A stretch of DNA of 51,268 nucleotides from an uncultured Victivallaceae bacterium (GTDB lineage: Bacteria; Verrucomicrobiota; Lentisphaeria; Victivallales; Victivallaceae), in assembly GCA_944389925.1 (NCBI GenBank), contig CALXOD010000022.1:1-51268 (forward strand), in the 5' to 3' direction. Below, piece by piece: positions 1 to 51,268 of the stretch. A model generated the notes under the pieces. That model saw only the letters and a program-made list of their open reading frames with translations. It was not told the DNA's origin and searched no databases. The stretch's first letter is position 1. The number at the start of each line of letters is the position of its first letter. The position numbers were made by a program, and so were the translations under genes.

Positions 1-7
1 ACTCAAA

Positions 8-1036
8 TCATTTTTCAAATGCGTTCATCAGTTTAACAGCGTCAGGATGCTGCTGTTCTGCGGCACGTCTGATATACTCCCGGCATTTGGCTTCGTCCGG
101 CTCTTTCTGGATCACGCCGCCTTTGGAGTACCAAAGCCCGACCCAGAATTGCGCCGTTGCATCCCCCTTGTCGGCATGTTCGACTGCTTTCCCGGCCCAG
201 AATGCCAGTTGTTCTTTATCCGGTTCCACCTCATCGTAATATTCAACCATTTTGAGTACGGCTCCGGTAACGTTATTTTCAGCGGCGCGGCGGCACCATT
301 TCCAACTCTCTGGACGGTTGGGTTCCATACCATCACCAGTATAACAGCAGGCCGCCAGAAAGAATTGAGATTCGCCGTGTCCCTTCTCAGCCAAGACGGT
401 AATCTCCTTCAGGGCTTCGGCTTTGTTCCCGGTAACTCCCTGTCCGAAAAAGCGGCATTTAGCCAGATAGAACTGCGCCCGCTTTGATCCGTTGGCGGCG
501 GCCTTCTGATAATGCGGGATGGCGGCAGCGTAATCCTGACAGTTATAGTATCTGGTTCCAAGCTCAAGCTGTGCGCGGGTCTCCACGGCGGCGCTGACTT
601 TCATATCGGTTTCGGTCTCATTAGCGGCAATGGTTTCGAGCCTCATTACCGGCATCTCCCATCCCTCGACCCGGTAGCTTCGGCCAACGGCCTGCACTAT
701 CTTCCCGGCGAATTTATCGAGCTGCTGCGGATTCGGCGCATAAACGAAACAGATTGTTCGGAAGTCGTCGCTTCCGAGTGCTTCCAGCAGCATATAGCCG
801 ACATTCTCGGCGGCGCTGCTGACCGGAAACAAGAGGCCGTCTACCGTCACCTCTCTGCCGCTGCCGGTGACTGTCGGCAGGTCACTAAACGGGTGTACGG
901 GAGCATACGCCGCCAGTGTCGTAACAGTCATATCCTGCGGTACTGATGCAGTCTGGGGACAGGCTTTACAACCCAATACCACTGTAGCAGAGGTAAGGCC
1001 GCAAATTGCCATAATTAACCATTTAATTTTCTGCAT
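8..1036 (-). CDS. Sel1-repeat lipoprotein
   Basis: A 342-residue exported lipoprotein. The N-terminus is a signal peptide ending in a lipobox (VLGC, Cys23), so it should be anchored in a membrane. Residues from about 150 to the end hold Sel1-like/TPR-type helical repeats with the usual A-x-x-x-L-G/A-x-x-Y/C-x-x-G spacing (for example AQFYLAKCRFFGQG and AQFWVGLWYSKGG). Such repeats form solenoid scaffolds that bind other proteins. Residues 40-140 form a separate domain that I do not recognise. It is the last visible gene of a minus-strand block of exported proteins starting at 4929. A gap of about 57 bases separates it from the gene before, and that gap holds only AT-rich sequence. The role is probably protein-protein interaction at the envelope; the partner is unknown. 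Confidence 0.8.
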   Translation of the reverse strand: MQKIKWLIMAICGLTSATVVLGCKACPQTASVPQDMTVTTLAAYAPVHPFSDLPTVTGSGREVTVDGLLFPVSSAAENVGYMLLEALGSDDFRTICFVYAPNPQQLDKFAGKIVQAVGRSYRVEGWEMPVMRLETIAANETETDMKVSAAVETRAQLELGTRYYNCQDYAAAIPHYQKAAANGSKRAQFYLAKCRFFGQGVTGNKAEALKEITVLAEKGHGESQFFLAACCYTGDGMEPNRPESWKWCRRAAENNVTGAVLKMVEYYDEVEPDKEQLAFWAGKAVEHADKGDATAQFWVGLWYSKGGVIQKEPDEAKCREYIRRAAEQQHPDAVKLMNAFEK

Positions 1037-1093
1037 ATTAATATCTTCAATATTTGTAGTTTTTTATATCAATGATTATATTAAATTAACTTA

Positions 1094-1360
1094 TTAATCT
1101 TTCTGATCTTTATCTTCTTGATCTTCAGTTAGACCAGTGATCAGGCTCAATACAAATAAAATAGAAATAAATATAAGTATTCGTTTCAGGGTTTCATCCA
1201 GGCCCTTGAAAAAGGGATTCCTGTCATTTTGTGGCTCGGTAGTTTGGGAGGATGGCATTGAAACATATTTTTCTTCCATTTTTTGTGTACAATCTCTCAT
1301 GCCCCAAAGGCATAATATGATTACTCCCAAAATAATACTACTGCATCCCGGAAACTTCAT
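1094..1360 (-). CDS. small membrane protein, unknown function
   Basis: An 88-residue protein with two hydrophobic segments, at about residues 5-21 (SSIILGVIILCLWG) and 61-78 (ILIFISILFVLSLITG). They are joined by a polar loop, and the tail is acidic and lysine-rich. Its ATG overlaps the stop of the 60-residue ORF upstream by 4 bases (ATGA), which points to coupled translation. A purine-rich stretch (GAAAGAGAAAG) ahead of the ATG can serve as ribosome binding site. I recognise no family. It sits in the exported-protein block of the integrative element. Confidence 0.6.
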   Translation of the reverse strand: MKFPGCSSIILGVIILCLWGMRDCTQKMEEKYVSMPSSQTTEPQNDRNPFFKGLDETLKRILIFISILFVLSLITGLTEDQEDKDQKD

Positions 1361-1539
1361 GTTTCTTTCTCTTTCTCTTCCAATTCTCTCAGTTTTTCCT
1401 TCAGTTTTTCCAATTCTTTCTGCTCGTGCTCCTCCTGCTTCTCTTTCTTATCCAGCTCCTTTGGAGCGGAAAGCAGGGACAGCGGTTCAAAACCATATTT
1501 CTCGCAATACCATCTGTTTGTTCGCAGAGCTTGAACCAA
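1357..1539 (-). CDS. short Lys/Glu-rich coiled-coil ORF, start uncertain
   Basis: A 60-residue reading frame, about half of which is a charged helix (KLKEKLRELEEKEKET at the C-terminus) likely to form a coiled coil. The only usual start is a TTG at 1539, with no clear ribosome binding site. The same frame stays open upstream to a TAG at about 1630-1632, and the extra codons look like coding sequence. The gene may therefore use a rare start (ATT) or may be a 5'-truncated remnant. The stop overlaps the start of the next gene by 4 bases. Function unknown. Confidence 0.4.
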   Translation of the reverse strand: MVQALRTNRWYCEKYGFEPLSLLSAPKELDKKEKQEEHEQKELEKLKEKLRELEEKEKET

Positions 1540-1645
1540 ACTTTGATGTTCGTATTCCCTTTGGATTTGATAGTTTTTCGTTTCCCTTTTCTTGACAGAA
1601 ATAAGAATGAGCCTTGGTGTATTGATAGCCTATATTTATGGCCTT

Positions 1646-2929
1646 TTACTTTACCGTGTTCTTCCCAAAATATGACGGACTAAACTGATCTAACTCATAC
1701 AACTTTGTTTTCTGTAGATAGTTTTTGTAACGAGAATCTCCCCATTCGCTCTTAATAAGTTCCAAGAATTGAACGTAAATATCGGCTGTGTGCGGAGAAC
1801 GAATCTGAGTAAGCATATCAGCTCCATTTGTTCTCACTACAAATTTATTAACAACATCCTCCATCGCATCTTCATCATCCTTATAAGCATACTTACAATT
1901 TTGAACTTCAATATATGCGTTTTTGCAGAATATAGAATAAGGTAAGTCGTTGAAAACAAAGGAGTGTAACATGATAGCTGATCTTAAATCGTTGTCTGTT
2001 TCCAGCTTAAAGTCATCAATATCGGAACGCGAACGAGAATCTGTTACTTTTGATAAATAAATTTCCATATCCCCATAGATACTTTGCAGATCTTTAATAT
2101 GAAAAGCCATACTATTGTTTAATGCTTTCCACTGCATTGCTGTTGCATGAGGGGCGGCCTTATAAGCCTTATATGGTCTTAATGCTTTTGTTTCGTGGAA
2201 ATCCTTTTCCCACTGCAAAGTTATCAAATTCACATAAGGTACATATAACCACAACTGCCGCCATTGGAATCCATCTATCTTTTGGTGTGTACTTTCTTGG
2301 ATGCGAAAAAGATCCGCTACTAAAACTTTGTCTTCAATCGGGTGGAATTGGGCTCCCCATATAGCAATTTTTTTACGCAAAGCTGAATCAGATTTGCCAA
2401 AATCTTTCTGCATTTTATACGAAACGTCTCGAACCTGTTCCCCGAAGTTTTTCTCTATTTTTTTGGTAATATCCTTAAAATTAGGATTGTCGGTTGGGGC
2501 GGGGGAGGCGGTATTCTCAAGCATATCTTGCAACGCAGTAAAAGAATAAGCACGAATTGCTGAAATCTGTGTAAAAACACAAAAATCCAATAGTTGAAGT
2601 TCAAGTCTGGATAGTTTCTCTCCGTTTTTTAATTTAGGAGACAACTCACGACGATACAGAGCCGTGCTGAATGATGCTAAATCCCGTATATCAGCCTTGT
2701 CTCTTGTGACAGTAAAATTTGTCAGCCCATCTTCTGTTCCAGACAACTCAAAATAGCCATCTGAATTCCTATAGGCAACTTTAGACGTCAATGTATTATG
2801 ACTTACTTCGACATCTGCTAGGGGCGGAAGAAGGAGATCCTCGTGGGCTGTTTGTTTCGTTGTTTCACAACCTGTAATGCAAAGTGAAATTGCAAGCGAA
2901 AGGGCTGATTTAAAAATTTTGGATTTCAT
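1646..2929 (-). CDS. putative lipoprotein, unknown function
   Basis: A 427-residue protein with a lipoprotein signal peptide (SLAISLCITGC, Cys21). The rest is soluble, mixed alpha/beta by eye, with few cysteines. The middle (about residues 75-220) looks helical, and I see no catalytic motif. Its ATG directly abuts the stop codon of the gene at 2930-4339, so the two are surely co-transcribed and probably made in fixed ratio. It most likely works as a membrane-tethered partner of that protein. Codon use and base composition are AT-richer than in the chromosomal genes further right, which fits acquisition with the element. Confidence 0.7.
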   Translation of the reverse strand: MKSKIFKSALSLAISLCITGCETTKQTAHEDLLLPPLADVEVSHNTLTSKVAYRNSDGYFELSGTEDGLTNFTVTRDKADIRDLASFSTALYRRELSPKLKNGEKLSRLELQLLDFCVFTQISAIRAYSFTALQDMLENTASPAPTDNPNFKDITKKIEKNFGEQVRDVSYKMQKDFGKSDSALRKKIAIWGAQFHPIEDKVLVADLFRIQESTHQKIDGFQWRQLWLYVPYVNLITLQWEKDFHETKALRPYKAYKAAPHATAMQWKALNNSMAFHIKDLQSIYGDMEIYLSKVTDSRSRSDIDDFKLETDNDLRSAIMLHSFVFNDLPYSIFCKNAYIEVQNCKYAYKDDEDAMEDVVNKFVVRTNGADMLTQIRSPHTADIYVQFLELIKSEWGDSRYKNYLQKTKLYELDQFSPSYFGKNTVK

Positions 2930-4339
2930 TTAGTCTATTCCTATCTCAAAAGGGCTTTTTTTCTTGGTAAAATTGTCCAATGGGCTATTGCTCTGTGTAG
3001 AATATTCAAAAGGGGATTCTGCTTGATTCGTGAACTCAAGAGATGATATTCTCTTTTGATTAATCTCCAAGAAGGACTCGAATCCGCTTTCATCAAAAAC
3101 ACTTGTGCGCTGTTGAATCTCAGTAGGAAGATAGCCGAGAATATCTTTCATTGAGATTGTAGGTCTTGCGAACTCTTTATAAATCCATTCAAAAGCAACC
3201 TCATAAACAAGCTCTGTTGTAATACCGGTCCCTATAACAATCCACCCAGTGGGAGTTGCTCCAAGCGCAACAAGAACATAGGTGGCAGTACCAGCAACAA
3301 TAGCTCCCCCACAATTTTTTGCACTTTCTTTGATAAATTCTTCTTCTGAAATTGAGCCCCGGGAAAATTTGTAAACTGTAATTCCCTCTGTAAAAACAAG
3401 TGTCATAACTCCTGCTGAAATGCTTGCTTTCGCGGGGGAGATTGGGATACTCAAGGTTCGAACGGTTTTTCCATTTATTTTGTGTTCTTGTAAAAGACCA
3501 CGAGTGAACTTTACTCCTGGTATCTTTGCAAAATCAGCAGCTTCTTTCGGGATTCTTTTCATACCGGGAATCTTCGCTATGGGTCTTGCTATTCTTTCTG
3601 CTCGGCGAGCATTTGCAAGAACTGCCCGATCAATAGAATATTTGGTTTTTAATGTATTACCCCAAGTGGCATAGAGCATGTCACCCATGCGTGTTGAGTA
3701 TAACTCAGTCATCAAAGATTCTGCAACTGCCTGTTGATTCTTTCCCCCACGCTTCAGCACCTTTATTAGTCGCTTTTTAAGAAAAGAGATATATTCGGGC
3801 TTATTTTTGAACAGAATCTCAGTATTCTTTTCGATGTTTCTGATAATTTGATCTTCGGGAAGCACTAGTTTGATTAAAGTATTATCTGGCTCAAGATCTC
3901 CCAGCAGGTGAATATCGTATAAGAGAGAAGCAAGAGCGTTTGCCTGTTTCGGAGGAAGCCCCGTAAGCCGAACGGCCTCGCCATTGATACGCTTGACAAA
4001 AGTTCTCCATAATTCTATGATTTCTTTTTCTTTCCCCGGATAATTTTTTGCAAGTAAATTTAGCGTTTCTTGCGGGATAGAGTCATTCAAAGTCCAGCCA
4101 TGTCCTAAAATACGATGGTTTCCCGGAATTTTCCCTAATTGCTGTCGAAAAGCTTCTGGAAGATCATGGTCAATACCAGAACTGATGGTATACGAGAGTT
4201 CCTTAAATGCGTCATCTCCATAGCCATTGAAAATACCAGTAAAGTCATCATAGTGCAACTTCGCACTTCCGTGTGCAAAACATACAATAGGAACGGAAGT
4301 GAGCAAAAACAGTAATAGGTTTTGTATTTTTTTTAGCAT
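2930..4339 (-). CDS. exported protein with a zinc-hydrolase-like His/Asp pattern, unknown function
   Basis: A 469-residue protein with a Sec signal peptide (cleavage near ...IVCFA|HGSAK). The N-terminal half has His at the start of the mature chain, HRILGHGW at about 77-84, and DIHLLGD at about 142-148. This spacing is reminiscent of the zinc sites of S1/P1 nucleases and zinc phospholipase C, but the match is weak and the full set of ligands is not seen. Residues of about 345-385 form a Gly/Ala-rich hydrophobic stretch (GGAIVAGTATYVLVALGA, then GWIVIGTGI) that could insert into a membrane. The C-terminus has three short repeats of the form SPFE/SPLD. It lies 2 bases downstream of the membrane protein at 4342 and abuts the lipoprotein at 1646. 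An exported enzyme or effector is possible; this is unproven. Confidence 0.65.
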   Translation of the reverse strand: MLKKIQNLLLFLLTSVPIVCFAHGSAKLHYDDFTGIFNGYGDDAFKELSYTISSGIDHDLPEAFRQQLGKIPGNHRILGHGWTLNDSIPQETLNLLAKNYPGKEKEIIELWRTFVKRINGEAVRLTGLPPKQANALASLLYDIHLLGDLEPDNTLIKLVLPEDQIIRNIEKNTEILFKNKPEYISFLKKRLIKVLKRGGKNQQAVAESLMTELYSTRMGDMLYATWGNTLKTKYSIDRAVLANARRAERIARPIAKIPGMKRIPKEAADFAKIPGVKFTRGLLQEHKINGKTVRTLSIPISPAKASISAGVMTLVFTEGITVYKFSRGSISEEEFIKESAKNCGGAIVAGTATYVLVALGATPTGWIVIGTGITTELVYEVAFEWIYKEFARPTISMKDILGYLPTEIQQRTSVFDESGFESFLEINQKRISSLEFTNQAESPFEYSTQSNSPLDNFTKKKSPFEIGID

Positions 4340-4341
4340 TT

Positions 4342-4929
4342 TTATTCCACAAAGAAGATGATTTGGTCATTTGTCATTTCATAGATCCGTTTTACGGGAG
4401 CCGGAATTTTCAATAGTTTTGTGGAAATATGTTTTTCTAATTCAACAACAATATTTTCCTGATTTAGCAGAAACTCTTTTTGCTGGGTATCGGAAAAATC
4501 AAAGAAATTTATTGTATCAATGGAAACATTTGTAACAGAAAGCCAACCATTATCCGGGATAACTGATAGTGCAACTCGAACTTCTGCGTCAGATTGTTGA
4601 ACTTCATTTCCTTTTTTATAGAAAGCTTTTCCCGCCAGAACAACGAAAATATCCTTCTCATGGGGAAATGCTTTTTTTACTGCAAATAGGTTTAACCCGA
4701 TCCCCTCCGTTGATTCTCCTGAGTTGATGAATCCCCATGTGATCGGAACAGAAAAAGACTGAAGTGCAACTTCTCTGAAGTTCACCTTTGTATAAAGTCT
4801 TGCGGCAGGAGGATATTCATTTTGCGTATTTTGCATTGTGCGAATAGCAACAGGTGCAATAGGAGCAATAGTTCCTAAGACCAACAATGTTGCGACAATC
4901 AACCAGATAATGAATCTTTTCTTTTTCAT
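4342..4929 (-). CDS. membrane-anchored protein, possibly YceB/DUF1439-like
   Basis: A 195-residue protein with one N-terminal membrane segment (residues 7-28) after three lysines. It is either an uncleaved anchor or a signal peptide. The remainder is a beta-rich extracytoplasmic domain. The C-terminal third, with a long helix followed by IPAPVKRIYEM, faintly recalls the YceB/DUF1439 lipoproteins, but I rate this as a guess. It is the first gene of the minus-strand block and is divergent from the kinase gene at 5396, with a 466-base spacer. Genes follow at 2 and 0 bases, so the three upstream proteins probably form one complex. Confidence 0.65.
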   Translation of the reverse strand: MKKKRFIIWLIVATLLVLGTIAPIAPVAIRTMQNTQNEYPPAARLYTKVNFREVALQSFSVPITWGFINSGESTEGIGLNLFAVKKAFPHEKDIFVVLAGKAFYKKGNEVQQSDAEVRVALSVIPDNGWLSVTNVSIDTINFFDFSDTQQKEFLLNQENIVVELEKHISTKLLKIPAPVKRIYEMTNDQIIFFVE

Positions 4930-5334
4930 ATCTGCATTTCTTTCTACATATGACTCCCGTAATTGTTGATTTTCTTTTCAACTACTTCTCAATCGAGGGA
5001 ATCTTACGTGAAGTCGGGAAAAAGTGCAGAAAAAAAAGCACGTTCTCTGTATTCGCTGCAACGAAGAGGCACTTGCAAGCCCGTCACCCGCAAACGAAAC
5101 ACCGAGAACGTGCCACAAGTACGTCAGTAGAACAAACGCACAGCGGCACGCTCTGATCCGGTCGTTTTTGCGGGTACTCAATAAAAAGTTTGCAAGTTTT
5201 CTTCGAGTTGCAATCCCACCGATCAAGCTGTCGATCTATAAGACAAGTCCATTTCTCCGGACTTACCCGTATTGAATGTACTGCCATAATTACAAAAATG
5301 CAAATTCAGCATATCGTCTTTCTTTAAACAGAAA
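4930..5334. other. divergent intergenic region, no gene seen
   Basis: The spacer between the exported-protein block (minus) and the kinase module (plus) must hold the promoters for both. Apart from the inverted repeat at 5038-5113 and the kinase promoter candidate just to its right, I see nothing coding: the short frames here lack ribosome binding sites and family features. Confidence 0.5.
5038..5113. repeat. 10-bp perfect inverted repeat, 56-base loop
   Basis: GCACGTTCTC at 5038-5047 pairs with GAGAACGTGC at 5104-5113. The region between is GC-richer than its flanks and could fold further. It lies midway between two divergent transcription units. It could be an operator pair, an RNA element in a leader, or a small RNA. 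No U-run follows on either strand, so it is not a simple terminator. Confidence 0.5.
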
Positions 5335-5363
5335 TTGATTTTCAATGCAAAGAGTGATATTTT
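5335..5363 (+). promoter_or_regulatory. candidate sigma-70 promoter of the kinase gene
   Basis: TTGATT at 5335-5340 and TATTTT at 5358-5363 are separated by 17 bases. They lie about 30 bases ahead of the TTG start at 5396, and an AAGGAG ribosome binding site stands at 5381-5386. Confidence 0.45.
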
Positions 5364-5395
5364 CTTCGTGAACATCGCAAAAGGAGTACAGAGAA

Positions 5396-7174
5396 TTGTT
5401 GAACACAGATGTACAGTTTCATAATTTGACCCTCGTCCGGCGTTGCGGCAGCGGCGCGTATGGCGAGGTCTGGCTATGCCGGGATATTACCGGTAAGATT
5501 CTGGCGTTGAAGCTGATTCAGAAGACGAAGCAGAATGCTGAACTCAAAAGTGTGGTGGCATTGCGTCTGACGCTGCCGGAGCACCCGAATGTGCTTTCCA
5601 TTCACCATGTAGCCATGGATGAAGATTTCCTCTGGTACACCATGGATGCCGCCGACAACCTTTCAACGGAAGATTCGTACATCCCCGACACCTTGGAGAA
5701 CCGTATCCGTCAGCACCGGCAACTGGACATCACCGTTATCATGCGTGAACTGATTGCCGGTCTTGCCGCGCTTCATGCCGTCGGTATGGTTCACCGCGAC
5801 ATCAAACCGGCCAATATTTTATTTATCCACGGCCGCGCCGTTCTCGGTGATGTCGGAATGGTCACTGCCGATACATCGAGCATGTCGCTGGCCGGAACGC
5901 TGGGATTTATTCCTCCGGAAGTTCGTGATGGTACGAGTTCACCCGGCACTGTCGGCAAGGCGGGCGACGTCTACGCTCTCGGCATGGTTCTGTATTGTAT
6001 GATTACCGGCAATGCACCGGAGGAATTTCCGGCTCTCCCGACGAACCTGCCGCACACTCCGCAAATTCGGCGGCTGAACCATCTGGCCTGCCGTGCGTGT
6101 GAGCGCAGTGCATCAACGCGGCTGACCAGTCTTGATGCCTTCTCCCGAGAGCTGGACAGCATCATTGCACGGGAGCAAACGCCGATAACTCTGCGTGAAC
6201 GGCTTGTTGCACATAAACGCACGACTGCAAAATTGTTATTGTGGATGACGGCGGCAATCGTGCTTATTGTCAGTGGAGTAATATTTGGGCCGCGTTTCAA
6301 GGGCACAACATCAGCACCGGCTGTTTCGGCAACAGTGGAACAGCCGTCCGTACCGTCAACACCGGTTCCTGCCGCAACCGGGAAAACAACACTGCCGGAA
6401 GCTGAATATGAGGTCGTTTTTGTTCCTGATTTTGCACAAGTACCGGAAACGGAAGAAGAACCGTCACTCCTGCCGCCACCGAAACCAGTCATAGTGAAAA
6501 AAGGGGAGAAGCCAAGGCCGGAAAAGATAGAGCGGCATTACGAAACATGGCGGTTACCGGCAGTAACGAAAAATATGAATCCGTTAACTGCCCGGATTCT
6601 GTCTCTGCGAAAATTGGCGTCTGAGTTGACCTGTACCCCGGAAGAGCGTAAGCGATTGGAGAAGCGTGAACGGCTGGATGCCTTCGAAAAATTCGACTCA
6701 GTTGCATCATTCTATTATATGGCCTTTGCTATGAATGATCTACTTCGCAAAAAGGAAGAGATGATTGGTGACAGTGGCATTCGATTTGAACCACAGCCAA
6801 GTCTTCGGAAAGTTGAGTCGGCGGCGTTGAAACGCCTGAAGGCTGATTTACTGGTGTTTGACGACTCCGATAAGCTGTTTCAGGATTATATCCTGATCGC
6901 CAAGCTGCCGCCGATGCCGAAACGCACGGAGGAGGAGTGGAAGAAATTCCTGTTGTCGCCGGAAGGATATGCATTGTATCCGCATTCATGGCTGCAGGTA
7001 AATATCTGCAATCGTGAAATTGAATGTCGTATCTGTGAAAATGCCAATGTCATGCAATGGGATTTCTTTCTGGAGCGCGAGCAGGAAACATACTGGCTTT
7101 CATTTGTCGCCAAGCAGGAGCGCTTTTTGGGTGAACGCGCAGAAACATTTAAAAAACTTGTCGTAGCCCTGTAA
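5396..7174 (+). CDS. membrane Ser/Thr protein kinase
   Basis: A 592-residue Hanks-type kinase. The N-terminal domain (about 8-265) has the glycine loop GSGAYGEVW, the ATP lysine in LALKLI (K39), the catalytic loop HRDIKPAN (about 131-138), a metal site that reads GDVGM rather than the usual DFG, and a P-P-E anchor. One membrane segment follows at about 279-297 (LLLWMTAAIVLIVSGVIFG). The outer part (300-592) starts with a Pro/Thr-rich linker, is otherwise helical, and is not recognised. The kinase should thus read an external or periplasmic cue and phosphorylate cytoplasmic targets. The TTG start is set by AAGGAG at 5381-5386, 9 bases ahead. A sigma factor and a zinc-finger protein follow in the same direction. 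The DVG in place of DFG keeps the Asp, so activity is likely. Confidence 0.9.
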   Translation: MLNTDVQFHNLTLVRRCGSGAYGEVWLCRDITGKILALKLIQKTKQNAELKSVVALRLTLPEHPNVLSIHHVAMDEDFLWYTMDAADNLSTEDSYIPDTLENRIRQHRQLDITVIMRELIAGLAALHAVGMVHRDIKPANILFIHGRAVLGDVGMVTADTSSMSLAGTLGFIPPEVRDGTSSPGTVGKAGDVYALGMVLYCMITGNAPEEFPALPTNLPHTPQIRRLNHLACRACERSASTRLTSLDAFSRELDSIIAREQTPITLRERLVAHKRTTAKLLLWMTAAIVLIVSGVIFGPRFKGTTSAPAVSATVEQPSVPSTPVPAATGKTTLPEAEYEVVFVPDFAQVPETEEEPSLLPPPKPVIVKKGEKPRPEKIERHYETWRLPAVTKNMNPLTARILSLRKLASELTCTPEERKRLEKRERLDAFEKFDSVASFYYMAFAMNDLLRKKEEMIGDSGIRFEPQPSLRKVESAALKRLKADLLVFDDSDKLFQDYILIAKLPPMPKRTEEEWKKFLLSPEGYALYPHSWLQVNICNREIECRICENANVMQWDFFLEREQETYWLSFVAKQERFLGERAETFKKLVVAL

Positions 7175-7219
7175 GAATCGTCCTTCTTTCCGGGAGTTGA
7201 TTACAAGGAATGGTTCAAC

Positions 7220-7834
7220 ATGGCATACACCACAAAAAAATCGCTGTTGCGGAAGGTTCGCGAAGGTGACGAAATCGGCTGGCATGAGTTTTATGAAACT
7301 TACAAGCCGCTGATTCTGCGGCGCGGAATGGACTTCAGTCTGCGGACGCAGGAACTCGCCGAACTGGTGCAGAAGGTTATGCTGGAATTTTTTCAGAAGG
7401 ATTTGTTTCACGGCAGGTACGATATCGATAGTGTTCCGGAAGAACTGACTTTTCGGTATGATGAAAAGAAGGGGCGTTTTCGCGATTTTCTGCGCCGGGT
7501 CGTGACGAATCATGCACTGAAGATTCTGCGCTCCCGCCGCAATCAGGCTCCGCTGGACGGTCTGGCACACGCAATACCTGATCCATCCCGCAATTGCGAC
7601 GAGCAATGGGAAAATGAGTGGCGCCAGCACCTGATGACACAGGCTTTGGCGGAACTGCGGGGCCAGGTCGCATCCGTTACTTATCAGGCATTTGAAATGT
7701 ACGCAATGAAACGGAAGAGTGTGACCGATACTGCGGAGTTCCTGAATCTCTCCGTTTCCAGCGTGTATACCGCCCGGAGCCGCTGCGTGGCGAAATTGAA
7801 AGCGATCATCGGAGAGTTGGAGGCGCGGCAATGA
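7220..7834 (+). CDS. ECF-like RNA polymerase sigma factor
   Basis: A 204-residue sigma-70 family protein of the ECF-like type common in Planctomycetota and their relatives. Region 2 covers about residues 10-100, with the core-binding and -10 helices around ELVQKVMLEFF and FRDFLRRVVTNHALKILR. Region 4 is a C-terminal HTH (about 157-190, TAEFLNLSVSSVYTARSR). A long acidic linker joins them. It directs RNA polymerase to a dedicated promoter set. It follows the kinase gene by 45 bases, and its stop overlaps the ATG of the next gene (ATGA), so the zinc-finger protein is probably its control partner. Kinase-linked ECF groups are known in which phosphorylation switches the sigma factor on; that is an inference here. 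Confidence 0.85.
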   Translation: MAYTTKKSLLRKVREGDEIGWHEFYETYKPLILRRGMDFSLRTQELAELVQKVMLEFFQKDLFHGRYDIDSVPEELTFRYDEKKGRFRDFLRRVVTNHALKILRSRRNQAPLDGLAHAIPDPSRNCDEQWENEWRQHLMTQALAELRGQVASVTYQAFEMYAMKRKSVTDTAEFLNLSVSSVYTARSRCVAKLKAIIGELEARQ

Positions 7835-8061
7835 AACACTATACCAGTGAGAAACTTGAGCTTTATCGTCACAGACAAATGGGCGTCCTCGGCCGCATCC
7901 AGTGTGCTTCCCATCTGAAAGAGTGTGCGGAATGCCGGGAGCGTCTTGCCGAGCTTCAGGCTGACGACCAACTTATAGCCGAACTCCGGGAAAGCGTCCG
8001 CATCTATAAGGAATTGTCCAATATGCCGCTGGGCCCGGATAAGCGTACTTTCACAGAATGA
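7831..8061 (+). CDS. short zinc-finger (ZAS/HC2-type) anti-sigma-like protein
   Basis: A 76-residue protein with H-x3-C-x2-C (HLKECAEC, about residues 28-35), the core of zinc-binding anti-sigma domains. His and Cys should bind zinc, and the domain would clamp the sigma factor encoded just upstream. Unlike most anti-sigma factors, it has no membrane segment and ends soon after the domain, so any signal must come from elsewhere, plausibly from the kinase at 5396. The ATGA overlap with the sigma gene supports equimolar synthesis. A very short HC2 protein could instead be a zinc-binding regulator that does not bind sigma. Confidence 0.7.
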   Translation: MKHYTSEKLELYRHRQMGVLGRIQCASHLKECAECRERLAELQADDQLIAELRESVRIYKELSNMPLGPDKRTFTE

Positions 8062-8077
8062 AGTCCGGCTACTTTCT

Positions 8078-8095
8078 GCCGGATAATATTCCGGC
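8078..8095. terminator. weak hairpin between convergent genes
   Basis: GCCGGA at 8078-8083 pairs with TCCGGC at 8090-8095 around a 6-base loop, between the anti-sigma gene and the convergent nuclease gene. A direct repeat CCGGCTACT (8065-8073 and 8091-8099) overlaps it. There is no good U-run, so terminator function is uncertain. Confidence 0.3.
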
Positions 8096-9264
8096 TACTC
8101 GTTTTCTGCCCCGCGATTGAGGATTTTTTCCACACCGTCGATCAACGGAATCAGCGACTGATAGGGCTGCGGTATTTCAGAATTGAGGTGATAGACGGCC
8201 ACGCCCATCGGTTTGTTGAAGTCCCTTACCGCAAGTTCAACGATACCGCGCCGCGCCTTCTGGCAAAGAAGAAGTCCGATGCTCCTGTTCTCATCCGGGT
8301 GACGCACCTTGTCGTCCAATGCGGAAAGATAGAAATTCAACTGGCCCAGATATGCCGGTTTGAACTCCCCGCGCTTGAGTTCCACCGCGACCAGAGAGCG
8401 CAAGGCCCGGTGATAGAAAAGCAGGTCCACGAAAAACTCCCGGTCTTCGACGATGATGCGGTACTGATTGCCGACAAAGCAGAAGTCCGCACCGAGAGAC
8501 TGAATAAAACGTTTGATTTCCCCGACCAGTGCGGTTTCCAGTACCCGTTCGTCCACATCTGCGTCATCGCTTGCATCTTCGATGTTGATGTAGTCCAAAA
8601 GGTACTCGTCTTTGAATGCGCGGACAGCCCGGGCCGCCTGTTTTTCATCCGGCATCGTCAATGCAAAATTGTTCGGCAATGTTCCGAGCCGGTGATAGTC
8701 GTCCGCCTGAAGGTGGGCTTTCAACGTTTCCACACTCCAGAACCGGGAAGCGCACTGGAGGATATAATACCAGCGTTCTTCCGGTTCCTTGCAGGCGGCA
8801 AGGATGTACCGGTGGTGCGTAAAGCCGACAGCCAAAAATGCCTGAATCTCGTTAGCGGACAATTCATCGCCTGCCGGAAGAGGGAAGCCGGAAAACTTCA
8901 GAACCGGAAAATCATCACCTGTCGAGTGATGATCCGAGGAAAGCAATTCATCACTTGCCGAGTGATGAATTTCATTGCCGTCTGCCGCCCAGGATTCATA
9001 AAACAATCTCATATAGCGGATACTGGTCGCAGAGAATCCCCTCAGGCCGGGGAGTTCGGCCTGAAGCTGTCTGGAAATGGCTTCAATGGCGCCGCTCCCC
9101 CATTTCCCATGCCGGGTGTTGGCTGAAACATAACCACCAATGCTGAAATAGAGCTTCAGTTGTTCCGCATTGGCCAGCCGTGCCGCAAGATAACGGCTTT
9201 TCAGGATAGCGGTCTTGATTGATTTGACTGCATCTATATAGAAGTTCTGTTTGTCGTTGGTCAT
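8095..9264 (-). CDS. YhcG/DUF1016 family PD-(D/E)xK nuclease
   Basis: A 389-residue protein of the YhcG family. The N-terminal DUF1016 domain covers about residues 8-180 and includes GKWGSGAIEAISRQLQ and the FSATSIRYMRLFYESW segment. The C-terminal nuclease-like domain has the Asp of FVDLLFYH, then VAVELKRGEF (E-x-K, about 290-297) and GQLNFYLSALDD, the PD-(D/E)xK pattern. Members are linked to restriction systems, toxins and mobile elements and probably cut nucleic acids. Residues of about 95-120 carry two HHS-x-(S/T)-x-(D/E) repeats, encoded by two palindromes. It ends in TAG, the only TAG stop among the genes of this window. It is a cargo gene of the element, transcribed towards the kinase module. 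Confidence 0.85.
   Translation of the reverse strand: MTNDKQNFYIDAVKSIKTAILKSRYLAARLANAEQLKLYFSIGGYVSANTRHGKWGSGAIEAISRQLQAELPGLRGFSATSIRYMRLFYESWAADGNEIHHSASDELLSSDHHSTGDDFPVLKFSGFPLPAGDELSANEIQAFLAVGFTHHRYILAACKEPEERWYYILQCASRFWSVETLKAHLQADDYHRLGTLPNNFALTMPDEKQAARAVRAFKDEYLLDYINIEDASDDADVDERVLETALVGEIKRFIQSLGADFCFVGNQYRIIVEDREFFVDLLFYHRALRSLVAVELKRGEFKPAYLGQLNFYLSALDDKVRHPDENRSIGLLLCQKARRGIVELAVRDFNKPMGVAVYHLNSEIPQPYQSLIPLIDGVEKILNRGAENE
8911..8970. repeat. two near-identical palindromes inside the nuclease gene
   Basis: ATCATCAC/GTGATGAT (8911-8918 and 8926-8933) and ATTCATCAC/GTGATGAAT (8946-8954 and 8962-8970) have 7-base loops of similar sequence and lie one after the other, about 36 bases apart. 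They encode the HHS repeats of the nuclease, so they are both protein repeat and possible DNA/RNA hairpins. Confidence 0.7.
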
Positions 9265-9670
9265 AATGTTGCCTCGCCGGCTTGTAAAGTTAATGTTCCA
9301 TTTCTTCCGGTCCGGTCTTCACACCCGGCTTTCAGGTTCATGGCTGCAGGCAGTTTCATCCATAGCGGGAAAATATCGGGAGATGCCCGGCTCCCCATAC
9401 AGCAAGCCACCCGTGGGGAGCTTATTACATTTGCCTCAGTTGCCTTCAATATACCGGAATGAATATAATCCGATATCGAGGCTTTTCAAGAAACAATCGA
9501 TTGCCTTCCTGTGAAGATCAATGAAAAAGGCGGATTTTCAGGAAGCTGCACCGAATGACTTTAAGAAAAGGCAAGTATTCCTTCGTCAATGCCGTACCTG
9601 AAAATCCGTTGCTGTCATCTACCTGCCCGGATATCATTTCTTACAGAGGACACCGGGAAACTACGGCAAA
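9265..9670. other. 406-base intergenic region, no gene seen
   Basis: No reading frame here has a start, ribosome binding site and recognisable product. It contains a perfect 8-base inverted repeat, GCTCCCCA at 9390-9397 with TGGGGAGC at 9414-9421. This lies upstream of the nuclease gene (minus) and downstream of the helicase gene (minus), so it could be a helicase terminator or a nuclease operator. No U-run is seen. Confidence 0.4.
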
Positions 9671-11104
9671 TCATTCCGAATGCGTCAACAGTTGTTTCAG
9701 GGAAACATTCTCCTCGTGGCAGGACTTTTCCAGTTGTTGATAAAAGTTTACGACATTTGTATCGACTAGGGTGTCTTCCTTGTACACTTTCCGTTCCAGC
9801 CGCAAGCCTTCAAGGCTTCGGCAGCGCGACAACGCCGTATATAACTGACCGCTGGCGAAACATCCGTTTCCCAGAAAGAGACGTGCACGGTCGAAGCCCA
9901 TGCCCTGACTTTTATGAATCGTCACCGCCCAGGCAAGGCGGAGAGGAATCTGGATGAAGAAACCTGTCTCAATCTGTTTGATCAGTCCACGCCCGCTATT
10001 GCGGTCCCATTCCTGTTCATAGCGGTATACCGACCACTTTGCCGGCTCAATCACGGAAACGCGGTTGTCGTCAAATTGTACGATGACATTCCCGAGTCCG
10101 TTTTGATTGCAGGTAATTCCGGCGATAACGCCGAGATCGCCGTTGATGTATTCATAGGTACCATCAGGATTGCGTTTATTGACCAGCGTCATTACCCGTG
10201 CTCCGGGTTGCAGCACCAGATTGACCGCTGTCGGATAGTCCTTTTCCGGAAACTTTCCGACAATCTGTGCTTTGAATATCTCCTCCCTGGAATCCAGCTG
10301 AGAAGAGCAACGGCGATTGACTTCTTCTGCTTCACGACGGGTAGTGCAAAGACAGATGGGCTGTGCCGTTCCTACTTCGTCCTGCGGATGTCCTGCACAG
10401 AGTTTGTTGAGTACAGCTATGCTGTTGAGCCGGATACGCGATCCGGGCAGTACGATGTTGCGCTGTGTAACATCGCCGTGCCGGATATTGTTTAAAATTT
10501 GCATAAAGAGTCGGTCGTTACCCTGCCGGTGTACCTGTTTCAGTACCAACGGATGAAACTCTGTTTCCTCCCAGAGGCGGGTTTGAAATGGATACTTCCC
10601 GCCTAAATAGTTTTGAAGGTACAACTCCTCCGTATCAGTGGAAATAACCGGCGGCAACTGAAAGAAGTCGCCGCATACAATGACCTGTTTCCCGGCAAAT
10701 GGACGAAAGCGGTTAATGCCGGTTGCCGCTTCCCGCAAACGGTGATCAATTGCCGAGAACACATCAGAACGCACCATGGATATTTCGTCGATGACGATCG
10801 TCCGTACCGTGCTGAGTAACTGGCGCTGACGCGAGCTGCCGAGCTCTCCAAGTGTGTCCGGAGTCTGAAGACCCGGCTTCAGATGGCAGAAGCTGTGTAT
10901 TGTCTGCCCTTTGATATTCGATGCGGCAAGCCCGGTAGGTGCAAGAAAAACCGTACGTTCCGTGTCGCACTTTTCCCGGAAAGCACGCAGGAGAGTCGAT
11001 TTCCCTGTTCCCGCTTCACCGGTCAGGAAAACATTCTCGCCGGCCAGCATCAGTTCCAGAGCGAAATGTTGTTCCGGATTCAGAAAACCATATTCCATGT
11101 TCAT
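9671..11104 (-). CDS. Pif1/RecD-like DNA helicase
   Basis: A 477-residue superfamily 1 helicase. Walker A is GEAGTGKST (about 29-37), motif Ia follows at FLAPTGLAASNIKG, and Walker B is VIDEISMV (about 105-112). Motif III is VCGDFFQLPPV, and the C-terminal motifs are VTIHKSQGMGFDRARL and GQLYTALSRCRS (motif VI). This is the Pif1 group: an ATP-driven 5'-3' helicase that unwinds DNA forks and G-quadruplexes. The length is full for small bacterial forms. It lies downstream of the primase on the same strand, and the two probably form the replication module of the element. The start at 11104 is one of two close Met codons (MNMEYG). A rounded-out alternative is conjugative-type DNA processing, but no relaxase is visible. 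Confidence 0.88.
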   Translation of the reverse strand: MNMEYGFLNPEQHFALELMLAGENVFLTGEAGTGKSTLLRAFREKCDTERTVFLAPTGLAASNIKGQTIHSFCHLKPGLQTPDTLGELGSSRQRQLLSTVRTIVIDEISMVRSDVFSAIDHRLREAATGINRFRPFAGKQVIVCGDFFQLPPVISTDTEELYLQNYLGGKYPFQTRLWEETEFHPLVLKQVHRQGNDRLFMQILNNIRHGDVTQRNIVLPGSRIRLNSIAVLNKLCAGHPQDEVGTAQPICLCTTRREAEEVNRRCSSQLDSREEIFKAQIVGKFPEKDYPTAVNLVLQPGARVMTLVNKRNPDGTYEYINGDLGVIAGITCNQNGLGNVIVQFDDNRVSVIEPAKWSVYRYEQEWDRNSGRGLIKQIETGFFIQIPLRLAWAVTIHKSQGMGFDRARLFLGNGCFASGQLYTALSRCRSLEGLRLERKVYKEDTLVDTNVVNFYQQLEKSCHEENVSLKQLLTHSE

Positions 11105-11111
11105 CCTCGTA

Positions 11112-11246
11112 TGGGGACGGTGGTGACACCCGACAGTTTCTTCTTCAGAAAACCTAAATGGTAAGTCACCATGCCAGTCCCCTTTTTTCTTGTTGTTTAT
11201 TTAGGTTTCCTCTTACTGGATAACGGCAGTGTTCCCACCGTCCCCA
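11112..11246. repeat. nested inverted repeats between primase and helicase genes
   Basis: There are three concentric arms: TGGGGACGGTGG (11112-11123) with CCACCGTCCCCA (11235-11246); AAACCTAAAT (11150-11159) with ATTTAGGTTT (11199-11208); and ATGGT (11158-11162) with ACCAT (11168-11172). The outer right arm lies in the last codons of the primase gene, and the rest is non-coding. It could be the replication origin of the element, a primase/helicase binding site, or an attenuator controlling the helicase gene. Confidence 0.6.
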
Positions 11247-13687
11247 CCACCAATATTACAAGCGCAGTACCGGATGCCGAACCAGACTTGGAGATCCCGG
11301 GGGGATCGTATCCGTCCAATCCTGACTTCGGGGAAGCGTGCCTGTACTGCAGCATTGAACCGGTTCTGCCCCACCGGGCGATAACCGTGTTCTTCCATCC
11401 AGAGTCTGTAATTCCTATAAATGGACTGTCTTTCGAGTACTCCTGCCGGATCTTCCTGAAGGGTTTCGCTTAAAAATTCCGCTTCATGGTCACAATTCAA
11501 ACGGTGCTGCTTTTGCAGTTCTCTTGCTGCTTCCGGAATTGGGAAACGAGTATGTTGAGAAAGCTGGCGCATTCCAGTTATGGCCCAGTTGAAAATCCCC
11601 GGTAATTCTTGTTCCAACTGGTACTTCAAGCCCGGCTTTTCATCTCCTGTATTACGAAAGCGGCGGGTGAATTGCAGAACAACCAGCCGGTCCCACAAAC
11701 CATCCGTGCGATCCAAGAAAGTCGGCAATTCATTGGCGAGAAATACACAGCGTGCTTTGGCCCGCGCATCTGTCGGCGCTTGGAATTTACGTTCGGCAGG
11801 GATGACTGCTCCATCCGTAACCATTTTAAAGATCTTTTCACTGTCTGCAAGGTTTTTCTGCTCTCCATTGACAGGCAGTTCCTCAACCAGATTGAGGGTA
11901 TGTTCTGTCAGAAGCCAGGAAGAAAAACGGTTGCCGAGGTCCCCGAAGGGAAGGCAGCAGGTATTACTTTCTCCTACCAGCTTGCGAAGAATATGTGCTG
12001 CAACCGATTTGCCATCTCCGCCGCGTCCGATCCAGAAGAAACCGATATTGAAACACTGCTTCCGAGAGAGGATATAGCCAAAGCACATTTGCAGGGCAGT
12101 CCTCATCTCCGGGGTGTCGAAGGTAGTTTCCAGATAGTTGTTCCATTCCGGACACTCTGCTTCCGGTAGAAAATCGTAGTCCACATCACGCCGACTGAAA
12201 AATCTGGGAGTATGCGGCAACAACTCTGCCGGAGTGTCAGGAAACAACCAAAGAGGCGAGAGTTTTGCAAGCCCGTTTCTGAAACTCATGAAGTCTTCCG
12301 CTGATTCGCCATCCGGTAGAAAACATGGCATGTTATACTTATGCCGCGGCAAACCGCATAACTCATCGGCACGAAGGTTGGCGATTATATCATTGATTAC
12401 ATTGTTGCCGATACGCATTTGTTCTTCCATTTTCTGGCGTTGTAAAAAGCCTGTTACCATCATTTCCAGATCCTGTACCGGAAGTTCCTTCCAGGCACAA
12501 TCAGAATAGTGCCACCACGTTCCCCGCCAACACCGCAAAGTATACTGTTCTGCAAGGCTGTTTTCAGCAGCGAACTGTCGTGCCAATTGAGTTATCGGCA
12601 TGGGAGGACGTCCGCCGAGCATACCATTGACAGGCGATGTCAACGCTCGGCGATCCGGTTTTTTCTTCATATCTGCCGGTAATTGGCGTTCAAAGTCGTC
12701 CCAAGAACGGGGGCCGAATTCTTCCGCAACCAGATATTGCATGTCATCCCCCCGAAAAATGCCGGGGACACGAGTCAAACGGCTCGGGTTGCGATTGGCG
12801 CAATCATACGGAAACTTTTTCCGGGTCAGATAGCAATACAGCAACTCTACCCGTTTCCTATAAAGTTTCCGATCTTGTCCCGCATCAATTTTGACGATTA
12901 CATGTAAACTTTTTCCACCGGACCAGACTACCGCTTTTACCGGCAAATTAAGTTTTCTGATGCGTGACCATTGTTCTTCCTTGGATAAATCATCCGCTTC
13001 CACAAGCGTATACCGCAAGTTCGTAACGTCGGAATCTTTGGGCGCCTTACCGGTGATCTGCTGCTGCAGCGGATTCAGAGATATCCATGCACCCTGTTCC
13101 GTTTGGCTGATGATTTCCAGCAAACTGTTGAATGTGGAGTCCCGTTGGCTGTCATCGAAACGTTTCTTCACCGCTTGAGCAGAACGTAAGGGGCGGTATT
13201 TGCCTTCCTGACAGATCGACTGTATTACGAGTTCAAAGTATTCCCCGGGCATAAACATTTTTTCCATAAAGGTTATGGCCTGGGTTGCCATTGCCTCTTT
13301 GCCTTGCGGTACTGGCAACATTTCTGCCGGGGACGCCGGCTGTGACTTCGGAAACTGTCCGGTCAGCATCTTCAACGTGCCGATTCCAACTCGTTCCTTT
13401 CCTTCTGCTGCAGCCCGATTCCAGGTCTTCTGAGCGACTTCCGCATCATATCTCTCCGGTGTGGTTGCGGACCATTCATCGAAGACGGAGAAGTTTACTC
13501 CGCATCCTTTCAGTGCAGCAGCTACCCGAAACCACTCGGTATATGGCAAGTCAGCCGATATCTGCTGCAGCAGCATTTCAGCGTCCTGCCTTTCCTGATG
13601 CGATTTGACGCTATTGTTATTACAGAGTGTTCTCTGGTCCCTGGTCAACTGCAACTTGGCGGGGACCCCTATTTTTTTATTATTCAT
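11213..13687 (-). CDS. primase-helicase, P4/D5 type
   Basis: An 824-residue replication protein. Residues of about 35-93 match a PriCT-2-type helical domain (YTEWFRVAAALKGCGV...). Residues of about 220-335 match an archaeo-eukaryotic-type primase region, with VEADDL, SGGKSLHVIVKIDA and NRNPSRLTRVPG. A D5/P4-like superfamily 3 helicase follows, with Walker A GRGGDGKS at about 550-557 and an LVEELP Walker B. The product should prime and unwind DNA at an origin. It fits the plasmid/phage-satellite style of autonomous replication and explains how an integrated element can multiply after excision. The gene for an HTH protein ends only 10 bases upstream, and a helicase lies downstream. Confidence 0.85.
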   Translation of the reverse strand: MNNKKIGVPAKLQLTRDQRTLCNNNSVKSHQERQDAEMLLQQISADLPYTEWFRVAAALKGCGVNFSVFDEWSATTPERYDAEVAQKTWNRAAAEGKERVGIGTLKMLTGQFPKSQPASPAEMLPVPQGKEAMATQAITFMEKMFMPGEYFELVIQSICQEGKYRPLRSAQAVKKRFDDSQRDSTFNSLLEIISQTEQGAWISLNPLQQQITGKAPKDSDVTNLRYTLVEADDLSKEEQWSRIRKLNLPVKAVVWSGGKSLHVIVKIDAGQDRKLYRKRVELLYCYLTRKKFPYDCANRNPSRLTRVPGIFRGDDMQYLVAEEFGPRSWDDFERQLPADMKKKPDRRALTSPVNGMLGGRPPMPITQLARQFAAENSLAEQYTLRCWRGTWWHYSDCAWKELPVQDLEMMVTGFLQRQKMEEQMRIGNNVINDIIANLRADELCGLPRHKYNMPCFLPDGESAEDFMSFRNGLAKLSPLWLFPDTPAELLPHTPRFFSRRDVDYDFLPEAECPEWNNYLETTFDTPEMRTALQMCFGYILSRKQCFNIGFFWIGRGGDGKSVAAHILRKLVGESNTCCLPFGDLGNRFSSWLLTEHTLNLVEELPVNGEQKNLADSEKIFKMVTDGAVIPAERKFQAPTDARAKARCVFLANELPTFLDRTDGLWDRLVVLQFTRRFRNTGDEKPGLKYQLEQELPGIFNWAITGMRQLSQHTRFPIPEAARELQKQHRLNCDHEAEFLSETLQEDPAGVLERQSIYRNYRLWMEEHGYRPVGQNRFNAAVQARFPEVRIGRIRSPRDLQVWFGIRYCACNIGGGDGGNTAVIQ

Positions 13688-13697
13688 AGATAACCTC

Positions 13698-14003
13698 TCA
13701 TTTCTGATTATTTAACAATGTGTCCACGCTTTCCGGACTGATGCGGACTGCGTGTGATGATAATTGAACCCGTTGCAGCTTTCCCTGATTGAGATAGCGG
13801 TTCACCGTATTCAAACTGATTCGAAGCAGTTTGGCTACTTCCTGACGAGTCAGCGGTTGCTGTTTTACTGCCTCCTTCGGCTCAGCCGGATTATGGTTTT
13901 TGAGCGCCTCGATCAAATTGTGCGGCGAAAGCTCGGGAATATACGGTTGCAGGATTGCGACAGCCGCAGACAAAACTGCCGGAGTTGGTGTTTTGACCTT
14001 CAT
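13698..14003 (-). CDS. small HTH protein, excisionase/repressor-like
   Basis: A 101-residue protein whose C-terminal half is a MerR/excisionase-type winged HTH (LTRQEVAKLLRISLNTVNRY, about residues 51-70, then a wing around LSSHAVRISPESVDTLL). The N-terminal 45 residues are a helical extension of unknown role. It lies between the integrase unit and the primase, 10 bases upstream of the latter, the usual place for a directionality factor (Xis) or copy-control regulator. The palindromes at 14097-14184, just upstream of its start, are possible binding sites. Confidence 0.7.
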   Translation of the reverse strand: MKVKTPTPAVLSAAVAILQPYIPELSPHNLIEALKNHNPAEPKEAVKQQPLTRQEVAKLLRISLNTVNRYLNQGKLQRVQLSSHAVRISPESVDTLLNNQK

Positions 14004-14088
14004 GTTTTTTCCTTTTTGTGATTGGTGATACTTTTTGTTGTTTCATGAAACTGATACTAATTATACCCGCACTCCTGCAATTCTCTGC

Positions 14089-14131
14089 AAAAAAAAGAGG
14101 TTGAATGTACTTCTGCAGTACAATCAACCTC
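14089..14131 (-). terminator. rho-independent terminator of the integrase unit
   Basis: A 15-bp stem with one mismatch (14097-14111 with 14117-14131, loop of 5) is followed on the minus strand by eight T (14089-14096). It sits just past the stop of the 336-residue gene and separates it from the HTH-primase unit. Confidence 0.8.
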
Positions 14132-14158
14132 AGAAAAAAATTGTATTTTTTTTTAGAA

Positions 14159-14184
14159 AACTGCAATTTTACTTTTTTGCAGTT
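14159..14184. repeat. AACTGCAA/TTGCAGTT inverted repeat
   Basis: AACTGCAA (14159-14166) and TTGCAGTT (14177-14184) are separated by 10 bases in a T/A-rich spacer between the integrase unit and the HTH gene. The motif CTGCAA also recurs at 14075-14090. It is a possible operator for the HTH protein. Confidence 0.4.
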
Positions 14185-14205
14185 CTCTATCTGGTTTCTA
14201 GGGAG

Positions 14206-15216
14206 TCATTGTCTTATTTTCAAATTTTTCTTGGCAGTCCCTATGCACTCCAACTCTCCTAGCCATCCTCCTAGAGAGAGAGTATTATTGAAAGCTGCCA
14301 ATATTTTACAAATATCCTGAAGACGCCAATAGCTTGTTTTTCCATTAACCTCAATTGAGTGAGCTTTGTCGTCTTTCAGCTTTTTTCGCAATTTATCTTC
14401 GAGTGATCGGGGGGAGAGTTTCCGATTTAGCAGTCTCCTCTTGATAACGTTGTCGGCAATTTCCGGTAATTTGGCATAAAGGTCTTCAGCATCCTCTGCT
14501 TGAAATCTGATACTAGAACTTATGCTTTTCACCTCTGATCTGATGTCGTTGAGTGTTTCTTTCCTTTCCTGCTGCAAAATATCAATCGTATTTTGAAGTT
14601 CAGGGATTTTATCTTTATATTTTTCCAGTTCCTTGATTGTCCTGTCGGTACTTAATGCTTTCGTCATTCCTATGATGGAAAAGATCGCAGCAAACTGCGA
14701 CTCTATAGCTTTGGTATAATTATTTGAAAATACGCTGATATTACTTATGAAAATATTTTTGTCAACAAATTTTTCTGCTTTTATCATGTCCAGATAAATC
14801 GCATCGAACCAATATTCTGCACACAATAAAGCAAAGTCGCACTCTTGGCAGGTATGGATAAATGATCTGATATCGGAGGTATAATTACTTTCGGAAGCAA
14901 CTTTTTGTAAATTTGTGTAATTTGCAGCAGTTATCAGTTTTAAAATGTGATATGAATTACTATTGGGGTAGCAAAGAGCACTCAATAGTTGTTTGGCGTA
15001 TTCTCCGGATTGTCCAGAAAAATCTTTCCCTTCTGCTAAATAATCAAACAGGTTACGGTAACAACTAGTACTTAATTTAAGCAAAATATAATTGAACATT
15101 GCCAATTCATCATTGGCTAACTCCTTCTGGCAAAATTTGCCGAGCTGTTTATACCCACCAGTAAGGAGTCCTTTGGATTGCATTTGTTCCCGAGCCATTT
15201 CATTTATGACTGTCAT
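14206..15216 (-). CDS. integrase-coupled protein, unknown function
   Basis: A 336-residue protein that I do not recognise. The N-terminal 200 residues are predicted helical with several Cys and aromatic residues. Residues of about 200-240 form a likely coiled coil (KELEKYKDKIPELQNTIDIL). The C-terminal part is basic and ends with a small domain around VNGKTSYWRLQDICKILA that could bind DNA. The start codon overlaps the integrase stop by 4 bases (ATGA), so the two are translationally coupled. A strong terminator follows. This arrangement suggests a role in recombination, excision or element maintenance. The gene is markedly AT-richer than its neighbours. Confidence 0.7.
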   Translation of the reverse strand: MTVINEMAREQMQSKGLLTGGYKQLGKFCQKELANDELAMFNYILLKLSTSCYRNLFDYLAEGKDFSGQSGEYAKQLLSALCYPNSNSYHILKLITAANYTNLQKVASESNYTSDIRSFIHTCQECDFALLCAEYWFDAIYLDMIKAEKFVDKNIFISNISVFSNNYTKAIESQFAAIFSIIGMTKALSTDRTIKELEKYKDKIPELQNTIDILQQERKETLNDIRSEVKSISSSIRFQAEDAEDLYAKLPEIADNVIKRRLLNRKLSPRSLEDKLRKKLKDDKAHSIEVNGKTSYWRLQDICKILAAFNNTLSLGGWLGELECIGTAKKNLKIRQ

Positions 15217-16631
15217 AACAACTCTCCCATTTTGATAAATCCGATTAGCTTGCGAATCTGCTCAAGCGGCAGCTTATCCACCAACCGGTGCAATATTTCC
15301 CGTTCTGACTGGAATTCGTCCTCGTTATTGCAGGCAGGCAATTGTAAGACTTCTGCATAGCGAACGGCGGCAGTATCACTGATCTTCGTATAATGTTCAG
15401 TCATTGCAGGATTCGCATGTCCTGCATTCTTCTGGATAATTGCGGCGGGCGTTCCGGCTTCGGCATTGTGGCTTATATAAGAATAACGAAGGGAATGAAA
15501 CCCCATTTCAACCACTGCGCGCGTACCTGTCGTTTTCGTTTTTCCTGTCGCCTTGTCAATCATGGGTTTTCCCGTTTCGGGATCTAGAACCATTCGGCGA
15601 CCGGTCCCGGGACGATGTATTTCTATGTTGCACTTTTTAAAATGCTTCAGAATCTTCTTGGTGATTTGCTGATCGCCGCCTGATAGATATTTTTCTGCAA
15701 AATCAGGCAAGAGATAATTCTGACGTTCATTTTCCGGTATCGCTGTCAGCATTTCGAATAGAGCCGGCGGAATGCCGATTTTAACGACAGCTTGTGAACG
15801 ATCCTTGATGGTATGTTCTGTTTTTCGCGGAATGCGTTCGATGATTTTTCTCGATAAATCAATTTCGTGCCACAGTAGAGTGCAGCAATCTCCCAGACGC
15901 AGGCCGGTAAAATATCCTAAAGCGATCAGGATACGCATATCACCGGTGGCTGAATTGATCAGTGTTGTTATTTGCTCCAGAGCCAGAGGCTTTTTACTGT
16001 TGTAACGGTGCTCCTGACGATCAATATCCTGAAACGGATTTGTGCTGTTTATTTTCTGAGCCCCTGCCAACGTATTGAAAAAGCAATTAAAAAATTGCAG
16101 ATACTTGTTGTATGTGCCAGAAGCGTTTTCACGTCTGACTGCATCCATGAATTTATCTGCAACTTCCGGCGTTATATCGCCGAGTAACGATATCTCTTTA
16201 TGATTTGCCTTGAGCCACTCAGCGAAGCGCCGGTAATAACTTCGATAGTTGGCGGCCGTGGTATGAGGAGGAATGTCCGCCGATGAATAGCGTTTGCAAC
16301 TGGCCGGACGTTTCGGGCAGCTCATGAAGAGTTCCCAACCTGCCATAATGGTTGCTTTACTGTTGACCAGCTCAATCTTAGCTTGATTCGCCGCTTCTTC
16401 TGCATCGGAGAGAGAATTTTTCAGAATACGCAGTTGTTCGGCTCTGTCGCTTTCATTCAAGGGACGCAAAATTCTTGCTGCTGCCTTTTTGGCTTCCGGT
16501 TCACGGGTAATGGGCTTACCATTGAGGTCAAGCAACCGAACGCGAAAATCCTTGCCATTTGCCGTATAACGAAAATAATAATACCCTTTTTTGCCGCTGG
16601 TATAGAGCTTGCCAGTTGTATGCCGAGCCAT
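15213..16631 (-). CDS. tyrosine recombinase (integrase)
   Basis: A 472-residue phage-type integrase. There is an N-terminal arm-binding region (about 1-60), a core-binding SAM-like domain (about 110-200) and a catalytic domain (about 215-440). Visible active-site residues are Arg in FTGLRLGDC, HSLRYS (H-x-x-R), GHANPAMTEHY (His and the nucleophile Tyr) and the intervening Lys strand. It should catalyse site-specific recombination between the element and a tRNA gene. The start lies about 120 bases from a tRNA-Tyr 3' fragment, the standard integrase/att geometry, which fixes this end of the element. The middle insert (about 330-375) is longer than in lambda Int but usual for this group. Confidence 0.92.
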   Translation of the reverse strand: MARHTTGKLYTSGKKGYYYFRYTANGKDFRVRLLDLNGKPITREPEAKKAAARILRPLNESDRAEQLRILKNSLSDAEEAANQAKIELVNSKATIMAGWELFMSCPKRPASCKRYSSADIPPHTTAANYRSYYRRFAEWLKANHKEISLLGDITPEVADKFMDAVRRENASGTYNKYLQFFNCFFNTLAGAQKINSTNPFQDIDRQEHRYNSKKPLALEQITTLINSATGDMRILIALGYFTGLRLGDCCTLLWHEIDLSRKIIERIPRKTEHTIKDRSQAVVKIGIPPALFEMLTAIPENERQNYLLPDFAEKYLSGGDQQITKKILKHFKKCNIEIHRPGTGRRMVLDPETGKPMIDKATGKTKTTGTRAVVEMGFHSLRYSYISHNAEAGTPAAIIQKNAGHANPAMTEHYTKISDTAAVRYAEVLQLPACNNEDEFQSEREILHRLVDKLPLEQIRKLIGFIKMGELL

Positions 16632-16748
16632 GATTCCGCGTGTTCCTCCGTGTTATTCAGAGATTCTTCCTGAAGCTAAAATAGCACGTAAGAAATGGAA
16701 TTCAAGGATATTTCTCGGATAAAAAATCAATTTTTGAGCGTAAAAATA

Positions 16749-16805
16749 CAGACTGTAAATCTGCTGTCACCGACTTCGATGGTTCGAATCCATCTCCCAC
16801 CACCA
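16749..16805 (+). other. tRNA-Tyr 3' fragment, attachment site of the element
   Basis: The segment holds the anticodon arm CAGACTGTAAATCTG (anticodon GTA), the long variable arm, the T-arm GGTTCGAATCC and the 3' acceptor strand ending in ACCA, close to the bacterial tRNA-Tyr consensus. The 5' half (acceptor 5' strand and D-arm) is absent upstream, so this is not a functional tRNA. Its position beside the integrase identifies it as the duplicated 3' end left at one edge of an integrated element. The complete tRNA-Tyr should lie beyond the left edge of the window. Confidence 0.85.
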
Positions 16806-16816
16806 TTTTTGAGCTC

Positions 16817-16842
16817 AAAACGGCAACAATCGTTGCCGTTTT
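16817..16842 (+). terminator. terminator of the original tRNA-Tyr unit
   Basis: A perfect 11-bp stem, AAAACGGCAAC (16817-16827) with its complement at 16832-16842, has a 4-base loop and runs into six further T. It sits 11 bases past the tRNA CCA end, which marks the chromosomal side of the junction. Confidence 0.85.
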
Positions 16843-16849
16843 TTTTATT

Positions 16850-17227
16850 TCTGCTCCCTGACAAGCACTCATTCTTTCTTCCGATTAGTAATCCAAGGCA
16901 GTCAAAAATAGAGTATGAAGAAAAAGACCAGCCATTGAATCAAATGCAGTTGCTTTATAAAAATCATCGAGGCAGAAGTGCAGAATTGGCTGCCGGGTAA
17001 TTACGGCAGAGCACTTCGTCAGGCATACCATTTCCTTGCTGCTTTTTAAGTCATCTTTTATCGCATGCCAGAACAAATCCAAGACCGAGGCGAGGGCGGG
17101 GGGATTGCTTCGGCTGCGCGACTGAACAGGTGTTTTTTTTGTTCAATAAGAGACGGGTGTTTCGCTAAAAGTCTGATAATTAGACTTTTGGGATCTTCTT
17201 TTTTTTTCTGTTTTTTAAGGTTTTTTC
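16850..17227. other. intergenic region right of the att site, no gene seen
   Basis: No convincing gene. The stretch contains a hairpin AAAAGTCT (17167-17174) / AGACTTTT (17182-17189), followed by a T-rich stretch that may terminate leftover transcription or act as an operator ahead of the promoter at 17228. Confidence 0.5.
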
Positions 17228-17256
17228 TTGACATTTGTCTTATTTTAAGATATAAT
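17228..17256 (+). promoter_or_regulatory. consensus sigma-70 promoter
   Basis: A perfect TTGACA (17228-17233), a 17-base spacer and a perfect TATAAT (17251-17256) lie 53 bases ahead of the ATG at 17309, which has a strong AGGAGGAAG ribosome binding site. This is the strongest promoter match in the window and should drive the beta-helix gene and the regulator after it. Confidence 0.85.
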
Positions 17257-17308
17257 TTAGTAAAATCAAGTGGAATAATTCTATTAATTGGAATAACAGG
17301 AGGAAGAT

Positions 17309-19462
17309 ATGCGTTTCCCAAGGGCAGGATGGATGATGATAGCCATTTTTTTTGGGGGGGATGATCGGATGCTGCGCTGATGAGTTCTCCGCCCGGCTGG
17401 CAGCAGCGAAGGAAAGTGGTATCCTGCGGATCGACGCGCCGTACAAACTGAATGCTTCGGTGACGATTCCGGAGACAGTGGAGTTGGAGTTTACCGGGAC
17501 AGGCATGCTGGAGCTTGCCACGGGAACCACTCTGACCGTCAATGGTTCTCTACGGGCTGGTGAACGACAGATCTTCAGCGGTTCCGGTCGGGTGGTTGGA
17601 GCACTGAAAACCCCTTTTGTTCTGCCGCAATGGTTCGGGGCAACTGGGGATGGACGCCGGGATGATTCGGGAGCATTACAGCAGGCGGCTGATCTGGCGC
17701 GAACTTCGACCGCGCGTAAATTGATGATTCCACAAGGGATTTACCGGATTGAGAACAGCGTCAAGTTCCGTTGCAATATCGATAATTATGGAGTATTGCG
17801 TTTGCCGGTTGAACCGGACGAAGAGAACAAGGGAGAGTTCAGCAATACCTATATGACGGCGTATCCGGTGCGGAAGAATGTGCTGATTTCCGTCGTGCCG
17901 GATCAGGAGCCGGTGGAATTGGATCCCGCCGCTTTCGGAGAGATCCGGGCAGGAGATTTCAAGCTCGGTTGCTTTGCTGATATCCCGTTGGCTCGAGATC
18001 CGGCAAAAAAGATGACTCTGGAGCCGGGAGGAACTCTTATAGTACGCGGTACTGATTTTTTTACCGCCCGGATGAATATGAAAGGTGATGAGTTCTATAC
18101 ACCCAACGATGTCGTGCAGCTGGTTTCGCCGCAAGGCGATGTTTTTCCTGAATTCTGCTTTGGTTATCGGGCTGCTGACGGAAAGGCTCCGGAGTGGAGT
18201 GAAAAACAGACGTACCGTCGTGGCGATTACGTCAGAGTCGCCGGCGAACTCTACAAAGCCAGTTACCCTTCTGGACCAGGAACGGATTATACTCATCCTT
18301 TCAAGGGAAAGGCAGTCATCGGTCCTGTTTCGCCGGCAGTCGGTGAGCGCAGAAAGCTGGTCTATCCCGACAAAAGTGAGGATTCAATCCGGCTTTGGGT
18401 CAAGGTGACGCGTTCCATCCGTTATGTTCCGCCCCAGGTGCCGCTGACTATCAACAACCTGCGTATCGAGAGCTTTATGGAAAATGCTTCCGAAGGTTTC
18501 AAGCCGGTTTATGCTGCGCTGTTCGCCAACACCCGGAGTTCTGTCACCTACAACCGGTTGCAGATCGCGGGAATCGACCGGAAAATGATGCTTTCCACCC
18601 TCTTTACCGTCGCGAATTGTGTGGGGGTGACCGTTAACGACAGTCGGTTTTCCGGAGCGACCTTCCAGGGGCTCGGGTATAACATTCTTCATAACAATGC
18701 CGCCCATGTCGTCTATAACAACTGCGTATCGCTCAATGCCCGTAAAGGCATGGCCGGACGACATGGGAAAAATATTACCGTCAATGGTGGATTTTACAAC
18801 GTTATTGATGACCATTACGGCATGAATTACACCATTCGCGATGTGGAGCTCAATGCTCTTTCTGTCCATGTCCCCGGCTATTGTACTCCGAAAATCGAGT
18901 TGGAAAAATGGAGTTTTGCACCAAGCCATGCACTGGTTTTCGCCGGCGGCAATATCACGATTGAAAACTGTCGCATCCGCAATGCGGAATCCATTTTTCT
19001 CAACCGGGTGGATGTCGGCGATCTCTTCGGTACGATCACGTTGCGTGACCTTACGGTAGATGCACCACGAGACTTTACGATTTTCAGTTATCGGACGCTT
19101 GCGGATTTTGACTACGCACATCAGGTACGTACTCCGGCCCGAGTGGTGATTGAGAACGTGGTGGCCACCGGAGCTGGGCGGGGGCGATTCCGTATCGATA
19201 ACCATACCGGGAACAAGGTGTGGGTTGGGGTCAATCACTGTGATCCCATTGGAGAAGTTCTGCTCCGGGGGGGGATTTCCGGGCTGTCGACAGTTGTTTT
19301 CTCAATCCTGTTTTTAAGCTGGAGAAGGGGAGTGGATTATTTTTGCGAGATAACCTTTTCGACGGAAGTATTTCCGGGTTGCCGGAGAAGACGTTCAAAG
19401 AGTATTCCGGGGACGTATTCCGTAATGGTGTGACTGTTCCGGAAGAAGGAGGGCGGCCATGA
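17309..19462 (+). pseudogene. beta-helix (pectate-lyase-like) lipoprotein, frameshifted twice
   Basis: Read across two shifts, this is a protein of about 717 residues. It begins at ATG 17309 with a lipoprotein signal (MRFPRAGWMMIAIFFGG..GCC). It contains the pectate_lyase_3 signature VLPQWFGATGDGRRDDSGA near residue 90-108, then long right-handed beta-helix repeats typical of polysaccharide lyases/hydrolases. A T8G7 tract at about 17345-17359 holds one base too many, so the signal peptide is out of frame with the body. A G8 tract at about 19267-19274 lacks one base. Restoring both gives a tail (GLFLRDNLFDGSISGLPEKT...) ending at TGA 19460-19462, which overlaps the next gene's ATG by 4 bases. 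That overlap is good evidence that the reconstructed ends are right. As written, the readable body spans 17352-19433 only. Confidence 0.75.
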
Positions 19463-20655
19463 TCCAATTTACATCTAAATCCGATCTGATCTATCAGGAT
19501 CTTCGCAGACAGATTGCCGATGGTACGCTCGCATCCGGAGCCATGCTGCCGACCACCGGAGAGCTGGGCGAACTTTACGGGGTTGCCCGAGAGACGATCA
19601 ATCAGGCGATGAAGCGACTGACTGCCGATGGGCTGATCCGCCGCATCCGGGGCGTGGGAAGTACGGTCTGCGGCAAACCGGATGCCGTACCGGACAATCG
19701 GGACATCGGTTTTTATCTACCGATGTTCGGACGCGACTGTGCCGAGCCGATTGTAGCCAGGGCACCGGAATTCGCAGACATTTTCACCGGGGCAGCGACG
19801 GAGGCTGCCAGGCATGGTTACCGGCTGACCATGATTCCTCATCTCGGGGGAACTCTGGAGGAGAATATCCGGCACTATCAGGTGAATCATGTCATTGTTC
19901 ATGGCGGAGATCCCGAAGTTTTTGAGCAGTTTCTGCTGGGGGGACTTTTCCGCAAGCTCCATTATATCATGATCAATCGGGAAGCTGATTTTCACTCGAT
20001 CAATTATCTGGAGGAAGCCAGCGTAGAAGAGATTGCCCGGGTATTTCGGGAACTTGCCTGCAACTGGGGGCATCGGCGGTTTGCCGTGATCGGCACAGAG
20101 GTGACGAGTTTTGCTTATTCACGTCATATTCCGGCTCATCAATTGGTTCTTCGAGAGTTCGGGACCTATTCGCCGGCGTTGATCAAACGGATTCCGGAGC
20201 GGATGACCGAGGCTGATTTCGAGACGGCGGTTGACGGCCTTTTGCGTTTATCGCCGCGGCCGACGCTGATTTTTGTTTATCGAACCCGTTTCCTGGGAGG
20301 GACGATGCGGGCGCTGGCCAGGCGTGGAATCCGGGTGCCGGAGGATATTTCGGTGGTGACGGCTGAAAATGAAGATATTGGAGAATTTGAATTCGAAGGA
20401 ATACCGGTGACCAGTTACCGATTTCCGACCAAACGTGAATTCGGAGTGCTTGCCGTGCGGCATCTGATTGATCTGATAGAGCGGCGGGTGGAGGCGCCGA
20501 TACATGCCGCATTGCCGTTGAACTATTGCCGGGGCGAGACGTTGCGGTCGCTTCAGACGGAGTCGCCATGCCGGTTTGATTCGGATGATATTCCGACAGG
20601 AATCGGCAAAGAACAATGCCTGTCCGGAAACGGATGCCGGAATGAACCGTTATGA
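19459..20655 (+). CDS. GntR-type regulator with LacI-like sugar-binding domain
   Basis: A 398-residue transcription factor. Residues of about 5-75 form a GntR winged HTH ([20 protein letters not shown], then [16 protein letters not shown]). The rest (about 85-365) is a periplasmic-binding-protein-like domain of the LacI type, which should bind a sugar. Such chimeric regulators (AraR-like) release operators on binding the inducer. The ATG overlaps the stop of the reconstructed beta-helix gene by 4 bases, and a prepilin-like gene and a membrane protein gene follow. It therefore probably controls this locus in response to a polysaccharide breakdown product. The C-terminal 30 residues look non-conserved. 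Confidence 0.85.
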
Positions 20656-20732
20656 CATCCCTCCCATGCAGCCCGAAAACTCATGAAAATTCAAGTGCCC
20701 ATGACAACCAGAGAGGAGATAAGGAAAAGAAA

Positions 20733-21482
20733 ATGAGGAATAAGCAAAAATTCACGTTGATTGAACTGCTGGTGGTGATCGCCATCATTGCGATTCTTGC
20801 CTCCATGTTGCTGCCGGCTCTGAATCAGGCCCGGGAAAAAGCGAGATTGACGCAATGTCTCAATAATTCCAAACAGATTGCATCGGCGATGACCATGTAT
20901 GCCAACGATTTTGATGACTATCTGGTGCCGGGACAGCTGCCGTTGCAGAACTACTGGAACAACGATCAAGGGATACGGCCGTGGACGGAGGCGATGGGGA
21001 AATTTTCGGATCGTTCTCCCTGCAATTATGGACTTACATTCATCAAGCGGGATTATTTCAAAGGGATTACCTGTCCGTCCGAGCTGGAAATTTCAAAGTA
21101 CAATTACGGTGCTTATGCGGTCAACCAGTAGCTTCACGGCAGTTTTACCAGTGCGGGAGTGATGCATACAACCTATATTACCCAGAAAGTGACCCAGGTC
21201 GGTCACCCGTCACGGGCAATGTCGGTGCTGGAGAACGCCCGGCCGGATGCCGCCACCTGGGCCTATCCAAACGCCGCTGCCAACGCCGCCTATACCATTG
21301 ACGGACTGGATTACAACAACGGTCTGAGCCGTCATGGCGGCATGACCAATATTGCCTATGTGGATGGCCATGCCGCCACTGGCAACAGCCGCGGGCTTTT
21401 CGGAAACAGTTCCACTGCTGTTTACAAACTTACCTACGGCCTTGCTTCGCAACGCTCCAACTGGTATCGTGCCGGTTATTAA
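20733..21482 (+). pseudogene. prepilin-like H-X9-DG protein with in-frame TAG
   Basis: A prepilin-type protein: [17 protein letters not shown] is the class III/type II pseudopilin leader and membrane helix, followed by a helix, a variable head and the H-X9-DG motif (HGGMTNIAYVDG). These features mark the DUF1559-type pseudopilins that are expanded in Planctomycetota/Lentisphaerota, where they often sit beside polysaccharide genes. A TAG at 21129-21131 (after codon 132) interrupts the frame. The same frame then runs on without shift for 117 codons to TAA 21482 and contains the conserved C-terminal motif. The interrupted codon is one change from Tyr (TAC/TAT) or Gln. The ribosome binding site is AGGAGATAAGGAAAAG. 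It is a pseudogene, a read-through gene, or a sequence error. Confidence 0.8.
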
Positions 21483-21560
21483 AGAAAAGCCGGAAAAGCC
21501 GGTTTTTCTGCCTTTTCGCCATGCAGTTCCTGTGAGAGAGAAGGAATTGGATGGCGAATT

Positions 21561-21589
21561 TTGCTTTTTTAGAAAAAATGTGATATGGT
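21561..21589 (+). promoter_or_regulatory. promoter-like motif shared with 27279-27309
   Basis: TTGCTT (21561-21566), 17 bases, then TATGGT (21584-21589). The core TTGCTTTTT-TAGAAAAA-GTG-ATAT recurs upstream of the second GntR gene, and its middle, TTTTT(n)TAGAAAAA, is nearly symmetric. It is a possible promoter plus operator for the membrane gene at 21723. Confidence 0.4.
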
Positions 21590-21722
21590 TCTTCCGTTCA
21601 GAGAATTGTGTGATCGAAGCAGGAACGGACAGTTCTGGGTGATGATATATACAGGGATAACTTCCGGAGGGGCAGAGAGAAAAGAAGGGGGGGCGGGGGG
21701 CGGAAGAGATAAGGAGAAAAAG

Positions 21723-22633
21723 ATGGCCTACGAAGAAATGAGTGTGGCAGTTTTTCGGTCGCTGTATGTTTTCTGCTTGTTCGGGGCGGTCACTTGGGCT
21801 GCGGGGGGATTGGTCGGCTTCTGTTGTTTCCGGGAGCGGATTCTGCCGCTGTTGGTGATTTGCCTCCCCGGATTCTGTGTGCTGCTGGGATTGCTCGTTG
21901 TGCAGAATATCGATTACGGTTATCTGCAGGATGATCGAAAACCGCGATGGCAGGTGTTGATGTCACAGGCTGATTTCAAACGGTCTTTTCCGGCGGTTGA
22001 GTCGGTGACAAGCTGGCGGGAAAATGGCTGGAAATCCAGGATCGATCTGTCGCTATCTGCGCCTGTGCCCGCCGCAGAACGGATGGAGATGAGCCGATCC
22101 CTTGTCGCTGCTTATTTGAAAATTCAACCGGATCCGTGGGAAGAGGTGCGACTGCTCTGGCGACAGCCGGGATCGGAGCGCATGGAAGAGAGTCTCACGC
22201 TCCCCGCCTGGTGGCCTTCGATTACCGGAGCGGTTCGGAATAGTGAGCGGTATCCGGGCAGACGAATTGCAATGGTGGTAGTAAGCATTCTTGCGGCGGA
22301 AGCGTTATTGATTGCCTGGTTGAGCCGGAAGTTCCTTTTCGCCGCGGCAAAGAACCGTCAGGAGCGCGGTTTGATCGGTGGAACTGTGGTCTGGCTGGCG
22401 TACAGCATCGGGATGCTGTTACTCATGGGAATGTCGAACAGTGGTTTTTATGCCGGTTTGAACGGTTTCTTGTGGGGGGGCTTCTCGGCGGATACCTGTT
22501 GGTGCTGGCAGGAATGATCCGACTGCGGCGGCGGGAGATTTCTTGGTCGTGCGTAGAATGTCTGACGTTGTGTTTCGGCGGTATTTTTTATTCACTTCTG
22601 GTAGTGATTGGCTTGCTGAGTTGGGGCGTATAA
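21723..22633 (+). pseudogene. polytopic membrane protein, frameshifted at a G tract
   Basis: Translated from ATG 21723 (AAGGAG ahead), this is a membrane protein with hydrophobic segments near residues 15-35, 41-65, 178-200 and 218-240. There is an extracytoplasmic domain of about 110 residues between the second and third. At G7 (22474-22480) the frame breaks and reaches TGA 22517. Adding one G continues as LLGGYLLVLAGMIRLRRRE and another hydrophobic segment to TAA 22631-22633, giving about 303 residues. No family recognised. The third homopolymer lesion in this locus. Confidence 0.65.
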
Positions 22634-22663
22634 ACCGGTTTGAACCGGGACGAGCCGAAAAAA

Positions 22664-22691
22664 ACGGCGCCAGGCTGTAACCAGGCGCCGT
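22664..22691 (-). terminator. terminator of the heparinase gene
   Basis: The 8-bp stem ACGGCGCC (22664-22671) / GGCGCCGT (22684-22691) is followed on the minus strand by seven T. It lies 15 bases past the stop at 22707. Confidence 0.8.
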
Positions 22692-22706
22692 CGCTTCAGG
22701 ATGGAC

Positions 22707-25700
22707 TCAACGCGGGCTCCAGTTGACGCTCGTCGGTTTTTCCATCGGAGCTTCTTCCCGGCTGTAATCCGGCAGGGCGGGGGCGTCTGCCGCCGCATGA
22801 GGCGTAATCCGGTATTTCCCGGACTCGGCGATGAAGAACAACGTTCCGTCATCGGCCTTTACCGTGGCGGCGCCCAGGGTTTTGCCGGTATCCGCGTTCT
22901 GCACCAGCCAGTGGCCGGGAGCGAGGTCCGTGATCAGCACCTGTTGCCGTCCGACCGCTCCGGCGACCGACACCGTCAGTTCCCGGGTTCGGTTCTGACC
23001 GTCGCGGGCGAGATTCACGGTCCGGTGATCCAGCTGAATGGTGCAGGCACCGTTCTGTTCCGAAAATTTCACCGGCAACGCCGTCACGCCCGGAACATTG
23101 CGTGTCAGCTGCATGACGTTGAGGAACGTGAACGGCCCGTTGACCGGTTTCTTCAGCGAGAAGACCGTGCGCGAACCGTTGACCTCTTCCAGTTCGGTGA
23201 AGGGGGCTTCATACTGGTTGCCGAAGACGTTGTAGGTTTCCTTGCCGGTGGCGGTGGTGACGTTCAGCTCATCGGGCGCGGGCAGCAATGTGTTCAGCGT
23301 CAGCCGGCCTTCGCCGTTGAGCGTGTCGACGACGATCCGACCTGGTTCGGCGATGGAGGGTTTGCCCCAGCTGTTGAGCGGCCAGTAGGGCGTCAGCCCG
23401 GAGGTTTTCGGTACGACGGCATCCAGCACGATCACCACCATCGGGCGTTTGGGATCACCGAGGTTGAGTACGACAAAATTTCGGATGTTTCCCACCAGGC
23501 GTCCCCGGGCATAGCCTGCTGCTGTATCCGTTTTGAATACGCTGAAGAAGGGCCGGACCGCTGACGGGCCGAAGGCGGCGGCAAGCATTCTGCCGTTGCG
23601 GGTTTTTTCCAACAGCTCCTTCATATTGTTGGGCGAGGCGGAGTGGTAGACCTGACCGCCGTCGTCGTTCTTTTCCGGCGTGCGGAAAAGCATCACGTTG
23701 TGCGAGACCGAGGTCTTGTTGAATTTCATGTCGTAGGGCGTACCGTAAAACCGATAGGTGCCGAGGTCCGCCGCCAGCATTCCGCGGTAGTAGATCTGGA
23801 AATCGCCGGCGTTGAGGTGCTGGTGATTCCCCGACTGGAAGCCGCCGCCGGTCAGATAGACGATTGCGTCGTTGGCATCCTTGCCGAAATCCCAGCCGGT
23901 CCGTGCCACCATCGCCGGATAGGGCTCGGGCATGTAATGGGTGAGCGGCAGGCTGCTGCGATCTGGTTCCGCCTTGATTTTTGGATCGTTATGCAGCAGG
24001 TAAAGCAGGGGTTCCATCCGTCCCCATGAGGCGGCCTGACGTTCATAATCTCCCTTGAGGATGGGATCGTCGGCATAGGTATAGCAGAGGAAGGCGGTCA
24101 TGGGGTTGCTCCAGTACTTGCCTCGCTGCTGATAGGCGATGAAGTCATCGCCGTCGCGCATCAGCGTGCCGTCTGGAAGCCGCATATAAATCCAGGCATA
24201 AGGAACTTTTTTCACACCTTCTCCGAAGAGATCGAGTCCCAGCGTCCGTTTGATGTTCCATGCGGCGAGCATGTCGCAGGTGAAGCGGCTGAGACCGTAA
24301 CTCATGCCCTGATTGTGACGGCCACCGGAATATTCGAACGTGTGCATCGGCGACAGCTCCTCCAGCATCCGGTAAATGCAGAGCCGGTACGGTTCCGGGT
24401 CCTCATCATAAATCGCCACAGCCATGGAGAAAAGATCCCGAGACACCTGGTGTTCGTTGCCATGGCCGTTGACGATATTCTGGAGGAAGGGGGGCCAGCC
24501 GATTTCCATATCGTCGGCAAGGCGCATCATATTTTCGCGGATGGACTGACGATCTTCCGGGGTCATAAGATCATAACACCAGTCATAGACCAGTGCTGCG
24601 GAATAGATTGCCCGGCCAATTTCGCGCGTGATGTCGAGCATGTTTCCGAATTCGACGCAACTAAGATAGTCACGTGTCAGCTTCACCGCTTCCTTGCCGA
24701 GGGCGGTGTTGCCGGTCATCAGATAAACGAAGGCTTTGTTGCGGACGGCGGTTTCCAGCCGGGCATCATAATCGACCGAGCCGGACTCAGGCGGGGTGAA
24801 GGGATACGGTTTTTCCGCCAGACGCTGCATCTGTTTCCAGACTTCCCGGTTTTCACCCAGATTCAGATTGGCTTTGATTTCCGGCAGCAGTTTTCGGGTG
24901 ACCAGGAGACGGGGCCGGTCTTTCGGCGGCAGATGTTTCGGGACATAGGCGGCAGCGGCGGGGGGAATGGCAGGAGGAGTATAGGGGGCGATGGTGATTT
25001 CATCCAGCGCCATGCCTTCCGGGAGCCAGATTTTTACGAGGTCTTTGCCGCCGGAGAAATTGAATTTTCCGAGCGTATTCCGGGCGTATTCCCGCGGCTG
25101 CCACGGCGAGAAGGCGCAGAGTCTCTGTTTCAGCTGATCGCCGACAGCGACGTCCACACGGAGCGAAGCGGTTTTACTCAGATTGAGGATTTCCCGGTGT
25201 TTTTCCGGCGTGGCCGAAGTGACTGTCCGGATCTGGTAGCGGCCCTCCGGCATGGTGACTTCAAAACATAGATCGGGGGCACCGGTTGGTGTGCCGCTCT
25301 GCGGCTTCACGCCGGGTTTCAGCGCCAGCCCCTTGCCGCCGGCGAACTTGGATTGTTCCACGATCTCGACACGGTCAGCCGGAAACCGGGCGGCTTCCGC
25401 CTGCAAAGTGAGCGGCCGGCCGAGCGGCATTTTGCCGGGAGTCAGGGTGATGGCATCCACCCCCAGCCGGGGTTCGCGTGTCCAGAATTTCAAGAAATTG
25501 GTTCCTTTTTCCAGCCGCACGGCGCCGAGGGAAAGTTCCGCTCCGTCGGGATGGGATCCGGTATGCATTTCGCTGACCGGGTTTTGATTAACGGTGTAAT
25601 AAAAGGAGTCGCTGCTGCCGTCGGGCGCGTAGAATCGCAGCGAAATATCATAGCCACCGGTTTTTTCAACGGCAATGGGAATGACAAGATCTGCCGGAGT

Positions 25701-25895
25701 GTCTGGTTGCGGAGGATTTTTCAGCCGGACGGTACCATGGAGTCGGACGAGTTTGCCGCCGGAAGCGTTTTTCCGATTTTCAATCCGGATGCTTTGGGTT
25801 TCCGAGCGACCGGATTCAGCTTCAACCGCAAGCGCCATAGCCGCCGCGCCGGTCAGCAGCACGCCGCCGGCAAAGAGAGATTTCCAGAAGTCCAT
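22707..25895 (-). CDS. heparinase II/III-like polysaccharide lyase
   Basis: A 1062-residue exported enzyme. The signal peptide (residues 1-24) is followed by two beta-sandwich modules (about 25-155 and 165-300), then an alpha-toroid domain (about 320-660) with NGHGNEHQ, SGGRHNQGMSYG and WCYDLM. A C-terminal heparinase II/III beta-sandwich has SGNHQHLNAGDFQIYYRG and AADLGTYRFYG. The conserved His, Tyr and Asn are those used by this class to cleave acidic glycans by beta-elimination. The substrate is an acidic polysaccharide such as alginate, heparin-like or ulvan-like material, and the sequence alone cannot decide which. The domains beyond about 850 look like additional carbohydrate-binding modules. 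It has its own promoter and terminator and is followed by no gene on its strand. Confidence 0.85.
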   Translation of the reverse strand: MDFWKSLFAGGVLLTGAAAMALAVEAESGRSETQSIRIENRKNASGGKLVRLHGTVRLKNPPQPDTPADLVIPIAVEKTGGYDISLRFYAPDGSSDSFYYTVNQNPVSEMHTGSHPDGAELSLGAVRLEKGTNFLKFWTREPRLGVDAITLTPGKMPLGRPLTLQAEAARFPADRVEIVEQSKFAGGKGLALKPGVKPQSGTPTGAPDLCFEVTMPEGRYQIRTVTSATPEKHREILNLSKTASLRVDVAVGDQLKQRLCAFSPWQPREYARNTLGKFNFSGGKDLVKIWLPEGMALDEITIAPYTPPAIPPAAAAYVPKHLPPKDRPRLLVTRKLLPEIKANLNLGENREVWKQMQRLAEKPYPFTPPESGSVDYDARLETAVRNKAFVYLMTGNTALGKEAVKLTRDYLSCVEFGNMLDITREIGRAIYSAALVYDWCYDLMTPEDRQSIRENMMRLADDMEIGWPPFLQNIVNGHGNEHQVSRDLFSMAVAIYDEDPEPYRLCIYRMLEELSPMHTFEYSGGRHNQGMSYGLSRFTCDMLAAWNIKRTLGLDLFGEGVKKVPYAWIYMRLPDGTLMRDGDDFIAYQQRGKYWSNPMTAFLCYTYADDPILKGDYERQAASWGRMEPLLYLLHNDPKIKAEPDRSSLPLTHYMPEPYPAMVARTGWDFGKDANDAIVYLTGGGFQSGNHQHLNAGDFQIYYRGMLAADLGTYRFYGTPYDMKFNKTSVSHNVMLFRTPEKNDDGGQVYHSASPNNMKELLEKTRNGRMLAAAFGPSAVRPFFSVFKTDTAAGYARGRLVGNIRNFVVLNLGDPKRPMVVIVLDAVVPKTSGLTPYWPLNSWGKPSIAEPGRIVVDTLNGEGRLTLNTLLPAPDELNVTTATGKETYNVFGNQYEAPFTELEEVNGSRTVFSLKKPVNGPFTFLNVMQLTRNVPGVTALPVKFSEQNGACTIQLDHRTVNLARDGQNRTRELTVSVAGAVGRQQVLITDLAPGHWLVQNADTGKTLGAATVKADDGTLFFIAESGKYRITPHAAADAPALPDYSREEAPMEKPTSVNWSPR

Positions 25896-26018
25896 CTTTC
25901 ATCCTTTCGATTGTCGTTCGATCGCTGCTGCCGGGATGAAGCCGGGAGGGAGGCAGGCATTGCCGTTAGTTTTCATAAAAAACGGTATGCGGTTCCGGGA
26001 TCCCGTTCAGACAGAGGG

Positions 26019-26047
26019 AAGGTAGCATGATCTTTCTGCTTTGTCAA
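26019..26047 (-). promoter_or_regulatory. promoter of the heparinase gene
   Basis: On the minus strand, a perfect TTGACA (26042-26047), a 17-base spacer and TACCTT (26019-26024) lie about 125 bases upstream of the start at 25895. The long leader leaves room for control. Confidence 0.6.
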
Positions 26048-26136
26048 TCGCCGAGCGGATTTTCGCCAGAAGAATTTATGCGCACAGCAGGAAGTGGATA
26101 CATGTATCTCTTGTGTCGTAATACCGTGGGAGGTAT

Positions 26137-27048
26137 TTATCCCCGTTCTGCCGGGCGTACCCGTGCCACCAGCTGCATGAAGGCCCGTCCGTAGGCAATG
26201 TAGGCGGCGATGGCTGCCTGATCGCGTTCCTCCGCACGGTCGTCGATAAAACGCAGCGGCAGATGCGGCTCTATGGAAAAACCGCCATCGTAGCCACGTT
26301 GCAACAGGTCTCCGACGATTTTTTCTACCGCGCCTTCGCCTTCACCCGGGAGCGTCGGCAATACGGCGGCATTGTCGGAGGAAGCGGCGAATCGGTGACC
26401 GTCCTTGATGTGCACATGAACAATTTCCTCCCGGACCTGTCGGTAGAAGTCCCAGGAGTCCTGCAACCGTCCGCCGGTATCCGGGGTACTGCGGTCAAGG
26501 GTCCAGAGAGGATTGCCGGTGTCGAAGACCAGCTTCAATGCGGGGGACTGGATGTGTTCCAGCAGTCGCAGCGAATGCCGGGCGGACTGGCCGCCGTAGT
26601 TGCGGCAGTTTTCATGGCCGTATATCACACCTTCTTCTTCGCAGCGGTGGACGAGTCGGGTGACTTTGGCAAAGACGGCCTTCTCTACTTCCGGATCAAA
26701 AGGGGGACGTTGCGGTTGTACTAGAAAACTCATCCCTCGCAGAAGGCGGCATTTCAGGCGCCGCATTCGCGTGAGCGCTCGTTCCAGCATCGCCAGGCTG
26801 CGCTCGAAGTCCTCGTCGCTGAAGGGATCGCATTGCCAGTTTGCCACCGCAGATCCCAGGCAGGGAATTTGGATGCCGGCGTCCTCCAGTTTCCCGGCGA
26901 CTTCGTCGAAAGCGGCATCATCGAGATCGTGAAACTGTGTTTCTCCAACGTAGCGGGGCTCGATATGGCGCCAGCCCAGAGCTAGAGTGGCCGCGATCTG
27001 TCCGTCGATGCTGCGGGAGGCTTCATCCGCAAATCCACAATAAAACAT
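26137..27048 (-). CDS. TIM-barrel sugar phosphate isomerase/epimerase
   Basis: A 303-residue xylose-isomerase-like barrel (AP-endonuclease-2 family). The metal-binding and catalytic set is visible as E in GHENC (about 148), D in VFDTGNP (about 178), H in VHVHIKDG (about 213-217) and E in FSIEPHLPL (about 256). Such enzymes isomerise or epimerise keto sugars and sugar phosphates with a divalent metal. It lies upstream of the heparinase gene on the same strand (240-base gap with the lyase promoter inside) and is divergent from the GntR gene at 27380. A role downstream of glycan lysis is plausible. The substrate cannot be told from sequence. A second and third such barrel lie at 35621 and 45504. 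Confidence 0.8.
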   Translation of the reverse strand: MFYCGFADEASRSIDGQIAATLALGWRHIEPRYVGETQFHDLDDAAFDEVAGKLEDAGIQIPCLGSAVANWQCDPFSDEDFERSLAMLERALTRMRRLKCRLLRGMSFLVQPQRPPFDPEVEKAVFAKVTRLVHRCEEEGVIYGHENCRNYGGQSARHSLRLLEHIQSPALKLVFDTGNPLWTLDRSTPDTGGRLQDSWDFYRQVREEIVHVHIKDGHRFAASSDNAAVLPTLPGEGEGAVEKIVGDLLQRGYDGGFSIEPHLPLRFIDDRAEERDQAAIAAYIAYGRAFMQLVARVRPAERG

Positions 27049-27278
27049 GGAGACGCTCCTGGTTGCTGTTTAAGTAGAGGGCCGGAAAATATGGCGGCAT
27101 GCCCATCACCTGCCGGCATAACGATTCTATTTTCCAGCCACTCCGCCGTCCTTACTTATCTTTAAGGTAATTCCAGAGAAAGGCAATTGCAAGAATTTTA
27201 TCCGGGTATCCCGGACAGAGGAACGCAAAGTTTTTCATTGGAACTATCAGAAAAGAATGGGAAAAAACCGGTTTTATC

Positions 27279-27309
27279 TTGCTTTTTGTAGAAAAACGTG
27301 CCATATTAT
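27279..27309 (+). promoter_or_regulatory. promoter-like motif ahead of GntR gene
   Basis: TTGCTT (27279-27284) and TATTAT (27304-27309) with 19 bases between. The middle TTTTTGTAGAAAAA matches the motif at 21561 and is near-symmetric, so it could be an operator of the GntR protein itself. Confidence 0.4.
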
Positions 27310-27379
27310 AAAATGATAAAGAGAATCGGACAGAAGCGGGGACTCCAGCCCCTTTCTGTCCCCCCGGAAAGGTGGCACC

Positions 27380-28390
27380 ATGGCGCATCTGCCGAAATAT
27401 GAACTGGTCAAACGACAACTGCTGGCCGAACTCCGCTCCGGCGTTTATCCGGCGGGGGAACGGATTCCCACGCGGGAAGAACTGATTACCAAATTCGGTG
27501 TGACCCGGACCACCATCAATCAGGCGTTGAAGGAATTGGTGGATTGCGGCGTACTGAGTACCAGTCGTCGGGGGGGGACGGTGTTTACAGGACAGCAGCC
27601 GCCGCGCCGGGTTGCGTTTGTGTCCCAGCTGGAGCGCAGTTTGCCGGGGACGGGCGTACACGGGGAGACTGCGGAGATGAGTCTGTTGAATCCGCTGCTT
27701 TACCGGGCAGGGGAATTCAATCTGGAATTCATCGACATCAAGCATTTCACTCCCTCTCCGGAATTTGTGGAACGGTATGACTGTCTGGTGGCGGTGATGC
27801 CGCAGGACGCGCAGCTGGAAAAACTTGCGGAATTTCCGGACAAAGTCCTGTTTGTCAATCGGTACGGCGCGGATTTGAATTATATTTCCACCAATCACCG
27901 GGCGGCGGTTCGGGAGCTGGTACGGTACAATGTGACGGCTGCCGGAGGAGGTGCGCAGATGTTTTTCATCACGGCCCGCAGTGCGGGGAGCTGTTTTGTG
28001 GAGCGGGAGCGCCGGGCCGGGTTTGTAGACGAATGTGCGGCTGATCAGCTGTTTTACCGGATCTGCGAGGCGGAGACGACGGATTACGAAGAGGTTTTCC
28101 GGATGTTGTGCGAATTGCCGATCGTGCCGGGCAAACCGGTACTGATGTGCGCTCCTTCGCTGGCGTTTTCCGGTGCGGTGATCCAATGGGCACGCCAACG
28201 GAAGCTGCAGTTTGGCGTGGATCTTTTTTATTCTGATTTCGACAATCCCCATGCCCGTCGCACGACTGGAGAATATATCGTATCTGCGGTACAGGATTAT
28301 TCCGCGATGGGCCGAGAGATTTACCGGGCGTTGCAGGACTGGGGCAACGGCAAGATTCAAACTTTTATTCCCTGCCGGACGGTCGACTGA
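27380..28390 (+). CDS. GntR-type regulator, LacI-like effector domain
   Basis: A 336-residue regulator. The N-terminal GntR HTH (about 8-72) has FGVTRTTINQALKELVDCGV as the recognition region. The C-terminal domain (about 75-320) resembles LacI-type sugar-binding domains. A G8 run at codons for RRGGT is in frame here, so G runs are not lethal in themselves. It follows a 331-base region with the promoter-like motif. The uvrA gene starts 42 bases downstream, perhaps with its own promoter. It probably responds to a sugar from the neighbouring heparinase/epimerase genes, which are divergent from it. Confidence 0.83.
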   Translation: MAHLPKYELVKRQLLAELRSGVYPAGERIPTREELITKFGVTRTTINQALKELVDCGVLSTSRRGGTVFTGQQPPRRVAFVSQLERSLPGTGVHGETAEMSLLNPLLYRAGEFNLEFIDIKHFTPSPEFVERYDCLVAVMPQDAQLEKLAEFPDKVLFVNRYGADLNYISTNHRAAVRELVRYNVTAAGGGAQMFFITARSAGSCFVERERRAGFVDECAADQLFYRICEAETTDYEEVFRMLCELPIVPGKPVLMCAPSLAFSGAVIQWARQRKLQFGVDLFYSDFDNPHARRTTGEYIVSAVQDYSAMGREIYRALQDWGNGKIQTFIPCRTVD

Positions 28391-28432
28391 TCCGGCGATC
28401 CAAACAGGCGCGCCCCGGAGCGGCGGAACATC

Positions 28433-31309
28433 ATGTTGGAAAATATCATCATTCGCGATGCGAGTCAGCATAATCTGAAACATATTGACGCGGTTATTCC
28501 ACGCAATAAACTGGTGGTGATCACCGGCCTGAGCGGTTCGGGAAAATCCTCTCTTGCCTTTGATACGCTTTACGCCGAAGGACAGCGACGCTATGTGGAG
28601 AGTCTTTCCGCCTACGCCCGGCAGTTTCTCGACCGGTTGCAGAAACCGAAGGTGGAGCATATAGAAGGGCTTTCGCCCGCCATTGCCATCGAACAGCGCA
28701 CGGCAGGAGGCACCCCCCGCTCCACGGTGGCGACGGTGACGGAAATATACGATTATCTGCGGCTGCTTTACGCGCATGTCGGCATTCCGCATTGTCCGCG
28801 GTGTGGCCGAAAACTGGAGTCCCAGTCGGCGCAGAAGATTGCCGAACTCCTTGCCGCTGTCGAACCCGGGCGGAAGCTGATGCTGCTCGCGCCTTTCGTG
28901 GTCGGGCGCAAGGGGGAACACCGGGAGGTGCTCGCCGATTTGCGCTCCGAAGGATTTGTCCGAGCCCGTATCGACGGGGAAATTGTGCTGCTGGACGAGT
29001 TTGGGGAGGCGGTGCCGGATAAGAACAAACGGCACACCATTGAAGCCGTAGTGGACCGGCTGGTGTCAGGGCGGATGGATTCCGCCCGGCTGACCGATTC
29101 GGTGGAGACTGCGCTGCGGCACGGCAACGGCGTTATCACCGTGCTGCTGGAGAATCCCGATCCGTCCGGTCCCGCCTATCTGGAAGAACAGCACAGTGAA
29201 AAACTGGCCTGTCTTGCCTGTGGCGTCAGTTACGGTGAACTCCAGCCGCGGAATTTTTCCTTTAATGCTCCCTACGGAGCCTGTCCCGAATGTAACGGGT
29301 TGGGGATTCTGCAGGTCATGGATCCGGCGCTGGTGATTCCGGATGATTCGCTGTCCATCAAAAACGGTGCGATTCCGGGCTGGCGGCGGGGGCCGCGCCA
29401 TTTGATCATGTATTACAATCTGCTGCTGCGCAAGATTGCCGAATGCTGGAACTGCCCCGATATGTTGACCCGGCCCTTCCGGGAACTGCCGGAGTCCATC
29501 CGGAAGTTGCTGCTCTACGGGAGCGGCGACGAACCGCTGGAGTTCGATTACTACATGCATGGACGCAAATACCGGTGGAGCAAGCCTTTTGAGGGGATTC
29601 TGGAAAATTTGCGTCGCCGTATGGTTGAAACGGAATCGGATTCCGTGCGCGAGCGCTTGAAAGAATATCTCGCGCCCCGCGTCTGCCCGGCCTGCAAAGG
29701 GGCGCGTCTCAATCCGGTCAGTCTGGCAGTGACGGTGGGAGGTCTCGGGATTCACGAATTCAATGCGCTTTCGGTGGAGCAGGCATTGGCCTTTGTCGAA
29801 AAGCTGAATCTTGAAGGCGAGGCGGCGGCAATTGCCGGAGACGTGCTCAAGGAAATCCGCAGTCGCTTGACGTTTCTGCGGGACGTGGGGTTGAGTTACC
29901 TGACGCTGGACCGGATCAGTCATACCCTTTCCGGCGGTGAGGCGCAGCGCATCCGACTGGCAACGCAGCTGGGCTGCAGTCTGGTGGGCGTGCTGTATAT
30001 TCTGGATGAACCGAGCATCGGACTGCACCAGCGGGACAACGATCGACTGCTGGATACACTGGCCCGGCTTCGGGATCTCGGCAATACCGTCCTGGTCGTG
30101 GAACATGACCTCGATACCATCAACCGGGCGGATTATGTGTTGGACCTCGGTCCTGGTGCGGGGCGGCTCGGCGGCGAGCTGGTGGCCGCCGGGACGCCGG
30201 AGGAAATCAAACGTTCGGAGCGATCTCTCACCGGAGCGTTTCTGTCCGGCCGGCGTGAGCTGGCGGTCCCGGAAAAACGTTGCCGGGGGAACGGCAGGAA
30301 AATCTCTATTCGCGGTGCGCGCCACAACAATCTCAAGAATATCGATGTAGACATTCCGCTCGGCACCTTCTGCTGTGTGACCGGCGTTTCCGGTTCCGGC
30401 AAGAGTTCTCTGATCAACGAAATTCTGGTGCGGGCGCTCAACCGGCAGCAGAAAGTTCAGGATCTGCCGCCCGGGGAACACGATTCCATCCGGGGCCTTC
30501 AGTATGTGGATAAGACGATTGTCATCGATCAGAGTCCGATCGGGCGAACCCCGCGTTCGAATCCGGCGACCTACACGGATGCCTTTGGAGCGATTCGGAA
30601 ACTGTTTGCAGAGCTTCCGGAATCCAAAGTCCGGGGGTTCGGCCCCGGACGTTACAGCTTCAACGTCAAAGGCGGACGCTGCGAGGAGTGCAAGGGCGAC
30701 GGCATTAAAAAGATCGAAATGCAGTTTCTCTCCGATGTTTACGTGGAGTGCTCCGCCTGCGGCGGCCGGCGCTTCAACAAGGAGACGTTGTCGGTGCATT
30801 ATAAAAAGCGCAGCATTGCCGATGTGCTGGAGATGACCGTCAATCAGGCTGCGGAATTTTTCGATGCATTTCCCGCGCTTTCCCGGAAACTGGCGACGCT
30901 GCGGGAGGTCGGACTGGGATATGTGCAGCTGGGGCAGCCGGCGACCACCCTTTCCGGCGGCGAGGCTCAGCGGGTGAAACTGGCCGCCGAACTGGCCCGG
31001 GTGCCGCGTGGACATACGCTTTATGTGCTGGATGAACCCACGACCGGATTGCATCTGGCGGATATTGAACAACTCATGAAAGTGCTGCTGAAATTACGCG
31101 ACCTCGGCAATACCGTGCTGGTGATCGAACATAACCTTGACGTGATCAAGTGCGCCGACTATGTGCTGGATCTCGGGCCGGAAGGCGGTTCCGGCGGCGG
31201 CGAACTGGTGGCCTGCGGTACTCCGGAAGAGGTGGCGCGGGTGGAGGCCTCGCATACCGGGCGTTATCTGCGGCCGTATCTGAAAGGGAAAGTGACGCCA
31301 TGTTGCTGA
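28433..31309 (+). CDS. uvrA: UvrA, excision nuclease subunit A
   Basis: The 958-residue damage-recognition ATPase of nucleotide excision repair. It forms a dimer that scans DNA and loads UvrB. The first ABC module has GLSGSGKSS near residue 33, a zinc finger CPRCGRK near 120 with the second Cys pair near 260 (CLACGVS), and signature LSGGEAQRIRLATQ near 500. The second module has Walker A GVSGSGKSSL near 650, zinc finger CEECKGDG...CSACGG near 745-775, and signature LSGGEAQRVKLA near 840. The length is normal. The stop overlaps the start of the next gene by 10 bases, an odd pairing with a transporter. Confidence 0.97.
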   Translation: MLENIIIRDASQHNLKHIDAVIPRNKLVVITGLSGSGKSSLAFDTLYAEGQRRYVESLSAYARQFLDRLQKPKVEHIEGLSPAIAIEQRTAGGTPRSTVATVTEIYDYLRLLYAHVGIPHCPRCGRKLESQSAQKIAELLAAVEPGRKLMLLAPFVVGRKGEHREVLADLRSEGFVRARIDGEIVLLDEFGEAVPDKNKRHTIEAVVDRLVSGRMDSARLTDSVETALRHGNGVITVLLENPDPSGPAYLEEQHSEKLACLACGVSYGELQPRNFSFNAPYGACPECNGLGILQVMDPALVIPDDSLSIKNGAIPGWRRGPRHLIMYYNLLLRKIAECWNCPDMLTRPFRELPESIRKLLLYGSGDEPLEFDYYMHGRKYRWSKPFEGILENLRRRMVETESDSVRERLKEYLAPRVCPACKGARLNPVSLAVTVGGLGIHEFNALSVEQALAFVEKLNLEGEAAAIAGDVLKEIRSRLTFLRDVGLSYLTLDRISHTLSGGEAQRIRLATQLGCSLVGVLYILDEPSIGLHQRDNDRLLDTLARLRDLGNTVLVVEHDLDTINRADYVLDLGPGAGRLGGELVAAGTPEEIKRSERSLTGAFLSGRRELAVPEKRCRGNGRKISIRGARHNNLKNIDVDIPLGTFCCVTGVSGSGKSSLINEILVRALNRQQKVQDLPPGEHDSIRGLQYVDKTIVIDQSPIGRTPRSNPATYTDAFGAIRKLFAELPESKVRGFGPGRYSFNVKGGRCEECKGDGIKKIEMQFLSDVYVECSACGGRRFNKETLSVHYKKRSIADVLEMTVNQAAEFFDAFPALSRKLATLREVGLGYVQLGQPATTLSGGEAQRVKLAAELARVPRGHTLYVLDEPTTGLHLADIEQLMKVLLKLRDLGNTVLVIEHNLDVIKCADYVLDLGPEGGSGGGELVACGTPEEVARVEASHTGRYLRPYLKGKVTPCC

Positions 31310-32232
31310 AGGTTTTCATGGCGATTCTGGAGACGTTCATCGTTTTCGGATTCGGGGTGTTCGTCTGGAAAAAGGGGATGATCCATCCGGACGATCTGGA
31401 TAAACTGGGGAAATTGACGCTGGATTTCTTTTTCCCGATGCTGACTTTTTCCACGATTACGTCGAGCTTCGATCCGGAACGGCTGAATGAACTCTGGCTG
31501 ATGCCGGTACTCGGGTTCGGCCTGATGGCATTCGGTGGCGCGGCCGGATGGTTTTTAAAAAAATTCATGAAGAACCGTACGCCGGAACGCGAGCGGACTT
31601 TTCACCATATCTGTGCGATCAACAATTATGTCTTTCTGCCGTTGATCGTATTGCAGAACATCGGCAATGACCGCCATATTGCATTGCTTCTGATGATGAA
31701 TGTCGGTTCAACCATCGGTTTCTGGACCATCGGTATCATGACATTGAACGGTGGCGGCAGCTGGGCACAATCGATCCGGAGTATCTGGTCGATCAACCTG
31801 GCGGCTGTAGTGGCGGCATTGGTGGTCGCTTTTCTGGGCATTCCGGTGGTTGGGCCGCTGGCCAAGGCAATTCGCAGCATGGGCAACATGGCGGTACCAT
31901 TCATGCTGCTGCTGATTGGTATCGCGTTGGCCCAGTGCTGGCGCCGGATCTGGACGCACAAATTTGACATGACCTATCTGACGCTGGTCCGGTTGCTGGT
32001 GATTCCGGTCTTGATCGGCGCAGTGTTGAAATTACTGCCGCTTCCGGCGGATGTGCTGCTGGTGACGCTGGTGGTGGCGCTGATGCCGGCGGCTTCCAGT
32101 TCGGTGCTGGTGGCGCGGCGTTACGGTGGATGTGAAGACTTCGCAGGGCAGGCGATTATTATTACTACGCTGATTTCTCTGCTGACGATTCCGCTGCTGT
32201 TGCGGATGTTTCTCGGAGAAGCCGGAGTGTAA
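31300..32232 (+). CDS. AEC-family (auxin efflux carrier-like) permease
   Basis: A 310-residue integral membrane protein with about ten hydrophobic segments, in the auxin efflux carrier/malonate transporter fold. Typical markers are the N-terminal helix LETFIVFGFGVFVWKKG, the Asn-containing kink AINNYVFLPL near the middle, and a final bundle rich in leucines. The substrate is probably an organic anion; the sequence does not say which. The ATG (31300) lies within the last codons of uvrA, so translation is coupled. The kinase-like gene follows by about 55 bases. Confidence 0.8.
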   Translation: MLLKVFMAILETFIVFGFGVFVWKKGMIHPDDLDKLGKLTLDFFFPMLTFSTITSSFDPERLNELWLMPVLGFGLMAFGGAAGWFLKKFMKNRTPERERTFHHICAINNYVFLPLIVLQNIGNDRHIALLLMMNVGSTIGFWTIGIMTLNGGGSWAQSIRSIWSINLAAVVAALVVAFLGIPVVGPLAKAIRSMGNMAVPFMLLLIGIALAQCWRRIWTHKFDMTYLTLVRLLVIPVLIGAVLKLLPLPADVLLVTLVVALMPAASSSVLVARRYGGCEDFAGQAIIITTLISLLTIPLLLRMFLGEAGV

Positions 32233-32289
32233 TGGACGCAACGGTCCCTGCAGACAGCGGTGAGTAAATAACTCGGGGAGGAGTGGGTG

Positions 32290-32871
32290 ATGGCACCGTT
32301 TCTGGTCGGCATCGGTGGCGGCAGCGCCTCCGGAAAGAGTTTTCTGACAGAGCGTCTGGTGGAACGTCTGGCGGGACGGAGGGTGATGCAGATTCACACC
32401 GACACGTTTTTCCGGAAGGAGAAGCCGCGGATGAAGTCCCGTTTTTCCGGGAATTTTCTGGAAGACTTCAATCAACCGGCAAGCTGGGATCTGGACAGGT
32501 TTGTTGCGGCCTTTGGCGAAGCGGCCGGTTCCGGAGCGGAGGTGGTGGTGGTCGAAGGCATTTTCGCGCTGTATCTCGAATCGGTGCGGAGTCGTTACGA
32601 TCTGACGGTATTTGTCGACACGCCTTCTGATGAGCGCTTTTATCGGCGGATCCGGCGGCGCATGGCGCTGGGGGTGACGCTGGAGGAGGAGGCGGATTAT
32701 TTCCTTGGAACCCAGCGCTTCCGGCATCAGGAGTTTTATGAGCCGCTCCGGGCTCTCGCGGACGTCGTGATCAACGGCAGTGAAATTACTGCGCGCAAAG
32801 TTGCGGTCGTAGCCGCCTACATACAATCCATGCTGCCGCCGGTAGATCGAGAGGATTCCACCGGCCATTAA
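32290..32871 (+). CDS. P-loop uridine-kinase-like nucleotide/sugar kinase
   Basis: A protein of 193 residues (GTG at 32287 is an alternative start; GGAGGAG at 32275-32283 precedes both). Walker A is GGGSASGKS at about 8-16, followed by a segment rich in Asp, then the Walker B-like VVVVEGIFALY and the lid RRIRRRMALG. The fold is that of uridine kinase/phosphoribulokinase. It should phosphorylate a nucleoside or small sugar with ATP. It belongs to the short operon uvrA - AEC permease - this gene. Without deeper comparison the substrate remains open. Confidence 0.8.
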   Translation: MAPFLVGIGGGSASGKSFLTERLVERLAGRRVMQIHTDTFFRKEKPRMKSRFSGNFLEDFNQPASWDLDRFVAAFGEAAGSGAEVVVVEGIFALYLESVRSRYDLTVFVDTPSDERFYRRIRRRMALGVTLEEEADYFLGTQRFRHQEFYEPLRALADVVINGSEITARKVAVVAAYIQSMLPPVDREDSTGH

Positions 32872-32902
32872 GGTACAGCGCTGTTGGGCGTTCAGGGGGG
32901 TG

Positions 32903-33553
32903 TCAGTGCATTTTTCGGCGGCAGGTGGTGCTGCTGCGTCGGGTGCTGCACGGGGTATAGCCGCCGGGAAAGAGACTGCCCGGTCGAACTTCGAGGCGCA
33001 TGGCCAGTTCCAGCGGCGTGGCAGCGGCGCATTCGCGCTGCATGGCCAACAGCAGATGGGCGGCGGCTTCGGCGTCCGCTGCAGCGTTATGGTGATGGAA
33101 GCGATGGCCGATGAAATCACACAGGGTATTAAGCTTGTGATTTTCCAGCTGCGGCCAGAGTCGGGCGGCGGTTTTGCAGCTGCATAGATACTTGCATGTG
33201 GGGTAGGGCAGACCGTAGGTGTCGCAGAGGGCTCGCAGGACCGACAGATCAAAAGCGGCATTATGGGCTACAAGAAGGTTGCCCGTCAACAATGGCATCA
33301 GCCGCGGTGCGAGGTCGCCGAACTCTGGAGCATCTGCCACGTCGGTTTCATGAATGCCGTGGATGGCGACGTTGAAAGGATCAAAACGGGCACAGGCCGG
33401 AGGCGGTTTTATCAATTGCTCGGTGGTGAAGGTAATGACGTCATCAGTAATGACGGCGATGCCGACGGAACAGGCGCTGGCGCGTGCTGCGTTGGCGGTT
33501 TCAAAGTCAATGCATATGGTTTTCAAGAACAGATTCTCCAATCGTTTCCGCAT
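32903..33553 (-). CDS. DnaQ-like 3'-5' exonuclease
   Basis: A DEDDh exonuclease of up to 216 residues. Exo I is ICIDFETANA, Exo II AHNAAFD and Exo III HHHNAAADAEAAA, giving Asp, Glu, Asp and His/Asp for two metals. It resembles stand-alone epsilon-like proteins that proofread or process DNA. The start is uncertain: the ATG at 33553 lies 47 bases inside the AraC gene, while a TTG at 33526, nine bases after GGAG, would start directly before the ICIDFET strand. In both cases the gene overlaps the regulator's 3' end. Confidence 0.82.
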   Translation of the reverse strand: MRKRLENLFLKTICIDFETANAARASACSVGIAVITDDVITFTTEQLIKPPPACARFDPFNVAIHGIHETDVADAPEFGDLAPRLMPLLTGNLLVAHNAAFDLSVLRALCDTYGLPYPTCKYLCSCKTAARLWPQLENHKLNTLCDFIGHRFHHHNAAADAEAAAHLLLAMQRECAAATPLELAMRLEVRPGSLFPGGYTPCSTRRSSTTCRRKMH

Positions 33554-34373
33554 GGCGCCGGAAATGCCCCGGTGTCATGCCCCGTTTTTTATGATACAAT
33601 CGTGAAAAATAACCTGCGTCGGCATAGCCGACAGCCGCTGCCGCCTCTTTGACCGATAACCCGGGGTCGGCGGTCATTAACTGTTCCGCCCGGGCGAGAC
33701 GCAGTTCGATCAGCAGTTCCTGAAATGACATTCCGAGCTTGCGGCGGAGTTGATGTGTCACAGTAGAGGGACTGCAATGCAGCTGCCGTGCTGCGTCGGC
33801 AACCGTCAGCGGTTCAGCACAATGGCGGCGCAGCCATCGCTCCAGCTCCCGGACGGAGACAGAATCTTTTTTGACAATCAATTCATGGTCAATGATATAG
33901 TCGACAAGCATTTCGAAGAGCCCCAGTACTGGCTCCAGCCGTTCCGGAGTGAATTCCGGAAGTGAACGATAGGTCCGGAGCAGTTCTCCGCGTCGTTCCG
34001 GCGGGCAGCGCCGCAGAACGCTTTCCGGAGGCTCCGGCGCGGTACGGAATTGTCCGAACATGGAGAAGCCCAGCAGTTCTTCTCCTGCCCGAATGGGCGC
34101 GATCGCTTCTTCCACACCGGCATGGCAACGGTAGGGATAGAGCCGTCCCCGGGCCAGGCAGCAGTTTCTGGCAGTCCGGTCATTGGCTTCGCAGTCGGCC
34201 CGGGAACAGACTGCCTGCTGGATTAATTCGCAGTAGGGGGCATTCATGCGTCGCCGCCGTCGGATTTCGCCGTCCGGAGTACAGAAGAGGATGGTTACTC
34301 CGAAACTGTCCGAGAAATTCTGGAAAATCCGGTTGATACGTTCATCCAGCAGCAGTTCAAGATCCCGTTTCAT
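33507..34373 (-). CDS. AraC-family regulator with PocR sensor domain
   Basis: A 288-residue transcription factor. Residues of about 15-165 form a PocR-type ligand domain with several Cys (QAVCSRADCEANDRT, then RNCC). A C-terminal AraC double HTH covers about 185-285 (LTVADAARQLHCSPSTVTHQ and the second half SVKEAAAAVGYADAGYFSRL). PocR domains sense small alcohols or related ligands or use metal/thiol sites. It is divergent from the dehydrogenase gene at 34545 and should control that operon, binding near 34483-34499. It probably also represses its own synthesis. Confidence 0.87.
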   Translation of the reverse strand: MKRDLELLLDERINRIFQNFSDSFGVTILFCTPDGEIRRRRRMNAPYCELIQQAVCSRADCEANDRTARNCCLARGRLYPYRCHAGVEEAIAPIRAGEELLGFSMFGQFRTAPEPPESVLRRCPPERRGELLRTYRSLPEFTPERLEPVLGLFEMLVDYIIDHELIVKKDSVSVRELERWLRRHCAEPLTVADAARQLHCSPSTVTHQLRRKLGMSFQELLIELRLARAEQLMTADPGLSVKEAAAAVGYADAGYFSRLYHKKRGMTPGHFRRHAETIGESVLENHMH

Positions 34374-34461
34374 CGGTGTTCCCTTAGTAAATTCAGATCA
34401 TATGATTGGATTAAGATAGCGTATTTTTGCCTGATTGTCCAGTTTTTTGCCGTCTTCACCA

Positions 34462-34499
34462 TTCACAAACAGGGAAAAATCCGATAAACTATGATAAAC
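34462..34499 (+). promoter_or_regulatory. promoter and repeated half-sites of the dehydrogenase operon
   Basis: TTCACA (34462-34467), a 17-base spacer and TAAACT (34485-34490) form a promoter for the gene at 34545. GATAAAC occurs twice, at 34483-34489 and 34493-34499, exactly 10 bases apart (one helical turn). This suits tandem binding by the divergent AraC regulator, overlapping the -10 region. Confidence 0.45.
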
Positions 34500-34544
34500 G
34501 GATGCGCCATTCCGTAATTTTTCACACAGAAAGGGAAAAGGATC

Positions 34545-35594
34545 ATGGAACCCGTAAAAGTCGGAATCATCGGTCTCGGATTCATGGGCACCACGCATCT
34601 CGCCATTCACCGGAGCAATCCCAAGAGCCGTGTGGTGGCTGTCGCCGATATCGATTCGGACAAACGTGCCGGCGACATTCGCAAAGTGGTCGGCAATATC
34701 GGCGGCGGTCGAAATGACCGCATCGATCTGACCGGTATTCGCGTCTACGAGAATGCCGCAGCGTTGCTGGCCGATCCGGAAGTGGAAGAAGTGGACATCT
34801 GTTTGCCCACTTATCTGCATGCCGATGTTGCCATCGCCGCATTACGCGCCGGTAAGCACGTTCTGCTGGAGAAACCGGTGGCACTTGATTATGAACAGGC
34901 TGCAGCCATCGTCGCCGCGGCCCGGGAATCGGACCGTTGTTTTACTGTCGGGCTATGTGTACGTGCCTGGCCGGAATACCGCCGGGCTTTTGAAGAGGTC
35001 GCTGCCGGGCGGCTGGGGAAGATCCGCAGTGCTTTTTTTAAACGTTTTTCTCCGAATGTGGACGGGAACGGCTGGCAGAACTGGTACATGAAGGATGAAC
35101 TCAGTGGTGGGGCACTGCTGGATCTGCATATGCATGATATAGATGAAGTGCTCTATTTCTGTGGTCGTCCGAAGGCCGTATCATCGGTTGGAACAACGTA
35201 TAAAACCGGGATTTATGATCATGTCTTCACATTGTATCATTTTGATGCCGAAACGCCCGCTGTCTGTGCCGAAGGCGGTTGGTCCGCGGCGAAAACGGCT
35301 CCTTTTGAAATGAGTTTCCAGCTGATCGGAGAAAAGGCGACCATTATCAGCGGACCGACAGGAATGTTCCTGTACCATGTGGATGGCGCTGTGGAGAAAG
35401 TGGAATTCGAGGCCGGATCCATGCCGACCGGATGGCACGTCGAAATCGATCACTTTCTGGATGCTGTCCGGGGGCGGGCGGACATCCGGAAGTTCCTGCC
35501 GCTGCAGGATATTCTGGACGGCATGGCGATTTACGAGGCGGAGCGCCGTTCGCTGGGAGAGGGCGGTGTCGCCGTCACTGTGGATTATCGTTGA
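34545..35594 (+). CDS. Gfo/Idh/MocA-family oxidoreductase
   Basis: A 349-residue NAD(P)-dependent dehydrogenase. The Rossmann part (about 4-125) has IIGLGFMGTTHLAIHR, and LLEKPVALDYEQA marks the conserved EKP motif. The C-terminal sheet domain (125-340) holds the active-site LLDLHMHDID. The family oxidises or reduces sugars, inositols and cyclic polyols. It is first in an operon with an epimerase and a propeller-like protein and next to the PocR-AraC gene. A role in a redox-epimerisation route for a rare sugar or inositol is plausible. Full length. Confidence 0.88.
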   Translation: MEPVKVGIIGLGFMGTTHLAIHRSNPKSRVVAVADIDSDKRAGDIRKVVGNIGGGRNDRIDLTGIRVYENAAALLADPEVEEVDICLPTYLHADVAIAALRAGKHVLLEKPVALDYEQAAAIVAAARESDRCFTVGLCVRAWPEYRRAFEEVAAGRLGKIRSAFFKRFSPNVDGNGWQNWYMKDELSGGALLDLHMHDIDEVLYFCGRPKAVSSVGTTYKTGIYDHVFTLYHFDAETPAVCAEGGWSAAKTAPFEMSFQLIGEKATIISGPTGMFLYHVDGAVEKVEFEAGSMPTGWHVEIDHFLDAVRGRADIRKFLPLQDILDGMAIYEAERRSLGEGGVAVTVDYR

Positions 35595-35620
35595 ATATTC
35601 ACTGTCGGAGGTGAAGGAAG

Positions 35621-36493
35621 ATGAAGTATTATGCTGCATTGAATGCCTGGGTACTGGGGGGATTCGGAGGAGAGCGCGACGCGTTCGCCTGCATCGACGA
35701 CGCTGCCGAATTCGGGATGGATGGTGTGGAGCTGACAATCGGTGACGTCGTGCCTTGGGGAATCCCGGCAGACGAATGCCGCCGGATTCGGGAATACGCC
35801 CGGGAGCGGGGCCTGGGCCTGCGCTCGGTGGCGAGCGGATGCGGCTGGAGTCAGCCGCTGAGCGCCCCGAATGAAGAAGCGCGTCGCAATGCGGTGGCGA
35901 TGGTTCGGGATTATCTGCGGATCGCCGCGGAACTGGGTGCGGAATGCGCCCTGGTGATTCCCGGAGTGGTCAATGCCGGATGGGATCCCGCCTGTCCGGT
36001 GACCCCCGCGGCTGTGGTGTGGCGCCAGGCAACAAAATCCATTCAGGAGCTGCTGCCCGTGGCTGCGGAATGTCGGGTTGCCATTGCCTGTGAAAACGTC
36101 TGGAACAAATTTCTGACTGATCCCTTTGCCATGCGTCAGTTTATCGATCAATTCGAATCTCCCTGGGTGGGGTCGTATCTGGACGTGGCGAATTGTTTGA
36201 ACGTGGGCTATCCGCAGGACTGGATCGACATTCTGGGAGAACGGATCAAAGGAGTGCATTTCAAAAACTGGAAGTCGGAGGATTTCGGAGGGGGACTGCA
36301 CGGCTTCGGAGAAGACATTACCGTCGGAGAGGCGGACTATCCGGCCATTCTTGCTGCGCTGGAGCGGATCGGGTATCGGGGACCGGTCACGGTGGAGATG
36401 ATTCCGTTCTGCAGATTGCCGGATATGGTATTGCCGGACCGGGAACTGGGACGGGCGGCAGCTGAGCGTCTGCGGGAGATTCTAGCCCGGTGA
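35621..36493 (+). CDS. TIM-barrel sugar isomerase/epimerase
   Basis: A 290-residue xylose-isomerase-like barrel. Metal-binding candidates are E in ACENVWNK (about 159), D in SYLDVANC (about 187), H in GVHFKNW (about 213) and E in TVEMIPF (about 262). It follows the dehydrogenase by 26 bases, and its TGA overlaps the GTG start of the next gene by 4 bases. The pair resembles inosose/keto-sugar pathways in which a dehydrogenase makes a keto sugar and this barrel moves the carbonyl. Substrate not determined. Confidence 0.82.
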   Translation: MKYYAALNAWVLGGFGGERDAFACIDDAAEFGMDGVELTIGDVVPWGIPADECRRIREYARERGLGLRSVASGCGWSQPLSAPNEEARRNAVAMVRDYLRIAAELGAECALVIPGVVNAGWDPACPVTPAAVVWRQATKSIQELLPVAAECRVAIACENVWNKFLTDPFAMRQFIDQFESPWVGSYLDVANCLNVGYPQDWIDILGERIKGVHFKNWKSEDFGGGLHGFGEDITVGEADYPAILAALERIGYRGPVTVEMIPFCRLPDMVLPDRELGRAAAERLREILAR

Positions 36494-37755
36494 AAGCGGT
36501 GAAAATTGTGCCTTCTACGGGGCAGGTGGAACGGGCTGCGGATGGCAAAGTCTACGGCTGGATCCGGCGTAAAAATACACCGTATTTTGTCCTGCACAAC
36601 GGCAAGGCGGAACGTCTGGAAAAGAAGCCCGTGTGGACTCCCGCCACCGGCGCAGTAACCGGTTCTCAGTTCCTGGTTCATCGGGATTTTCCGAAGAACG
36701 GCGGAAAATTAAAGGAATTGGATTTGATTGAACGCAAACTGACCGTAACCGAACCGGATGGCAAGGTGCGGGAGTTGCCGATCGATTACGCCAGCAAAGG
36801 AGTATATATTATGAGTATGGCAGCGTTACCGGATGGGACGGTTCGGGGCGCGGCCATGCATCCGATGCGCTATTTCATCTTTGATACCGGCAAACAGGCG
36901 TTTACGGGGACCGGCAATGCGGTTTACCAGTGGAACGCCCTGCAGACGGATGGCACGCATCTTTTCGTCGGCGGTTACGGCAATGGGGCGCTGTTGGACT
37001 GGGACATCACCAAACCTTTCACCGGGGTGGAAAAGAAACCTCATCCGAACGACAATCCCTATAACTTCGGCGAGGCGACACCGGAAATCCACCGTCCGAG
37101 TTACATCGTTTTGATGCCGGATCAGCGTACGCTGGTCATGGCCGGTACTCCCGGATACGGTCGTACCGGAGGCGGACTGGTGTTGGCTGACCGCGAGCGT
37201 CGCAGCATGCGGATCATCCCGCAGAATCGGATGATGTCGCCCCAGTCGGTTAACAGTCTGTTGCCGCTGAGCGAAAAGACGTTGCTGTGTGGAGGAACGG
37301 TGACTCCGGGAACCGGCGGGCGTACGATTGCGAAGGAGGCGGAACTCGGCATTTTCGATTTGGAAAAAGAGGCCTTCATCTGGCGGGGAAAACCGGTTGC
37401 GGGGGTGAAATCCTATTATTCCATGCTGCCGCTTGCCGACGGCAAGGTGTTGATTGCCGCTGACCTGGACAAGCTGCTGGTGTTTGATCCGGCAAAGCGT
37501 ACGCTGGAGAAAAACATTGCGATTGAGCCGCTTGAGATGGGCCGAATGATCTGGCAGCAGGGGCCGCGGATGCTTCAGAGCGACGGGAATCGCATTTTGG
37601 TTCTTATGGAACGGGGCGTTGCGGAATTTCTGCCGGAGTCCGGCACTTTGCGGAAATTGACGGATGTTCCGAAACGTATCACTTCCGGTGGTACAGTCAG
37701 TGGCGGGCGGATCTATTTTGCCTGCGGGCCGGAGCTGTGGAGTTATCGGTATTGA
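36490..37755 (+). CDS. propeller-like protein, unknown function
   Basis: A 421-residue protein with repeated short beta strands of the WD/YVTN type (such as GGTVTPGTGG, LPLADGKVLIAADLDKLL, and FDLEKEAFIWRG), indicating a beta-propeller. It has no signal peptide and no membrane segment. It starts with GTG overlapping the stop of the epimerase gene (GTGA) and so belongs to the same operon. Propellers of this kind can be lactonases, dehydrogenases or binding proteins. A sugar lactonase or pathway accessory is a reasonable guess, with no catalytic residue identified. Confidence 0.65.
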   Translation: MKAVKIVPSTGQVERAADGKVYGWIRRKNTPYFVLHNGKAERLEKKPVWTPATGAVTGSQFLVHRDFPKNGGKLKELDLIERKLTVTEPDGKVRELPIDYASKGVYIMSMAALPDGTVRGAAMHPMRYFIFDTGKQAFTGTGNAVYQWNALQTDGTHLFVGGYGNGALLDWDITKPFTGVEKKPHPNDNPYNFGEATPEIHRPSYIVLMPDQRTLVMAGTPGYGRTGGGLVLADRERRSMRIIPQNRMMSPQSVNSLLPLSEKTLLCGGTVTPGTGGRTIAKEAELGIFDLEKEAFIWRGKPVAGVKSYYSMLPLADGKVLIAADLDKLLVFDPAKRTLEKNIAIEPLEMGRMIWQQGPRMLQSDGNRILVLMERGVAEFLPESGTLRKLTDVPKRITSGGTVSGGRIYFACGPELWSYRY

Positions 37756-37775
37756 ATGATGCCGGCCGCGGGACA

Positions 37776-37804
37776 ACTCCTCCGCGATAACAGTGCGGAG
37801 GAGT
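37776..37804 (+). terminator. hairpin after the dehydrogenase operon
   Basis: A perfect 10-bp stem, ACTCCTCCGC (37776-37785) with GCGGAGGAGT (37795-37804), 9-base loop. No U-run follows, so it may slow rather than stop transcription, or protect the 3' end. It lies 20 bases past the stop. Confidence 0.5.
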
Positions 37805-37822
37805 CGTGGTTGTAAAATTCCG

Positions 37823-37844
37823 TTTTCGTGATATATTACGAAAA
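37823..37844 (+). promoter_or_regulatory. palindromic operator-like site ahead of the glycosyltransferase
   Basis: TTTTCGT (37823-37829) and ACGAAAA (37838-37844) flank an 8-base AT-rich core containing TATATT, a plausible -10 box. If it is the promoter, the glycosyltransferase starts downstream (for example ATG 37926). Confidence 0.4.
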
Positions 37845-37925
37845 TGGACTGAAAAACGGGGAATGGGTGCGATTGATTCTCCGTTCTTTTTTTTGCAGAT
37901 TATTCTTTCGGAAAGTTGCCGGAAT

Positions 37926-39311
37926 ATGTTGCGTAGAGATGAAAACACACCCGGAATGCCGTTCCCCATGAACGCCGGGAATGGAGAAGGTTCACCCGCC
38001 CGGTGGCGGCGGTGGTTGAATCTGGCATTGTTACTGGTCATTCCCGCTCTGATGATCGTGGTGCTGTGTGTGCTGGATCGAAGCGCTTTGACTGTGACGG
38101 TGATCAATCCGGCAGTAACGGAATGGGTCGAATGTTGCGGAGTGGTGCTGAGTGCGGCAAGTATTCTGTATTTCATCTGGGTGGTATCGCTGGCTGTCCG
38201 GCGTTACCGGGAGGTTGAGCCGGTATCGGATGCGGAACTTCCAACCTGTACTGTGATTGTCCCCGCCTACAATGAAGGGCGTCATGTGCTGGAAACACTG
38301 CATAGCATTCTGGCCGGAGACTATCCGCCGGACAAGCTGGAGATCATGGCTGTCAATGACGGCAGCCGCGATGATACCTGGGTGTGGATTTCCCGGGCTG
38401 CGGCGGAGTCCGGCGGTCGGATTCATGCAATCAATCTGGAGCGGAATCGCGGAAAACGAGGCGCCATGCATGCCGGTTTTCTGGCCTCACATGGGGAAAT
38501 CGTGATTTCGATTGACAGTGACTCGATTATTCTGCCGGATACGCTGCGGCGTATGGTTTCTCCTTTTGTCCGCTATCCGGAGGTCGGCGGAGTGGCCGGC
38601 AATGTGAAAGTCTTGAATTGGGATGGTGGTTTAATTCCCAAGATGCTGGATGTGAACTTTGTTTTCAGCTTTGATCTGATCCGCGCGGCGCAGAGTGCGG
38701 TGCGTGCGGTTTTTTGTTCCCCCGGAGCTTTGACGGCCTGTCGTCGCGCAGTGGTGATGCCGAGAATTGATGAATGGGTGAATCAGCAGTTTCTCGGGCG
38801 TCCGGCCAACATCGGCGAAGACCGGGCATTGACCAATCTGATTTTGAAATCCGGTTATGCCGTGGTGTTTCAGCGATCCGCCATCGTTCTGACCCGGGTG
38901 CCGGAGACGTATTATGGGCTGTCCCGGATGTTGATCCGCTGGGCACGCAGCAATATTCGGGAAAATCTGGAAATGCTGTTGTTTGCCTTCAATTTCCGCC
39001 GCCGTGCCGCCTACAGCCGGATGGCACTGGTAGTGAACCTGGTTATGCAGTTATGCTGGATGGTAACGCCGGTGTTTGCTGCATTTCTTTTCCTGTACTG
39101 TATGATTGCCACGCTGGGAGCGTTTCTGCTGTCGCTGCTGCCGGTACTGGTGCTGTCGGCTGTGTTTCCGGCGAGCGTCTACTTTCTCCGGCGCGGTTGC
39201 AGCGGGACATGCATGGTGTACTTCTATGCGTTGTTCGGTTTTATAGCGATGTTCTGGATTGCGCCGTTCGCGCTGTTTTCGTTTCACCGTTCCGGTTGGC
39301 TGACTCGCTGA
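37926..39311 (+). CDS. processive family 2 glycosyltransferase, membrane-bound
   Basis: About 461 residues from ATG 37926 (GTG 37806 and ATG 37862 are earlier starts in frame). Two membrane segments come first (about residues 30-50 and 65-90). The GT-A domain follows, with VIVPAYNEG, the UDP-binding VNDGS, the metal-binding DSDS, the acceptor region GED and the LIRWARSN motif typical of hyaluronan/cellulose-type synthases (R/Q-x-x-R-W). Several C-terminal helices form the channel. The enzyme should polymerise or transfer a UDP-sugar and export the chain. It sits alone between a hairpin and a convergent operon; the polysaccharide is unknown. Confidence 0.85.
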   Translation: MLRRDENTPGMPFPMNAGNGEGSPARWRRWLNLALLLVIPALMIVVLCVLDRSALTVTVINPAVTEWVECCGVVLSAASILYFIWVVSLAVRRYREVEPVSDAELPTCTVIVPAYNEGRHVLETLHSILAGDYPPDKLEIMAVNDGSRDDTWVWISRAAAESGGRIHAINLERNRGKRGAMHAGFLASHGEIVISIDSDSIILPDTLRRMVSPFVRYPEVGGVAGNVKVLNWDGGLIPKMLDVNFVFSFDLIRAAQSAVRAVFCSPGALTACRRAVVMPRIDEWVNQQFLGRPANIGEDRALTNLILKSGYAVVFQRSAIVLTRVPETYYGLSRMLIRWARSNIRENLEMLLFAFNFRRRAAYSRMALVVNLVMQLCWMVTPVFAAFLFLYCMIATLGAFLLSLLPVLVLSAVFPASVYFLRRGCSGTCMVYFYALFGFIAMFWIAPFALFSFHRSGWLTR

Positions 39312-39317
39312 GTCAGC
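39299..39317. terminator. hairpin covering two convergent stop codons
   Basis: GCTGACTC (39299-39306) and GAGTCAGC (39310-39317) with a 3-base loop form a perfect stem that includes the TGA of the glycosyltransferase gene and the TGA of the AlbA_2 gene. Only one base separates the two genes. It may work in both directions. Confidence 0.5.
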
Positions 39318-40623
39318 GTTTATCCAGATAGGTTCGCATCAGTTTCGGCAGCTGCCGGTAAACACGTTCATCCAGATTGAAGCGTTCGCCGATTTCCCGC
39401 ATCAGCCGTGCGGCATGGGCTTCGCAGCCGCTGGCCAGGTCCGCTGCCGTGCGGCGCAGTGTCGTTTTCACTTCGGCAATCCGACAGGGTTCAGAATCCT
39501 GCAACAACGCGGTTCGGATGGGGCGCCCTTGACGGGTGCGGCGTGGTTCCGGGGAGGTCGCGGTCAGGACCAGGCGATCGGTATTGGCGAGCGTGACACG
39601 CATTTCCAGCATCTGTTCCACGAATCCGAGTTCAGAATAAAGACGGCTGATGAAATCCACGGCCTCGGCGGAAAATTTCAATAGAAACTCGCAGGGCAGG
39701 CGGCGATCCGGCGTAGGGCACAGCCGGGTGTAAAACAGCAAGCCGCTTTTGCCGATCTGGCAGAATTTCGTGGTGTTTTCCGGAAAAATCCGCAATGCGG
39801 TATTGGTGCAGTAAGCCTTTTCCAGTTCTCCGGGGGCCAGCCATTCCTCTTCTGTGCGGGGCTGTCGCGCCGCTTCCGCAGCGCGGCGCAGTTCGGCGAA
39901 GGTGAAGCGTTCCGGATCGTATTCCGGAAGCGCGACGACAATCTCCAGTCGGATCATATCCGCATCTGCGGGCAGGGGATGGCGGCGGAGAAAATAATTT
40001 CTGGCTGTAGCCGCATCATCGCTGAAACGCAGGTTGGGTTTTTCCGTCTGTTCCCGGTTTTCATAAAGAATGCCGCGCAACATACGTCCGAGCAGTTCCC
40101 GTTGATTGCGGAGCGCACGCTGAATGAGCTGATGCAGTTCCATGGCCCGGACCGCCGGACGGCTGGATGCGTCGGTGGTGCGAATGTAGAACACCCCCTG
40201 CTGCAATTCGCCTTCCACCCCGTTTGCACAGACATGCGGGAGCGAAGAAAAGGGGCGGATGACGAAAACGGCATAGCGTTTCCCATCCACGAGCGGGCGT
40301 TCGATGGTGAAATCGATCGGCGGCTCCACGTGACGGTTGATAAAAGGACCGACGATGGAAGGATCAAAGGAATGGGCCTCCTCCCGATTCAGTCCGGTAT
40401 AGACAGAAGGATGTCCCGAGGCGTCTTCACCGACACCGACAATGACATAACCGCCTTTGGTGTTGGCCATGGCCAGGCAGTGGCGAACCAGCTTGGCGCG
40501 GCCGGGGCGGGGGAGGCGGTTCCAATTCATGGCGGCTTTGTAGTCCAGTTCATCGGATTCCACGCCGCGATAGATCAGGCTTTTCCAGTCTACCGTGATT
40601 TTGTCGGTCAGTGTCTGGGGCAT
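39313..40623 (-). CDS. AlbA_2 (Schlafen-like) domain protein
   Basis: About 436 residues from the ATG at 40623 (an earlier in-frame start lies inside the upstream gene and is unlikely). The N-terminal AlbA_2 domain (about 15-150) has ESDELDYKAA, ANTKGGYVIVGVGED and the basic loop typical of this nucleic-acid-binding/nuclease-like fold. The C-terminal part (about 190-430) is unassigned. Such proteins act as regulators, tRNA nucleases or anti-phage proteins. This one is the last gene of the operon ruvB - Bax-inhibitor-1 - zinc ribbon - AlbA_2, 19 bases behind the zinc-ribbon gene. Confidence 0.75.
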   Translation of the reverse strand: MPQTLTDKITVDWKSLIYRGVESDELDYKAAMNWNRLPRPGRAKLVRHCLAMANTKGGYVIVGVGEDASGHPSVYTGLNREEAHSFDPSIVGPFINRHVEPPIDFTIERPLVDGKRYAVFVIRPFSSLPHVCANGVEGELQQGVFYIRTTDASSRPAVRAMELHQLIQRALRNQRELLGRMLRGILYENREQTEKPNLRFSDDAATARNYFLRRHPLPADADMIRLEIVVALPEYDPERFTFAELRRAAEAARQPRTEEEWLAPGELEKAYCTNTALRIFPENTTKFCQIGKSGLLFYTRLCPTPDRRLPCEFLLKFSAEAVDFISRLYSELGFVEQMLEMRVTLANTDRLVLTATSPEPRRTRQGRPIRTALLQDSEPCRIAEVKTTLRRTAADLASGCEAHAARLMREIGERFNLDERVYRQLPKLMRTYLDKR

Positions 40624-40642
40624 GTACGGTGTTGCTCCTGTC

Positions 40643-41350
40643 TCAGAGGTCTTCCAGATAAACCAGATGGCGGCAATGATCACACTCGGTGACGGCACCG
40701 CGTCGTGCATGGGTCATGGTCTGGGGCGTCAGTTTGAGAAAACAATTGCCGCAGATGCCGTCGGTGATGGGGGACACCGGTGTGGTATCCCCTTCTTTCA
40801 GCAGAGAGTCGTAACGCTCCACCAGGGACTTTTCAATTTTCCCGGCGGCAACGGTACGCGACTGCTGCTGTGTAGTGATTTCCTGACGGACTTCTTTTTC
40901 CAGTTGATCGAATTCCATCCATTCGGCCTTGAGCGCGCGGATCCGGGCGGAGGCTTCGGCGGTTTGCCGTTTCAAGTCCTCCTGCTGTTTTTCCAGTTGA
41001 TCATATTGTTCGAGTGCGGTGGTTTCGAGTTCGCCGATGCGTTTCCGGCTCATGGCGATTTCCGCCATCATGGTCTGATACTCGGCATTTTTCTTGACCA
41101 GCGCGGATTGCTGCTGGAGTTTCTGAATGCTGTGCTCGATCGTATTGACTTCGGATTCGGCCTGCCGGATGGCAAGTTCCGTTGCTTTGACTTTTTTCCG
41201 ATAGTGCTCGACTTCGGCGTCAATCGCTGCCTTGGCATCGGCGATGCGCCGGCGTTCTTTGGGAAGAAGCGTTAGACGGGTATTCAAATCACGAATGCGC
41301 AGATCGATTTTCTGCAGTTCCAGCAGAGCCAGGGCCCAGGGTGCCGCCAT
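40643..41350 (-). CDS. zinc-ribbon coiled-coil protein (DUF164/CT398-like)
   Basis: A 235-residue protein. About 170 residues of coiled coil (residues 10-180, e.g. KKVKATELAIRQAESEVN) are followed by a C4 zinc ribbon with CGNC and CDHC near 195-230. The same architecture is found in CT398 and other bacterial proteins of unclear role, which bind RNA polymerase sigma-54 or flagellar/secretory parts in some species. It is third in the operon starting with ruvB, 24 bases behind the membrane protein gene. Confidence 0.85.
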   Translation of the reverse strand: MAAPWALALLELQKIDLRIRDLNTRLTLLPKERRRIADAKAAIDAEVEHYRKKVKATELAIRQAESEVNTIEHSIQKLQQQSALVKKNAEYQTMMAEIAMSRKRIGELETTALEQYDQLEKQQEDLKRQTAEASARIRALKAEWMEFDQLEKEVRQEITTQQQSRTVAAGKIEKSLVERYDSLLKEGDTTPVSPITDGICGNCFLKLTPQTMTHARRGAVTECDHCRHLVYLEDL

Positions 41351-41374
41351 TTTTTCAGAGGTCCTTTCCAGGTT

Positions 41375-42100
41375 TCATCTGCGCCGCCCGAAGAGTCGGA
41401 GCAGCAGCAGGAAGAGGTTAATGAAGTCCAGATAAAGCGCCAATGCGCCCATGATTGCGATTTTTCGGCTGGTTTCACCGTCGATGCGGGAGGCTGCCAG
41501 GGCCATTGCCCGGATCTTCTGGGTATCGTAAGCCGTCAGCCCGGCGAAAATGAAGATGCCGCAGTAGGTCAGAATCCAGTAAAGTGTGCTGTTGGCCCAG
41601 AACAGGTTGATCAGCGTTCCGATCAGAAAACCGCAAAGTGCCATGAAAACGAACCGCCCGACCGTCGACAAATCCCGTTTCGTCAGGTATCCGTACAGGC
41701 TGGCAGCCCCGAAGGTCAGGCTGGTGGCGAAGAACGTCGCGGCGATCGATTCTCCGGTGTAAAGCAGAAAGATCATGGAAAACAGCACGCTGTTCAACGC
41801 CGCATAGGCCAGAAAACCCACAGTTGCCGCCACGGCGGAAATCCGGTTGATTGCGGCGGTGAGTCCGAGCACGAGCAGCAACTCCGCCAGGCAGATACCG
41901 AAAAACAACAGTTGATTGGAAGCGATTGCCTGAATCAGCCGTTGGTCCGCCGCCAGAAGCCAGGCCAGAGCACCGGTCAGCGCCAGTCCCGCGCACATCC
42001 AGCCGTAAACACGGTTGATGAAGGCGTTCTGGAGGCGGATAGTCGCCAGGCATTCATCTTGCACGTCGGCATGATCGATGGTGGTCCGATAATCAGTCAT
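41375..42100 (-). CDS. Bax inhibitor-1/YccA-family membrane protein
   Basis: A 241-residue membrane protein with seven hydrophobic segments and the family signature around FAGLTAYDTQKIRAMA and the final LDFINLFLLLLRLFGRR. The BI-1 family forms calcium- or proton-sensitive channels or acts as a stress modulator. Start at 42100, 34 bases behind ruvB. Length is normal. Confidence 0.92.
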   Translation of the reverse strand: MTDYRTTIDHADVQDECLATIRLQNAFINRVYGWMCAGLALTGALAWLLAADQRLIQAIASNQLLFFGICLAELLLVLGLTAAINRISAVAATVGFLAYAALNSVLFSMIFLLYTGESIAATFFATSLTFGAASLYGYLTKRDLSTVGRFVFMALCGFLIGTLINLFWANSTLYWILTYCGIFIFAGLTAYDTQKIRAMALAASRIDGETSRKIAIMGALALYLDFINLFLLLLRLFGRRR

Positions 42101-42134
42101 TTTCTTCTTCAGTCAAAAAACGGATGAGACTGCT

Positions 42135-43157
42135 TCAAAACAGTTCCCCCTGATGATTTCGTGTTGTTGCCTTGAGTCCCAGTTTTTCCCAGGCTTTCGG
42201 CGTGGCGACGCGTCCTTTCGGAGTGCGTACGAGGTAGCCTTTCTGGATCAGGAACGGTTCGTAAACGTCTTCGATCGAACCTTCTTCTTCTCCTACGGAA
42301 ACGGCGATGTTCTTCAGGCCCACCGGACCGCCGCCGAAGTTGGCGATGATGACTTCAAGGATTCGCACGTCCATGTCATCCAGCCCGTCACAGTCGATCT
42401 GAAGCATTTCCAGTGCCTGCTGGGCGACCCCCTCCGTAATAACCGAATCCGCCCGCACCTGGGCGTAGTCGCGCGCCCGGCGCAGGAGGTTGTTGGCAAT
42501 GCGGGGCGTGCCGCGGCTGCGTCCGGCGATTTCGGCGGCGCCTTCCGGTTCGATGGCGATGCCGAGAATGCCCGCGGAACGGGTGATGATCTGCGCCAAG
42601 CTCCGCGGATCATAGTAATCCAGTCGGATGTTGAGTCCGAAGCGGGAACGCAGCGGTGCGGAGATCATCCCCTGTCGGGTGGTGGCTCCGATCAGCGTGA
42701 AATGCGGTACATTCAACCGGACCGAGCGCGCCCCGGGCCCCTGTTCAAGCATGATATCGATGAAAAAATCCTCCATGGCGCTGTAGAGGTATTCCTCCAC
42801 AGTGGTATTGAGGCGATGGATTTCGTCGATGAAGAGGATGTCTCCTTCCTGCAGGGAAGTCAGGAGGCCGGCAAGGTCTCCGGGTTTTTCGATCGCGGGC
42901 CCGCTGGAACTTTTCAGGTTGCAGCCGCGTTCGTTGGCGATGATGTAGGCCAGAGTGGTTTTTCCGAGTCCCGGAGGACCGGAAAGCAGGATATGGTCCA
43001 GTGCCTCTCCCCGTTCCCGGGCGGCGTGCACGAAGAGTTCGAGTTGATCCTTGACTTTGTCCTGCCCCGGAAAGTCGGCGAAACTGGGGGGACGCAAAGT
43101 GTTTTCCCGGGCCGGGTCGCGTTTGTTGAGCGTGGAAGTGATGAATCGTTCGGTCAT
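42135..43157 (-). CDS. ruvB: RuvB, Holliday junction branch-migration motor
   Basis: The 340-residue AAA+ ATPase that, with RuvA, drives branch migration of Holliday junctions. Walker A is GPPGLGKTT near residue 60-68, Walker B DEIHRL (about 111-116), sensor 1 [18 protein letters not shown] (about 158-175), and the C-terminal winged helix (about 260-330) contains [12 protein letters not shown]. Full length. It is first in the minus-strand operon and divergent from the transketolase gene. ruvA and ruvC are not nearby. Confidence 0.97.
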
Positions 43158-43283
43158 GTTTTCAGCAAAATAAGACTTGAAATTTCCGCTTCGGCGGTGT
43201 TAATTATTTCATATTCTCTATACTGTAAGTCTTCCGGGAGGAATTGCCAATGCCTCGACCGGAAAAAAGAAAGGATTTTCCCG

Positions 43284-45350
43284 ATGTACGACCAGAAACG
43301 GGCCGCCCGGACCGCCGATGCGGTGCGCGGGCTTGCCGCCGACGCCATTCAGAAAGCCAGATCCGGGCACCCCGGCATGCCGCTGGGCTGCGCTGATTTT
43401 GCCGTGACGCTCTGGGCGAAATATTTGCGCTTCAATCCCCGGAATCCCGGATGGATTGGCCGGGACCGCTTCGTGCTTTCCGCCGGTCATGGCTCCATGC
43501 TGCAATATGCGTTGCTGCATCTTTTTGAATGCGGCCTGACCATGGAGGATCTGAAGAATTTCCGGCAGTGGGGCAGCCTGACCCCCGGTCATCCGGAGTA
43601 CGGGCACACCGCAGGAGTGGATATTACCACCGGACCGCTGGGCAGCGGATTTGCTTCGGCGGTGGGGATGGCCATGGCGGAAAAATATTTTGCGGCCCGG
43701 ACCGGGCTGGAGGCAAGTGGATTGCCGGAAAACCGCATTTTTGTTATCAGCGGCGACGGCTGCATGATGGAGGGGTGTACCGCGGAGGCGGCATCCCTTG
43801 CGGGAAATCTGCGGCTGGGGAATCTGATTGTGTTTTACGACGATAACGCCATTACCATCGAAGGTGATACGGCTCTGGCGTTCAGCGAGGATGTGGGCAA
43901 GCGTTTCGAAGCATACGGCTGGCGGGTGCTGCGCATCGCCGATGCCAATGATCCGGCACAATGCGATGCCGGTCTGGCCGAAGCCGTGGCCGGTGACGGA
44001 CGGCCGACGTTGTTGATCGGCAAGACCCGGATTGGTTTTGGAGCGCCCAATAAGGAAGGCAAGGCCTGTACGCATGGAGAGCCGCTCGGAGAGGAAGAGG
44101 TGGCGGCATTGAAGCAGCACCTTGGATTACCGGCGGAACCATTTACCGTGGAGCCGGATGTATATGCATTCTGCCATGAACGGGCGGTGGAGGCGGAAGC
44201 GGATGCCGCAGCCTGGGACAAGCGTTTTCAGGCCTTTGTCGAGGCGGATCCGGAACGTGCCCGGTTGATGGATTCCCTGCTGAACCGCCGGGTCCCGGCG
44301 GGGCTGAAAGAGGAATTTCTGAAGGTTATTCCGGTGGACAAGCCCGCCGCATCCCGGGCGGCCGGCGGCGCGGTCCTGCAGAAGGCGGCGGAACTGGTGC
44401 CCGCATTGTGGGGCGGGGCCGCTGACCTGGCGCCTTCCACTAAGACTGCGGTGAAGAACGGCGGCAGTTTTTCAGCGGAAAACCGGTTGGGACGCAATAT
44501 CCATTTCGGTATCCGGGAACTGGCCATGGGGCTGGCTGGAAACGGGATGGCGTTGCAGGGATCGGTGATTCCTTATACCTCGACCTTCTTTGTGTTTTCG
44601 GATTATATGAAACCGGCGATCCGGTTGGCTGCACTGCAGAAGCTGCACGAAATTTATGTGTTTACGCACGATTCATTTTATGTCGGAGAAGACGGGCCGA
44701 CGCATGAACCGATTGAACAGATCGCCATGCTGCGGTCGATTCCCGGTTTGACGGTGATCCGGCCGGCGGAAGCGCACGAAGTGGCGCAGGCCTGGGCGGT
44801 TGCGCTGGAAACGGACGGTCCGGTCGTGCTGTTGCTGACGCGACAGGATCTGGCTCCGTTTACTCCGGAACAGGCCCGGGAAGTAGCGGTGGAACGCGGG
44901 GCGTATGTGCTTAGCGATGATGAAGATTTTGACCTGATTCTGATCGCGACCGGTTCGGAAGTCAACCTGGCGCTTCAGACTGCCGACATGTTGCGGAAGC
45001 TGGAAGTGCGGGTCCGGGTGGTGTCGATGCCTTCGCAGGAACTTTTCCTGAAGCAGGATGAGGAATACCGGGAATCGGTATTGCCGTCATGGTGCGGCTG
45101 CCGGGTGTCTCTGGAAGCGGCATCGACTTTCGGCTGGCAGCGGTTCATCGGTATCGACGGACTGGCGATCGGGCTGGATCATTTCGGGGCGTCGGCGCCT
45201 TACAAGGTGCTGGCGGAAAAATTCGGATTCACGCCGGAGGCGGTGGTACAGCGGATCAGCGAACACTTCGTGCGTTACGAGGATGAAGATGAGGAAGAGG
45301 GGGATGAGTGCGGCTGCGGTTGCGGTTGCCATCATCACCACGAGGACTGA
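43284..45350 (+). CDS. tkt: transketolase with Cys/His-rich tail
   Basis: A 688-residue thiamine-diphosphate transketolase of the pentose phosphate pathway. Seen are LSAGHGSMLQYALL, the GDGCMMEG metal/thiamine motif near residue 155-162, the Pyr-domain start VLQKAAELVPALWGGAADL, EDGPTHEPIEQ near 470 and the C-terminal Rossmann-like domain. The start ATG at 43284 follows AAAGGA. It should shuttle two-carbon units between sugar phosphates and link sugar breakdown to biosynthesis. The last 20 residues (EDEDEEEGDECGCGCGCHHH and HED after it) are an acidic Cys/His stretch, rare in this family and suggestive of metal binding. Confidence 0.95.
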   Translation: MYDQKRAARTADAVRGLAADAIQKARSGHPGMPLGCADFAVTLWAKYLRFNPRNPGWIGRDRFVLSAGHGSMLQYALLHLFECGLTMEDLKNFRQWGSLTPGHPEYGHTAGVDITTGPLGSGFASAVGMAMAEKYFAARTGLEASGLPENRIFVISGDGCMMEGCTAEAASLAGNLRLGNLIVFYDDNAITIEGDTALAFSEDVGKRFEAYGWRVLRIADANDPAQCDAGLAEAVAGDGRPTLLIGKTRIGFGAPNKEGKACTHGEPLGEEEVAALKQHLGLPAEPFTVEPDVYAFCHERAVEAEADAAAWDKRFQAFVEADPERARLMDSLLNRRVPAGLKEEFLKVIPVDKPAASRAAGGAVLQKAAELVPALWGGAADLAPSTKTAVKNGGSFSAENRLGRNIHFGIRELAMGLAGNGMALQGSVIPYTSTFFVFSDYMKPAIRLAALQKLHEIYVFTHDSFYVGEDGPTHEPIEQIAMLRSIPGLTVIRPAEAHEVAQAWAVALETDGPVVLLLTRQDLAPFTPEQAREVAVERGAYVLSDDEDFDLILIATGSEVNLALQTADMLRKLEVRVRVVSMPSQELFLKQDEEYRESVLPSWCGCRVSLEAASTFGWQRFIGIDGLAIGLDHFGASAPYKVLAEKFGFTPEAVVQRISEHFVRYEDEDEEEGDECGCGCGCHHHHED

Positions 45351-45412
45351 GTCCGGCAGTATCCCGTCGGGATCGGAGAACGCCTCCGGTCCTGTCGGGG
45401 GGCAAACGTGAT

Positions 45413-45452
45413 AAAAAACGCGGCAGATATTTTCAGTCTGCCGCGTTTTTTT
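45413..45452 (+). terminator. terminator of tkt, active on both strands
   Basis: A 9-bp stem, CGCGGCAGA (45419-45427) with TCTGCCGCG (45437-45445), flanked by A6 (45413-45418) and T7 (45446-45452). It can stop transcription of tkt (plus) and of the convergent epimerase gene (minus). Confidence 0.9.
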
Positions 45453-45503
45453 ATGAAAGTGAAACTGAAATCAACAGCTTCAAGAGGCTGTTGCATTTTC
45501 ATT

Positions 45504-46358
45504 TCAGAACTGGAGCTGTTCTTGGAGAAAACGAATGTACTCCATATCGCGACGAGCGGCGATGGTGCCATCTCCGGTGGACGGGTATTCGATGGCGATA
45601 CGATCGACGGTCCCGGTCTTTTGAAGCAGTTCGAGGACTTTTCGCTGGTTGATCATGCCCTGATCCAGATGAGTGATAACGAAGGCGCCGTTCAGAACGA
45701 ACAGGTTTTTCAAGTGGGCATAGGTGATGTAACGGCCCGCGATGTCAAAGACCTGCTCAATGGTTTCACCGTTCCGGTTCAGCTGAATATTGCCCTGATC
45801 GTAATTCAGCCCCACTGCCGGGTGGTGTGTCCGTTCCATCAGTTTGCGGCAGGGAGTGGCGAGGTCATGCAGATACCCATTATGGGTTTCAAGAGCGATT
45901 TTCATGCCCAGTTCAGCGGCACGGTCGCCGACTCTTCGCAGACCAGCTGCGGCGCGGTCGAAGTCGGCTTCTTCGGCCATGCCGCTGCCGTTGCGGTCGA
46001 ACTCCATGAAATTCCCGCCGGGGCGAACCATGACACCGGTGAAAAAGTTGATCAGCGGAGTGCCGCACGCCTGTTTCGCCCAGAGCAGAAATTCTTCAAA
46101 TTGTTCCGTATCCCGGCGCACCGTTTCCGCCTCTCCCCGGCAGAAATCAATACAGCCGCCGAAGACGATGGTCAGATCCGGATAGCGGTCTTTCAGCGCG
46201 GCGACAGTCTCCTGATATTGCGCCTGGGTACGATCCTGGTAACGGTAGCGCCAGCGTAGTTCGACGCCGTCACAGCCGTTGTCGGCGGCAAGACGGAACA
46301 AACGCTCCAATGCATTGCCATCTCCTTCCAGATAATTGACATGCAGTAAAATTTCCAT
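45504..46358 (-). CDS. TIM-barrel sugar phosphate isomerase/epimerase
   Basis: A 284-residue xylose-isomerase-like barrel. Candidate metal ligands are E in ALETHNGYL (about 150), D in GLNYDQGNIQ (about 179), H in TYAHLKNLF (about 206) and E in RIAIEYPSTG (about 260). It should epimerise or isomerise a sugar or sugar phosphate. It faces tkt across a shared terminator. The third such barrel in the window, and not close in sequence to the others by eye. Confidence 0.78.
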   Translation of the reverse strand: MEILLHVNYLEGDGNALERLFRLAADNGCDGVELRWRYRYQDRTQAQYQETVAALKDRYPDLTIVFGGCIDFCRGEAETVRRDTEQFEEFLLWAKQACGTPLINFFTGVMVRPGGNFMEFDRNGSGMAEEADFDRAAAGLRRVGDRAAELGMKIALETHNGYLHDLATPCRKLMERTHHPAVGLNYDQGNIQLNRNGETIEQVFDIAGRYITYAHLKNLFVLNGAFVITHLDQGMINQRKVLELLQKTGTVDRIAIEYPSTGDGTIAARRDMEYIRFLQEQLQF

Positions 46359-46486
46359 GGAAAATCTCCTTTTCAGATATGGAATTTCAGAACATACCCT
46401 GGGATTGCGAACAATGCGGCCGAGTCTTCAAGGAACAACTCGTGAAAAACGGCCGATGCTAGCGCAGTTCCGGTGAATGCTGCTAT

Positions 46487-47956
46487 TCAGCGCCGCAGAC
46501 GACTGAAATTGCCGGAGCGTTGAATAATATAAGGCGTAGTTCGTGTTTTGATCGGCATCGAACGCGGTTGCACCCGGTTGAGGGAACCGGGGGCGGGTAA
46601 CGTCACCTTCGCCGGAGTGGAGGGGACAGGCGTATTGGCCGGTTTCGCGGACTGAATCACCTGCGCCGGTCGGGTTTGAACGGCAGGAGGCTGCTGCGGT
46701 TGTGGCCGAGACGGTGTTACCGTTGCCGGAGGTGTCGTCCCGGATTGAGTTGGACGTTTCAGGGGAATGATCACCTGCGGTCGCCCGGAAGTTCCCGGGC
46801 GGAATGGCCGATTACCATCCGGTCGGTTGGGACGATGCGGCCTGTCGCCATCCGGTCGGCTTGGGCGTTGCGGTTTATCGCCATCCGGTCGACTCGGGCG
46901 ATGCGGACGATCTCCGTCCGGCCGACCCGGTCGGGGAGGGCGATCCCAGCCGGGACGTGGTGGGCGGTGGGGCGGTCGATGATGACGATTCCACCAGCAG
47001 ACCGGCCGATAACTGAGGCCGATGTAATAGGTGTAGACACCTCCGAAGCCGCTGTAATAATATGGGTCGTTGTTGCCGTAATAGGGGACTTTTCCAAGGG
47101 TTCCGTCATTGGAATCATCCGATTTGTCGGTATCCTGTGTTTGGGGCGCATTGGTGGTATCGGCAGGCGTTTGACTGGTGGCATTGTTGCTGCCTGCCAG
47201 AGCCTGTTCCGGCGCAGTGTCGGACAGGTCAGCTTCGCCTGGATTGGCGGCGGCATAGGCTCCGTAGATATCCAGATAGCGCTCCACCAGTTCCGCAGCG
47301 CGGTCCAGACTGTCGGTATAGACGGGAATTTCTTCGCCTTTGTAGCGGGCTTTCAAGCCGGTTGGATAGATGAAGCCGCTCCAGTCGCCGTCATCGGGAA
47401 GATTGCCGCCGTCGATTTGGATGAGGTCTTTTTTCAGTTCCACGCCGGAAACGTGTCCGGTAATTTTCACCACGCAGCCGGAACGGGTAGGGGCAACGGT
47501 CCGTACCTTTACGGAGCTGCGCCCCGAATAAATGGCAAAACGCAGATCTGCCGGTCGGATCGTGATGTTTTCACCGGCGAATTTTGCCTTGATTTCCCGG
47601 ACAATCCGTTCCAGACGGGCTTTGGCATCTTCCGTGACGCTTTCCATGTTTTTCCCGGAATAGGCCTGTACTTTCTTCTCGAACTCCTGCTCTTCCTGCG
47701 GATCATAGCCGAAACGTTCCTGGAGATCTTCAGGGAGATTTTTGAAGCTTAGTCCTTTTAACACATAATACCCTTCGGTATTGACGTAGCCGATGTCAAT
47801 GCCGCTGGGGTTGACGCCTTCAATGATGGCGTTTTGAAAGGTTTGTCCGTCCTGGGTCTGGATATCCATCGGCGGGTATTCCGCCATAACGGTCAGTGCA
47901 GTCAGCAGACAGACCGGCGGCAGCAGCAGTTTTGTCCACATAATCGGTCTCCTCAT
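46487..47956 (-). CDS. exported Pro/Arg-rich repeat protein
   Basis: A protein of about 489 residues, starting at ATG 47956 after GAGGTGG (rather than an earlier in-frame start). The signal peptide is residues 1-25. A small N-terminal domain follows (IQTQDGQTFQNAIIEGVNPS, then LKGLSFKNLPEDLQERFGYD), a type common in Verrucomicrobiota/Lentisphaerota. A coiled region and a soluble domain of unknown type (about 100-240) come next. A Tyr/Gly patch leads into 11-residue Pro-Arg repeats (about 330-400) and a Pro/Thr/Gln tail. The repeats are likely extended and sticky, perhaps binding cell wall or polysaccharide. Confidence 0.7.
   Translation of the reverse strand: MRRPIMWTKLLLPPVCLLTALTVMAEYPPMDIQTQDGQTFQNAIIEGVNPSGIDIGYVNTEGYYVLKGLSFKNLPEDLQERFGYDPQEEQEFEKKVQAYSGKNMESVTEDAKARLERIVREIKAKFAGENITIRPADLRFAIYSGRSSVKVRTVAPTRSGCVVKITGHVSGVELKKDLIQIDGGNLPDDGDWSGFIYPTGLKARYKGEEIPVYTDSLDRAAELVERYLDIYGAYAAANPGEADLSDTAPEQALAGSNNATSQTPADTTNAPQTQDTDKSDDSNDGTLGKVPYYGNNDPYYYSGFGGVYTYYIGLSYRPVCWWNRHHRPPHRPPRPGWDRPPRPGRPDGDRPHRPSRPDGDKPQRPSRPDGDRPHRPNRPDGNRPFRPGTSGRPQVIIPLKRPTQSGTTPPATVTPSRPQPQQPPAVQTRPAQVIQSAKPANTPVPSTPAKVTLPAPGSLNRVQPRSMPIKTRTTPYIIQRSGNFSRLRR
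46819..46917. repeat. 33-bp tandem repeats coding for an 11-residue unit
   Basis: Three clear copies, at 46819-46851, 46852-46884 and 46885-46917, with degenerate flanking copies. Each encodes RPDGD(R/K)P(H/Q)RP(S/N) on the minus strand. The copies vary at third codon positions, so the repeat is old and kept for the protein. Confidence 0.8.
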
Positions 47957-47978
47957 GATTTTTCCACCTCTATCGTAC

Positions 47979-48006
47979 ACTATAATTCCAACCCGAAAAA
48001 TATCAA
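47979..48006 (-). promoter_or_regulatory. promoter of the Pro/Arg-rich gene
   Basis: On the minus strand, TTGATA (48001-48006), 16 bases and TATAGT (47979-47984) lie about 22 bases ahead of the start ATG. Confidence 0.55.
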
Positions 48007-48022
48007 CAGTGGAATTCCGAAC

Positions 48023-48050
48023 TTGTATTTTTTCCTTTGATGAGTATTGT
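48023..48050 (+). promoter_or_regulatory. promoter of the SGNH hydrolase gene
   Basis: TTGTAT (48023-48028), 16 bases and TATTGT (48045-48050) lie about 50 bases ahead of the ATG at 48101. It is divergent from and close to the promoter at 47979. Confidence 0.45.
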
Positions 48051-48100
48051 ACCCGGTTAACGACCATTGATGAAACATGGCATCAGGAAAGGAATACGCT

Positions 48101-49240
48101 ATGAAATGGTGGAGTGCACTGTTGTTGGGCGCGGCGCTGGTCGGTCCGGCGTTGTCCGGAGGAGAACCGAAGGTGGAGGATTATGCCGGAAAACAGATTG
48201 AACTCTGCATGATCGGTGACAGCATTACCTGGGCTGGACTCGGAGATTGCTGGCGGAAGTTTTTGTTGATTGAAATGCCGGAACTGGCTTTTATGGGGAC
48301 TCATACCGCCAAGGACGGTTACAGTCATGCCGGCGAAGGCGGCAATACGACCGGTCGGGTGCTGGCGCGCATTGACAGCAAAGCCTCAGTGCCGGACAGC
48401 CGCTATTATCACGTTCTGATCGGGGTTAATGACAACTCGGGGGCCAGAAAGGCGGAAGATGTGCCCGCCCGGGCCCGCAAGACAGTGGACGCCATTGTGG
48501 AGATCATCCGGCACCTGGAAGCCCGTCCCTGTACGGAAAAAATCTTTCTGGGCAGCCTGCTTCCCTGCGGCAATCCGAACAATCCGGAAGACATGAAATA
48601 CCGCGATGCCGCCAATCAGGAAGCCAATAAGATTCTCCGGGCGGAATTTCAGAAACTTTTTCCCTCCGGCAAGGTGGTGTGGGTCGAGTATGAAAATTCG
48701 CTCCGGCCGATGCCGAACTGGCGGAGTATCATTCGGCTGCATCCCAATGAAGAAGGGTATACGCTGCTTGCGAAAATGCTGGCAGACGTGCTGAAGGCGG
48801 AAACCGTTCCGCCCACCGCCGTGCCGGCGGAGAAGTACGGCGTCGAAGTGACCAACCTCTGGAGCAGTCGGAGCAATTGTACGGCGCCGTTGATTCCCGG
48901 TTGGTATGTGGCTTCCTTCGATGTTGATGAAGTGGAGGGGGACACTTTGAAGTTCACTATCGAAAGCCGGTTTCCGCGTTCGCTCAAGACCCCTTACAAG
49001 AAGGACTTCAGCGTGAAGGTCGAACCTGGCAAGCGGGCCGAGGTGGAATTTTTCACCGGTTATCAGGGATACGGGTATGATCAATGCTCAATGGTCATCC
49101 GGCCGGAAAACGGGAAAATTTCCAAAGTTCTGGTGGAAAAAATGCGGCCGACCCGCAAAGCTTCCATCTACGGTGAAGGCTGTTATGTGGATACCGACAG
49201 TCCGATGAGTCTTGGAGAAAAGCTCGTGCCGGCAAATTGA
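48101..49240 (+). CDS. exported SGNH/GDSL hydrolase
   Basis: A 379-residue protein starting at ATG 48101 (ribosome binding site AGGAAAGGA). A signal peptide is followed by an SGNH fold: block I IGDSITWAG (catalytic Ser), the Gly of GEGGNTTGR, block III IGVNDNSG (oxyanion Asn) and the block V region IIRLHPNEEGY. In block V the His is present, but the residue three before it, normally Asp, is Ile, so the catalytic triad is altered. A beta-rich C-terminal domain (about 245-370) could bind carbohydrate. The likely role is de-acetylation of polysaccharides. The comEC gene starts 10 bases downstream. Confidence 0.8.
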   Translation: MKWWSALLLGAALVGPALSGGEPKVEDYAGKQIELCMIGDSITWAGLGDCWRKFLLIEMPELAFMGTHTAKDGYSHAGEGGNTTGRVLARIDSKASVPDSRYYHVLIGVNDNSGARKAEDVPARARKTVDAIVEIIRHLEARPCTEKIFLGSLLPCGNPNNPEDMKYRDAANQEANKILRAEFQKLFPSGKVVWVEYENSLRPMPNWRSIIRLHPNEEGYTLLAKMLADVLKAETVPPTAVPAEKYGVEVTNLWSSRSNCTAPLIPGWYVASFDVDEVEGDTLKFTIESRFPRSLKTPYKKDFSVKVEPGKRAEVEFFTGYQGYGYDQCSMVIRPENGKISKVLVEKMRPTRKASIYGEGCYVDTDSPMSLGEKLVPAN

Positions 49241-49250
49241 ATGGGAGACC

Positions 49251-51268
49251 ATGACCATTCCGTTTTTTCCGAAGAATCGGGTGCGTTTGGAATGGCTGCT
49301 GGTCATTGGCGCGGTTTCCGGAGTCTGCCTGCAACAGGGAGGCGCGGGGATCGCGCTTTTTGCTGTTGTTACAGCTACATTCTTTCTGGTATTGCCGTGG
49401 CGTCAGGCAGGGATGCTGCTGGCAGCAGTTCTGGCGGGATTTGCTTCCGCCCGGATGCAGAACGAATTCGGGGAAGAGCATTATGCCGCATTGCTGGGAA
49501 ACCGGAACCGGGGAGGGGAGTTGCGCGTACGGGTGACGGATGCAGGGGTGACCGGATGTGCCTGGCTGACTCCGCCTGCACCCTTGAAAAGTGAGGTGAT
49601 CGCTTTTCGTCTGGCCGGAGAGACGGATTGGAGAACGGTGTCGGGGAAGACCTTGCTGTATCTGCCTTACGGAAGTGATTTCCGGCCGGAATACGGAGAT
49701 CTGCTGCTGGTTTCCGGACGTTTTCAACTGCCGCGGCGGCAATCGGTGCGGCTGGCTCCCGATGGAACCCTGTTGCCGGATCGGATGGAGAATACGTTTG
49801 CGCGGTATTTGGCGGTTCGGGATAGCGCGGCGATTTTCCGGGCGGATTCCGTGCAGCGGATTGGACGTAAGCCGGGGTGGATGGGGAGGATTCTGCGGAT
49901 GCGTGACCGGTGTCTGGAGGCAGTGGTCCGCAGGATGAATGATCCGCGTTTTGCGGCCAACGCAGCAGGACTCTTTTTCGGCTGTCGAAGCGGGATGGAT
50001 GATCGCACACGGCTGGAACTGATACGTTCCGGGACGATTCATTTGTACGCGGTCAGCGGATTGCATGTGGGGGCGTTGGCGTTGGTATTGTTCTGGTTGT
50101 TGCGACCGCTTCCGTTTAGAATACGACATCTGGTGCTGCCGCTGCTGATCCTGGTTTATGTAGTGACGACCGGAGCCAATGCTCCCGCGGTGAGAGCTTT
50201 CGGAATGATCACGGTCTGGTGCTTGCTGCGGGCAATGTTGATGCGGACTTCGCCGCTGAATATATTGGGAGTACTGGCCGCGGTTCTGGTGGTGTTACAG
50301 CCTGCGTATGTACGGGATGCGGGATTTTTATATTCTTTTGTGATTACCGGAGTGTTGCTGTTGCTGGCGCGGAATTGGCAGCGGAGCCGGGGGATTTTTT
50401 ACGATCCGGAGTCGTGGATGCCGCCTTCTCCGTTGCGGAATCAACTGCATCGGAAACTGCAATGGCGCCGGGAGGTGCTGCTGGCGGTGATTTCCTGTAC
50501 GGCTGCGTTTCTGGGCGGGGCGGCGATTTCGCTGGCGTTTCAGGGGATGTTTTTCCCCGGAGCGGTGGCGGCGAACATTCTCCTGTTGCCGGTGGTGGGA
50601 TGGATGTTTGCGGTGATGTTGTTGAAATTGCTGTCCGGCTGGCTGTGGAATGGCTGGGATTGGTTGCTGGCCCGGTTGCTGGATGGTTTGTTTGCATTTC
50701 TGGATCTGGTGGCGGGGACGGTGGCGAACTGGTTTGAGGCGACAGCTTCGGGACGGCCGGACGGATGGACGGTCTGGATATTTTACGGGGCGCTGGCGGG
50801 ATTGCTCTGGCCGGGGCGGGGGGTGCTGCGCCGCTGGCTGGCAGCGGCAGTATTGTTGGGTATGCTCGGATTCTGGCATCTGTTGCCGGAACGGTCGGTG
50901 CCGGGGATTCTGGTGTGCCGGGAGGGTGGAATGGATTTTCCGTCGGTGGCGGTGGCGGACCCGGAAGCCGGGGTTGGCATCATCTGCAATGTTCCGGATG
51001 CGGGCTCAGCGCGGGCGCTGGCGGATTTTCTGCGGGAACGTGGAATCCGGCGGGTTGACCGGGTGGTATTCAGTCGCCCCCGGAGCGGGGCGGTGAAAGG
51101 ATTGCAGCGTTTGCTGCGGGAGATGCCGGTGGGGGTGGTGGAGTTGCCGGAGCGGGATCGTTATGACCGGCATTTCATTGCCCGGCTGGAAGAGGTGAGA
51201 AAAACGCATCCGGATTTGAAATTTGTTGAACACCCGGGTAGTTTGCTGCAGGTTGTAGTGGAAAAGAC
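49251..51268 (+). CDS. comEC: ComEC/Rec2 DNA-uptake channel, 3' part off the window
   Basis: The start of a large membrane protein, of which about 672 residues are visible. GGGAG precedes the ATG, 10 bases behind the SGNH gene. Hydrophobic segments near residues 15-60 are followed by an OB-like extracytoplasmic domain (about 65-200). The competence domain has the typical IHLYAVSGLHVGALALVLFW near 263-282 and many helices to about 560. A metallo-beta-lactamase-like domain follows, which in this stretch lacks the classic H-x-H-x-D-H. ComEC moves single-stranded DNA across the inner membrane during natural transformation. The frame is still open at the window end. Confidence 0.85.
   Translation, partial: MTIPFFPKNRVRLEWLLVIGAVSGVCLQQGGAGIALFAVVTATFFLVLPWRQAGMLLAAVLAGFASARMQNEFGEEHYAALLGNRNRGGELRVRVTDAGVTGCAWLTPPAPLKSEVIAFRLAGETDWRTVSGKTLLYLPYGSDFRPEYGDLLLVSGRFQLPRRQSVRLAPDGTLLPDRMENTFARYLAVRDSAAIFRADSVQRIGRKPGWMGRILRMRDRCLEAVVRRMNDPRFAANAAGLFFGCRSGMDDRTRLELIRSGTIHLYAVSGLHVGALALVLFWLLRPLPFRIRHLVLPLLILVYVVTTGANAPAVRAFGMITVWCLLRAMLMRTSPLNILGVLAAVLVVLQPAYVRDAGFLYSFVITGVLLLLARNWQRSRGIFYDPESWMPPSPLRNQLHRKLQWRREVLLAVISCTAAFLGGAAISLAFQGMFFPGAVAANILLLPVVGWMFAVMLLKLLSGWLWNGWDWLLARLLDGLFAFLDLVAGTVANWFEATASGRPDGWTVWIFYGALAGLLWPGRGVLRRWLAAAVLLGMLGFWHLLPERSVPGILVCREGGMDFPSVAVADPEAGVGIICNVPDAGSARALADFLRERGIRRVDRVVFSRPRSGAVKGLQRLLREMPVGVVELPERDRYDRHFIARLEEVRKTHPDLKFVEHPGSLLQVVVEK

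Follow-up and report, generated by a model that had tools for sequence, protein, structure and literature searches.

A putative replication origin made of two facing iteron half-sites behind the P4-family primase-helicase gene of an integrated element in a Victivallaceae bacterium

The inverted repeats at positions 11112–11246 of the 51,268-nucleotide stretch of DNA analysed here (the window), from an uncultured Victivallaceae bacterium, are, judging by sequence comparison, highly likely to be the replication origin of a small integrated mobile element, serving the element's own primase-helicase. They very probably represent a known kind of origin, the P4 crr/PICI type, found here in a little-studied bacterial group and with an unusually regular layout; the composite half-site of fixed register from which the site is built may be new.

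The sequence-only reading had described three concentric inverted repeats (12, 10 and 5 bp) spanning the end of the primase gene and the 108-base gap before the helicase gene. The coordinates confirm this position, and two of the repeats, a perfect 12-bp pair (11112–11123 and 11235–11246) and a perfect 10-bp pair (11150–11159 and 11199–11208), do share a common centre at 11179.0. The 5-bp pairs, of which there are four, are centred at 11144, 11165, 11188.5 and 11196.5 and are therefore nested rather than concentric; pairs this short are unremarkable. When extended, the outer pair matches over 16 of 18 bp, and the site is the sole inverted repeat of at least 16/18 with a span below 200 in the window. 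The inverted repeat exceeds chance, as three such repeats arose in 20 windows of a Markov-1 simulation (0.15 per window).

The outer arms consist of 7-bp words at a 9-bp spacing (TGGGGAC-GG-TGGTGAC and TGGGGAC-GG-TGGGAAC), and the inner arms contain AACCTAA and TTAGGTT, each of which occurs once in the window, inside the site. The "nested palindromes" are thus two facing copies of one half-site of ~46 bp. Half-site A (11112..11157, plus strand) comprises the iterons TGGGGAC (11112–11118) and TGGTGAC (11121–11127) and the core AACCTAA (11151–11157). Half-site B (11201..11246, minus strand) is inverted about the same centre, 11179.0, overlaps the 3' codons of the primase gene, and comprises TGGGGAC (11246–11240), TGGGAAC (11237–11231) and AACCTAA (11207–11201). 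In both half-sites, AACCTA lies at offset 39 from the start of the outer iteron. The 43-bp spacer between them (11158..11200), the probable unwinding region, also holds, on the minus strand, two words that resemble the iterons: TGGTGAC (11171–11165) and GGGGAC (11182–11177). Positions 11130–11228 are 60% A+T, versus 33% in the 18-bp arms, and A+T content between the inverted iteron pairs is 59% versus 48% in the flanks, a modest excess. Iteron sets in opposite orientation around an A+T-richer region are a feature of P4 crr/PICI-type origins. A scan of the window recovered this inverted iteron site only, and GC skew, proposed earlier as a check, shows no clear switch at the site.

The genes of the element all lie on the minus strand: a tyrosine integrase (15213..16631), an orphan protein (14206–15216), an HTH_17 excisionase-like protein (13698..14003), the primase-helicase (11213..13687, 824 aa), a PIF1/Dda-like helicase (9671..11104), which is the next gene after the site, and a DUF1016/YhcG protein (8095–9264). 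The right outer arm falls within the last codons of the primase gene. Participation of a coding 3' end in an arm had been called unusual; it is indeed uncommon, but not unique, since at loci L025 and L129 the primase 3' end contains iterons too. The eight element-region proteins scanned, a subset of the ORFs, include an integrase, an HTH protein and a primase, and no packaging or phage-interference genes were recognised among them. Beside the integrase gene, 61 nt (16749..16809, plus strand) repeat the 3' portion of a tRNA-Tyr gene, with 98% identity to contig G000:C56, where that gene is intact; this copy is probably an attachment-site remnant. Two further features of this genome may be recorded. 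Upstream of the HTH_17 gene, at 14097–14131, GAGGTTGA...TCAACCTC forms a short, imperfect palindrome, possibly an operator, and a second, distant DUF5906 primase reaches a contig end (G000:C20:57577–58104).

Positions 4969–14209 of the window are 98.6% identical to positions 3101–12345 of locus L024 in genome G067, which belongs to another genus. The common segment carries the kinase, sigma-like, YhcG, helicase, primase and HTH genes and the site, and in G067 the orphan gene and the integrase do not adjoin it, suggesting a recent transfer with exchange or loss of the integration module. The identity of the site in the two genomes is not significant evidence for the site itself, because the whole neighbourhood has few differences.

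The proposed initiator is the primase-helicase itself (11213..13687), which would bind the site. It belongs to the P4 primase family, as its TIGR01613 match (146.5 bits) exceeds the cut-off of 108.7, and its domains comprise PriCT_2, DUF5906, a weak D5_N and a C-terminal RFX-like winged helix. A profile of the helicase part, built from the window protein and seven relatives, matches the SaPI5 primase-helicase (7ola) with an E-value of 3.7e-24, making the latter, by profile, the closest solved relative. When the C-terminus is included, the profile matches RFX5 and hRFX1. The C-terminus is also the only confident part of the predicted model, with RFX domains as its best fold matches, while elsewhere the model is of low quality (mean pLDDT 54). 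By profile and model, then, the C-terminus looks like an RFX winged helix, giving the predicted protein a C-terminal domain of DNA-binding type, as in initiators of P4 crr/PICI-type origins. As a single-sequence query, the primase found no relatives in the genome contigs or the viral contigs.

The sequence-only reading held that the absence of conserved arms in relatives would count against it, and in this respect the outcome is mixed. The next nearest primases after that of G067, in G045 and G019 (52–65% identical over the parts available), are separated from the helicase gene by 6–7 nt with no such site in the sequence available, on contigs that end near these genes. On the other hand, the half-site layout is kept in six other places with distinct primases: G358 and G393 (where it is displaced), G002/G003:C405, G390:C55, G060, and G003:C167 (one half-site only). 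Primases just 35–42% identical in the helicase part do have the site, with TGTGCAG iterons in L028, L027 and L078/L205, and with TGTCCAG in a single half-site in L025. It also accompanies a partial primase in G060, found by a protein-alignment search. In G358 and G393, whose primase is 50% identical, the iterons are TGGGGA[CG] and the core is GGAAACCTAA; the site lies after the helicase gene, with an inverted copy 5–6 kb off. This second copy (L202, 17048–17169; L203, about 4100–4212) stands at the edge of the segment common to both genomes, and in L203 one of its arms is without its second iteron.

What is constant among these sites is the geometry. Wherever an iteron pair was matched, in 19 of 19 half-sites and across three different iteron sequences, the distance from the start of the outer iteron to AACCTA is 38 or 39 bp; with the G067 copy and the near-duplicates L027 and L203 counted among them, these half-sites represent about six independent elements. 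Iteron patterns were set by hand for each locus, at sites already known to have the core, and 19 of the 24 sides were matched. The five unmatched are the left side of L203 copy a (which lost one iteron), the left side of L206 in G060 (where the pattern was too narrow), the right side of L025, and both sides of L026 (for which no pattern was tried). The left half-site of L206 has an offset of 38 as well, adding a twentieth case, and two of the 19 have a further AACCTA at 43. In the seven sites computed, the outer pair and the core pair are centred no more than 0.5 bp apart, with corresponding iterons paired. The distance between facing boxes ranges from 6 to 45 bp in the sites measured.

The core motif itself has a narrow distribution. 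AACCTAA is present in 10 of the 19 related places and absent from nine in the stretches examined; eight of these nine also lack an inverted 9-bp pair, and the ninth (L071/G390:C169) has iterons. L026 has the core pair with no iterons visible. Across the phylum, AACCTAA occurs in 8/79 primase 3' regions versus 3/300 control windows, and in three of the eight (L069, L120 and L122) it lies outside an iteron layout like that of the window. It was found in none of the viral primase 3' regions among the matches listed, and these comparisons restrict AACCTAA to the clade of primases to which that of the window belongs.

These distributions bear on three alternatives. A MITE-like small repeat inserted at the end of the primase gene would account for the terminal inverted repeats, for the absence of the site and its 3' codons at this place in G045 and G019, and for the two copies in G358 and G393, but it would be expected in multiple dispersed copies. 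Among the matches listed, the home genome holds one full copy, the other 11 being no longer than 23 bp (lowest E-value 0.06), and the site occurs in two of 78 family genomes, both times within the shared element, the near-identical G067 copy being the only one besides the window's. In addition, the layout recurs with different iterons behind distant primases at the same place. We therefore rejected such an insertion, on copy number and recurrence, as extremely unlikely. Similarly, the second inverted copy at the segment edge in G358 and G393 might point to a recombination or partition site of the element (att, resolution or centromere-like), but the attachment-like tRNA-Tyr fragment lies elsewhere (16749–16809) and the proteins scanned included none recognised as a partition protein, which leaves this reading scarcely probable. 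The third alternative is a transcriptional operator. Regulators often bind palindromic sites, and the one in the window extends across the 108-bp gap in front of the helicase gene; on this reading, that gene would be controlled by the primase or the HTH_17 protein bound to the palindrome. This is nonetheless very unlikely: a scan with the sigma-70 consensus found no sigma-70-like site in the gap, a DNA polymerase gene rather than the helicase gene follows the site in L026 and L028, and the G358 and G393 sites lie after the helicase gene and 5–6 kb away. An origin could have an operator role as well.

The layout also recurs well beyond the close relatives, as seen in a survey of P4/D5-type primase 3' ends. 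Each region, from 60 nt before the stop codon to 300 nt after it, was scored for two 7-mers at a period p plus their inverted pair, with a cut-off of 34/42. The phylum set comprised 80 DUF5906 regions and five more, out of 94 places listed with nine left out; six regions had no downstream sequence, and 79 were usable. The viral set, of contigs found by protein, provided 44 usable loci of the 45 listed and was not used to form the idea. At period 9, the cut-off was reached by 15/79 primase 3' regions versus 2/295 control stretches in the phylum set, and by 15/44 versus 3/305 controls in the viral set (among the matches listed). When relatedness was allowed for by taking one region per 50%-identity cluster, 13/69 passed versus 3/371 controls (Fisher p 5e-9). 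About a fifth of clusters therefore show the layout, and 56 of the 69 fail the strict 9-bp test. This test may be conservative, since the P4 crr scores just 31/42 and would miss the cut-off. Nine is the main but not the only iteron spacing, because periods 8, 10 and 11 also give hits: 4/79 versus 1/295 at period 8 in the phylum set, where other periods are near background; 7/44 and 5/44 versus 1/305 each at periods 10 and 11 in the viral set (matches listed); and 4, 3 and 6 of 69 clusters versus 1, 7 and 3 of 371 controls at periods 8, 10 and 11, respectively. Scans of whole contigs gave near-cut-off hits elsewhere in L024 (3841) and L203 (18657 and 8800), and three A+T-rich hits in L023 at periods 10 and 11. 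In 25 of 30 sites, the core is A+T-richer than the flanks. Origin-like sites of other primase clades (L139/L140, L069, L074 and L111) have symmetric blocks of their own inside the iterons, e.g., CTATTCT or stretches resembling CCCTACCTTTT, a hint that a core particular to each clade, placed at a fixed offset, may be a general feature.

The wider set of sites also allows the role of base pairing to be weighed. The structure had been thought to be selected, and selection looks to be on the iterons as duplex DNA, together with the core motif, and not on a hairpin. If pairing itself were under selection, as argued for pRN1, which needs an intact ~100-nt stem-loop (PMC4234260), the site would be a terminator, an attenuator or a cruciform, formed in RNA or DNA. 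This would fit its folding as RNA (z −3.9) and as DNA (z −4.3), but such folding is expected of any inverted repeat. Across 30 de-duplicated sites, the 2-nt linkers between iterons, which were not used in selection, are complementary in just 35/60 cases, versus 93% of iteron positions, a figure that is high by construction; the linker value (58%) is above the 20–50% of the flanks. This drop in arm complementarity at the linkers suggests binding words in duplex DNA and not a hairpin. In the window, the two arms have unlike second iterons with no compensating change, and the 30 sites do not show the pRN1-type pattern of conserved stem pairing with free sequence. A terminator or riboregulator hairpin was rejected, as the gap contains no terminator-like site and Rfam gives no match overlapping it with an E-value of 1 or less. 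We consider any hairpin reading very unlikely.

A replication-protein binding site and origin, as first suggested, is thus the reading best supported by these comparisons: inverted iteron pairs recur at P4/D5-type primase 3' ends in two data sets, and the annotated P4 crr and the PICI origins, as described, share its place and layout. We infer that the site would act in cis as an origin once the element has excised. The upstream gene encodes the P4-family primase-helicase, whose C-terminal winged helix would contact the iterons at their 9-bp spacing; an oligomer would form on each of the facing half-sites, the two being placed head to head. The core with AACCTAA/TTAGGTT, which is richer in A+T, would then be melted, and the primase-helicase would prime and unwind in both directions, perhaps assisted by the PIF1-type helicase. 

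Between close kin, iterons resemble each other to the degree that the winged helices do (Mantel 21/2000); distant pairs show no such correlation. We give roughly even chances to a two-part code: swappable iterons would be read by the winged helix, which changes fast, and an invariant AACCTA box 38–39 bp away would be read or melted by a conserved part of the primase-helicase. In such a code each ~46-bp half-site, opposed to its partner at a distance that varies, may load one helicase hexamer. The constant spacing from changing iterons to a fixed core would be a testable geometric constraint on DNA opening by a self-loading primase-helicase. The survey suggests such a layout 3' of the primase gene in roughly one cluster in five (phylum and viral contigs), so the origins of many unstudied elements may be predictable, and the 9-bp dyad rule could predict those of many phages and islands with P4-family primases from sequence.

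In the literature, no fixed-distance core motif or 9-bp dyad rule for such origins was found among the titles and abstract openings listed; this is weak evidence of novelty, because figures and most subscription papers lay outside the search. The system of PMC7145576 has a RepA_N initiator and was set aside as no counterpart. One parallel is the putative origin of SCCmec, where the Cch2 helicase is reported to attach through its C-terminal domain to direct repeats that closely follow its own gene (PMC7581432); the window shares the repeats downstream of the proposed initiator's own gene and the C-terminal domain. The Cch2 iterons, however, are 5 nt long, deletion of the inverted repeats left binding unaffected, and the primase is a separate polymerase pair, unlike the window protein (PMC7581432). 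For pRN1, an intact stem-loop 3' of its primase-helicase gene is reported as a requirement (PMC4234260). The window site resembles it, as described there, in its size (~100 bp), in its inverted arms around a loop and in its location 3' of a gene for a primase, SF3 helicase and winged helix; it differs in that the iteron words, and not the pairing, look conserved, whereas stem integrity is reported to matter in pRN1.

Counterparts of the site's own proposed type are P4 crr and the PICI origins, which lie immediately 3' of a P4/D5-family primase-helicase gene, the location seen in the window. P4 alpha binds the crr iterons. In the P4 record (X51522), crr follows directly after the 3' end of alpha; two type I iterons spaced 9 bp apart (4314 and 4323) have inverted counterparts at 4366 and 4384. 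The window site is alike in lying directly 3' of the gene for a P4-family primase-helicase and in its 9-bp iterons with inverted counterparts. By contrast, the P4 crr is composed of two 120-bp direct repeats with the iteron TGTTCACC, while the window has one inverted iteron site, and P4 has a separate ori about 4.5 kb from crr. For PICIs, the account by Fillol-Salom et al. (2018; PMC6092414) places the origin immediately 3' of the initiator gene, describes an A+T-rich region always flanked by two sets of iterons, and reports that a cloned rep-ori replicon needs both rep and ori. Compared with PICI origins as described there, the window differs in its AACCTAA core at a fixed 38–39 bp and in having one arm inside a coding end. 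It agrees with the described PICI/SaPI origins in its place 3' of a primase-helicase gene and in the iteron sets around an A+T-rich region, and the closest solved relative of its predicted initiator is itself a SaPI protein, the SaPI5 primase-helicase.
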